64,000 nucleotides of DNA, taken from Haliclona indistincta (lineage: Eukaryota; Porifera; Demospongiae; Haplosclerida; Chalinidae). Shown here piece after piece: positions 1-64,000 of this stretch. A model generated the notes under the pieces. The model worked only from the letters and a program-made list of their open reading frames with translations, ran no database searches and was not told the DNA's origin. The DNA lies in contig OZ024783.1 in NCBI GenBank assembly GCA_964017065.1, positions 2,626,559-2,690,558 of the forward strand. The letters are read 5' to 3'. How positions within the stretch are numbered: position 1 is the stretch's first letter; the number at the start of each line of letters is the position of its first letter. The translations under genes were made by a program, and so were the position numbers.

Positions 1-2015
1 TAGTGGATATTCAATCTTCAGGTAGGTCAGTGAAGTGATATTCATGATCAATGCAGCTAGAGGGTGAAGAAAGTTACGGGAAATGGTAAGTTTCTTGAGG
101 TTTGTATTACCATGTGGAAGAAGCTGAGTTTCATTTATAGTGTCATAAGTGGTCAAGGTAAGTTCTTGCAATGAAGAGGGTTGAAATAATGTTGAGATCA
201 ATGTCCTATGTAGCGATACAAAGTCGATAATTAGGTATTCTAGTTCACTCCCTGGTGCTATCAGCTGCTGTAAGATGACCAGATCATCATGATCAATGTT
301 AAAACCCGATAATTCAAGTTTCTTAAGTCGGGAAAACTCTCTCAATGTAATAATTACAGAATGGGATGATCTAGTCATCTCTAATGACAAAATGTTCCCT
401 TTAGCAACAGATGAGGACCTAAGACCCTTCACCAGGAGATCAATATTTTCCCATGACACATTATCCTCTGACACATTATACATTACAAGACCCCATCTTT
501 CATCAAAGTGGCTGATGCAGTATCCTGCGACATACCAGTCAAAACCAACTACTGGTTTAACATCGATTGTATCACGTTTACTATAGTCTACCTTCACACT
601 ATCCATAATGCTAGGACACTCATATGCACAATGGACTAACTGTAGACGCTCAGAGGCAAGCAGCTGTGAAGACTTGATGGTAAGTTGTTGTACCAACTCC
701 TGGTACAGAGGGTGACTATGATAATCATCATGTCTGTACATTCCTGCCAGAAACCTCACAACAATGCTACCTTCATTAAGCCATTCTACCTGTTCAAAGT
801 CACTAGGATTCACAATAGCAACATGGAGGGCAGTCAGGTATTCTTGAAGAGTGAGATGGAGGAAGGAGTAGGAGCACCCAGGACCTGTACACACATTCAC
901 ACTTGTTGTCTTTTTCATTGTTCCAAGATGCTCAAAGTCCTCACCAAGGTCAGTAAAGACAAACTTTTTCTTGCATAAACTCTCGTAGGCCACCTTGGCT
1001 AGCTGAAGAAGCTGCTGAGCCACTACAGGAGGAAGCTTGCTAATGTCCTCTGTATGCTGGAGGGAAAGAGGCATGCAATACTCACTAGGAACCAGATGTG
1101 TGGACACGAGGTGCCTGCGAATGAGACCACGAGTGAGAGCGTCAAAGAATTGTGTCATGGTTGTAGGGAAGGGAGTATCTGTGTCATAGCTGTCCTGGTA
1201 TATCAGGGCTACAATGACGGCATTGAGAGGGATATACATCATACCATGTATGGGAGGATTACTGGTGATGTAAGACAAGAACCCTGCCAGTATATCCCCA
1301 CTAAACACACTCTCAGCAAATCGTTTGATATCCTCTCTAGTGAAGCCTATCACTTCAAGGTGCCTGTCTATGTTATGCTGACAGAGACTCCAGAGCTCAG
1401 CGCTCACTGAAGGACGACTGGTGACAATAATAGTAGCCTCTGCCAGGAGCCTACCCTTGAGTAGTTTGATGTATACTGAGCCCTCTTGTCGCTGCTCATG
1501 AGGAAGCTCATCAAACCCATCGCACAAGATAAGCATGCTTTTTCCTCTGCCTATTGCAGCCAAGAGCTCCTTCATGTTAGTGGTATCATCACATGGCAGC
1601 AGGTCCTCAAGGCAGTGTGCCTCTTGAGCCTTCTTCTCCCTTAAGCGAACTAGTACCACTAACTCGTACTGCTTCACACTCTCTAACTCCTCCCACTTGT
1701 GACACACTTCCCATGCCAGTGTGCTCTTGCCGATACCTGGTGCACCCTCCACCAGGACACAACGTACTGGTCCGCTACCATCCTCTCTGGGCTTTAGTAT
1801 ATGATCTAGTGCTATCGGAGCTTTCTCACGCAAGATCTCTTCAGTTAAACCATGGAGACTTTTTTTAGTAAACTCATCTGCTTGGTTCCTGGTGATATTC
1901 TTCTTGCTGATGACAGCTAGCTTAATGTAGTGCTTGCTGGCAGTAGTGAGTAGCTTATCATCATCAGGGAGTGGCTGTCGGTAATAGTCCTTTAGGTACT
2001 GTTTCCTGGTGATAG
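1..2015 (-). CDS. NLR-1 NACHT-LRR exon (partial, runs off left edge)
   Basis: Large coding exon of an NLR-type cytosolic immune receptor, open on the minus strand from the acceptor at 2015 to the window edge without a stop. It starts AITRKQY, then has a helical pre-NACHT stretch, the Walker A motif GAPGIGKS (about 1720-1745), the Walker B-type LILCDGFDELP, the sensor-like TIIVTSRP, winged-helix/superhelical sequence with FLHLTLQEYLTALH, and short leucine-rich repeats towards the edge. Paralogues at 10.9-14.4, 25.7-27.9 and 35.2-36.8 kb are very similar. It has three extra bases (one codon) just before the P-loop compared with NLR-3, which keeps the frame. It is the only one of the four NACHT bodies here with no visible lesion. 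NACHT is a nucleotide-binding oligomerisation module. Ligand and pathway are unknown. Confidence 0.9.
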
Positions 2016-2072
2016 CTGAGGAGAGGAAACACATCATCAACTGGTCATTAGTGACTGAGTATGTCATTATAC

Positions 2073-2138
2073 CTGTTGTGCTTGAATGAGATGAAGAGGT
2101 GATGGAGGATGGTATCATACTATCATTGGTCTGTTGTG
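2073..2138 (-). CDS. NLR-1 linker exon (66 nt)
   Basis: Short exon encoding a Ser/Thr-rich linker (AQQTNDSMIPSSITSSSHSS). It has an acceptor after cttacag and a donor CAACAG|gtataatg, followed by a 57-bp intron (2016-2072) ending ctcctcag before the NACHT exon. The phase is 1 at both ends. The same exon recurs in NLR-2, NLR-3, NLR-4 and the CARD-Tudor-bromodomain gene. Confidence 0.8.
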
Positions 2139-2204
2139 CTGTAAGACACAGAGTACAGGTGTCATAAGGTGCAACTGAGTACATGAAATTATTTTATTAT
2201 GCCT

Positions 2205-4190
2205 CGGTGGGCGGAGCCACGAGGCATACAGTAGTCGTGTTGTCTGTCGTTCATTCATTCATTCTGTCCGTCGCAACGAATTCTCGTAGCTCGCTGAAAA
2301 CTAATCGCTGAAACAAGCAACACGGGTAGAAATCGATACTTGCTCGGATTTGAATTTTCAGAAGTTTGATTTTAAAGCTTAGTGCGTAAGTTACCGAGTG
2401 AATTGCTCACAGCTGGCTTAGTTTTGTAGCGCACGCTGAAAGTTAAGCTCTGAAACTAGCAATGCAAGTAGTACACGGTATTATCTCGCTCTAGAACATG
2501 TGAAAACTTTATACGAAGCTTTGTTCGTGAGTTATGGCGCAATTTGCTGTATACATGCATCTGCAGTTGCTGTGTTTGTGGAATGGTGGATTGTTGTGTT
2601 TGTGGATAATGTGTCATTCCACCGAGGCATCTGCACCTTAGGTGCTTCATTATGCCTCGGTGGGCGGAGCCACGGGGCATACAGTAATCGTGGTGTCAGT
2701 CATTCTGTCATTATGCCTCGGTGTGGGCGGAGCCACGAGGCATACAGTAGTCGTGGTGTCATTCTGTCATTCATTCATTCATTCTGTCAGTCTGTCGCAA
2801 CGATTTCTCGTAGCTCGCTGAAAACTAATCGCTGAAACAAGCAACACGGGTAGAAATCGATACTTACTCGGATTTGAATTTTCAGAAGTTTGATTTTAAA
2901 GCTTAGTGCGTAAGTTACCGCGTGAATTGCTCACGGCTGATTCAGTTTTGTAGCGCACGCTGAAAGTTAAGCTCTGAAACTAGCAATGCAAGTAGTACAC
3001 GGTATTATCTCGCTCTAGAACATGTGAAAACTTTATACGAAGCTTTGTTCGTGTCTTATGGTGCAATTTGCTCACCGGCTCGCGATCGAGCTGTTGCTGG
3101 CGATCTGGAAAGGCAAAGCTATCCATAGGTGACTACCTAGAAGCGTATAAGTTAGAATTTCACTACAGGATAGCAGCACAGGTCCAGAGAAATTGTGTGA
3201 GCAAGCTATGGAAGCTATCTAGTATGCATGGGCTGTACTGAACATTGTAGACACGCCCAGTCAGCACTGATTGGCTTCTGATTGCATAACTATATAATGC
3301 TGTACAGAAAGGCTGCAGTTTATTGTGTATGTTTTTATAGGTTGTCAGCCACTAACATAGTGTTCAACTAGCAACAGGAGACTTTCATTACTGCTTGTGT
3401 ATTTCAGTTCAGCGTATTTAGTCAGACAGGCATGTATGCATAACATTCCACCGAGGCATAAGCACCTTCGGTGCCTAGTTCATTCAGTCAGTCTGTCGCA
3501 ACGATTTCTCGTAGCTCGCTGAAAACTAATCGCTGAAACAAGCAACACGGGTAGAAATCGATACTTGCTCGGATTTGAATTTTCAGAAGTTTGATTCTAA
3601 AGCTTAGTGCGTAAGTTACCGCGTGAATTGCTCACGGCTAGTTCGGTTTTGTAGCGCACACTGAAGGTTAAGCTCTGAAACTAGCAATGCAAGTAGTACA
3701 CGGTATTATCTCGCTCTAGAACATGTGAAACTTTATACGAAGCTTTGTTCGTGAGTTATGGCGCAATTTGCTCACCGGCTCACGATCGAGCTGTTGCTGG
3801 CGATCTGGAAAGGCAAAGCTATCCACAGTTGACTACCTAGAAGCTTATAGGTTAGAATTTCACTACAGGATAGTAGCACAGGTCCAGAGAAATTGTGTGA
3901 GCAAGCTATGGAAGCTATCTAGTATGCATATGGGCTGTACTGAACATTGCAGACACACCCAGTTGAATTGTGGTCAGCACTGATTGGCTTCTGATTGCAT
4001 AACTATATATTGCTGTACAGAAAGGCTGCAGTTTATTGTGTATGTTTTTATAAGTTGTCAGCCACTAACATAGTGTTCAACTAGCAACAGCAGACTTTCA
4101 TTACTGCTTGTGTATTTCAGTTCAGCATATTTAGTCAGACAGGCATGTATGCATAACATTCCACCGAGGCATAAGCACCTTTGGTGCCTA
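2205..4190. mobile_element. Tandem cluster of non-autonomous elements with ATGCCTCGG termini
   Basis: At least three nested or tandem copies of one element family. Left ends read ATGCCTCGGTGGGCGGAGCC followed by the inverted CGAGGCAT (starts near 2202, 2650 and 2711). Right ends read CCACCGAGGCAT followed by a GCACC-GGTGC hairpin (near 2618-2648, 3447-3472 and 4163-4190). The bodies share the segment with tcgtagctcgctgaaaacta and tagcgcacgctgaaag. The matching intron of NLR-4 (around 35.0 kb) lacks them, so the cluster is an insertion between the Death exon and the linker exon of NLR-1. No transposase was seen. Confidence 0.75.
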
Positions 4191-4872
4191 GTTTTTGTTG
4201 CATTAATTGTCTTGACACATCATGTTACAGTAGAGATCATTGATCTTGCTCATACTCACTATATTCAAACAAACTAATACTTAAAATAATGATCACACAA
4301 ATGTAGAGACTGTGAGCTGCATCTTCTCATTGCCAGAACAAACGGTCATGGAGTCCATTTTTCAGGACGTACCTGTTTGCTGAATACCTGCTCCCATCTT
4401 CTTACCATGAACTTTAGTGTGTTGGTCGCAAGTTGGAAGTCTACCAGACTAAAATACCTATGGTCTAATACAATATTTTGCAAAAACGGACAGCTTTGTT
4501 AGTGTGTTTAGCAGTAACTCGTACATAATTCTTGTTCCTATCTTTCCTACTTAAAGTTTAAGAGTTGTACTATCGACTGAGTTGATCATTTCATACTGCA
4601 CAAAAAAACTCACTATAATAGGCACTTGAAAATTGTATTTTAGCAAGATTTTAAGGGGCGTGGCAGTGGCAATTTTGACGATTGGCGATTATTACCACTT
4701 TTCCTTGCTACAGAGTGTGTTTAGAGTGAAGCTACTATAGTTTAGTAGTAATGTCATGTGCTGTTTCTTTCAAGGTGACCGCTATTTGTATTAGATTTCT
4801 GGCAATGATCTCTATAAAACTTGTGCTCTCTCTAAGTAGTACCAATTCACTAAAGTGTACAGCATTGTATAC
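4191..4872 (-). other. NLR-1 intron sequence shared with NLR-4
   Basis: No coding capacity recognised. The segment is the reverse complement of the NLR-4 intron at about 34.25-35.0 kb. It confirms that NLR-1 and NLR-4 are duplicates of one Death-NACHT-LRR gene. Confidence 0.6.
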
Positions 4873-5168
4873 CTTGATCACTTGTCGTGTTAGCTGCAAT
4901 GAGCTGGTCAGCAAGTGCACCCAGTTCAGACTGTCTGAGACACTCTATCAAGTGTTGATATGTACGAGTAGATTCATCACCATTTGTCAGCCATTTCTGG
5001 ATGATAGCCTCTGTGACACTCTCAGCACCATCTTGGATGTGGTTCTTCTTCAGTAAAGCAACTGCTACTCCATTCTCATCTTGTAGGAGACACATACCGA
5101 ATGTTGTGTAGTCATGAGCAGCAATTGTTTGAACTATCTTGAGAGGTTTACCATCAGCTCCTTTCAGG
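4873..5168 (-). CDS. NLR-1 Death-domain exon (5' end truncated)
   Basis: Encodes a Death-superfamily module: KGADGKPLKIVQTIAAHDY, then FGMCLLQDENG, then AIIQKWLTNGDESTRTYQHL and IECLRQSELGALADQLIA, the usual W-L spacing of the last Death-domain helices. The donor CAAG|gtatac (4873/4872) is in phase 1 and matches NLR-4. Unlike NLR-4, the first ~35 bases of the exon, including the acceptor, are replaced from about 5168 upstream by unrelated sequence. Splicing of this exon into a transcript is therefore doubtful. Death domains recruit adaptors by homotypic interaction. Confidence 0.75.
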
Positions 5169-5171
5169 GGG

Positions 5172-5838
5172 TGCACGCAACTAATTAATATTCACGGCGC
5201 TGCGCGTTGCTATGGTCAGTGTTTCTGGAAAACTAAAGCAGCAGACAGAGCGATATTAGCAGTATAGCTAGTGCGTCTGGATAGCTACTCGTATCATGAA
5301 ATTTAACGGGCTGGCTTGCTCGCTAGAACACGGAGAGACGCGGTCTATGATCGACGTGTTTGTTCATAAAACTCACCAGTAAAGACTTGAATGAGCTCAA
5401 GATTCCAGAAATGCAAGTTTCAACAAAGCTAAAATCTAGTAACAGAGCGATTTTTTCGCTAGCGTGCCCAGAAAGCACCGTTGCCCGTCGAGCAGCATGG
5501 ATTCCCCCGTTTTTCTCGGCAGTGTGGCGTTTATTTAGAAAAATCGTTCTGTTACGGTATAGCCCACGTGTTGGCGATCGCGTCGAGCTAAAAGATGTCC
5601 AGATCCAGCGTGCGGTGGCGAAGTTTTATGCCAAAATGCGTATTGGCAAGGGCAGCACCATTGGAATGCTAGCTGAGTATACAGTTGCTATTGGCTGTGG
5701 CTTGTTGTGTAAACAGTTGCTATGTCAGCAACCGCACAATAATTATATTCATAGCAGCCGCACTGTTGCTAGTTGCGAGCACCCTTCCTATAACTACATC
5801 TCTTCTGCACCGTTTGTTAGTCTGGTAACCCCGCCCAG
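5172..5838. other. Unidentified insertion in the NLR-1 leader-Death intron
   Basis: Sequence absent from the corresponding intron of NLR-4. It appears to have removed the 5' edge of the Death exon. On the plus strand it is open for most of 5360-5890 (about 176 codons), but the translation has no motif I recognise and its right end runs into intron sequence shared with 29.63-29.70 kb. I therefore do not call it a gene. No clear terminal inverted repeats were found. Confidence 0.35.
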
Positions 5839-5986
5839 GCTTCGAATTACAAAGGGGATGGGCTGTCAGACTATCTGGAGTATGGTCTAGGGGTGTACTG
5901 GATAGTCTCTAGCCTCCACAACTGCCGTCACAGCAGGCTCTTTTTAAAAATTCAGTCTGGTTGTTACGTGTAGACCTACTACTCAC

Positions 5987-6400
5987 CGGTAATCGGGCCA
6001 GGGTTCGTTTCAATGTCACCAGAGATGATCAGAGACTGCATGATGATCACTAGTACAACATGTACGTATGACCAGTTACGAGTCTGACTAGAGTATCTTG
6101 TTACAGATGAGACTACGAGAGAAGGAGATGAGAAAAGATGTACGCGTACGTACTAAGAGAACGAGAGGAGAGATTGTTGGCCGGACAAGGCTAAGTATTC
6201 TTCTGAAGATTTTTCGGGAAAAGAGGTTGGAGTAGCATGAGACTCAGTTGCGAGCGGATCTTGAGTGCTGCTACGGAATTTATACGCATATATTATATTC
6301 AACACCCGCGGAAAAGGATATTGCAAAGAACAGCAAAATCATAGAAGCACTTGCTGCTAGAGAGCCCTATTGTAGCCCGACACAGCTCCACAGAGATCAT
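5987..6400 (-). pseudogene. NLR-1 leader exon with 2A-like motif (frame-disrupted)
   Basis: Reverse-strand homologue of the leader exon at 30902-31319. It has an equivalent start ATG at 6400-6398, the same internal blocks, and ends SLIISGDIETNPGPIT before the donor CCG|gtgagtag. The 2A-like core GDIETNPGP is intact, but indels around 6060-6110 break the hydrophobic run that precedes it in the other copies, and no continuous frame spans the exon. In the intact copy the leader combines a hydrophobic segment with a 2A-type ribosome-skipping consensus. Confidence 0.6.
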
Positions 6401-6780
6401 AGCTAGCTAGCAAGCGAAGCACACGAGCCACGCCCTAGTAGTCAAACCTAGCGGAGGGGGATTCCCAGGGAAAACCCCCAAACTTCCCCTAATAAATTAT
6501 TTTTGGGAAATCAAAATCATCAAAACAATTACAGTGAGTTCAGTAACTATTTTTGGTCTCTTAATTGTTGCCGTTGGTCTATCAGTGATCCTACTGCTCT
6601 CAATCATTGATCAACTCGCCACTTTTGTCTCGTTTTGCTGTGATCTGCTCACATCACTTACCTGAACTTCCTGCTTCTGCACATAGCAAAATACAAGAAG
6701 TTACCAGTTTAAAATTAACCAAACCTTTGATTTTCTTCACACAAGTGAAGATCTAGTGTTGGAATCAGATGTTACATAAT
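6401..6780. other. Intergenic between the Tudor-bromodomain cassette and the NLR-1 leader
   Basis: No gene seen. Part of it (6540-6780) is the reverse complement of 39.65-39.90 kb, the tail of another bromodomain cassette. This indicates that the two regions arose by duplication. Confidence 0.5.
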
Positions 6781-6784
6781 ATGG

Positions 6785-6972
6785 AAAGCACTTCATGATG
6801 TTGGAACATGAAGTAGTCTAGTACTGTAGTATGTGTAATGAAAATTGTAAGGTAGGCATCAAATTTTATCAGGTAACCTGATAAATTTTTGAAGAGCCTG
6901 GACAACAATTTTTCCATTCTTGACAATACGAGAAAGCAGCCTAACCTCCCATATGAGAGCTTTCTTTTGTCT

Positions 6973-7022
<50 letters not shown>

Positions 7023-8337
7023 CCTACACTACTAGTGATTATATATCATACACACACACACCCACACACACACACACACATTGAGAGAATATTTTTAAAT
7101 GATTATTTTCAGACTCACCTGAAGGTAAAGACTGGTTTGGTCAAGGCTTGCTGGCTGGAGCAAGGAGCATCAGAGAGACGAGGAGACAAGAGTTCTACAG
7201 ATAAGATAAACACTTGCAACAGTACAGCTGACGACCAGTGAATGTATATCGGCTGAGTCAAACTATGCATACCTAGTGTGATGGAGCAGAATGAGGGAGG
7301 ACCAACTACGAACTCGACATATTTCACGAGACAATACTCTTGAGGCTGAAGAAGAAGACCAAAAGGCAGTAGGAGACAGGGCTCACAGGAGTACTGACTG
7401 TGCCTTCCACTGCAGGTGTGGGCAGTCTCTAGTGAGCAGTGAGACACAGTCAGCAACAGATTAGCAACTCACGCTCAGAGTTAATTCCTCACAGGGCATC
7501 TGCTGGTCTGCGCTCCATGATGGAGATATTTTGCTCTTTTGTACAGCATCACGATACAGCTGGTGACCCTGATAGAAATACACCACCTGGAGAGAGACCA
7601 CACCCACTGAAGTGACTCATAAGATACTCACTGTACTCACAATATCACCAACTTGAGGAAAGTAAGGTGAGGAACAAGGCTTGGTTGACATCAACCATTG
7701 AGACGGACGGTAGGCTGCAAGATTCTCCTGAAAAAAAGAATGAAGTCATCTTTGCAGTAACATAAATGAAGTCACCTTAAACTATGTACTATTAAAATAT
7801 TTTGCAACACCGCAAAAATATGGTGGTCGTTCAAATTTGGCAATTTTTTTTAAAGATTCAATAACTACATTGTAAAATAATTATTTTAACACCCCAAAAT
7901 TTTTCTGGTATGGACAAATTATGATCAAATAAAAAAAATCACACACAATGGGTACCTGGTCTCGTGCTGGGGAGTACTAGCTGTGTCAAGACTGGGCAGC
8001 ACTGGTTGGGTAAAGACTATACTTCTAACTCTCTGTAGACAGAAGTGCACAAAAGACTTTAATAACTTTCCATTACATGAGCTTACTTGTAACAATCCAC
8101 AATACTTGAACTACTGGAAGATGGACTGTGAAGAAAATAGAGCATTTGTACATGATTTAGTATACAAGATACTGACGTACATTGTGTTCTGTCCTTTCTC
8201 ATTTGAGTCACTGTTTCGCGTGTCAGAGAGTGCATTGTCAGCTGGTTCTGTATCAGGTAAGGTGCTTCCACTGGACAGAGAACACTCTGTTGCAGTACTT
8301 CTAGTGACTACAAGTTCCTTCCTGGATATAGCTTTGT
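6785..8337 (-). pseudogene. PHIP/BRWD-like Tudor-bromodomain cassette A (degraded)
   Basis: Exons on the minus strand match, in order and often in exact length, the gene at 51.5-55.3 kb. They are linker exons 8181-8337 and 8087-8125; 7641-7727 (87 nt, AAYRPSQWLMSTKP with YFPQVGD); 7473-7586 (114 nt, VVYFYQGHQLYRDA); 7273-7345 (73 nt, VEFVVGPPSFCSITL); 7119-7146 (TKPVFTF); then a bromodomain half-exon 6878-6970 (KALIWEVRLL) and a short piece near 6790-6815. These are hallmarks of the PHIP/BRWD cryptic Tudor region. The Tudor core exon and the first half of the bromodomain are missing, and the bromodomain exon lacks 33 nt internally. It follows a Death-domain exon rather than WD40 repeats. Confidence 0.7.
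6977..7019. repeat. (GA)n microsatellite at a splice acceptor
   Basis: About 20 GA units. Read on the minus strand this is the polypyrimidine tract of the acceptor ccatcag at the bromodomain half-exon. A short CA-rich run follows at 7050-7080. Confidence 0.9.
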
Positions 8338-8566
8338 CTACAGTAGAGAAAAGTGAGGGTTAGTTAGAACTACTAGATAGAACAACAGTTCACCACATTA
8401 TAGACTTCAGTGACTTCAAGTGTGTGTGTATATAGACAAACTATGATACATATCACACGAGAAGAAATATCTACCAAGCACTTTTGTAAGGCTATCTTTG
8501 TGAATACCAGCTGCTTAATTAGTGCTGTATATTAAAATGAGGAACAGCATTCTCATCCATTCATAC

Positions 8567-8899
8567 CTGCACATGCATCATTGATGGGTGTGGCTAGGTC
8601 TCCTGGTAGATCAGCATCACTGATACACTCAGCAAGAGATGACCAAGTACGTGGAACAGCTGAATCATTGGGATCTCTGTCATCACGTGACAACCAGTCG
8701 TCCAGGACCCTCCGAACAAACTCGTTCTTGTCTTTGCATTCCTTCTGATACCTTCTCACTAGATCATCATCCTTCAAGAGCATGTGAGCTAGGTCCGTGC
8801 ACTGCCATTGTTCCAATGATGAGATCCATCGAATAACTCTCAGAGAAGACCCATCAGGTTTCTTGAGAAGAAGGAGCTGATCATAAGAGGGTCTGTCAG
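8567..8899 (-). CDS. Death-domain exon joined to cassette A
   Basis: Exon of 333 nt, phase 1 at both ends (acceptor ccggcag at 8899, donor GCAG|gtatgaat at 8567). The translation contains VIRWISSLEQWQCTDLAHML, then NEFVRRVLDDWLSRDD, then PRTWSSLAECISDADLPGDL, a well-formed Death domain with the late Trp-Leu pattern. It differs clearly from the NLR-1/NLR-4 Death domain. The next exons downstream on this strand encode PHIP/BRWD-like Tudor sequence, so the locus looks like a Death-Tudor-bromodomain chimera, probably decayed. Confidence 0.8.
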
Positions 8900-8950
8900 C
8901 TGCCGGAGAGGAATAGAGAAGCTCAACTTTGTAAAAATCACTTCACTCAC

Positions 8951-9032
8951 ATGATAGAGGACCAGAGTTTGTAGTACCAGAGATGATCAGAGCCTGAGAG
9001 ATGTTAGTACGAGTCTCTCGCGTGGAATGCAT
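8951..9032 (-). CDS. Leader exon with degenerate 2A site (Death-cassette A gene)
   Basis: Short exon from ATG at 9032-9030 to donor TCAT|gtgagtg, phase 1. It encodes ISQALIISGTTNSGPLS, alignable to ISQSLIISGDIETNPGPIIG of the leaders at 29.5 and 31.3 kb. The 2A residues D, I and E are lost and only N and GP-like remnants remain. Ribosome skipping is therefore not expected here. The start codon choice is tentative. Confidence 0.55.
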
Positions 9033-9065
9033 GTCGCGCTAGCTTCTTACCATGTGTTAGTGGGC

Positions 9066-9250
9066 GTAACCAACCGCGCCTCCGGACTACAGAGCGGGAA
9101 ATTTGAATTAGCTAGCAGCACTGTTGTCTTTCAGCTGTACTACATGTCCCACCGATCTCTGTCTTTCCATCATCTCTGTGCATTGCATGACTGCACTATA
9201 TCAAGATAAAGTACCACACAGATCTGAATCTGATCCCACTCTCCTCTTTG
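9066..9250. repeat. Dispersed repeat, copy 1
   Basis: The segment containing ttcagctgtactacatgtcc and catctctgtgcattgcatga recurs at 23245-23460. It also recurs at about 18.70/19.60 kb, where a hAT-like element is inserted in it. Function unknown. Confidence 0.7.
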
Positions 9251-9529
9251 TCTGCAATGAGCAACTTGATCTCTGACTAGAAGAATTATTTTAATAACTT
9301 GAAACTGATATTCACGATCATTTATACCCTATCATACCTATACTAACATACTTGTCAGGTTTTGCAATCCAATAAGCTTATCAACTGCAGCAACTACACT
9401 GTAAAAACATACAGAACAAGTTGAAGGTTGGTGAGACCAGCCATAAAGGGCTTAATTTCACATGTCTCACAAAGTAACATTATTAAGTTAATGGATTAGA
9501 ATGAGAGAAAGTCATTCTACTAGCTAGGA

Positions 9530-10668
9530 TGAAATGTCATAAATTAGCAAGCTAGCTCAAGCTAAGAGCATGAACTCAAAGCTGTTGCAAGTCATGCATC
9601 ATCTTCCAGTACTCCTCCTCCAGGCAGTATACTACCCATTATCACTATCTAATGTATTGCACGTGAGATAGAAACATGATTTGAAAAATTACACATATTC
9701 AAACTCTGCACAAAGTAGCTAACAATTACAAAATAGGAGTGACAAAAATATTAAGAAAACGATGCGTTCTACACATGTACATGAAAAAAGACAAAGTAGT
9801 TCAACAAATATTGAATAAAAAGACTGAAATCATAATGAACACACAAGTACATGTATAATAGAGAACAAAGTTGAGATCAATTTAATAACACAAGTTATAA
9901 TGACAAGGTAGTGAAGAAAACTACATAAAGTTCAATATGTTCACAACTACACTAAGGTGTAATAATAGAAATAAAAAAAGAAGAAAATAATACAGGTAAA
10001 TAAATGTACACAACAAAAAAAACAAAGAAAAACAACAAAACACACTGAAGAGAAACAGAAATAGTCAGGCCACCAAACAGGCAGTTCCCAAAATGGAAGC
10101 AGCATTGCCTCTTTGAACTGCCACAGACAGACGCTGGAACAGGTACGAACGGCTGAGCGGGTCACCAGTTTGAAATGCGATCCTCTTGCCCAAATCCTTG
10201 ATAAATTTTAGAGACCTCTCACCAAAAGTACCCTCTCACCAAAAGTACATGTATTATCATTAATTACAAGGTTTTAACGGATTCTTATAGAATTATAAAG
10301 ATAGAATTGTTCCAATTCAGTGTAGTACTGTTTCCAGGTAGTTACTGTAGTGCTGTGCTACTATAATTTATTGTACATGAGATAGAAACATGTTCATGTG
10401 CAAGAATACTATTCAAATCAAACAATAGAACACAGTTACATGACTGCACTAAACAGGAGTGACAAAAGAAAAACAGTATACACTGTAGTTGAGGTAAAAA
10501 ATTCAAAACAATTATTAATTAATAGTACAGTAATTCTTCTAGTGACATAATAATTTATTCGAAGCAACCAAAAGATGTTGTATAATAATGTAAAGTAAAC
10601 TGCTACTACACACTGAAAGAAGAAATCATATTGTGCACATATTCATCATCATTCAGTTCAAACGTCAT
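9530..10668 (-). other. 3' flank of NLR-2, duplicated in NLR-3
   Basis: No gene of its own. Long stretches match the 3' flank of NLR-3 at 24.89-25.65 kb, which supports segmental duplication of the two CARD-type NLRs. The copy here holds an additional retroelement-like relic around 10.1 kb. Confidence 0.65.
10080..10205 (-). pseudogene. Retroelement protein relic
   Basis: Minus-strand translation reads KDLGKRIAFQTGD, then YLFQRLSVAVQRGNAAS. It is closely similar to the relic at 45.99-46.42 kb (KDLGRRLTQATGE...QRMSVAVQRGNAAS). I recall this pattern from C-terminal regions of non-LTR retroelement proteins. The identification is tentative and the fragment is short. Confidence 0.4.
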
Positions 10669-12447
10669 AATATGGTTTTAACAGATCCTTATATTGTTCG
10701 TGGATGTGTGGTGGTAGCTTGTTATAGGTTGAACGATCAAGTTTGAATGTTACTACATGTTCGTTACTATCAGCAGCCTCGATCAGTTGGAGCAGGTTAG
10801 TAGAGTCAGTACAATTTTGTATCGATCCAATATCTAGTACTTCTAGTGTGTGGTGTGACTGTACAATATTAGTGAGAACAGGTAGGTCATTGTTTATTGT
10901 GTGTTAATATAAATATTTAAAGATTTTAGTTCACTCCCTGGTGCTATCAGGTGCTGAAAGATATCCAGATCATGATGATCAATGTTAAACTCCGATAAAT
11001 GAAGTTCTTTAAGTCGGGAAAACACTCTTAATATAATAATTACAGAAAGGGATGATCCAGTTATGTTCAACGACAAAATTCTCCCTTTAGCAATAGATGA
11101 GGACCAAAGACCCTTCACCAGGCGATCAATATTTTTCTTTGACTCATTGGCCATTACAAGACCCCAACTTTCATCGAAATGACTGATGCAGTATCCTGTG
11201 GCATACCAGTCAAAACCAACTACTTGTTCAACATCTATTGTATCATCTTCATTACCATAGTCCACCTTCACATTATCCATTATGCTAGGACACTCATATG
11301 CACAATGGACCAACTGTAGACGCTCAAAGACAAGCAGCTGTACCAACTCCTGGTACACAGAGTGACCGCTATGATAATCATCATGTCTGTACATTCCTGC
11401 CAGAAACCTCACAAAAACACTACCTTCATCTAGCCATTCTACCAGTTCAAAGCCACTAGGATTCACAACAGCAATATGGAGGGCAGTCAAGTATTCTTGA
11501 AGAGAGAGATGGAGGAAGGAGTAGGAGCACCCAGGACCTGTACACACATTCACACTTGTTGTCTTTTTCATTGTTCCAAGATGCTCAAAGTCCTCACCAA
11601 AGTCAGTAAAGACATACCTTTTCTTACACAAACTTTCGTAGGCCACCTTGGCTAGCTGAAGAAGCTGCTGAGCCACTACAGGAGGAAGCTTGCTAATGTC
11701 CTCTGTGCGCTGGAGGGAAGGAGGCATGCAATACTCACTAGGAACCTGACATGTGGACACGAGGTGCCTGCGAATGAGACCACAAGTGAGAGCGTCAAAG
11801 AGCTGTGTCATAGTTGTAGGGAAGGGCATATCTGTGTCATAGCTGTCCTGGTATATCAGGGCTACAAAGACGGCATTGAGAGGGATATACATCATACCAT
11901 ATATGGGAGGATTACTGGTGATGTAAGACAAGAACCCTGCCAGGATATCCCCACTAAACACGCTCTCGGCAAACCGCTTGATATCCTCTCTAGTGAAGCC
12001 TATCACCTCAAGGTGCCTGTCTATGTTATGCTGGCAGAGTCTCCAGAACTCAGCGCTTACTAAAGGTCGACTGGTGACAATAATCGTAGCCTCTGGTATG
12101 AGCCTACCTTTGACTAGATCTATGTAGACTGAGCCCTCTTGTCGCTGCTCACGAGGAAGCTCATCAAACCCATCGCACACAATAAGCACTCGATTCCCTC
12201 TACCTATTGCAGCCAAGAGCTCCTTCATGTTAGTGGTAGCATCACATGGCAGAAGGTCCTCAAGGCAGTGTGCCTCTTGAGCCTTCTTCTCCCTCAAGCG
12301 AACTAGTACCACTAACTCGTACTGCTTCACACTCTCTAACTCCTCCCACTTGTGACACACCTCCCATGCTAGTGTGCTCTTGCCGATACCTGGTGCACCC
12401 TCCACCAGGACACAACGTACTGGTCTACCATCCTCTCTGGGCTTTAG
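10669..12447 (-). pseudogene. NLR-2 NACHT-LRR body, 3' part (split by a transposon)
   Basis: Continues the NACHT domain from GRPVRCVLVEGAPGIGKS through VCDGFDELP, TIIVTSRP and FLHLSLQEYLTALH. A 503-codon frame (10894-12405) stops with SLNIYINTQ after a deletion of roughly 240 bp that removes the middle LRR segment present in NLR-3. Remnants of the C-terminal LRR and tail lie beyond the stop (10669-10880, including LLQLIEAADSNEHVV). Just upstream of the P-loop the exon is interrupted at 12448 by a 1.7-kb element. NLR-2 is therefore broken in at least two places unless the assembly is wrong. Confidence 0.85.
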
Positions 12448-12723
12448 TACCGTAAATCCTTAAAAAGAAGCCGGGGGCGTCCTTTTCTTAAGCAAGGGTT
12501 TGAGGGAGGCGTCTAAATAAGACCGGCGTTTATTTAAGACCGGCGTTTATTGGGGCGAGCCTGAGCGAGCCCCATATGGGATCGAAAAGCGTCCCCCGCG
12601 AACTATCTATCTATCTATGTATGCGTACGTCTTTCCGTAAATGCCCTCACGCTCTAATTCACCGAACGGTTCAATTTTGCCGCGTGTGTATTACGTCATA
12701 TCATACTAAGACGATGGATCCTG

Positions 12724-12913
12724 ATACAGCGCTTTGAATAGATCTTGCAACACCACTGTCAAAGCGGAAGTAATACGTTGACCAATCAAACACGGCTGGT
12801 CACGTGTGGGCCTGCATCAGAGAATTGAAGCGCGTGATTGATTGGTCAACGTAAGAAAACGTGTTACTTCCGCTTGACTGTGGTGTTGCAAGATCTATTC
12901 AAAGCGCTGTACT
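12724..12913. repeat. Inverted repeat (fold-back) inside the TA element
   Basis: Arms beginning TACAGCGCTTTGAATAGATC and ending in its complement, each about 65-75 bp, enclose a short spacer. Related sequence (cacacttccgctt...ctgtata) occurs at 21.49-21.59 kb. This looks like a small nested MITE. Confidence 0.7.
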
Positions 12914-12922
12914 ACTATTCCA

Positions 12923-13864
12923 GTGCGTGATTATTCTTCAAAGAAAGAAGAACAACTTCTAAGGAGAAGAGTGCGTGAAAGAGCTCGCCGAGCTGCTGAA
13001 ACTGCAGAGGAAAAAGAGCAGAGACTGAGCAAGCGAAGAGCTCGTGATAAGGCGCGACGTGCTGCCCAGCGTGATGAACAGCATGCTGAACAAAGAAAAA
13101 CAATGCTACAGCAGTTGAGACGCCAACAGCAAGAACGACGTGATGCTGAGAGTAGTAAACAGAGAGAAGACAGGCTGCAGCACATGAGAGACCAAGAACA
13201 CGAGCGACGTGATGCTGAGAATAGTGAACAAAGAGAAAACAGGCTGCAGCACATGAGAGACCAAGATCACCAGCGACGTGATGTTGAAAGTAGTGAACAA
13301 AGAGAAAACAGGCTGCAGCACATGAGAGACCAAGAACACCAGCGACGTGATGTTGAAAGTAGTGAACAAAGAGAAAACAGGCTACAGCACATGAGAGACC
13401 AAGAAAATGAGCGACGTGATGCTGAGGATCTAGCACAGAGAGATAGTCGACTACAGCGTTTGCGAGAGAGTCGACAAAGACAACCTGATCATCCACAAAT
13501 TGCTCTTTTTGATCAGCCAGCTGTTAGAGCCAAGATGCTCAATTTTCACATGTCTATTAGCACTATAGAGGTGCCTTTGTCCCATTATCATCATCATTAT
13601 ACAATCGCTATATCAACTATCTTGAACTATAATCATCATTCATATTGCTATCCATTCTATTATTCCAACCAACTATCCGATTTTGTGATTTTTACTATTA
13701 CATGTACGTACAGTTCGCTCAGGCTCGCCCCACATTGTCTTTACAATCATCTAGTTTATATAATAGCGATCGTACGGTATGTAGCCACACCCTGCACCCA
13801 CGTCAGCATTGTCACGATCACGAGTCTCTTTCTCCAGTGTTATCAGAGGCCATCACGTTTATAA
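12923..13864 (+). CDS. STPR-repeat protein ORF carried by the transposon
   Basis: 313-codon ORF. Its first ~195 residues are Arg/Glu/Gln-rich tandem repeats of 23 residues (RRDAESSEQRENRLQHMRDQ type), preceded by RARRAAETAEEKEQRL. This is the pattern of the STPR (score-and-three peptide repeat) DNA-binding domain known from silkworm FMBP-1 and also seen in some transposon proteins. The last ~110 residues are low-complexity His/Tyr/Ser-rich and may be read-through of non-coding sequence. Four consecutive repeats are nearly identical at DNA level, suggesting recent expansion. It could be a captured host fragment or part of a transposon protein. The start is the first ATG. Confidence 0.6.
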   Translation: MRDYSSKKEEQLLRRRVRERARRAAETAEEKEQRLSKRRARDKARRAAQRDEQHAEQRKTMLQQLRRQQQERRDAESSKQREDRLQHMRDQEHERRDAENSEQRENRLQHMRDQDHQRRDVESSEQRENRLQHMRDQEHQRRDVESSEQRENRLQHMRDQENERRDAEDLAQRDSRLQRLRESRQRQPDHPQIALFDQPAVRAKMLNFHMSISTIEVPLSHYHHHYTIAISTILNYNHHSYCYPFYYSNQLSDFVIFTITCTYSSLRLAPHCLYNHLVYIIAIVRYVATPCTHVSIVTITSLFLQCYQRPSRL

Positions 13865-14164
13865 GACGATCTGGACTCCCCACCTTGGTGAAGAACTTGT
13901 GCTAGCTACTGAGAACTTTAAACTGATGAGAAGCGGCCCGCTTGCTACTTGTCTCCGCAGCAGCAACAGCTTTCAGTTTAAATGCCACGTCGTAGCTTCT
14001 ACGTGCAGCCATGGCCATGTGCTTGGGCGTTGTCCTGCACACGTGCGAACCACGCCCAGGCGTCAATTTAAGACCGGCGTCTATTGCACTATTGAGAGTT
14101 TTACCCCGGCGTCAATTTAAGACCGGCGTCTATTTGAGGGGGGCTTCTATTTAAGGATTTACGG

Positions 14165-14391
14165 TATATGATCAAGTGCTATCGGAGCTTTCTCATGCAA
14201 GATCTCTTCCGTTAAACCGTGGAGACTTTTTCTAGTAAACTCATCTGCTTGCTTCCTGGTGATACCCTTCTTGCTGATGACAGCTAGTTCAATGTAGTGT
14301 TTGCTGGCAGTAGTGAGTAGCTTATCATCATCAGGGAGTGGCTGTCGGTAACAGTCCTTTAGGAACTGGTTGTACTGCTTCCTGGTGATAG
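14165..14391 (-). CDS. NLR-2 NACHT exon, 5' part
   Basis: Encodes AITRKQYNQFLKDCYRQPL through EKAPIALDHI, the pre-NACHT helical region. The exon begins at the acceptor ctcctcag (14391) and is cut at 14166 by the TA-flanked transposon. The reading frame would be continuous with the body at 12447 if the element were absent. Confidence 0.8.
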
Positions 14392-14446
14392 CTGAGGAGA
14401 GGAAACACATCATCCACTGGTCATTAGTGACTGAGTATGTCATTAT

Positions 14447-15168
14447 GCCTCGGTGGGCGGAGCCACGAGGCATACTGTAATCGCGTTGTCTGTCTGTCTG
14501 TTACATCATTTTTGCGGCGCACGCTGAAAGGTAAGCTCTGAAACTTACAATGCAGGTAGAAATCGATATTATCTCGGATGTGAACTAGCGAAATTTCGAT
14601 ACAAAGCTTTGTTCTAGAGTTATGGCGTGATTTGCTTACTTAGTTTGCCGTTTCTGGCGATCTGGACTTCTCCGAAGGCAAGGCTGTCCACAGTTGACTG
14701 CCTAGAACCTGATAGGTTAGAATTTTACTACAGGATAGCAGCGCAGGTCCAGAGAAATTGTGTAAGCAAGCTATGGAAGCTACTCGCTCGTGGTCTGTGC
14801 CAAACACTGTAGACACGCCTAGTTAAATTGTGGTCAGCACTGATTGGCTTCTGATTGCATAACTAAAGCACTACTGTACAGAAATCCTGTATACATGCAT
14901 CTGCAGTTGCTGTGTTTGTAGAATGGTGGATAGTTGTGTTTGTTGATATTTGTAGCAGTATTCTCACAGCAATGAGTGCAGTAGTCTTGTTGCAGTATAC
15001 TTTAACTTGTTTCTACTGCAGCTTACATTGCATGCTTTCATGACACTGTTTTGATCCTTCCGTGGATCTACTGCATGCATATATACGTGCTGTCATAATT
15101 ATGCATCTGCTAATTGAATGCCATACATGCTACATGTACTGCACCGAGGCATCTGCACCTTTGGTGCT
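14447..15168. mobile_element. ATGCCTCGG-type element inside the NLR-2 intron
   Basis: Same family as the cluster at 2.2-4.2 kb. It lies in the intron that is 57 bp in NLR-1 and NLR-3, and TCATTAT is repeated at 14440-14446 and 15169-15175. The insertion enlarges the intron to about 790 bp but leaves both splice sites in place. Confidence 0.8.
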
Positions 15169-15177
15169 TCATTATAC

Positions 15178-15243
15178 CTGTTGTGCTTGAATGAGATGAA
15201 GAGGTGATGGAGGATGGTATTATACTATCATTGGTCTGTTGTG
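15178..15243 (-). CDS. NLR-2 linker exon (66 nt)
   Basis: Same phase-1 Ser/Thr-rich linker exon as in the other paralogues. Confidence 0.75.
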
Positions 15244-15299
15244 CTGTAAGACATTGTCACATGTTATTCCACCATACACACATTCTCTAGTATACTCAC

Positions 15300-15362
15300 C
15301 AGCTGATGTGTTTGGTGGTAGGGACGACACCAGTTGAGGAGTGTGCAGTGACTTGAGTTGAG
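15300..15362 (-). CDS. NLR-2 linker exon (63 nt)
   Basis: Encodes AQLKSLHTPQLVSSLPPNTS. It is phase 1 at both ends. The same exon is present in NLR-3 (28094-28156) and in the CARD-Tudor-bromodomain gene (51327-51389). It is found only with CARD-type N-termini here. Confidence 0.75.
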
Positions 15363-15427
15363 CTACATCAGAACACCATGCACTGGTCAGTGGATGTACT
15401 CAGACACACAGTCATTATCATACTCAC

Positions 15428-15719
15428 CACATGTGGACCTCAGCTTGCCACAGAGGTGCTGCATTGAACTGTCCTTCTCTAGTGCTTCCATAAAATTGTG
15501 GTAGTTGCTGGGGTCTAGTCGGATTGTTGTTTCTGTTGCAACTAGTAGCTCTGTCACTTTCTGTTCTCTCAGTGTTAGCTCATTAATCTTGTCTCTTGTG
15601 TGACGTGACAGTAGACCAGCAGAGTACAGTCTCGCTGCCAGTGGGGCGGGGCTCCTGATGTTTTCTAACAGGTCAGCATAATGCCCCTGGAACGAGCGGT
15701 ACTCAGCGCTCTCGGTCTC
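15428..15719 (-). CDS. NLR-2 CARD exon
   Basis: About 97 residues with the CARD pattern: FQGHYADLLENIRSPAPLAA, LYSAGLLSRHTRDKINEL, KVTELLVATETTIRLDPSNY, then FMEALEKDSSMQHLCGKL. CARDs mediate homotypic recruitment of adaptors and caspases. The acceptor is tgttcag at 15720; the donor ATGTG|gtgagt is phase 1. No leader exon was identified upstream, so the true start is unknown. Confidence 0.8.
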
Positions 15720-16370
15720 CTGAACAGCAGACGAAGGTTACAGACAAGTATTAATTATTATACTACATACAACAATACAGCTATGGACTGATTCAGCTAA
15801 AGAAACAGTCTTACCTGATCTGCACAAGACGCCATAACTGTCAACAAAACGAGCCACACCTTTCAACGAGCAATGAATCTGATTATCTAGTGCATTTGAC
15901 CTGTTGATAGAATTTCACACAATATGTGATAGTACAGAATATTTTACTCAATACCAAACAGTGCATTGGTGTTAGTGTCTATTGTGAGAATGCATAATAT
16001 AGTGGGTTTTGGAAGCCTTGCTGTGTAGCTGCATTGCCATGGCGATGAGTTGGTTCCCCTTGTCACTAGCTGGCTTACCTTGCAGAAGGCATGGCATCTA
16101 AACAATGACATGACAGCATCATAGTATGCAGCCAATGAATAATACTACACCAAATGTAAACAATTGGTAATGTTTTAGATTTCATTTTAAAATAATAACC
16201 ACAAAATGAAGTATTATTAATATTTGATGGTTGGTTTGACTGTTCTACCAGTTCGTGTAGTGACAATGTGTGATACTCGTGGAATAACCTCATCTTCTTC
16301 ATCCTCTAACTAATCATCTTCCTCATCATCTGACATGCTCAATCGTCTGAGTCTCTTTGACGCTGACCTA
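15720..16370. other. Intergenic between NLR-2 CARD and cassette B
   Basis: No supported gene. Small frames here have no recognisable domain. Confidence 0.5.
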
Positions 16371-16374
16371 GTCA

Positions 16375-18125
16375 CTACCCTGCCCCGCCCCCTTCCTGAT
16401 CATCATATCGTCTCTTCTGCTGTGATCTACTCCTAGTGGTCACACGTCTTCTGACCACGCCCACCTCCTCCTCCTCAATGGACAGTTCGTCTCTGCTCTC
16501 AGATTCATCGTTCGAGGAGAGTTCTTCAGTCGAGGTTGATAGTCCGTTCATTATCAAACTGCTCATTATGTCTGCAGTGCTGCGAGAAGATGATCTTAGT
16601 CTAGATGGGATCTGTGGAGTGGATTCCGCTAGAATACCGAGGGTTCGAATTCGTCTGGTGCCATAGACTGGTCTGCTGTCCTCAGATTGACATGATTTCA
16701 GGAACTCCAGTACCTTGATCTCGAACAACGCTTGAAGAGACTTAGCCATCTTGTAGACCTGTGAGGAGGAAACACCAAATTATACATGTAAGTTAACGAT
16801 TATTAGTATGTAAAATTTTATCACACATTGTGCAAGTGCAATTGGTTCTAATTTCTGTGGGCATTTTCTAAAGTACTATACTGAGATATGCAAGAGTATA
16901 CTGGGATGTACAAGAGTATACTGAGACATGAAATAGTATACTGGAATATAAAAGAGTATACTGAGATGATGTGCAATAGTACACTGGGATGTACAAGAGA
17001 ATACAGGGATGTACAAGAGAATACAGGGATGTACAAGGGTATACTGGGATGTGCAAGAGTATACTGAGATACATGTGAAAGAGTATACTGAGATGTGCAA
17101 CAGTATACTGAGATGTGCAACAGTATACTGAGATGTGCAATAGTACACTGGGATGTACAAGAGAATAACAGGATGTACAAGAGAATACAGGGATGTACAA
17201 GAGTATGCAAACCTGCGATTTGTGTTGATTGTACTCTTTAGCGTTAGTAAAGATCAGTCTAACATCATCAATGAGCTCTCTTGGCACTCGATAGTGACCC
17301 TCAGAGAGCTTCTGACGAACTAGACTAAGATCCATCGGACAACAAACAACCAATGGATAGTCCTGAGAGAGAGAAAGTGAAAGAGAGGGAGGGAGAGAGA
17401 GAGAGAATTCGAAAGTGAGTGGCTGAGTGATGACTCTATTTACTCACTGGACATGTTTCTGTGTCCACTGGTTTCAGGAAAGGAGGTGAGTTTTCGTTTT
17501 GACAGAGATTGTCCAACAACTGCACAGCAGCATCAAACCAGAGCTGAGGAGGATAGAGAGAGAGGTGCCAGTGAGTGAGGGAGTGAGTGAGAGAGTGAGT
17601 GAGTGAGTGAGTTACTAACCAGTTGGTCTCTGTTGTTCACAAGCTCATCTTGCTCGACCTCCATCTTCTCCTCTTCTGCTTCTTCCCTACGATCCATCAG
17701 ATTTTGTAGTCGCTGCAGAACCAAACTCACTCATTACCTTACACATGAGGCATGAAGTTATCAACCTTTGATTTTCTCTTCACGGGTGAGGATGGTGCTA
17801 TCTTTGTCTCAGTTGGAGCAGTGAACAGTTCCTCTGCTTCAACCAGTTCGACCTCCGGAGCAATGACCTCTGTGGGAAGGTCATCATCGGCTACAGAAAG
17901 GTCAGGACGATAACACTCCATTATATTGTTACACGAAGGAGTCCTGTAAGAACAAAAATTGGTAAAATTTTAAACAGGATATCAATTTTGATGGGCGACC
18001 TGATAAATTTTAGCAATTTTTGTACAATAATTTTTCCATGCTTGACAATGAGACTAGTTTCTTCGTTGTAAGACAGTGCATTACAAGCCAACAACACAAC
18101 CTCCCAGATGAGAGCTATCTTCCGT
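16375..18125 (-). CDS. PHIP/BRWD-like bromodomain gene, cassette B (5' incomplete)
   Basis: Six clean exons: 18000-18125 (second half of a bromodomain, ALIWEVVLLACNALSYNEE), 17745-17943 (IMECYRPDL, acidic linker, SSPVKRKSKVD), 17620-17712, 17448-17543 (WFDAAVQLLDNL, PPFLKPVD), 17213-17362 (CPMDLSLVRQKL, IDDVRLIFTNAKEYN: bromodomain 2 with the conserved Asn) and 16375-16758 (VYKMAKSLQALFEI, then a Ser/Glu/Arg-rich tail). This matches the C-terminal half of PHIP/BRWD proteins, which read acetylated chromatin. WD40, Tudor and the first bromodomain half are absent upstream, where a GA microsatellite and mobile elements lie. It may be a partial duplicate or have an undetected start. Confidence 0.75.
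16865..17208. repeat. Minisatellite in cassette B intron
   Basis: About 18 diverged units of ~19-20 bp of the type gatgtacaagagtatactg, wholly within the last intron of the bromodomain gene. Long minus-strand frames through it are translation of the repeat, not genes. Confidence 0.9.
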
Positions 18126-18126
18126 C

Positions 18127-18128
<2 letters not shown>

Positions 18129-18213
<85 letters not shown>

Positions 18214-18290
18214 AGGAGAAGGAAAAGGAGAAGGAGAAGGAGAAGGAGAAGAAGAAGAAGAAGAAGAAGAAGAAGAAGAAGAAAGAAGAT
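18129..18290. repeat. (GA)n / (GAGAAG)n microsatellite
   Basis: Long purine run on the plus strand. On the minus strand it is a polypyrimidine tract leading directly into the acceptor of the bromodomain half-exon at 18125. Confidence 0.95.
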
Positions 18291-18599
18291 GAACAAACGG
18301 GTGACCACGTGAACTCTGGTTTACCACCTTAGACCTGGTTTCTTTTACTTCTGAAGGTCTCTTTGTAATCGCACAAATCGTGCAAAGAGCTTCAGAACGT
18401 TAGATTAGCTTGACGCCCGTACGGCGAAGATATGGCAGTGCCGTACTTACGGTGCCTCCATGCGAGACGCCATCTTCATGCCCATAGCAACTGGCCTTAT
18501 AGCCTGTATTAGTAGACTTATTGCAAGCGCTTGCCTCTTAGGATAACCCCTAGGTAGTTAAAATACCCCTGATGTCGTCAACAGCCAAGATATACGTGA

Positions 18600-18700
18600 A
18601 TTATTGCGTTTAGCCTAAGTGTAGCCGCCATCTTGTTTTCCGCTCAACCCTAAATATGCCACGTCTACCGCGTGGCATAATATTCACTTTTTTCTTTCAG
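18600..18700. other. Leader-upstream relic with hairpin
   Basis: The text gccgccatcttgttttc...caaccct, then the stem ATGCCACG/CGTGGCAT with loop tctacc, parallels the sequence before the 2A leader at 29.40-29.45 kb. No leader ORF follows here. Confidence 0.4.
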
Positions 18701-18719
18701 CTGTACTGAATGTCCCACC

Positions 18720-19595
18720 ATAGATAATACAGTACACAGTGGATATGCAACGAGCCCGTATACGCCGATTTGGAGTGATGCAGTGTGTGCAACGGGTGTA
18801 ACGGACGTGTCCGAGGATTATAAATGGCTGCTCGCCTTACAGTGCACAAAAACAGCTGAAAACATTGCAGGAAATATGTAGACAACGACGAAAGCAACTT
18901 CAACCATTGGTTTATCTTGTAATAGAACCATTCCGTTCACTTCTAACACTGGAAGCAACGTATCTATGTGAAAAATCATACTTTTCAAGCTCCATAGCTC
19001 GACTAGTGTGATGTGCTAAAGACAAGATACTGAACGTTGTGACCGTTTTGTGCATACAACCTTAGTTTCTCACAGTAGGATGAAGACAGTAGCATTCAGT
19101 AGTGCTGTTCATGGAGTTCTAAAGCCGTCAGTGTGGTAGATAATCTAACACAAACAAACTGCTACTCGAAGGAAAATTTGCTGCTTGGCAGCGTCTCAGC
19201 AGTTGTGCACAGAGTGTAACTCCTTGATAATAGTTTCTCACAATGCACAACACTATGAGCTACCAGTAGGTATGTAAAAAGGCTTTGTAGCATAAGCCAG
19301 TGCTGTAGTAATCTAACACAAAGTAGCCGTATCAAGAAAAGAGAGCCAAAACGGCAGAAACCGAGGTCCAGCTATAACAACAGAAGTCTTTTGCAGTACC
19401 AGGATCTTCTCTACCAATTGATGAACACGTTTACAGCTTTATAATAGCTTCCTTGTCTCTTCAGAACAGTAAATACAGCTTTATAACTTTCAGCTACTCA
19501 ACTAAGACCCGTTTCAGTCAGTGTTACAGCGTAACTCCGTGGATCCCTCCGTATACCAGGTCGTTGCATATCCACTGTGTACTGTATTATCTATG
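18720..19595. mobile_element. hAT-like non-autonomous element, copy 1
   Basis: 876 bp with inverted termini ATAGATAATACAGTACACAG (perfect for more than 30 bp) and an 8-bp target duplication GTCCCACC (18712-18719 and 19596-19603), the size typical of hAT elements. It is inserted in a dispersed repeat also found intact at 9.1 and 23.3 kb. No transposase. Confidence 0.8.
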
Positions 19596-19717
19596 GTCCC
19601 ACCCACCTCTGTCTTTCTATCATCTCTGTGCATTGCATTGTAATACAAAACCATAAAATTAATGTGATATACTCGTACGTGATAAATTATAATGATAAAT
19701 CACCTCATTCACTAAAG

Positions 19718-20560
19718 CATAGATAATACAGTATACACGGTGGATATGCAGCGACCTGGTATACGGAGGGATCCACGGTGTTACGCTATAACACTGCAGA
19801 CTGAAACGGGTCTTAGTTGAGTAGCTGACAGTTGTAAAGCTGTTTTTACTGTTCTGAAGAGACAAGAAAGCTTTTATAAAGCAGTAAACGTGTTCATCAA
19901 TTAGTAGAGAAAATCGTGGTACTGCAAAAGACTTCTGTTGTTAAGACTTATAGCTGGATCTCGGTTTCTGCCGTTTTGGCTCTCTTTTCTCTTGATACGC
20001 ACGGCTATACTTTGTGTTAGATTATTCAGTACAGCACTGGCTTATGCTACAAAGCCAGTGCAGTAGGTAGCATTGCGAGAAACTATTATCAAGGAGTTAC
20101 ACTCTGTGCACAACTGCTGCCAAGCAGCGAATTTTTCCTTCGTGTAGCAGTTTGTTTGTGTTAGAAAATATCTACCACACTGACGACTTCAGAACTCCAT
20201 GAACGGCACTACTGAATGCTACTGTCTTCATTCTACTGCGAGAAACTAAGGTTGTATTCACAAAACGATCACAACGTTCAGTATCTTGTCTTTAGCACAT
20301 CACACTAGTCGAGCTATGGAGCTTGTAAACAATGATTTTTCACATAGATACGTTGCTTCCAGCATAGCTCTATTACAAGAAAAAACCAATGGTTGAAGTT
20401 GCTTTCATCGTTGTCTAAGTATTTCCTGCAATGTTTTCAGCTGTTTTTGTGCGAGCAGCCATTTATAATCCTTGGACACGTCCGTTACATCCGTAGCACA
20501 CACTGCATCACTCCAAATCGGCGTATACGGGCTCGTTGCATGTCCACTGTGTACTGTATG
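19718..20560. mobile_element. hAT-like non-autonomous element, copy 2 (inverted)
   Basis: Same family as the 18.72-kb element in opposite orientation, flanked by ACTAAAG (19711-19717 and 20561-20567). The two copies form a palindrome of about 1.84 kb with a ~120-bp centre. Short frames inside have no recognisable domain. Confidence 0.8.
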
Positions 20561-20567
20561 ACTAAAG

Positions 20568-21640
20568 GAACTATTTACCAATTTAACTTACTCGGTGTTT
20601 TTTTTACTTATTTGAAAATAACAGGCAGAGTGCCAATGACATTTGACATTAATGACATTTTTGGAATGCTTCTATCGTAGGACAAAAATTCTATAAAAAT
20701 TATCAATAAAAACAGCCTTAACAGATCGATGGATAGCAGCACCCACCACCTCTCTGAAGACCCCGGGACTACCGGCCTCCGGCCAGAGTGCTATCTAGAG
20801 CCAACAACTCCAGCAGCTGTGTGCTGACAGCTGCTTTCATAGTCATTATTGGGGAGGAATTCACACAGATCCCAGTCGCTCCTTCTTGCGAAGGGTGTGA
20901 ACCCACGACTCTGGTAGCACTCTGAAAGTACATAGGTCAACTCCTATATATACCCCAGAATTGAGAGTTCCTGCCATTAGTGGGCTTCGCATTGCCGGAA
21001 TATACGGTCAATAATTGACCGTATATTTCCCCGTAAATTAACGCTGGGAAATGTATGGCGGACATTGAGAGGACCAAGAAAACGCCGCGCGCGGTAGTAG
21101 CCAACGAGCAACAGGATTCCTTAGTTCATGACTAACCTGTCATGGCTGTTTATATGCGTCGTTCCAAATCGTGATACTATTTCTGTAAATAATTGTTGAC
21201 AGCTTGTACAATTTTGATTATTAATTTTAGAGCTATAATTATTCGAACATTAAACTGAGGAGCAATTCTCATCTGCAGATGGTTAGTCATCTTCTAATGG
21301 ATGCCTCAAGATCTGGTTGAAGTTACGTTAAGGTCAGTAAGTCGGTTTCGTTATCGAGCTATTCAAAAACAAAAAACAGGTATGCAGGCGGCAATTAGGT
21401 TTTGTGGCGGTTTACCAGTGGTGAACCGCGCCACTATTACAAGTCTGTTTGTACTATTCATGCAGATATGGTGTATTGTTCCTAACACTGCAGTTGTATA
21501 TGTCGATCAGTCACGTGTATCCCATTCACGCGCGTTTGATTGGCCAACGTCACACTTCCGCTTTTGCCTCAAGATCTTCGAAATCGCTGTATATTAATAA
21601 ATAATTATTATTATTGTTCCAAAACGAGTTCTAGAAGAGC
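20568..21640. other. Intergenic with a palindrome and a possible element
   Basis: No supported gene. It contains a near-perfect palindrome at about 20997-21030 (centre caataattg, arms GAATATACGGT/ACCGTATATT). A stretch at 21.49-21.60 kb resembles the inverted repeat at 12.72-12.91 kb. Confidence 0.4.
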
Positions 21641-21651
21641 CTTACTGAATT

Positions 21652-22487
21652 ATGTCGTCTTACGAAAAGATCTTTCAGTTTTTGGCCAGTGAAACGAAAT
21701 ACCCAGACGGAGCAAGCAGTGGGGAGAAGAAAGACATTCGGAAAAGGGCCAAAAAGTACAGAGTGCAAAATGGAGACCTATACTACAACAGGCTCCTAGT
21801 GCCGAGGAGCAAGGCTCATATAGAAGAGTATTGCAAACGTGCCCATGAAGGTACCTGCATGCGTGCTGTCATCAGTCATGGTGATACTGTTTGCTGTTGT
21901 GCTGTTATTTTAGGTCATCTCAGTCAACAGGACACGCTTCAAGTAGCCAAATCCAACTTCCATTGGGCTACTCTACGCAGAGATGTGCTGAAATTTGTCA
22001 AAAGATGTCAGCACTGTTCCGCGAAGCAGGTCAGCCATATCGCGTGGTCGGTCTCGTTGATAAATTGCGTGGGTTGTGGTTACCATGAGGTCATTCTTCA
22101 TCTACATTTTCAACTCTAGCCCACAGACAATGAGCAGGCTGAAACTCAACAATCAGCAGAACAGGATACTTCGTTTGAGTTACCAGTGGTACGATTATTG
22201 TGTGTTCAATGTGTTGTGTAGGCAATGTCAGGGGCATGTCAGCACACGATACTCATAGCTCTGTGGTTCATAATCATATCTAGGATTATATTCACAGGTT
22301 GTAGCTTGCTATAGAACTGATCGTTCGTTAAGAGCTATTTTGCACTAAAGATCTCTTGCTCGGATCATGCTATCTGTCTTACTGTTTATAATTATTTTGT
22401 CTACTTTTAGGTCAATATAAGATTTCCACAAGGGCAAGACTGCTACTCTGATGAAGATCTTGGCGGTTCTTATCTTGATTTACTTAA
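21652..22487 (+). CDS. Integrase zinc-binding (H2C2) domain gene, GIN/KRBA2-like
   Basis: Four consistent exons: 21652-21850, 21914-22029, 22120-22188 and 22411-22487. Translation: MSSYEKIFQFLASETKYPDG, then RVQNGDLYYN, EEYCKRAHEG|HLSQQDTLQVAKSNFHW, then DVLKFVKRCQHC. The two His and the CxxC form the HHCC zinc-binding domain that precedes the catalytic core in Gypsy/retroviral integrases and in host genes derived from them. After it come a Gln/Glu-rich exon and an acidic exon (SDEDLGGSYLDLL) instead of the DDE core, and introns interrupt the domain. This favours a domesticated gene. The 3' end was not found; the last exon ends at a donor. Confidence 0.65.
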
Positions 22488-22489
22488 GT

Positions 22490-23240
22490 GAGTAGCTATT
22501 GACATGCATACATACATAGATGCATTGTCATAAGAATGAGCTAGCTAGCATGCTTTTAAACTATTTCACAGATCATAAGCATCCGTGGTCTGAGTACTGT
22601 TGGTCCACCCAATTTTCAAATTTTCAATTCACCGGCATCTGTTGTGAACGTCAAATATTGGACCAATGCACAATTCACTTCCTGTAGCAGAAGGAACAGC
22701 AATTTTTCAGAAAGCAGTACTAAGTTGAAAAAGCATTCCCCTATTATAATTGTCAGCAAGCATTATGTTTATTTCAGCTAGTGAAATGTACAATCATCTT
22801 ACAATCATAAATAAATCTATAACATTCATACATTGAAAAGTTGAACAGACTGGGTAATGAGTACTGATAACTGTCAACATTCTATGTGTACAGCTACACT
22901 AACACGAAAAGTTGTTTGAGACAAATGTGGTATAAATTATTTATTATTATTGCATGTTTTTAAAATTCGTAACTACTTGTTCATAGGCAGGATTAGCGTT
23001 GCAATCAATGTCATAATGCTGTTGTGTATTTGGTTCAAGTTAATTAGGGACCACTCATAGCTATCAAGACAGCTACAGCATCAGTGCTGCAATGGTAGTG
23101 GGCAGCCGACCTTCTTTGGACGATGACACTTTGGAATTAACCTAATGGTCCAAGAAATTAATTATTAAAGTGAAATAATTATGATAAGTTATAATTACTC
23201 GCAGTAATAATTATAATAATGCTATTATCACAATCGCCAA
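22490..23240. other. Intergenic, no gene seen
   Basis: AT-rich sequence without supported coding capacity or clear repeats. It may hold 3' exons of the integrase-like gene that I cannot recognise. Confidence 0.4.
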
Positions 23241-23244
23241 AACT

Positions 23245-23460
23245 GGTGCCACACCTCCAGACAATAAAGCGGGAAATTTTAAATTTTCTTACATCTTGGC
23301 TTGCCGCACTGTGTTGTTTTTCAGCTGTACTGCATGTCCCACCCACCTCAGACAGTAAAGTCTGTCTATCCATCATCACGTCACTGTGCATTGCATGACT
23401 GCACTATATCAATCAAGATAAAGCACCATACAGATCTGAATCTGATTTGCAATGAACTGA
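23245..23460. repeat. Dispersed repeat, copy 2
   Basis: Similar to 9066-9250 over the cagctgtactgcatgtccca and ctgtgcattgcatgactgca region. Confidence 0.65.
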
Positions 23461-23502
23461 CTTGAACCATTAATCATTTGAAACAAAGTGGATCAGAAAG
23501 TC

Positions 23503-24882
23503 ATTATGCCTCGGTGGGCGGAGCCACGAGGCATACAGTAGTCGTGTTGTGTGTGTGTGTGTGTGTCATTATGCCTCGGTGGGCGGAGCCACGAGGCATA
23601 CTGTAATCGCGTTGTCTGTCATTCTGTCTGTCTGTCTGTTACACCATTTTTGCGGCGCACGCTGAACGGTGAGCTCTGAAACTTGCAATGCAGGTATAAC
23701 TCGACATTATCTCGGTTGTGTATTAGCGAAAGTTCGATGCAAAGCTTTGTTCTAGAGTTATGGCGCGGTTTGCTTAGTTTGTTTACCGTTGCTGGTGATC
23801 TGGACTTCTCCAAAGGCAAAGCTGTCCACACTTGACTGCCTAGAAGCTGATAGGTTAGAATTTTACTACAGGATAGCAGCGCAGGTCCAGAGAAATCGTG
23901 TAAGCAAGCTATGGAAGCTATCTCGCTCGTGGTATGCGTGTGCTGTAATGAACATTGTAGACACGCCCAGTTGAATTGTGGTCAGCACTGCATGATTGGC
24001 TTCTGATTGCATAACTAAAGCACTGCATTGTGACTGCTGTACAGAAATCCTGTATGCATGCATCTGCAGTTGCTGTGTTTGTGGAATGGTGGATAGTTGT
24101 GTTTGTGATATAATGTCAATCAACCGAGGCATCAGCACCTATGGTGCTATTTTTCTGTCCGTTGCCGGCATAGCGCATCGGTCGCTAAAAACTAAGCGCT
24201 GATATCAGCAACACAGGTAGAAATCGCTATTTGCTCGGAACTGTATTGATAAATTGTTGGTTCTAAAGCTCCGTTCGTGAGATGCTTACCTCGATGGCTG
24301 TTCCCGACTATCTGGACTCATCTAAAGACAAAACAGTTTACAGCTGACTGCCTTACAGCTAGTGAGTTCGTTTGTACTACAAAACAGCTTGGTAGGTCCA
24401 GCGAAATTCTCTCGAAGGCCTACAGCTCGAGCTTGTGCTCGCCGGCTTGAGCTACAGTAGTTGCTGATGATCTAGAGTTCTCCGTAGACAAACTATCCAC
24501 AGTTGACTGCCTAGATGCTGATAAGTCACAGGATAGCAGCAAGAAATTGTGTAAGCAAGCTATGGACGCTATCTCGCTCGTGTAGTGCTGCGAGTGTGCG
24601 CCGTGCTCTGCACTCGAATTGAACTTTATAGACACGCCCAGTTGAATTAGTGGTCAGCACTGATTGGCTTCTGATTGCATAACTATTATACTGCATTGCC
24701 ATTGTGATTGCTGTACTTGCTGTACAGAAATCCTGTATAGATGCATCTGCAGTTGCTGTGTTTGTGGAATGGTGGATAGTTACTGTACAGGAATTGTGCT
24801 ATTGCTTGTATGGAGTTTACTGTAGCTAGTCCTGCTGTGTACTATGGAATTCCACCGAGGCATCAGCACCTTTGGTGCCTAG
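23503..24882. mobile_element. Nested ATGCCTCGG-family elements
   Basis: Left ends at about 23505 and 23570, separated by a GT run. A right end lies near 24122-24150 (aaccgaggcatcagcacc) and another at 24853-24882 (ccaccgaggcatcagcacct). The element family is the same as at 2.2, 14.4 and 56.1 kb. No transposase. Confidence 0.7.
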
Positions 24883-25654
24883 TTCTACTAGCTAGGATGA
24901 AATTAAACGTCATGAATTAGCAAGCTAGGTCAAGCTAAGAACATGCTGAACTCAAAGCTGTTGCAATCCATTCCAAGTCATGTATCATCTTCCAGTACTC
25001 CTCCTCCAGGCAGTATACTACCCATCATCACTATCTAATGTATTGCACGTGAGATAGTAACATGATTTTAAAAATTAGACATATTCAAACTCTGCACAAA
25101 GAAGCTAACAATTACAAAACAGGAGTGACAAAAAATAATGTTAAGAAATGATCCGTTCTACACATGTACATGAAAAAAGACAAAGTAGTTCAAAAATTAT
25201 TCAAAACATTGAACTGTTATATAAAAAGACTGAAATCATAATGAACACATAAGCACATGTATTATCATTAATTACAAGGTTTTAACAGATTCTTATAGAA
25301 TTATAAAGATAGAATTGTTCAGTGTAGTACTGTTTCCAGGTAGTTACTGTAGTGCTGTGCTACTATCATTATCTAATTTACTGTACATGAGATAGAAACA
25401 TGTTCATGTGCAAGAATACTATTCAAATCAAACAATAGAACACAGTTACATGACTGCACTAAACAGGAGTGACAAAAGAAAAACAATATACACTGTAGTT
25501 GAGGTAAATAATTCAAAACTATTAATTAATAGTACAGTAATTCTTCTAGTGACATAATATTCGAAGCAACCAAAAGATGTTGTATAATAACGTACAGTAA
25601 ACTGCTACTACACACTGAAAGAAAAAATCATATTGTGCATGCACATATTCATCA

Positions 25655-27919
25655 TCATTCATCATTCAGTTCAATAGTGGATATGCATGGTTTTAACAGA
25701 TGCTTATATTGTTCGTGGATGTGTGGTGGTAGCCTGCTATAGTCTAATACATAAAGTTCTAATGTTACTACATGTTCGTTACTATCAGCAGCCTCGATCA
25801 GTTGGAGCAGGTTAGTAGAGTCAGTACAATTTTGAATCTTGTAAATATGTAGTACTTCTAGTGTGTGGTGTGACTGTACAATCTTAGTGAGAACGGGTAG
25901 ATCACTGGCTAGTGGATGATTAATCTCCAGGTAGGTCAGTGAAGTGATATTCACGATCAATGCAGCTAGCGGGTGAAGAAGGTTACGGGTAATGCTAAGT
26001 TTCTTGAGGTTTGTGTTACCATGTGGAAGAAGCTGAGTTTCAATGATAGTGTCATCAGCAGTGGTGCTCAAGCGAAGTTCTTGCAATGAAGAGAGTTGAA
26101 ATAATGTTGAGATCAATAAACTACTAATTTGTGGTTCAATGTCAAAACAAATTATAGATTTTAGTTCACTCCCTGGTGCTATCAGCTGCTGTAAGATGAC
26201 CAGATCATCATGATTAATGTTAACTCCAAATAATCCAAGTGTCTTAAGTCGGGAAAACTCGGCTCTTAATGCAATAATTACAGAAAGGGATGATAATCCA
26301 TACACGCCTAACGACCAAATTCTCCCTTTAGCAATAGATGAGGACCTAAGACCCTTCACCAGGAGATCAATATTTTCATCCAACTCATTTGTCATTACAA
26401 GACCCCATCTTTCATCATAGTGGCTGATGCAGTATCCTGTGGCATACCAGTCAAAACCAACTGCTGGTTCAACATCTATTGTATCAAAATCACTATAGTC
26501 CACCTTCACACTATCCATAATGCTAGGACACTCATATGCACAATGGACCAACTGTAGACACCTAAAGGGAAGTTGCAATTTTTTTAACAACTCCTGGCAT
26601 ACAGGGTGACTATGATAATCATCATGTCTGTACATTCCTGCCAGAAACCTCAAAACAACACTACCTTCCTTTAGCCATTCTACCAGTTCAAAGCCACTAG
26701 GATTCACAATAGCAATATGGAGCGCAATCAAGTATTCTTGAAGAGTGAGATGGAGGAAGGAGTAGGAGCACCCTGGACCTGAACACACATTCACACTTGT
26801 CGTCTTTTTCATTGTCCCAAGATGCTCAAAGTCCTCACCAAGGTCAGTAAACACGAACATTTTTTTGCACAAACTCTCGTAGGCCGCCTTGGCTAGCTGA
26901 AGAAGCTGCTGAGCCACTATAGGAGGAAGCTTGCTAATGTCCTCTGTACACTGGAGGGAAGGAGGCATGCAATACTCACTAGGAACCTGACGTGTGGACA
27001 CAAGATGCCTGCGAATGAGACCACGAGTGAGAGAGTCAAAGAGCTGTGTCAAGGTTGAAGGGAAGGGAGTATCTGTGTCATAGCTGTCCTGGTATATCAG
27101 GGCTACAAAGACGGCATTGAGAGGGATATACATCATACCATATATGGGAGGATTACTGGTGATGTAAGACAAGAACCCTGCCAGGATATCCCCACTAAAC
27201 ACGCTCTCAGCAAACCGCTTGATATCCTCTTTAGAGAAGCCTATCACCTCGAGGTGCCTGTCTATGTTATGCTGGCAGAGACTCCAGAGCTTAGCACTTA
27301 CTGAAGGACGACTGGTGACAATAATAGTAGCCTCTGCCAGGAGCCTACCCTTGAGTAGATCTATGTAGACTGAGCCCTCCTGTCGCTGCTCACGAGGAAG
27401 CTCATCAAACCCATCGCACACGATAAGCATGCCATCTCCTTCTCCTATTGCAGCCAAGAGTTCCTTCATGTTAGTGGTAGCATCACACGGCAGCAGGTCC
27501 TCAAGGCAGCGTGCCTCTTGAGCCTTCTTCTCTCTCAAGCGAACTAGCACCACTAAGTCGTACTGCTTCACACTCTCTAACTCCTCCCACTTGTGACACA
27601 CCTCCCATGACAGTGTGCTCTTGCCGATACCTGCATGGTGCACCCTCCACCAGGACACAACGTACTGGTCTACCATCCTCTCTGGGCTTTAGTATATGAT
27701 CTAGTGCTATCGGAGCTTTCTCACGCAAGATCTCTTCCGTTAAACCGTGGAGACTTTTTCTAGTAAACTCATCTGCTTGCTTCTTGGTGATACCCTTCTT
27801 GCTGATGACAGCTAGCTCAATGTAGTGCTTGCTGGCAGTAGTGAGTAGCTTATCATCATCAGGGAGTGGCTGTCGGTAACATTTCTTTAAGAACTGTTTG
27901 TACTGTTTTCTGGTGATAG
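25655..27919 (-). pseudogene. NLR-3 NACHT-LRR exon with P-loop frameshift
   Basis: The exon starts at the acceptor ctcctcag (27919) after a 57-bp intron. The pre-NACHT part is in frame to VEGAP, then four extra bases within 27632-27638 disrupt Walker A (GAPGIGKS in paralogues). Downstream the other frame is open for over 640 residues: STLSWEVCHKWEE, VCDGFDELP, TIIVTSRPS, FLHLTLQEYLIALH, then at least five short LRRs and the end STIELNDE. This is the most complete LRR region in the window. Because everything after the 4 bp is preserved, the lesion is either very recent or a sequencing/assembly error. Confidence 0.85.
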
Positions 27920-27976
27920 CTGAGGAGAGGAAACACATCATCCACTGGTCATTAGTGACCGAGTATGTCATTATAC

Positions 27977-28042
27977 CTGTTGTGCTTGAATGAGATGAAG
28001 AGGTGATGGAGGATGGTATCATACTATCATTGGTCTGTTGTG
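27977..28042 (-). CDS. NLR-3 linker exon (66 nt)
   Basis: Phase-1 Ser/Thr-rich linker exon, nearly identical to those of the paralogues. Confidence 0.75.
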
Positions 28043-28093
28043 CTGTAAGACACTGTCACATGTTATTCCACCATACACAATTTCTCTACTCAC

Positions 28094-28156
28094 CTGCTGA
28101 TGTGTTTGGTGGTAGGGACGACACCAGTTGAGGAGTGTGCAGTGACTTGAGTTGAG
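28094..28156 (-). CDS. NLR-3 linker exon (63 nt)
   Basis: CARD-type linker exon, equivalent to 15300-15362. Confidence 0.7.
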
Positions 28157-28217
28157 CTACATCAGAACACCATACACTGGTCAGTGGATGTACTAAGACA
28201 CACATTATCACACTCAC

Positions 28218-28307
28218 CACATGTGGACCTCAGCTTGCCACAGAGGTGCTGCATTGAACTGTCCTTCTCTAGTGCTTCAACAAACTTGTGGTAGTTGCTG
28301 GGGTCTA
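28218..28307 (-). pseudogene. NLR-3 CARD exon fragment
   Basis: Only the last third of the CARD remains (DPSNYHKFVEALEKDSSMQH, then LCGKLRSTC). Similarity to NLR-2 stops abruptly at 28307, where unrelated sequence begins. The first CARD helices are missing. Confidence 0.75.
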
Positions 28308-28309
28308 CA

Positions 28310-28800
28310 GTGGAACACACGAAGAGAGTAGAAAAATGTGTTTTTGACATTTTGTTTCATATCTCAGGAACCAAGTGTCCTATGATCATGTTGCAGGTAC
28401 CATTATGATCCTCTATCCTTACTGAATGTGATGAACTATATGGTTTCTTGTCACGTGACACACACATGAAACAACATGGCGCTCTTTAGAGGCATGTAGC
28501 AGAACACGTTTAGTTGGAGATCTCTGTAAGTGCTGGTAGTTAAGAGCTCATAATGGATAAGTGAACTGTCCTAATGTATACGTACCTTTGACCAACATCT
28601 CGGCACCCAGTCAGCGTTACTACAAAAGTGCGGTGCGAAAACTTGTTTTTGCGACCAGCCCCAACGTTAGGTTAGAGAACTCACGAACCTGCGGGAGTTA
28701 AGATGCAAAACTTGCTTGCTGGATAGCTTACACATTAATGATTACGAAAACACTTACCTTGAGCGCCTTCTTCGCTTCGTCGTGAATAGCGCAGCTCTTC
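28310..28800. other. Intergenic up to the assembly gap
   Basis: No gene recognised. The sequence differs from that upstream of the NLR-2 CARD. Confidence 0.4.
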
Positions 28801-29000
28801 NNNNNNNNNNNNNNNNNNNNNNNNNNNNNNNNNNNNNNNNNNNNNNNNNNNNNNNNNNNNNNNNNNNNNNNNNNNNNNNNNNNNNNNNNNNNNNNNNNNN
28901 NNNNNNNNNNNNNNNNNNNNNNNNNNNNNNNNNNNNNNNNNNNNNNNNNNNNNNNNNNNNNNNNNNNNNNNNNNNNNNNNNNNNNNNNNNNNNNNNNNNN
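28801..29000. other. Assembly gap (200 N)
   Basis: Run of undetermined bases next to a long GAAA microsatellite, which probably caused the gap. Continuity across it is not shown by the sequence. Confidence 1.
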
Positions 29001-29212
<212 letters not shown>

Positions 29213-29373
29213 AAAACGAAGATGACGAAACTCGATTTTCACCGTTTCCAGGTTCGTCACTTTAGCAACAATCTCGAGCAATCTCCTTGCTACTGTAAGA
29301 TGGGGCAACGCCAGATAGCAGATTTAAGTGTCTTTGGACGTATAAAATTGATCACCAGGCGAAACATCAGCGT

Positions 29374-29554
29374 TTGAACGCTAATACATTGTATGTAGCC
29401 GCCATCTTGTTTTCTCGTTCAACCCTACATAGGGAGACACTACCGTGTCTCCCTAATACTCTAGTCAGACTCGTACTGGTGATACTAGTGATCATCTCTC
29501 AGTCTCTGATCATCTCTGGAGACCGCATTGAAACGAACCCTGGCCCAATTATCG
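29374..29554 (+). CDS. Leader exon with interrupted 2A-like motif
   Basis: ORF from an ATG with a hydrophobic stretch (LVRLVLVILVIISQSLIISG) followed by GDRIETNPGP and the donor ATCG|gtgagtag, phase 1. Compared with the copy at 31.3 kb an extra CGC codon splits D from I in the 2A consensus D-(V/I)-E-x-N-P-G-P. A perfect 10-bp stem (AGGGAGACAC/GTGTCTCCCT) lies at about 29429-29452. The next exon downstream (29875) is a receptor tail in an incompatible phase, so this leader is probably an orphan. Confidence 0.55.
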
Positions 29555-29874
29555 GTGAGTAGTATAAGTCTACACTCAACAGCCAGACTGAATTTTATAA
29601 AAGAGCCTTCTTCGACGGCAGTTGTAGAGGCTATCCAGTACCGTGACCCCCTAAACCAAACTGACTCCAGATAGTCTGACAGCCCATCCCCTTTGTAATT
29701 CGAAGCCTGGGCGTTGTTACCAGACTGGCATGGTGCATGCATGTATGGTTAGATAGGATGATAACAGTACTGAGTACAATACATACTATGTGTACCATGT
29801 CTAGTTGTCATTGCTTCAACCGTGAGTTTGTATAGGTTATGAGAAGTCAATGAAAGTGTCTTTCTTGTGAACAG

Positions 29875-30205
29875 GATAATTTTTAAGTGTTGTCAAAGAA
29901 AGCAATACAACCTGAATACCAGTACTGAGGCTCGCTACTGTTCCAGTGCTCAAGCTGTGACGCTATCAAAAGCTCCTCAAACCACACCAGTTCCTGAACC
30001 ACCAACTTCTTGTCCTCCACCACCTCTAAAACCAAAGAAGAAACAAGCTGCTCCGCCCAAGGCTCCACCAAAAGTTCCACAAGCAAAGCTGTGGGACAAC
30101 CCTTCCTATGGGTACACTGATCGTGATGATCCTGAAATGTATGAAGAACTTAATGTTGAAGTGAGCAACGAAGAAGAGTATGGAGGAGAGTACGAGTGCA
30201 TCTGA
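29875..30205 (+). CDS. Orphan cytoplasmic-tail exon of an SRCR-Ig receptor
   Basis: Near-identical to the last exon of the receptor at 57.4-62.9 kb. It has Cys-Lys/Arg juxtamembrane sequence, a Pro-rich stretch with the SH3-type PPLKPKKK, then NPSYGYTDRDDPEMYEELNV and the end EEEYGGEYECI. It contains several Tyr motifs (YEEL, YECI). The rest of the receptor is absent here; upstream lies a leader exon and the phases do not fit. This copy keeps the full C-terminus that the larger gene has lost through a stop codon. Confidence 0.7.
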
Positions 30206-30489
30206 ACTTCAGCCTCAAAAAGTGACAATTAGTAGTTAGTATACTGTGATTGTCTGTAATAGCTTTAGTCTCTTATAGTTTTATAGTGTGATTGGTGCAG
30301 ATAGTATTACATTAAATATGCTGAATAAAATTACCTATAGTCATGGCTTGTATACTTTAATCGTCGCCTCATAACGTCATAGTCATAGTACGCTGAGTTG
30401 TTGACAGTGCTCTCGCTGAGGAATCATGTCGAAGACCAGGTCCAGCGCAATACTGTGTAAGCTCTAAATGCCTAGAGACAGCACATTAT

Positions 30490-30746
30490 ATTATTTTTCG
30501 TGCATGGTGTCTTCATTTCGTAATGCACTAGCTTACAACAAAGAGGACAGTTATTGTCGAGCATGGAAAAATTGCCCCAAATGCTTATAAGATTCATTAG
30601 GTACATGCACAATTTAAATTTTAGGCATGTCTGAATTAGCCTCAAATACTGTAGGAATCCTTCATTAAAACTGTGATGGAGTGCCGTCATCCTGATCTCT
30701 CTGAAGCAAAGAGATTAGTTGCTGTTCCTGTCGATATCAACTCTTC
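30490..30746 (+). pseudogene. Bromodomain cassette relic F
   Basis: Contains NALAYNKEDS-like sequence and then MECRHPDLSEAKR followed by SSPVKPK. These are parallel to NALSYNEETS, MECYRPDLS and SSPVKRK of cassette B. Stops and missing pieces show decay. A sister relic lies at 63.23-63.67 kb. It sits just upstream of the NLR-4 leader. Confidence 0.6.
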
Positions 30747-30901
30747 ACCAGTAAAACCTAAGGTTGGTGATCAACTACTGTACATTATTTAATATTGCTA
30801 AAGACAGTGACAGAGGAAGTGGCAGTCAAAATATAAGTCATGAATGTCATTAATTCAAACTGGGGCTATAGGGCGTGGCTCGTGTGCTGCGCTAGCTAGC
30901 T

Positions 30902-31319
30902 ATGATCTCTGTGGAGCTGTGGCGAGCTACAATAGGGCTCTCTAGCAGCAAGTGCTACTCTGGTTCCCTATCCTCTCTGTCATGTCCTTTTCCGCGGGTG
31001 TTGAACACGTATAAATTCCGTAGCAGCACTCAAGAAGAACCGCTCGCAAGTTCAACTGAGTCTCATGCTACTCCAACCTCTTCTCCTGAAAAATCTTCAA
31101 AAGAATGCTTAGCCTTGCCCCAGCAATCTCTCCTCTCGTTCTCCTGGTCTTTCTTAGTACGTATACGTACTCGTACGTCTTTTCTCGTCTCCTCATTCTC
31201 TCGTAGTCTTCATCTGTTACAAGATACTCTAGTCAGACTTGTACTGGTGATTCTAGTGATCATCTCTCAGTCTCTGATCATCTCTGGAGACATTGAAACG
31301 AACCCTGGCCCGATTATCG
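30902..31319 (+). CDS. NLR-4 leader exon with intact 2A-like motif
   Basis: ORF from ATG at 30902 through a Ser/Thr-rich stretch to a hydrophobic run (LVRLVLVILVIISQSLIISG) and GDIETNPGP (31286-31312), then PIIG and the donor ATCG|gtgagtag, phase 1. GDIETNPGP fits the 2A/CHYSEL consensus D-(V/I)-E-x-N-P-G-P, at which ribosomes can skip the Gly-Pro bond. 2A-like sites are known in non-LTR retrotransposons and at the N-terminus of some sea urchin NLR proteins. The phase fits the Death exon at 33922. A TATAAA at about 31010 lies inside the ORF, so the true start may differ. Confidence 0.6.
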
Positions 31320-31479
31320 GTGAGTAGTAGGTCTACACGTAACACTACCAGACTGAATTTTTAAAAAGAGCCCGGCTGCTTCGACGGCATGCATGGCGCA
31401 GTTGTAGAGACTATCCAGTACACCCCTAGACCATAGTCTATTCTCCAGATAGTCTGACAGCCCGTCCCCTTTGTAAAAG

Positions 31480-31862
31480 AAATTAAAAAGATTTCTATCG
31501 AAATCAAAAGGATGTAGTGATGAAGAAATCTACCACTGGTTCACAATGTAAACTAACAAGGAACAAGCATAGATAACACGATTGACATGCTAACAGACCA
31601 TAGATCCCTACATCAGTGGCTGCTGTGGCCAGACTATAGCTAGTTAAGCTATTTACTGTTGACTGACACTTTGAATAGAATTCAGCTTGTGACAAAATAT
31701 TGATCTTATGTACAGCCACTGATGTAGGGATCTATGGTCTGTTAGCAAGTCAATCGTGTTACCATTCTATGCTTGTTCCTTGTTAGTTTACATTGTGAAC
31801 CAGTGGTAGATTTCTTCATCACTACATCCTTTTGATTTCGATAGAAATCTTTTTAATTTCTT
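31480..31862. mobile_element. Fold-back MITE in the leader-Death intron
   Basis: Inverted arms of about 145 bp (31480-31623 and 31714-31860), starting GAAATTAAAAAGATTTCTAT, around a ~90-bp centre. Small frames inside it are incidental. Confidence 0.85.
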
Positions 31863-32705
31863 GCTTGTGTCCTTTTTTCTTTTTAGTGAAGTGCAGTTCA
31901 ATATCATGCATGTACGGAGAAGTCTTTGTTTCCACCATTAGTTTAGTATTCCTGTTGTTGATGGCTTTTCTTAAACTTGTAGCTAAAATTGTTAAGCTGT
32001 ACGTATCAGGTCTACCTATTCGCCTACGCATGCATGCATGCATGCAGTGCATACGAGCCCCGCCCACACTTGTTTGTAGACCTATACGTCGGTTATAATT
32101 ATCTGGAAAGTGCAGAATGGCGATCCTACACGAGCTTACCGTTCTTCGAAGACTCCAGACAAATGCCGGGTGTGTGTTCTCCGATCCACACGGCGCAGCG
32201 ATACTTTAGCTGCTTGGTCACGTGCGCTACCCATTGCTTGGTCACGTGCGTATTGCGCAATCACAATAATGGCGTCTAACACTAAGCTGACAATGGATCA
32301 CGATCGAGAAATCGCGGAACTTAGATCGCCGTTACGCTAAAAACAAAGCTCAAAAGGCACATGCCAGGAGAATTTCACGACTGTTCGTGGATGTTTTGGT
32401 CTCGGCACTGCTCGCGTAAAGGCGCTAGGCGAGTGGAAGAAAGAAAGAAAGAAGAAAACGAAGATGACGAAACTCGATTTTCACCGTTTCCAGGTTCGTC
32501 ACTTTAGTAACAATTTCGAGCAATCTCCTTGCTACTGTAAGATGGGGAAACGCCAGAGAGCAGATCTAAGTGTCTAAAGACGTATAAAATTCAACACCAG
32601 GCGAAATATCAGCGTTTGAACGCTAATACATTGTACGGCTTGTTTTCTCGTTCATCCCTACATAGGGATTCACTACCGTGCCTCCCTAATAATTATTGAG
32701 TCTCG
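31863..32705. other. Intron sequence with duplicated segment
   Basis: No supported gene. The part at 32430-32690 duplicates 29205-29460 (text around the GAAA repeat and the leader-upstream hairpin, here mutated). It carries no leader ORF. Confidence 0.5.
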
Positions 32706-32709
32706 TTAA

Positions 32710-33300
32710 CCCTTTAATTACTAAATTATCCAGCTGAAATTTTAACCTCGTAAATGCTGACCACTTCTCTCGTGAATATCTCGTGTGTCTTTTGAGCTAC
32801 TGGTCTCAAATTTGCGTCCTTTTACCCCAGTGAGTAGCCGCAATTGCCCACACTCAAGTCGGTCAATATGCCCCTCCCACTTCGAAAGTGAAGCCGATAA
32901 AGTGCAACGACCTCGTCAAATTTTGCTCAAAGTTAGTACTTTGGGGCTGGCTGCTGAAAAGTACACACAAATAGCAGTGGTTTTGGTGAGTGCAAAATGT
33001 AGCCCAGATCATAGAGAATGTCCAAAAATGTGTTTCCGAGCACCCTGAAGCCATAAAATGTCCCAATTTTCTTGGCAACCATTTTGTTTTTCCTAAAACG
33101 TTGTGAATTTTGCACTGAAGCCATAGAAATGCCGTCGCCATAACGTTTAGCGCAGGGGGCGCGCCGAAAACCGGTCAATTTTTTGCGGTTATTTGTATTC
33201 TTCAATTTGGCTTAATTTTGGGATATTTTAACACTTTTTGAAAAAGTTATGGTGTCTGAAGTATGTATGTCGCCAAAAGGCGACATTAGGGGTTAAAGGG
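32710..33300. mobile_element. piggyBac-like MITE
   Basis: 591 bp flanked by TTAA (32706-32709 and 33301-33304) with termini CCCTTTAA...TTAAAGGG. A TTAA target and CCCT/AGGG ends are the signature of piggyBac elements. There is no transposase ORF. Confidence 0.75.
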
Positions 33301-33307
33301 TTAAGCG

Positions 33308-33831
33308 GAGACTTCCTAATTAATAGGGTTCTCCTCAGCACCCGCGTTGTGCGCGCGCGTACAGAATTACTATAAAGGCTTGTTTGTAGCACCAACCGGT
33401 CAGTTGGTTCGGTGGCACAGCGGTTTGGTATGGTGGCTTGTGATGCAGACGGTCAGGGTTCGATTCTTGCAGAACGCGTGTTTTTTTTTTTTTATAAAAG
33501 TTAAGTTTTAGCTTCATCCTTAGTTGAGGCCTGTTTATGACGACTCTCCCGACGATCCTTAGGCTTACTAAGGGCCGAAGGCCCGGTTTAGGACGACCCT
33601 CCCGACGATCCTTAGTTAGGAAGACTCTCCCGACGATCCTTAGTTAGGAAGACCCTCCCGACGATCCTTAGTTAGTTCCCTCCCTACTTTGCGCAGTTAG
33701 GAGAAGGTTTTTAGGGTTTTGGGTTTAGCTGTATGTTAAACTTAGTGCTACAAACAAGCCTTTATAGCAATTAGTATCGATGATGACTCACATAACGCGA
33801 GTGCTGAGGAGAACCCTATTAATTAGGAAGT
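33308..33831. mobile_element. TIR element carrying a tRNA-like insert and tandem repeats
   Basis: Long inverted termini of about 80-90 bp (GACTTCCTAATTAATAGGGT... and the complement at 33.75-33.83 kb, including ataaaggcttgtttgtagca). Inside are a tRNA-like segment and about four units of a ~31-bp repeat (ctcccgacgatccttagtta). Confidence 0.75.
33403..33493 (+). ncRNA. tRNA-like pol III unit (SINE-like), degenerate
   Basis: A-box-like TGGCACAGCGG and B-box GGTTCGATTCT are spaced as in a tRNA and followed by a run of more than ten T, a pol III terminator. Acceptor and T stems pair only partly, so I call it tRNA-derived rather than a functional tRNA. Confidence 0.4.
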
Positions 33832-33921
33832 CTAGGAGGTGTAGTTATAATTGGATGATAACAGTAGTACAATACATACTGTGTACCATGTATAGTTGTC
33901 ATTGCTTCAATATCCATGTAG

Positions 33922-34248
33922 GTGCCAGGCTCACACTACTAAAGCTGAAGACCATGAAAGGAGCTGATGGTAAACCTCTCAAGATAGTTCAAACAATTGC
34001 TGCTCATGACTATGCAACATTTGGTATGTGTCTCCTACAAGATGAGAATGGAGTAGCAGTTGCTTTACTGAAGAAGAACCACACCCAAGATGGTGCTGAG
34101 AGTGTCACAGAGGCTATCATCCAGAAATGGCTGACAAATGGCGATAAATCTACTCGTACATATCAACACTTGATAGAGTGTCTCAGACAGTCTGAACTGG
34201 GTGCACTTGCTGACCAGCTCATTGCAGCTAACACGACAAGTGAGCAAG
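33922..34248 (+). CDS. NLR-4 Death-domain exon
   Basis: 327 nt, exactly 109 codons, phase 1 at both ends (acceptor ccatgtag, donor CAAG|gtatac). Encodes GARLTLLKLKTMKGADGKPL, HDYATFGMCLLQDENG, AIIQKWLTNGDKSTRTYQHL and IECLRQSELGALADQLIA. It is the intact counterpart of the NLR-1 Death exon. The antisense frame at 34065-34298 is a shadow. Confidence 0.8.
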
Positions 34249-34259
34249 GTATACAATGC

Positions 34260-35050
34260 TGTACACTTTAGTGAATTGGTACTACTTAGAGAAAGCACAA
34301 GTATCTAGAGATCACCACATTGCCAGAAATCTAATACAAATAGCGGTCACCTTGAAAGAAACAGCACATAATATTACTACTAAACTAGTACAGTAGCTTC
34401 ACTCTATAAACACACTCTGTAGCAAGGAAAAGCACTAACACTACAATATGTGACAAGACGTCATAATCGCTCATTAACTGCTACCACACACCTCTTGCTA
34501 AAAATAGTGCCTATTATAGTGAGTTTTTTTCTTGTGTAGTAAAATGATCAACTCAGTCTATAGTACAACTCTTTAACTTTGAGTAGGAAAGATAGGAGCA
34601 AGAAGTATGTACTAGTTACTGCTAAACATACTAGCATAGCTGTGCGGGTAGCCCGTTTTTACAAAATAATGTATTAGACCATTTAAGAAGTTGGTCAGTA
34701 TTTTAGTCTGGTAGACTTTTCCAAACCAAGTATACCGTGAGCCCTTCCAACTTGCGACCAACACACTAAAGTTCACGATAAGATGGAGCAGGTCATTCAG
34801 CAAACAGATAGCTATACGTCCTGAAAAATTGACTCCGTGACCGCTTATTTCTGGCAATGAGAAGATGCAGCTCACAGTCTCTACATTTGTGTGATCATTT
34901 AAGTATTAGTTTGTTTGAATATAGTGAGTATGAGCAAGATCAATGATCTCTACTGTAACATGATGTGTCATGACAATTATTAATACAACAAAAATAAAAT
35001 AATTTCATGTACTGTACATGTACTCAGTTGCACCTTATGACAGCTGTACT
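34260..35050 (+). other. NLR-4 Death-linker intron
   Basis: No coding sequence recognised. Colinear with 4191-4872 plus 2139-2204 of NLR-1, but without the transposon cluster found there. Confidence 0.6.
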
Positions 35051-35063
35051 CTGTGTCTTACAG

Positions 35064-35129
35064 CACAACAGACCAATGATAGTATGATACCATCTTCCAT
35101 CACCTCAATATCTCATTCAAGCACAACAG
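35064..35129 (+). CDS. NLR-4 linker exon (66 nt)
   Basis: Phase-1 linker exon. The following intron is 59 bp (35130-35188). Confidence 0.75.
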
Positions 35130-35188
35130 GTATAATGACATACTTATAGTCACTAATGACCAGTTGATGATGTGTTTCCTCTCCTCAG

Positions 35189-36790
35189 CTATCACCAGGA
35201 AACAGTACAAACAGTACCTAAAGAAATGTTACCGACAGCCACTCCCTGATGATGATAAGCTACTCACTACTGCCAGCAAGCACTACATTGAACTAGCTGT
35301 CATCAGCAAGAAGGGTATCACCAGGAATCAAGCAGATGAGTTTACTAAAAAAAGTCTCCACGGTTTAACTGAAGAGATCTTGCGTGAGAAAGCTCTGATA
35401 GCACTAGATCATATATTAAAGCCCAAAGAGGATGGTAGACCAGTACGTTGTGTCCTGGTGGAGGGTGCACCAGGTATCGGCAAGAGTACACTGGCATGGG
35501 AGGTGTGTCACAAGTGGGAGGAGTTAGAGAGTGTGAAGCAGTACGATTTAGTGGTGTTAGTTCGCTTGAGGGAGAAGAAGGCTCAAGAGGCACACTGCCT
35601 TGAGGACCTGCTGCCATGTGATGCTACCACTAACATGAAGGAGCTCATGGCTGCAATAGGAGAAGGAGAAGACATGCTTATCGTGTGCGATGGGTTTGAT
35701 GAGCTTCCTCGTGAGCAGCGACAGGAGGGCTCAGTCTATATAGATCTACTCAAGGGTATGCACCTGGCAGAGGCTACTATTATTGTCACCAGTCGTCCTT
35801 CAGTAAGTGCTAAGCTCTTGAGTCTCTGCCAGCATAACATAGACAGGCACCTTGAGGTGATAGGCTTCACTAAATAGTATATCAAGCGGTATGCTGAGAG
35901 CGTGTTTAGTGGGGATATCCTGGCAGGGTTCTTAACTTACATCACCAATAATCCTCCCATATATGGTATGATGTACATCCCTCTGAATTCCGTCTTTGTA
36001 GCCCTGATATACCAGGAAAGATATAACACAGATACTCCCTTTCCTACAACCATGACAGAGCTCTTTGATGCTCTCACTAGTGGTCTCATTCGCAGGCACC
36101 TTGTGTCCACACGTCAGGTTCCTAGTGAGTATTGCATGCCTCCTTCCCTCCAGCGCACAGAGGACATTAGCAAGCTTCCTCCTCTAGTTGATAAGCAGCT
36201 TCATAAGCTAGCCAAGGTAGCCTATGAGAGTCTGTGTGAGAAAAGGTATGTCTTCACTGACCTTGGTGAGGACTTTGAGCATCTTGGGACAATGAAAAAG
36301 ACCACAAGTGTGAATGTGTGTACAGGTCCTGGGTGCTCCTACTCCTTCCTCCATCTCACTCTTCAGGAATACTTGACTGCCCTCCATATTGCTATTGTGA
36401 ATCCTAGTGGCTTTAAATTGGTAGAATGGCTAAAGGAAGATAGTGTTGTTGTGAGGTTTCTGGCAGGAATGTACAGACATGATGATTATCATAGTCACCC
36501 TGTGTACCAGGAGTTGGTACAACAACTTTCCTCTGAGTGTCTACAGTTGGTCCATTGTGCATATGAGTGTCCTAGCATTATGGATAGTGTGAAGGTGGAC
36601 TATAGTAAACATCATACAATCGATATTAGACCAGTTGTTGGTTTTGACTGGTATGCCACAGGATACTGCATCAGTCATTTTGATGAAAGATGGAGTATTG
36701 AGATGGTTAATGAGTCAGAGGAAAATATTGATCTCCTGGTGAAGGGTCTTATGTCCTCATCTATTGCTAAAGGGAGAATTTTGTCATTGG
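35189..36790 (+). pseudogene. NLR-4 NACHT-LRR exon with nonsense codon and lost LRRs
   Basis: Opens AITRKQYKQYLKKCY, with P-loop GAPGIGKS, VCDGFDELP and TIIVTSRPS. At 35875-35877 a TAG replaces the GAG codon of paralogues (FTREDIKRF becomes FTK, stop, YIKRY). The same frame is then open again through FLHLTLQEYLTALH to about KGRILSL, where similarity to the other NLRs ends (36.79 kb) and LINE-derived sequence takes over. The LRR region is therefore missing. The product would stop in mid-NACHT. Confidence 0.85.
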
Positions 36791-37490
36791 CATTGCCAGA
36801 AATGCACTACATTTTGCAGTCATATACAAGTTTCTCTACGGCTTCCACTCCATGGCGTCTTAATAGCAGAAGACACAACAAGAAGACACAACAAGATAGC
36901 TAAGAGTGCAGTGCTAGGTTGCTGAAGCAGTATAACTACAGTTGATTGCGATAATCTTGCATAAACGAGGCAAAAGCGGAAGTGCAGCTTCTGTTCCTTG
37001 TAAAGTGCATCAAAAACCCTCCAGATAATTTCTCCCTCTCAGATTATATCACTTTTACTTCTGGTCCCACTTGTTCAACTTCCAACCTTAAACAACCCTA
37101 TACCCTTCTCGAAATTTTCAGCTAGTCGGCATTTTATTTCAATCAAATTCCAAGACTATATGGAATTCCCTTCCTCCAATGGACACTACCAAATCTATTC
37201 AAACTATCCAATCTAACTTAACAACTTTTCTCTGGTCTAATTTCTTAAGATCTTTTAATTCACCAAACCCTTGTTCTTTTCATTTCTTGTGTCCTTGTAG
37301 CAAGTGTGCTCCAGTAGGTTTTTCCACATAATATATCCTCATGTAAGCATGTTCTTTTTTTCATGCAGCTGTATATTTTTTGTGTACAGTCTGTCAGTCA
37401 CTCATCACTCAACTATAATATTATATCACCATTAATTTTATTTCTCATCCTCTCGTGACTGTAAAGCAAAATATGATATGATATGATTAT
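36791..37490 (+). mobile_element. 5'-truncated LINE (3' end)
   Basis: The translation around 37150-37330 reads TIWNSLPPMDTTKSIQ, then FLCPCSKCAPVGFST and a stop. The WNSLP and CPCSKC style is typical of the C-terminus of non-LTR retrotransposon reverse-transcriptase proteins. It ends in an (ATATG)-type simple tail near 37470-37490. Left limit taken as the point where NLR similarity stops. Confidence 0.6.
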
Positions 37491-37731
37491 GATAGTCACG
37501 CTTACAGCGTTTTTCAGAAGCGTTGTAGCATGTATGTCTATGTGTATGCTGACTGTCTGTCTGTTCTTTTCACACTGTTCCCTCTATTTAAGCCCTGCTT
37601 GTTTTTATACCCTTTAAGTTCTTGAGTTCTTACTTCTTGAGTTCTTTGTACTTGTTGAGTTAATAAATATTTGAGTACGATATCACAATAAGCATCTCCA
37701 TGCGGCTAACGGTAAAACCCGGAATTTCAGA

Positions 37732-37851
37732 ATTCCGGACGGAATTCCGTCCGGAATATTCCGTTCAAAAATAATGGTACCTGGTACTGGTAAAATGAAT
37801 GAACGAATGACAAACCAAGTACCGTAACCCTCGCGCATATGCGCGAGGGTT
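37732..37851. repeat. Two perfect 26-bp palindromes
   Basis: 37732-37757 (half-site ATTCCGGACGGAA) and 37826-37851 (half-site AACCCTCGCGCAT) are each perfectly self-complementary and separated by 68 bp. Confidence 0.85.
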
Positions 37852-37924
37852 GAATGTCAGGGTTGTTGTATGAATGTCAGTTAGCCTTCAGTGTCCTGTT
37901 AATATATCACCTCTCTCTCTTTAG

Positions 37925-38884
37925 ACGAAAGGAAGCTCTGATTTGGGAGGTTAGACTGCTGGCTCGCAATGCAAAGGCTTACAACAAAAAGAACAGCCGC
38001 ATTGTCAAGAATGGAAAGATTGTTGTCCAGACTCTTATGAAATTTATCAGGTTAACTTCATACCAGTCAGTTAGGTTAGCTGATGATGGATTCAGCATGT
38101 CTCAATGAATTCAGATCACTACGAAAACTAGATGTCCTGAGCGCATAGTGCAAAAGTGTCTACTTCGGTTCAAGAGAGTCCAGTGTTTAGACACAAATAG
38201 TTAGCAATCTAGGTAGTGGAGAGCCCAGAGAAGTTGTCATGCAAGCAGCATTCTTTAAAATGACGGCAGTTTAATTTTTTAATGACAGCACAATAATTGT
38301 GTTATAAACCATGAAGTGTTCAATCTAGTTCTATCTGGAGGGGAAGATTCTCCTCCAACCTCCTCCCAAAATATTTCACTCATTAATGACAAAGTGCCTC
38401 AAAATGACCATTTTGATTTAAGGTCTAAAAATTTCTGTGGGACCAGACCCCCTATAGCGGACTGTAGCTTACACTACAATCCCATTTGACACTTCCCACT
38501 ATTACCTTCCACCCTAAATAAAAATCTTAGATAGAACCCTGCCATGTGTACTAAGTGAAGTCTGTACTTGACTTATTACTGTCTACATCATCTTCACATA
38601 CAGGACTATATCGTGTGCTAGTGTCATGAAGTGTCATCCTAACTCGGCTCTATTGAGAAATAGAACAAAGGTATAGTCAAATGCCTGTTCCATCACCTCT
38701 GAGATGTGCTTTACTGTTCAGCACTTTGACTAGACATTATAGAAATGATTTTTTGGTTCACTAGACTAGTGATGTTGGTTTTCTATAGAGACGAGTTGAT
38801 GATGGTGAAGAGAGTGTGTCAGTGAGCTGCTGCAGTAGGATCACTGATAGACCAACAACTAAGAGACCAAGGAATAGTTATTGA
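37925..38884 (+). pseudogene. Bromodomain cassette C (C-terminal part)
   Basis: Three exons in good frame: 37925-38050 (126 nt, EALIWEVRLLARNAKAYN), 38604-38670 (TISCASVMKCHPNS) and 38789-38884 (RRVDDGEESVSVSCC to TGA). Exon lengths and boundaries match the bromodomain second half and following exon of the gene at 54.76-55.00 kb. Nothing upstream encodes the first bromodomain half, so it is a fragment, downstream of NLR-4 on the same strand. Confidence 0.65.
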
Positions 38885-39000
38885 ACTCAATGACTCCTTT
38901 AGTGAATGATCTGACTTATCATTATATCACATACGGTGTATATCACATTGATTTGATGGTTTTGTATTACAATGCAACACACATGTGATGATGGAAAGAC

Positions 39001-39383
39001 AGTATCAAGCGAAAGTGGTCGTCTGGGGACAGGTTCCTGAGCCTCATATGTGACCAGTACTATCCAGGGACGTTCCTGCAGCAGAGACCATTCTCTGAAG
39101 ACACTCCTAGCAGTGATTCGCAGTCATATCAGGTTCAATGGGATGGTAATGGTCCTCATAATCAGTATTGTATTATCTCTGATGACAGTATTTATAAATC
39201 AGAATGGGATGTGAGTGACAGAAATCATATTCTTTGCGGACTAGAACTTATCTTGAGAGCAATTGTCCAAAGAAGTCAAGGATGAGATTTAAAAAGTTAA
39301 TCCAACCAGCATTTCTAGAGATTAAGAAATGGATTTTACAGGTAAAATTTGGTGTGGCTGCATGCTTGTAACTTGTGATATTC

Positions 39384-39476
<93 letters not shown>

Positions 39477-39690
39477 AGACGAAAAAAAGCTCTCATATGG
39501 GAGGTTAGGCTGCTTTCTTGTAATGCACTATCTTACTATGATGCAGAACAGCCCAATCGTCAAGAATGGAAAATAGTCGTTCAGCCTGAGGCTTTTCAAA
39601 AATTTATCAGGTTACCTGATAAAATTTGATGCTTTGCTTCACTACAGCACTACTTCATGTGCCAACATCATGGAGTGCTTTCCATATTAT
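39001..39690 (+). pseudogene. Tudor-bromodomain cassette D (fragment)
   Basis: Starts inside the Tudor core (SIKRKWSSGDRFLSLICDQY, then SQSYQVQWDG), equivalent to KRQWSSGDRFQSFIDDQY at 53.2 kb. It then has only the end of the first bromodomain exon (RLRNGFYR-like at about 39317-39341), the second half-exon 39479-39610 (KALIWEVRLLSCNALSYY) and a piece of the next (CANIMECFPYY). The first half of the bromodomain is deleted. Confidence 0.65.
39388..39471. repeat. (CT)n microsatellite at a splice acceptor
   Basis: Over 35 CT units leading into ttttttag of the bromodomain half-exon of cassette D. Confidence 0.95.
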
Positions 39691-39699
39691 ACGGTAAAA

Positions 39700-40500
39700 T
39701 CTGATTCTGACTCCCTAAATCAGAAGAAAATCAAAGGTTTGGTTGTTTTAATTAAACTGTATTTTGCTCTTCGCGGAAGCAGGAAGTGGTAAGACATGCA
39801 TGGTGACCAGATCACAGTAAAACGAGAGAAAAGTGGAGAGTTATCAATGATTGAATTATTCATGACTAGCATGTTGTTGTATTGGGGGTTTCCCTGGGAA
39901 ACCCCCTAAAGGCAAAACTTGCCGCGCGCTTCAATGGCGGTAAGCTGTGCAAATCAAAGCTGTACTCCTTGCAGGCTGTAGCAGCCACAAAGTGTGATCC
40001 TTGCCTTGTTTTGAAGGTTTATTACGATTCAGCTTGAAACGGTTGACGCTTTTAGATTGCAAGAAGTGGCGAAACCGCTGTTAGACTATACCTAATATGT
40101 CGGTTCAGGACGCAGCACCCGGCTGAAGCCAGCACCACATTCGCCAGCACCACATTCGTAGAAGCCGTACATCAACATTTTTGTGGTTAGTGGTACATAC
40201 GAGCTCAATTACGAAGACGCAGTTAGCGCAGCCACTGCGCTCGACGTCATCGAGTCTCGAGGCTAGACTAGCCGCCATGCAGAGCAGTCAGAGAGCAGCG
40301 GGCCAGCGCCTGTGAGTCAGTACTAGACTATACCTGTACAGCATGTAGGCCTATTGGTAGCTAGTGCTCTATTCTCTGCCAGCGTCTCAAGTTATCCACT
40401 GTACATTTGTAACTTGTCACGCTGCTTATTGTTACTTACTGGGTGTGGCACTGAATCAGTGACTCGACTATGCAATATAACTGACCTATTTCTACATGTG
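39700..40500. other. Intergenic before the satellite
   Basis: No gene seen. The start is shared (inverted) with 6540-6780, and the gggtttccctgggaaacccc-type segment resembles 6.45 kb. Confidence 0.45.
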
Positions 40501-43500
40501 AGTTCCTTCTAGAGGTGCATTTCAAATCTCATTTTCTATCTTTCTAAGTGTTTCCTGGACCCAGCAATATAAGAGTTTGAACATTGATATTTACCGATAA
40601 CGACACACTCCGCATTATTGCTGGGTGTGGCAAAGACTGACCAATTTCTACATGTGAGTTTCTTCTAGAGGTACATGTGCAGATGTCAAATCTCATTTTC
40701 TATCCTTCTAGGTGTTTCCTGGACCCAGCAATAAGAGTTTGTACGCTGATTTTACCGATAACAGCACACTCCGCCTTATTGCTGGGCGTGGCAATGACTG
40801 ATCAATTTCTACATGTGAGTTCCTTCTAGAGGTACATGTGCAGATGTCAAATCTCATTTTCTATTCTTCTAGGTGTTTCCTACACCCAGCAATAAGAGTT
40901 TGTACGTTGATATTTACCGATAACGACACACTCTGCCTTATTGCTGGGCGTGGCAATGACTGATCAATTTCTACATGTGAGTTCCTTCTAGAGGTACATG
41001 TGCAGATGTCAAATCTCATTTTCTATCCTTCTAGGTGTTTCCTGGACCCAGCAATAAGAGTTTGTACGTTGATATTTACCGATAACGACACACTCTGCCT
41101 TATTGCTGGGCGTGGCAATGACTGATCAATTTCTACATGTGAATTCCTTCTAGAGGTACATGTGCAGATGTCAAATCTCATTTTCTATACTTCTAGCTGT
41201 TTCCTGGACCCAGCAATAAGAATTTGTACGTTGATTTTACCGATAACAGCACACTCCGCCTTATTGCTGGGCGTGGCAATGACTGATCAATTTCTACATG
41301 TGAGTTCCTTCTAGAGGTACATGTGCAGATATCAAATCTCATTTTCTATCCTTCTAAGTGTTTCCTGGACCCAGCAATAAGAGTTTGTACGTTGATTTTA
41401 CCGATAACAGCACACTCCGCCTTATTGCTGGGCGTGGCAATGACTGATCAATTTCTACATGTGAGTTCCTTCTAGAGGTACATGTGCAGATGTCAAATCT
41501 CATTTTCTATCCTTCTAGGTGTTTCCTGGACCCAGCAATAAGAATTTGTACGTTGATTTTACCGATAACAGCACACTCTGCCTTATTGCTGGGCGTGGCA
41601 ATGACTGATCAATTTCTACATGTGAGTTCCTTCTAGAGGTACATGTGCAGATGTCAAATCTCATTTTCTATTCTTCTAGGTGTTTCCTACACCCAGCAAT
41701 AAGAGTTTGTACGTTGATATTTACCGATAACGACACACTCTGCCTTATTGCTGGGCGTGGCAATGACTGATCAATTTCTACATGTGAGTTCCTTCTAGAG
41801 GTACATGTGCAGATGTCAAATCTCATTTTCTATCCTTCTAGGTGTTTCCTGGACCCAGCAATAAGAGTTTGTACGTTGATATTTACCGATAACGACACAC
41901 TCTGCCTTATTGCTGGGCGTGGCAATGACTGATCAATTTCTACATGTGAATTCCTTCTAGAGGTACATGTGCAGATGTCAAATCTCATTTTCTATACTTC
42001 TAGCTGTTTCCTGGACCCAGCAATAAGAATTTGTACGTTGATTTTACCGATAACAGCACATTCTGCCTTATTGCTGGGCGTGGCAATGACTGATCAATTT
42101 CTACATGTGAGTTCCTTCTAGAGGTACATGTGCTGATGTCAAATCTCATTTTCTATTCTTCTAGGTGTTTCCTAGACCCAGCAATAAGAGTTTGTACGTT
42201 GATATTTACCGATAACGACACACTCTGCCTTATTGCTGGGCGTGGCAATGACTGATCAATTTCTACATGTGAGTTCCTTCTAGAGGTACATGTGCAGATG
42301 TCAAATCTCATTTTCTATTCTTCTAGGTGTTTCCTGGACCCAGCAATAAGAATTTGTACGTTGATTTTACCGATAACAGCACACTCCGCCTTATTGCTGG
42401 GCGTGGCAATGACTGATCAATTTCTACATGTGAGTTCCTTCTAGAGGTACATGTGCAGATGTCAAATCTCATTTTCTATCCTTCTAGGTGTTTCCTGGAC
42501 CCAGCAATAAGAGTTTGTACGTTGATTTTACCGATAACAGCACACTCCGCCTTATTGCTGGGCGTGGCAATGACTGATCAATTTCTACATGTGAGTTCCT
42601 TCTAGAGGTACATGTGCAGATGTCAAATCTCATTTTCTATTCTTCTAGGTGTTTCCTAGACCCAGCAATAAGAGTTTGTACGTTGATATTTACCGATAAC
42701 GACACTCTGCCTTATTGCTGGGCGTGGCAATGACTGATCAATTTCTACATGTGAGTTCCTTCTAGAGGTACATGTGCAGATGTCAAATCTCATTTTCTAT
42801 TCTTCTAGGTGTTTCCTAGACCCAGCAATAAGAGTTTGTACGTTGATTTTACCGATAACAGCACACTCTGCCTTATTGCTGGGTGTGGCAATGACTGATC
42901 AATTTCTACATGTGAGTTCCTTCTAGAGGTACATGTGCAGATGTCAAATCTCATTTTCTATCCTTCTAGGTGTTTCCTGGACCCAGCAATAAGCTTTTGG
43001 ACGTTGATATTACTGATAACAACACACTCCGCCTTATTGCTGGGCGTGGCAATGACTGATCAATTTCTACATGTGAGTTCCTTCTAGAGGTACATGTGCA
43101 GATGTCAAATCTCATTTTCTATTCTTCTAGGTGTTTCCTAGACCCAGCAATAAGAGTTTGTACGTTGATATTTACCGATAACGACACTCTGCCTTATTGC
43201 TGGGCGTGGCAATGACTGATCAATTTCTACATGTGAGTTCCTTCTAGAGGTACATGTGCAGATGTCAAATCTCATTTTCTATTCTTCTAGGTGTTTCCTA
43301 GACCCAGCAATAAGAGTTTGTACGTTGATTTTACCGATAACAGCACACTCTGCCTTATTGCTGGGTGTGGCAATGACTGATCAATTTCTACATGTGAGTT
43401 CCTTCTAGAGGTACATGTGCAGATGTCAAATCTCATTTTCTATCCTTCTAGGTGTTTCCTGGACCCAGCAATAAGCTTTTGGACGTTGATATTACTGATA

Positions 43501-43615
43501 ACAACACACTCCGCCTTATTGCTGGGTGTGGCAATGACTGACCAATTTCTACACGTGAGTTCCTTCTAGAGGTGCATGTGCAGATGTCAAATCTCATTTT
43601 CTATCCTTCTAGATG
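40500..43615 (+). repeat. Satellite array 1 (~161-bp units, about 19 copies)
   Basis: Head-to-tail units of 160-162 bp. Each contains CCCAGCAATAAG and its complement CTTATTGCTGGG about 45 bp apart, then a spacer with caatttctacatgtgagttc and tcaaatctcattttctat. Variants change along the array: the innermost units (43.0-43.6 kb) carry aagcttttggacgttgat. Confidence 0.95.
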
Positions 43616-44360
43616 GGTTTGCTGTTTGGACTGTGCAATTAACCTACGAATTACAACACACATGTACTGTATATTTATGCAGAAATCATGTAACATGAAC
43701 AAGCTAGAACCTTCAGCCAAAATTGTTTGCATAATTGTGTGATCCTCTGGTGTTGAATTCATGTAAAAAGTAATTATTATTGTTGTGTTAATGGGTTTAT
43801 GAAAAATATGAGACCGGGTTAAACATTAAAGCACGTGTTGTGTATCAGTTCAATTCAGCTGCAACACTGATCATTGATGTGGTATAGAATGTACAGTATA
43901 CTACAGTCTTGTTTCACAATCAATGGTAAGCTGCTTCAGAAGAAGCAAAAAAGAGGAAACTATTGATTTATGTGCAATAAGTGTGGCCATACCTGATGCA
44001 AGTTCATGTGTTAGCTGCAACGTATTAAATATGTCCCATGGACATATACTCAAAGTTAGGATAAGTTCCAATAAAGGTCTCATAAATCCACTTGGCACTT
44101 TCATATGCTGGATCATATGATCATAATTATGCTGGATCACTTTCATATGCTGGATCAATTCCATCATACAACTCTTGGATTCATTAATTTTGTCAAGTAT
44201 TCAGCAAGAGTACCTTTGGATTCATAAGCTGTTGCAGACTGATAATCAGCCAACAGATGCAACTTTGTTATTGGTATTCCTGTGTGCATGCATGAGGCAT
44301 TAAGTTCGTATAAGTTATAATAATTATGAATTGTTTAATTATGGTCATGCATGTATATAG

Positions 44361-45870
44361 GTAAAGGTGATGGTAGTAACGATTTAAAGCCGTACTGCAG
44401 TAATGATGCAGAGGAAGGACTGCAGATACTTGAAAATCGGCAACTTGAGAACCTACAGGTGCATGCAAGGAGGTTAAAATGAACAAAATTAATATGCATA
44501 CACGCATGTTTGCATACACATACAGGAATTTCCAGGATCCACTGAAATGTTTTCTACCAAACTGAAGCTAACAGGAACATATTCCCATTGCACTGAGGTT
44601 GTGCATGATCATGATATTATAGTTCTATTTTTGTGCATGCATCACACAGGTTTGAAATATTTCAGAGTTTGTCAGGCTGCTAATGTTTCAGAGATCATCA
44701 CAACCGAGTTCTCTAAACTCTATATCCATGCTGCAGGTATGCATGCATGCTATTTCGTCTTGACTTGTAATACGTATAATATTATTACATTGACATGTAG
44801 CAGATATAGGCAGTGCAGTCAACTCCTGGACATTAAGGGAGAGTTGCGCAACCTCGTATCAGAGAATAGAAGAAATACTACTAATGAGTTGTGATTGAGA
44901 AGTGAATGATGTTCTGTTGCAAGCTCAAGCATTTGCATGAATCGCTTTTTGTGCATTAATCTCAAGCTATGATGATTTTACATCATAGAAGAATGCTTAC
45001 ATTGTGCTTTATCACAAGCAACACTCAAATATAAGCTAAAACTGATGTGCATCCACTACATCAAATTCAGTTGTGATTCTTTATAGGTCTATCTACATAA
45101 TTTGAAGAGAATTGAACCATCATTAGTTGGAAGAAGTGTGAGTTACTGAAAGGCAAATAATCTACCAATACAGCGCTATTATTGGTATACACGTACTGTA
45201 GCAATCTTGCTTTGGAGTAACAAAAGAAGAAGAGTATTTGGTGCTCATTATGATCTCTATTATAATTATTGTATTAGTAAATATTATGATGCATTGGCTA
45301 TGTAGGTACGGAGTAACCTCAGTCGTTTCCCAGAATTGTGTAGAAGTGTTAATATTAAAAATTTATACTCAGTTTGCTCACAAGTATAATTTGGGATGAT
45401 ACATTTTTGTTATAGAGAGTGGCATGCAGTGATAGTGATAGTGATGGTGGACTGTTGCCTATAACAAAATGGATCACAAGCCACAGCCACTCAACAAACC
45501 AAAAAGCATGTTCAGGTATGAAAGCATAGTACTATACTCATGCAGGAAAGGACATCACCTAGGATCAGTCAACACACCTGCAAAAGTATCTGGTCAGTGT
45601 AACATGTTATCATTTATTATTGTATAATACCTGCAGAGAAACGTGAACATTACAGAATCTCATGTACATTACAGAATCTCATGATCGGAATTACATTGAC
45701 CATACAGCTGTACATCGTCACCTAGTAAAGGTTCCGCATGCTCACTGCACATAATACAATATTGCAATCATAAACTGCAGAAAATGCATACGGTGGTATG
45801 GAGTCAGGCAGAATATCATTTGAGGATGACAACTTTGAGCTATTTGAACCATACAGGGAGCTCATCTAAG
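44361..45870 (+). CDS. Possible multi-exon gene of unknown function
   Basis: Several segments bounded by plausible splice sites read open: 44361-44458 (DGSNDLKPYCSNDAEEGLQI), 44525-44602 (GSTEMFSTKLKLTGTYSH), about 44650-44735 (LKYFRVCQAANVSEIITTEF), 44805-44894, around 45420-45514 (DSDSDGGLLPITKW) and 45780-45868 (GRISFEDDNFELFEPYRELI, stop). Phases between some pieces do not fit with the borders I chose, and I recognise no domain. It could equally be a remnant of a transposon gene, given its place between the satellite arrays. Confidence 0.3.
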
Positions 45871-45988
45871 TTATCATCCTCACATGTATACTTATTATAA
45901 AAATTTATTTATTTTTATTGAGCAAAAGCAATAATAGATAATGAAGCAGATGAAAAGTTATAGTACAAAATGGAATGTGATACAAACC

Positions 45989-46420
45989 CTATCTAGCTAA
46001 CATAAGGTGAGGAGCAGAGCCAAGGGAACCCATGACAGAGGCAGCATTTCCTCGTTGAACAGCAACTGACATTCTTTGTAGTATGTGGACTGTGGCCTCT
46101 TCTTCCCCCGTTGCTTGGGTCAACCGACGTCCAAGATCTTTAATGAAACAGAAGTTCATAGTAGCAGGTCCCAGAACTCCACTAGTCTCAACTGCCACAA
46201 ATGTAAAGCAAGCAATAGGACGAGGTCAAGTTTGAATACTTAATTTTCTTTCTTTCTTCCGCTGCTGCAGCCACAGCTCCCGCCTGCCAAATGTAGGTAT
46301 GAAGGTGCAAATGTGTCTGTCACAGTAGCATCCCAAACCAGATGTTTTCCACTTTTCCAAGGAACAGATGTGATACCATCAGAACGCTTCCCATCAGTTC
46401 GACTGACACCTACAGGTTTA
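45989..46420 (-). pseudogene. Retroelement C-terminal relic
   Basis: Minus-strand reading with frame changes: KRSDGITSVPWKSGKHLVWD, then VTDTFAPSYLHL, then VAVETSGVLGP, IKDLGRRLTQATGE and QRMSVAVQRGNAAS. The spacing of D...WDATV...AP resembles a PD-(D/E)xK-like nuclease motif of retroelement C-termini. This is a recollection of the pattern, not a search result. A related relic is at 10.08-10.21 kb. Confidence 0.45.
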
Positions 46421-47064
46421 ATAATAATTTATAATAATAAATAATTTATTAATAATATTAATTTATTATTTGCACACAATGCATGGTGCTTTTGTCTCCA
46501 GACAAGGATACACTTCCAAATCAAGTATTACAACCAGTGTTTAGCGGCAATGCTGATTTAGTCGACAATTCCCTCTTTGCAACAAGCAAATTTTCAAGAA
46601 GAGATCTCTGGATCAACTGCTTTCCCAGAAAGGAAAGGCCATCAGATGAGTCAGTTTGTTAGTGGATGTATGTTAAAATTCTTCCAATATTTTCAGTGAA
46701 TGCCTGTCAGTTTAAGCGAGATTTTATTAGAATTAATGTAAAAAATCAGAGAAGAAGTTGCTATCATAATTGTAATCATAATAATACATATACATGCAGC
46801 CAAAACTACGGAAGATTGTATCGGGACTAGTTAGGAAAGTTTTTTTAGACTAATTGTTCGAGTTTCTTGTGGTGCAGCGGATATGTGGCCACTTCAACTA
46901 ATAATGTGGCCACAACTAATAATGTGGCCACTATGTGGCCACTTCACCTGTCCACTAATAAATTATGTGCTATTTCCGGAGGCAAGACTTTCAATAATCG
47001 GAATGTATGACTTGTTATTGTATGCTTTTGTAATTGTGCAGGCAATGAAATGTCTAATTTCAAT

Positions 47065-47195
47065 TATGTATAAAATGAGATTTGACATCTGCACATGCAC
47101 CTCTAGAAGAAACTCACATGTAGAAATTGGTCAGTTATTTCCACACCCAGCAATAAGGCGGAGTGTGTTGTGCTATCAGTAAAATTAATATCAAC
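47065..47195 (-). repeat. Isolated satellite unit
   Basis: One unit in the orientation of array 2, separated from it by ~850 bp. It contains cacacccagcaataaggcgg. Confidence 0.85.
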
Positions 47196-48050
47196 GTACA
47201 AAATCTTATCAAAATCTGAAGAAGCTGCTTACTTTGTTTGTAAAACAGGTATGTATATTATTACTCATGCATCACTTATTGATAATCACCACTGCATTAT
47301 GTTGAATATACATGTACTACTTGATATAATTCAAATATCAGGCTCCATATTATTACGAACTCTATATTAACTTACCTGTGTGACTCAAAGGTCATTCTAC
47401 TGTCACATTAATAATAATGCATCCGTTACATTTACAAGTATATAAACCAGGACAGTTTATAGTCTGTCAAAAGCTATACCCATGCATTACTGTAACATTA
47501 ATACTTAAACTCTTATAAGTGACGTGCATGCACAATCACACTAGTCCACTGGACTGCCTGCATAGTCCACTGGACTGCCTGCATACCACAATATTGCATA
47601 CCGTATAATTATCAAATGCACATTATCATTCGCATAAGCTCTAGATCTATGAGTATAGTACTAGTTTAGCTATAGTTATAGCCAGTCATTATCATAATGC
47701 ATACTCAAAAGACCCACATAATGAACTTTAGAAACATAATAGTACTCCTCATTATTACTCAACATAATTATATACAAAAAGCAGCCATAATAGTACACAC
47801 TTATAGTATTCTGCATGCCATCCACTATTTTAGGCAGAGCTAAATGGCTGCAGTTACCATAATGATAATTTATCATGCTTAATAAGCTACGTTGCACTGA
47901 TGAGGACCAGAAAGTCTGAAGCAGATGATTCAGTATTTATATTAGTTGTCTGTCTGCAGCTGCAACAGTTTAGAACAAGTTTGCACAATCCATAATATAT
48001 AATCGAAAAATTAGATTGATTCAGTGCATAAAATAGGAAATAGTTAAAAG

Positions 48051-50665
48051 AAGACATGTAGAAATTGGTCAGTCATTGCCACACCCAGCAATAAGGCGGA
48101 GTGTGTTGTTATCGGTAATATCAACGTCCAAAAGCTTATTGCTGGGTCCAGGAAACACCTAGAAGGCTAGAAAATGAGATTTGACATCTGCACATGCACC
48201 TCTAGAAGAAACTCACATGTAGAAATTGGTCAGTCATTGCCACACCCAGCAATAAGGCGGAGTGTGTTGTTATCGGTAATATCAACGTCCAAAAGCTTAT
48301 TGCTGGGTCCAGGAAACACCTAGAAGGATAGAAAATGAGATTTGACATCTGCACATGTACCTCTAGAAGGAACTCACATGTAGAAATTGGTCAGTCATTG
48401 CCACACCCAGCAATAAGGCGGAGTGTGTTGTTATCGGTAATATCAACGTCCAAAAGCTTATTGCTGGGTCCAGGAAACACCTAGAAGGCTAGAAAATGAG
48501 ATTTGACATCTGCACATGCACCTCTAGAAGAAACTCACATGTAGAAATTGGTCAGTCATTGCCACACCCAGCAATAAGGCGGAGTGTGTTGTTATCGGTA
48601 ATATCAACGTCCAAAAGCTTATTGCTGGGTCCAGGAAACACCTAGAAGGCTAGAAAATGAGATTTGACATCTGCACATGCACCTCTAGAAGAAACTCACA
48701 TGTAGAAATTGGTCAGTCATTGCCACACCCAGCAATAAGGCGGAGTGTGTTGTTATCGGTAATATCAACGTCCAAAAGCTTATTGCTGGGTCCAGGAAAC
48801 ACCTAGAAGGCTAGAAAATGAGATTTGACATCTGCACATGCACCTCTAGAAGAAACTCACATGTAGAAATTGGTCAGTCATTGCCACACCCAGCAATAAG
48901 GTGGAGTGTGTTGTTATCGGTAATATCAACGTCCAAAAGCTTATTGCTGGGTCCAGGAAACACCTAGAAGGCTAGAAAATGAGATTTGACATCTGCACAT
49001 GTACCTCTAGAAGAAACTCACATGTAGAAATTGGTCAGTCATTGCCACACCCAGCAATAAGGCGGAGTGTGTTGTTATCGGTAATATCAACGTCCAAAAG
49101 CTTATTGCTGGGTCCAGGAAACACCTAGAAGGCTAGAAAATGAGATTTGACATCTGCACATGCACCTCTAGAAGAAACTCACATGTAGAAATTGGTCAGT
49201 CATTGCCACACCCAGCAATAAGGTGGAGTGTGTTGTTATCGGTAATATCAACGTCCAAAAGCTTATTGCTGGGTCCAGGAAACACCTAGAAGGCTAGAAA
49301 ATGAGATTTGACATCTGCACATGTACCTCTAGAAGAAACTCACATGTAGAAATTGGTCAGTCATTGCCACACCCAGCAATAAGGCGGAGTGTGTTGTTAT
49401 CGGTAATATCAACGTCCAAAAGCTTATTGCTGGGTCCAGGAAACACCTAGAAGGCTAGAAAATGAGATTTGACATCTGCACATGCACCTCTAGAAGGAAC
49501 TCACATGTAGAAATTGGTCAGTCATTGCCACACCCAGCAATAAGGCGGAGTGCGTTGTTATCGGTAATATCAACGTCCAAAAGCTTATTGCTGGGTCCAG
49601 GAAACACCTAGAAGGCTAGAAAATGAGATTTGACATCTGCACATGCACCTCTAGAAGAAACTCACATGTAGAAATTGGTCAGTCATTGCCACACCCAGCA
49701 ATAAGGCGGAGTGCGTTGTTATCGGTAATATCAACGTCCAAAAGCTTATTGCTGGGTCCAGGAAACACCTAGAAGGCTAGAAAATGAGATTTGACATCTG
49801 CACATGCACCTCTAGAAGAAACTCACATGTAGAAATTGGTCAGTCATTGCCACACCCAGCAATAAGGCGGAGTGTGTTGTTATCGGTAATATCAACGTCC
49901 AAAAGCTTATTGCTGGGTCCTGGAAACACCTAGAAGGATAGAAAATGAGATTTGACATCTGCACATGCACCTCTAGAAGAAACTCACATGTAGAAATTGG
50001 TCAGTTATTGCCACGCCCAGCAATAAAGCGGAGCGTGCTGTTATGGCTAAATTTCAACGTACAAACTCTTATTGCTGGGTCCAGGAAACACCTAGAAGGA
50101 TAGAAAATGAGATTTGACATCTGCACATGTACCTCTAGAAGAAACTCACATGTAGAAGTTGATCAGTCATTGCCACGCCCAGCAATAAGGCAGAGTGTGC
50201 TGTTATCGGTAAAATCAATGTACAAATTCTTATTGCTGGGTCCAGGAAACACCTAGAAGAATAGAAAATGAGATTTGACATCTGCACATGTACCTCTAGA
50301 AGGAACTCACATGTAGAAATTGATCAGTCATTGCCACGCCCAGCAATAAGGCAGAGTGTGTCGTTATCGGTAAATATCAACGTACAAAATCTTATTGCTG
50401 GGTCCAGGAAACACCTAGAAGAATAGAAAATGAGATTTGACATCTGCACATGTACCTCTAGAAGAAACTCACATGTAGAAGTTGATCAGTCATTGCCACG
50501 CCCAGCAATAAGGCGGAGTGTGTCGTTATCGGTAAATATCAACGTACAAAATCTTATTGCTGGGTCTAGGAAACACCTAGAAGGATAGAAAATGAGATTT
50601 GACATCTGCACATGTACCTCTAGAAGAAACTCACATGTAGAAGTTGATCAGTCATTGCCACGCCC
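48051..50665 (-). repeat. Satellite array 2 (inverted, about 16 copies)
   Basis: Same ~161-bp unit as array 1 in the opposite orientation. The first ~12 units are nearly identical (gtccaaaagcttattgctgg). The outer four resemble the outer units of array 1. Confidence 0.95.
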
Positions 50666-50901
50666 ACATTGAAAGTGAAAATAATAAAAATAATAGCTAG
50701 GGAGAAATCAGTAGTTAAACAAATAAACTGCTGGATTATTTAATTTTTTTCTATACAGCAAGTAGATACTGACTCACTGTGAGTGCTGCTTCACTTCTTA
50801 GTTGGCGTACCTAGCTCCTTAGTGCTTGCGCGTCCATTGTATTATACTATTCTGGATGCGTACACGGAGCGCACAATTAGTGTATGTGATATCACAACTC
50901 A

Positions 50902-53900
50902 ATGTACGACATGTACATTCTTGTGGTTTCTAATGAATGTGGTGCTGGCGAATGTGGTGCTGGCTTCAGCCGGGTGGACGCAGCCGTTGTCAATAAGGCG
51001 TTCCGAAAACATTATGCAGTTCTTTTGGAAACGATCGATAATCCTACTATATTAGCAGCGAGACTCTACTCGGATGATGTACTGTCAAGACACACAAGAG
51101 ACAAGATTAATGAGCTAACACTGACAGAACAGAAAGTGACTGAGCTACTAGTCGCGACAGAAAAAACAATCCGACTAGACCCCAGCAACTACCACAAGTT
51201 TGTGGAAGCACTAGAGAAGGAGAGTTCAATGCAGCACCTCTGTGGCAAGCTGAGGTCCACATGTGGTGAGTGTGATAATGTGTGTCTGAGCACATCCACT
51301 GACCAGTGCATGGTGTTCTGATGTAGCTCAACTCAAGTCACTGCACACTCCTCAACTGGTGTCGTCCCTACCACCAAACACATCAGCTGGTGAGTAGAGA
51401 ATGTGTGTATGGTGGAATAACATGTGACAGTGTCTTACAGCACAACAGACCAATGATAGTATGATACCATCCTCCATCACCTCTTCATCTCATTCAAGCT
51501 CAACAGGTATAAACTCGGTCACTATTGACAAAAATTATTTGTTTTGGTGATGTCCTCTTTAGATTCAGTAACTGGTCTTTCTCTGCGTAGTGGACGTACT
51601 CTGGCCGATCCAGTGGTTGACCCTGAGAGTGATTCTGGTGAAATGGAAGACGATATGCTAAGGTGACTGCATGTTCACTATCAGTACTTTTTTAGTCAGT
51701 GTATTTTACAGCACAGCTTTTAGCGATTCGAACACTGATGATTTTGACAGCTATTATTCAGATGAGTGGGTTGATGTGATTAAAATAGTCATAATGGTTC
51801 ATTCAAAATTTTCTTCAGAGATTATTCTTATGCTTCATTAGAGGATAGAAGTATGGACAGCGAGGAAGAGACAGAGGAAAGAAGAAAACGGAGCATGAGT
51901 TCAGATGAGCAAGATGAACCAATGGCGAAAAGATTACCTTTCTTTGTAAGCCAGACATCTACCTGTATAAATTTAGAAGAGTGATTACTTTAATTAAGAT
52001 ATATTATTTTGTGCGTTTTTTTACGAGGAATGTGTTATGGAGATTTCTAGATTTCATTACCACTGCATGTGTGTAGCATGCCTATTTAACTAGTTTGTAA
52101 ATTAAACACATCTGTAACCAATAGTATACATGCATGTTTTTTCCTTGTCCAGGGAGATATCACAGCCTACTGGCCGTCTGATTGGTTGACATCAACTAAA
52201 CCACGCCCCTTACCTTACTTCCCTCAAGTTGGTGATAATGTAAGTACGTGTCATTGTGGTTCATAACCTTTGGTGGGTGTGGTTTGTCTCGCAGGTAGTG
52301 TATTTTTGTCAAGGACATGAAATTTACTGTGATGCTGTCATTGACAATGAAGTATACCAATGGGAAAATCAGCTAATGCCCTGGGAAAAATATGCGTTAA
52401 GACTGAAAGTATGTCTGCTCATTAAATTGTGTTTGTCAGATTTCTATGATACGTGATTTTGCAGGCCACTTGTCGCAGAAATCAATCGACTTATCCAGCC
52501 CCACAGAAAGTTGCTGAAAAGAAACGCTTGTACTATCGTGCATGCTGCTTTTGCTGGGTGAAGCTTGACTTTTGCAGTCAAAGCATAGACTATACTTGGT
52601 GATTTGAAAACGACAATAATACAAACGTTTCTTTATAGCGACTTTCTGTGATGCTGGATGAGTGGGTGTGGCCTCGTCGAATTGTTGTTTTCACTGCGAC
52701 AAGTGACCTGCAAAACCCTGTAATTGTTACTTTATGTAACCATGGCTCTGCCATCATGCTTTACATTGCGTGATGCATGACCAGATAATAATAATAGTAA
52801 TGTACTACTGTGTTTCAGCCTCAAGAATTCTGTCAAATAATGGACGTTGATTTCTTAGTTGGCCCACCAACTCTCTGCTGTATAAAATTAGGTAGGTGCA
52901 GTGAATGAGTAACTTGTATTTCACTCTTGAATGGGTTGCTGCTAACGCCTATAAGAGTGACTTATTCTGAATAGACGACTGCTTTTTTGACTACTTTCTC
53001 TGTTTTCATAATAGTGCTAACTAGAGATCAAGAAGTAACCTTCACATTTAAGTAAGCTATGATTCATTTCCTCTATTTCACTTTCTACTCAATGTACATA
53101 TGTCATATCACAGGTTCCATGATATGGATAATGTATTGAACTTCATTATTCTCGAACAAGTCTACAAGGACAGTCTCAAGCGACAGTGGTCGTCTGGAGA
53201 CCGGTTCCAGAGCTTCATAGACGACCAGTATTGGTCTGGAACCATCCTGAAGCAGAGTCCATTCTCAAAGTGCATTCGGAATAGTGTATGGCAGTCATAC
53301 CTTGTTTTATGGGAGAGTGGAGGTACAGATCGACTCAATCCTTGGGAGCTTCATCCACCGGAGATAAATGGTGATAAAGATTTTAATGTTAATGATCGCA
53401 ATGAGAGGTTGAACATGTATCTTGCTCACTGTGCTCTATACCATATTTTCACTATAAAACACCTGTTTAGAATTGTTTCCGGGTCTCTAATTAACGTCGG
53501 GTGTGGAATAAGTATATAAAAAATTATAAGCAATAGTAACTACATTGTAGGTTAGGCATTGAATGAGTACGCTCTTAGATAAGCTTCCTAATCATCACTG
53601 GCCCTCTAGCCACTTCTATTTTCAAAGCATTCAGAAAACTTGGAAGTTAGTGTTGACACTCCAATCTCCTATCTGCATAATTTGTGTATTTTCTTTATGT
53701 TTAAGTACTTCTGGTGATGCCCAAGAGTATATAATAAGAAGAGTGTCGAACATAGCATATACCCACATACAAGAACTGTGTATAAAGTAATGTGACACGC
53801 ACGTGAGCTGAATGACGCTGAATCCTGCCGCTCCATAGGCGTGCAGTCAGTGCGGATCGATGGCTGTACTAACGCGGGCTCAACAATGACGTCTGATACT

Positions 53901-55309
53901 TGGCCACATCCCCTCGCAAACGTAAGCAGATGACATTATACTAACAAATTATGGACCCATTTACGGCAATTGCTCGAGTGCCTGTTATGTTACTTTATAC
54001 ACAGTTCTTGTACGCGGTTATGCTACGTTCGACGCTCTTATATACTCTTGGTGCTAAGTGTATATGAATCAAATTTTCTGAAGCTGTAGATGTTTTCTTC
54101 AAAAGAGGACATAATTTTTGATATCACCTCATACAGTATAGCGGGAAATTTTCGTGGAAGAAAATTTTCACGAATGCGTGACATAAAGCATTTCGCAAAT
54201 AATATTTTTGCGAATCAGCGCTATTGGCCTGTCTTTATCAACTAAAACAAGACATTTGCGGATAAATTTTTTTGCAAATAATTGTAGCCTGAAATTCACG
54301 AAATTAATTTTCCGCTATATGATATTTCTTTTGATGTTAGTTTAAGTGGGTGCAGTTTCCTCATTTTGATGCTAGTATTTACATGTACCTCCTATCCTCC
54401 TAGTATGATAGTATTTACCTTGATTGCTCAGAGATTATTGTTCTCTCCTTTTCTCAAGTCTTCCTATCAGAGGATTTACTCTCGGCATGGAACAGAGGGA
54501 GAGAGAAAGAACGAATTCTTAGAGGACTCTATGCTATTTTGGACGGAGAATTACAAGAAGCCAAAATGTTTTTAAAACCAGTGAATCTTTTTATGGAGCC
54601 AGCATATTGTGCAGCAGTGGCATTTCCAACAAGTGTATCAACGATAGCTGAGAGATTAAGAAATGGGTTTTACAGGTAACATTGAAAGTTCATAACTTGA
54701 GAGTACAGCATATTGGTAACGTAGAATCCCTTGTCTGAATTAATTCTTCTCATAGGAGTAAAAAAGCCCTCATTTGGGAAGTTGAACAACTGTATCTCAA
54801 TGCTTTGGCATACAATGAGGAAGACAGTCCCATTGTGAAGAATGGAGAAACTTTCGTTAAGACACTCATAAATTTTATCAGGTTCTCATCAAAATAATTG
54901 TTGATGCATAAAATTATAATAGTTTGTTGTATAACATGCAGGATGCCATCATGTGCTAGTATTATGGAGTGTTATGAAAAGAGATTCTGTAATTATTCAA
55001 TAAATGTAAGTTCACTAAGTTGTACTTCATAATGAATCTTACAATTATTTTTAAGAGCAGGAGGTGACGGAATATGGATTACAGAGAAGAAGACGAATCA
55101 ATTATTTTCATAATGCTCCGTCCAGATCTGAATCAACAAGATATGGAAAAATGAATGAATTCGTAGATGAAGAATGTGAGGAAGAAGTAGATGTGGCAAA
55201 ACTTCTCCGAAAGATGAAGAAAAAGATGAAACTAACTAGAGTGACTAGTAATTCAAGTGCTGATAATCTTTCTGTTGATGTAGTTGTTACGATCACACGG
55301 CATACATGA
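50902..55309 (+). CDS. CARD - cryptic Tudor - bromodomain chimeric gene
   Basis: Seventeen exons with GT-AG borders and consistent phases, ending TGA 55309. CARD: 50902-51265 (FRKHYAVLLETIDN, DPSNYHKFVEALEKESSMQH). NLR linker exons: 51327-51389 and 51441-51506. Acidic Ser-rich linker: 51563-51662, 51712-51765, 51819-51945 (ends with basic KRLPFF). PHIP/BRWD-type cryptic Tudor: 52153-52239 (WPSDWLTSTKP), 52295-52408, 52465-52557, 52639-52719, 52819-52891 (FLVGPPTLCCIKL), 53015-53051, 53114-53370 (FHDMDNVLNF, SSGDRFQSFIDDQYWSGTIL). Bromodomain: 54471-54675 (AVAFPTSVSTIAERLRNGFY), 54756-54881 (ALIWEVEQLYLNALAYNEED, conserved Asn). Tail: 54942-55005 and 55061-55309, with an acidic-basic segment. 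No WD40 and no second bromodomain. CARD mediates adaptor assembly; the Tudor and bromodomain read histone marks in PHIP. The first exon start is uncertain. Confidence 0.8.
53716..54052. mobile_element. MITE with ~78-bp inverted repeats, in a Tudor-bromodomain intron
   Basis: Ends CCAAGAGTATATAA... and its complement, with tacaagaactgtgtataaag in both arms. It lies within the intron 53371-54470. Confidence 0.8.
54136..54325. mobile_element. Short MITE, ATAGCGGGAAATTTTCGTG termini
   Basis: Inverted ends atagcgggaaattttcgtgg and cacgaaattaattttccgct enclose about 150 bp with further short inverted motifs (ttcgcaaataa/tttgcgaat). Same intron as the preceding element. Confidence 0.7.
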
Positions 55310-55435
55310 ACTCAACTTTACAACAATGAACTTGTCAATGAACTGTATAAATGAAAACACTATTAATATGTTTTATTAGTAGGAGCAATGTCTGTATGTA
55401 CTGCGCAAGTGTTAGCTACTTTTGTTCTTGGATTT

Positions 55436-55590
55436 TAGCTTCTACCACACATCCAAGAACAAAATAAGCATCTGTTAAAACCATGATGATTACGACGTTT
55501 GAACTGAATATGTGCACAATATGATTTCTTCTACAATATGATTTCTTCTTTCAGTGTGTATAGTAGCAGTTTACTATGACGTTAATGTGA
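55436..55590 (+). pseudogene. NLR C-terminus relic downstream of the chimeric gene
   Basis: Sequence ccacacatccaagaac...tctgttaaaaccat...tttgaactgaatatgtgcac...ttctttcagtgtgta is the same strand and order as the last codons and 3' flank of NLR-2/NLR-3 (HIHEQYKHLLKP, then ELNDE). It starts about 130 bp after the stop of the CARD-Tudor-bromodomain gene. The NACHT and LRR parts are absent. Confidence 0.75.
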
Positions 55591-55599
55591 ACTGATGGT

Positions 55600-56078
55600 G
55601 GAGAGTACCTACAACTATAGCTGAGCTGACTACCTACTACTGTTTACTTAATAGTGGGTATACTTTGTGACTAGGTTAGTACCGCCGGTCACTATGCATA
55701 ATTATAGATTGAGAACTCGTCGCACATTAAATTGATGATTTTCTCATCATGTTGTACTCAATACTTCATGCTCACATGCATTAGTTCAGTATTGTGTGAT
55801 AATGTTTGACGTCATGTCGTCTGTGTACTTGAAAGCATGTTAATTGTTTATTTTTGTTGTTTATTGTTATTAATTTTTAAGAGAAGTATGGAAAGTGCCA
55901 AAAAGTGTAAACAGATAACAAGTTTCAGGAAAAAACAGAATTATATTGCTAAAGTACAATGCTATTATACACTCTACTTTGTATTACTATAAGCATACTT
56001 CTAACGCACACAAATTATTTTTAGCTCACGTGATTTCTCATGATATATAGCGCAAACAGATATAATAAAGCACCAAAG
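55600..56078. other. Intergenic, no gene seen
   Basis: AT-rich. No coding or repeat feature supported. Confidence 0.4.
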
Positions 56079-56239
56079 GTGCAGATGCCTCGGTGCAGTA
56101 CGTAGCATGTATGCTAGCATGCAAGTAGCAGATGCATTATGACAGCACGTATGCATGAATGCAGTAGATCCATGGAAGCATCAAAACAGTGTCATAGAAG
56201 CATGCAATGCAAGCTACAGTAGAAGTGACCAGCAGATCC

Positions 56240-56700
56240 ATGGAACATGCAGGCAAGCAGCAGATCATAGCAACAGTGCTATGGAAGCACAGGCTAGTGG
56301 CAGCTATCCAGCAGCAGGCAAGCAGCAGATCATAGTGACAGTGCTATGGAAGCGCAGGCTAGTGGCAGCTATCCAGTAGCAACAGATCATAGCAACAGTG
56401 CTATGGAAGTGCATGCTAGTGACAGCTTATCCAGCAGCAGCAGCAGATCATAGCAACAGTGCTGTCGAAGCGCAGGCTAGTGGTAGCTATCCAGCAGCAG
56501 CAGCAACAGATCATAGCAACAGTGCTATGGAAGTGCAGGCTAGTGGTAGCTATTCAGCAGCAGCAGATCATAGCAACAGTGCTATGGAAGCACAGGCTAG
56601 TAGCAGCTATCCAGCAGCAGCAGCAGCAGCAGGCAAGCAGCAGATCATAGCAACAGTTCTATGGAAGCGCAGGCTAGTGGCAGCTATCCAGCAACTGTAC
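56240..56700. repeat. ~60-bp minisatellite
   Basis: About 7-8 units of the type agatcatagcaacagtgcta tggaagcgcaggctagtggc with variable CAG runs. Plus-strand frames through it are repeat translation. Confidence 0.9.
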
Positions 56701-57085
56701 AAGCTGTTGTACAAAAGTTGTATTGAAGCCAAACAGAATAATGTAGCTGGGCGTGACTGTAACTGCTCTGCTCGCTCCGGCTCACCTGTCGAGCAACTCA
56801 AACAAGCTTTCGCTCGCTAGTTTCACTGCTGCCAATGGAGTCGCGCGAGCTGTACTATCACAGATCAAGCCTTCAAGTTGCACTGTAGCCATCTGTAGAC
56901 AGTTTTGTCTATGAAGTAGGCCCGAGAGCTCAAGACGGCTGTTTAGGTTAGCAAACCACGCCATAACTTCAAAACAAAGGCTTTAATAGCAAATCTGTCA
57001 AATTTGATTTTCATAAACTATCGAGATCTACCTGTATTGCAAGTTTCAGCGCTTAGTAGCAAGCGGTTGCTGAGATACGTATTGC

Positions 57086-57088
<3 letters not shown>

Positions 57089-57168
<80 letters not shown>
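57089..57168. repeat. (CA)n microsatellite
   Basis: About 40 CA units near the right end of the reverse-oriented element. Confidence 0.98.
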
Positions 57169-57172
<4 letters not shown>

Positions 57173-57288
57173 AACAGACTACTGTATGCCTCGTGGCTCC
57201 GCCCACACCTCGGCATAACTAGTAAGTCATAGTGCAACTCTAGTCATAGTGCAGATGCTGGTCTTGTGCAGTGCATGAAAGATGGTGA

Positions 57289-62874
<5,586 letters not shown>

Positions 62875-63225
62875 TATGGTGGAGAGTATGAGTACATCTG
62901 AACTTCAGCCTCAAAAAGTGACAATTAGTAGTTAGTACACTGTGATTGTCTGTAATAGCTTTAGTAGCAGAACTCTTATAGTTTTATAGTGTGATTGGTG
63001 CAGATAGGCGTTTACATTAAATATGCTGAATAAAATTACCTGAAGTGCTTATAGTCATGGCTTGTAAACAAGGTACTTTAATCGTCCTCATGACGTCATA
63101 GTCGTCGTTCGCTGAGTTGTTGACAGCGCTCTCGCTGAGGAATCATGTCGAAGACCAGGTCCAGCGCAATACTGTGTAAGCTCTAAATGCGTAGAGACAG
63201 CACATTATATTATTTTTCGTGCATG
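62875..63225 (+). other. 3' flank of the receptor, duplicated
   Basis: Colinear with 30206-30480 after the orphan tail exon, including aaatatgctgaataaaatta (possible poly(A) signal AATAAA) and a following segment with tcatgtcgaagaccaggtcc. Confidence 0.6.
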
Positions 63226-63229
63226 GTGT

Positions 63230-63684
63230 CTTCATTTCGTAATGCACAGCTTACAAAAAAGAGGACAGTCTCATTGTCGAGCATGGAAAACTTTGCCACA
63301 AATGCTTATAAGATTCATTAGGTACAATTTAAGATTTAGGCATGTCTAAATTGGCCTCAAATACTGTAGGAATCCTTCATTAAAAATGTCATGGCGTGCC
63401 GTCATTCTGAAGCAGAGAGATTATTTGCTGTTCCTGTCTGTAAATTCTAAGGTTGGTGATCAAGTCAGTACTGTACATTATTTTGATCAATTGCTCAAAC
63501 CATTTTCTAGGACCAGGAAAGGAACAATAGCAATTTCAGCATAGCCAACAAGCTAAGTGGTCAAAAAGATGTCGTGATAGTTGGGAGGCGACTCACAAGA
63601 TCTAGCACAACATCCAGAAGTAGTTTCATGGAACTGGATAAATCATACGAAGAAGAGGAAGAAGCTAGTAATCCAAATTGAGAC
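63230..63684 (+). pseudogene. Bromodomain cassette relic G
   Basis: Sister of relic F: decayed NALAYN-type stretch at 63240, MACRHSEAERLFAVPV at about 63390. Then an exon-like segment after ttctag (63512-63682) encodes SIANKLSGQKDVVIVGRRLT, RSSFMELDKSYEEEEE and a stop, resembling the tail of a bromodomain protein. Stops between the pieces show it is not functional as it stands. Confidence 0.5.
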
Positions 63685-63958
63685 AGATAGTGATGAAGAC
63701 AGTGACTACAGTCAAAATATTACGCATGCATGTAATGTGTGTGTATGTATGCATGAACTCAGTTATAATTCTGGTCATTATTTTGCACATTAACATGTTT
63801 TATTCTTGTTACTTGATGAGCATCTGTGCAAAAACGATTGCACACAGCAAGTCTATACAAACTCCACTCTGCAAATTGCAAAGTCATGAATGCCATTAAT
63901 TCAAACGTAGTATTTTTGGGATAGGGCGTGGCTCGTGTGCTGCGCTAGCTAGCTAGCT

Positions 63959-64000
63959 ATGATCTCTGTGGAGCTGTGGAGAGCTACAATAGGGCTCTCT
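63959..64000 (+). CDS. Start of another 2A-type leader exon (cut by window edge)
   Basis: ATG and MISVELWRATIGLS match the first residues of the NLR-4 leader at 30902, with the same upstream text (atagggcgtggctcgtgtgc). The rest, including any 2A motif and downstream gene, lies beyond the window. Confidence 0.55.
   Translation, partial: MISVELWRATIGLS

Follow-up and report, generated by a model that had tools for sequence, protein, structure and literature searches.

In the genome of the demosponge Haliclona indistincta, a single open coding path of 15 predicted exons joins a CARD of the NLR type to a PHIP/BRWD-like chromatin reader, and comparison with neighbouring genes supports a chimera whose origin can be traced. 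The fusion of CARD and reader, as put forward in a preliminary description of this DNA, is thereby supported; that account has to be amended in that the locus is a member of an array, that a transposon breaks into its 5' end and that part of its CARD seems to have been overwritten by gene conversion. We give a probability of roughly 0.55 to the reading that this is a host gene in which a BRWD/PHIP-like body took the place of a CARD-NLR gene's NACHT-LRR exon, yielding a chromatin-tethered NLR partner or decoy, and that the present allele is transposon-interrupted.

Exon structure and domain composition

The coding path extends from 50,977 to 55,309 on the forward strand of the window, i.e., the whole stretch of 64,000 nucleotides analysed (C1:2,626,559-2,690,558, within a searched genome of 144 Mb and 46 contigs, whose genes mark it as that of an animal). 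All junctions are GT-AG, and the 15 exons show neither stops nor frameshifts nor loss of a splice site; they encode in order a CARD, two short linkers, an acidic stretch, a PHIP/BRWD-type cryptic-Tudor region, BRWD_AD and one bromodomain. The CARD is contained in the host part of exon 1 (50977..51265) and is followed by two NLR-type linker exons (51327..51389 and 51441..51506), the second of which ends in phase 1. Intron 3 (51507..51562) harbours the fusion boundary, being NLR-derived up to ~51529 and unrelated beyond. Exon 4 (51563..51662) forms the phase-1 entry into the BRWD-like body and encodes acidic linker, which continues in exon 5 (51712..51765) and the acidic/basic exon 6 (51819..51945). 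The cryptic-Tudor region comprises exons 7 to 9 (52153..52239, 52295..52408 and 52819..52891), exon 10 (53015..53051) precedes the BRWD_AD exon 11 (53114..53370), and the bromodomain is divided between exon 12 (54459..54675, starting at 54459 or 54471) and exon 13 (54756..54881, starting at 54756 or 54759). Exon 14 (54942..55005) leads to exon 15 (55058..55309), which carries the C-terminal tail and the stop; a second bromodomain is absent from this exon and was not found anywhere 3' of 54881 within the window.

Earlier, 17 exons with compatible phases and no intervening stop had been counted. The frame is indeed open across the join, but the number falls to 15, as the paralogue L041 splices directly from the exon matching 52295-52408 to that matching 52819-52891. 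Since it thus passes over the place of 52,409-52,818, the open stretches at ~52465-52599 and ~52639-52770 are likely surplus exons. Chance is an unlikely cause of the open frame, because the junctions match those of paralogues and dN/dS is ~0.2 in the body and the unconverted CARD codons. Of 8000 scored candidates, none reached E <= 1e-3 with a 637-aa spliced query; this says little, as these candidates were picked by shared words.

The CARD expected in the first exon matches the Pfam CARD profile below its cut-off (E 0.0085 and 0.004 in two scans; 17.6 bits for the window copy, cut-off 23.9) and is borne out by the predicted structure, a six-helix death fold with CARD-like packing that matches CARDs. 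Among its relatives, 26 of 45 match Pfam CARD at E <= 0.1 (best 2.3e-5), and one, P0032, is annotated as PF00619 in the database. The following two exons had rightly been taken for NLR-type linkers, their position and phase being those found in adjacent CARD-NLR genes. Likewise, the acidic linker and Tudor region hold, their exons being homologous to BRWD-like paralogues; the cryptic-Tudor call draws on likeness to the BRWD-like genes of the array and on the family motif. The assignment as a BRWD-type reader with one bromodomain is confirmed by Pfam matches of BRWD_AD (E 3.1e-22, 78.5 bits, cut-off 40) and of the first-half bromodomain exon (E 8.7e-6, 26.1 bits, cut-off 21.7), the second-half exon reaching E 0.015 and 15.7 bits, alone below the cut-off. 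In the bromodomain, an Asn was seen by eye at the YN position.

Upstream of the acidic linker, where the exons are CARD and linkers, no WD40 was found in the hybrid, and WD40 blades are present in other array copies. Nor does a NACHT domain follow the CARD: the body stands in the NACHT-LRR place and only an NLR 3' remnant is left. SAND and PHD gave no Pfam match in seven exon segments of the hybrid, which were scanned singly.

Constraint, probable gene conversion and the transposon

Compared with seven other copies, the body has a dS of 0.81-0.99 and a dN/dS of 0.18-0.27, with some single exons saturated at synonymous sites; a three-way estimate for the window body branch gave dS ~0.58 and dN ~0.12 (dN/dS ~0.21). 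For CARD codons 1-30, dS was 1.0-2.0 and dN/dS 0.12-0.26 (seven comparisons), and for codons 31-88 dN/dS was 0.38-1.19, with too few changes to reveal constraint. Judged from their codons, CARD and body have long been under protein-level constraint; this presumably acted on the fused protein, and the codon constraint may also predate the fusion. The remaining CARD exon, introns 1-2 and the linkers are far nearer to the adjacent NLRs, with dS down to 0.03, and from ~51,179 onward the NLR genes are equally similar to one another. The near-identity to adjacent CARD-NLRs at 51089..51510 (forward strand), which covers CARD helices 3-6, introns 1-2 and the linker exons, probably reflects a gene-conversion tract that overwrote part of the CARD. 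Introns 1-2 and linker exons of the CARD-NLR genes themselves (L041 6370-6560 and relatives) are near-invariant between most paralogues compared, as if gene conversion had homogenised them, intron included.

The start codon previously placed at 50902 does not belong to the host. This ATG and the next 24 codons (50902..50976 on the forward strand, the first 25 codons of the earlier model) are the end of a transposable element of ~10.9 kb with terminal inverted repeats (40116..50976), which has inserted where the CARD exon begins. It is flanked by a 7-bp target-site duplication, GACGCAG, on the left (40109..40115) and its counterpart on the right (50977..50983), which forms the CARD exon's first codons on the forward strand. 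The right end recurs in at least seven other copies (197 bp or more) with 95-99% identity, which suggests that the insertion is young relative to the constraint; six of these copies stop at query base 309-310. Elsewhere in the genome, the termini recur as inverted pairs ~5-20 kb apart, and 161-bp satellite arrays lie inside the element near both ends in opposite orientation. As the transposon separates any native promoter and start from the CARD, the allele may be silent or start within the element. The left transposon flank contains an ATG whose frame continues over the duplicated site into the CARD. The ENA protein record P0001, from a contig of 28,244 bases, shares both the transposon-derived start and the CARD, which makes a private error unlikely unless it rests on the same data. 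P0001 ends RSTMW versus RSTCG at the window locus, so that this end is not independently confirmed.

The most serious rival explanation, a substantial if lesser prospect, regards the locus as a decaying relic, i.e., an old or recent recombinant of a fast-rearranging NLR/BRWD array that was killed by the transposon and makes no protein. The position of the element at the first CARD codons, the same start in P0001 and stops in several sister copies all agree with this. Nevertheless, 15 exons without stop, frameshift or splice-site loss and the low dN/dS of the body branch (~0.21) and of CARD codons 1-30 (0.12-0.26) argue against it, as does the similarity of the transposon's right end to its other copies, suggesting an insertion young against the constraint.

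Origin of the fusion

In L041, located 0.26 Mb from the window locus, a BRWD-like gene with its stop is followed ~0.3 kb downstream by a CARD-NACHT-LRR gene, which opens with its own short first exon. The window locus aligns to this NLR gene from 50,999 to ~51,529 and is BRWD-like from within intron 3. NLR-derived boundary pieces outside the probable conversion tract have diverged further than the tract itself: within the segment 51,509-51,529, 3-5 of 21 positions mismatch six of the eight genes compared, versus 15-16 of 21 for the other two. Past the body, a remnant of a CARD-NLR 3' end (last codons and 3' UTR; 55437..55584, forward strand) was recognised by comparison with NLR genes; the branch of this tail is ~0.19. 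With NLR sequence on both flanks, the body accordingly occupies the former NACHT-LRR place. The divergence pattern is most simply read as an old fusion on which conversion acted later, though a recent fusion onto an old CARD fragment may be an alternative history.

Separate BRWD-like and CARD-NLR genes, as in L041 with the CARD-NLR downstream, could also suggest that two genes lie at the locus, a truncated piece of a CARD-NLR gene and a BRWD-like one starting past 51.5 kb. In agreement with this, for 12 of 28 BRWD_AD copies the matches listed include a CARD no more than 9 kb downstream and on the same strand. Two genes are nevertheless improbable: the body's first exon requires an upstream phase-1 exon, in whose place the Death versions described below supply an NLR-type module, and the NLR 3' tail is located past the body. 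Even less credible is an assembly artefact fusing two array copies, since, despite N runs and near-identical copies in the array and an N run from C1:2690559 just beyond the window's right end (8.7 kb past the locus), no N run lies within the locus, the join is an intron boundary, and, among the eight copies compared, none has diverged further than this body (dS 0.81-0.99 to the seven others), making collapse with one of these unlikely.

Comparison with known systems and proposed mechanism

The hybrid is like BRWD/PHIP proteins (BRWD1, PHIP/BRWD2 and BRWD3) in its cryptic-Tudor region, BRWD_AD, bromodomain and acidic linker and in their order. Canonical members feature WD40 repeats and two bromodomains, whereas the hybrid lacks WD40, has a single bromodomain and begins with an NLR CARD, and is therefore not classed as a member. 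Plant NLRs with integrated domains carry foreign domains in an NLR frame; there, a domain is added, whereas in the hybrid the sensor core is replaced. Sponge NLRC (CARD-NACHT-LRR) and NLRD (Death-NACHT-LRR) categories are described for Dysidea avara in a paper whose main text does not contain the word bromodomain (PMC12909245). Local genes of these types are the source of the hybrid's CARD and linkers and of the Death modules; they carry NACHT and LRR, and the hybrid has neither.

The statement that no CARD-Tudor-bromodomain family is described agrees with the literature searched, where no published CARD- or Death-BRWD fusion was found. It has to be qualified in that proteins combining CARD and bromodomain are already known, namely SP100, SP110 and SP140, the SP100 family possessing CARD/HSR with SAND, PHD and bromodomain (PMC4548144). 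SP100/SP140 and the hybrid share a CARD/HSR fold and a bromodomain on one chain (a predicted spliced chain here), a likeness that does not imply descent. SP100/SP110/SP140/SP140L and the AIRE family have SAND and PHD without the cryptic Tudor and BRWD_AD of the hybrid, and the two are apparently convergent.

For the favoured host gene, the phase-1 body entry would allow CARD and linkers to be spliced in frame to acidic linker, Tudor region, BRWD_AD and bromodomain. The CARD may assemble with the CARDs of adjacent NLRs, to which gene conversion would keep its helices 3-6 near-identical. BRWD3/PHIP read H3K4 methylation and acetylation (PMC10523488), and by analogy the Tudor-bromodomain part could dock on H3K4-methylated, acetylated chromatin. 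The hybrid protein would thus be a chromatin-tethered partner or decoy for NLR assemblies, and an immune signal could be coupled to chromatin. Should the hybrids be expressed, an early-branching animal would have arrived independently at the SP100/SP140 logic, in which a histone reader carries an inflammasome-type assembly domain, and how NLR assemblies reach chromatin would become testable. Phase-1 exon swapping and gene conversion are moreover a candidate route for NLR clusters to new immune proteins.

The array and the Death-domain counterparts

The array at C1:2.50-3.07 Mb contains BRWD-like and CARD-NACHT-LRR genes. Those BRWD-like genes that were read show 95-100% protein identity, two bromodomains and the last WD40 blades; earlier blades are represented by one WD40 match, at C1:2864762 (L044). 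A genome profile search gave no BRWD_AD match outside the array. The window locus is the CARD variant in a local group of hybrids between death-fold modules and BRWD-like bodies; in several of the group the module is a Death domain of the NLR type. Four copies have Death exons with a phase-1 end and five have body entry exons in phase 1: Death and entry exons occur together twice in L043, at C1:2557900-2561500 and at ~7.3-10.7 kb of the window, the entry exon only at C1:2725500-2728600. The Death fold of these modules was counted in favour of the hybrid set, and the Death module stands before NACHT elsewhere in the genome, among the matches listed. The Death version at L043 45-4508 (C1:3054545-3059008) is an open 11-exon model with a 2A-like leader (DIEKNPGP), Death, acidic stretch, cryptic-Tudor region, BRWD_AD and bromodomain, and is perhaps the better gene for study. 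An intact 2A leader precedes two copies of the Death hybrids; N-terminal 2A sequences are known in sea-urchin NLRs (PMC4981915). A wider reading, which we hold as tentative and rather doubtful, is that the only detected BRWD_AD lineage became a multigene immune family, in which NLR death-folds (Death in several copies, CARD at the window locus) are spliced to cryptic-Tudor/bromodomain readers within the array that also houses the NLRs. Gene conversion would keep the assembly surface of the hybrid matched to these NLRs, and the result would be a chromatin-bound arm of NLR signalling with an origin independent of vertebrate SP140.

The adjacency count given above used all 28 of 28 BRWD_AD matches and 34 CARD entries from 35 of 148 matches (C1, in or near the array). 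The corresponding Death set comprised 28 entries from the C1 matches (126 matches in all), with neighbouring pieces merged and one 22-residue and one overlapping match left out. A full module had both halves matched, at times as two pieces or with stops. The genome searches scored the best 150 of 235 candidates for CARD and the best 102 of 631 for Death before NACHT, so that genome counts are lower bounds.

A probable relic lies within the window at 6877-8942 (reverse strand), where a Death module with a degenerate 2A-like leader stands before exons for a BRWD-like Tudor region and bromodomain; this copy gave no BRWD_AD match. At 15429-18124 (reverse strand), a BRWD-like two-bromodomain fragment is followed by a CARD-NLR gene, in the order of L041. 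Upstream of two-bromodomain BRWD-like genes, a half Death exon occurs immediately 5' of WD40, e.g., at C1:2592655-2592855 (reverse strand), where its frame differs from that of WD40 and the copy contains a stop. The sole N run in the window (28801-29000) adjoins a partial CARD-NLR gene, and downstream of the locus, at 57289-58078 on the forward strand, open frames resemble SRCR repeats by eye.
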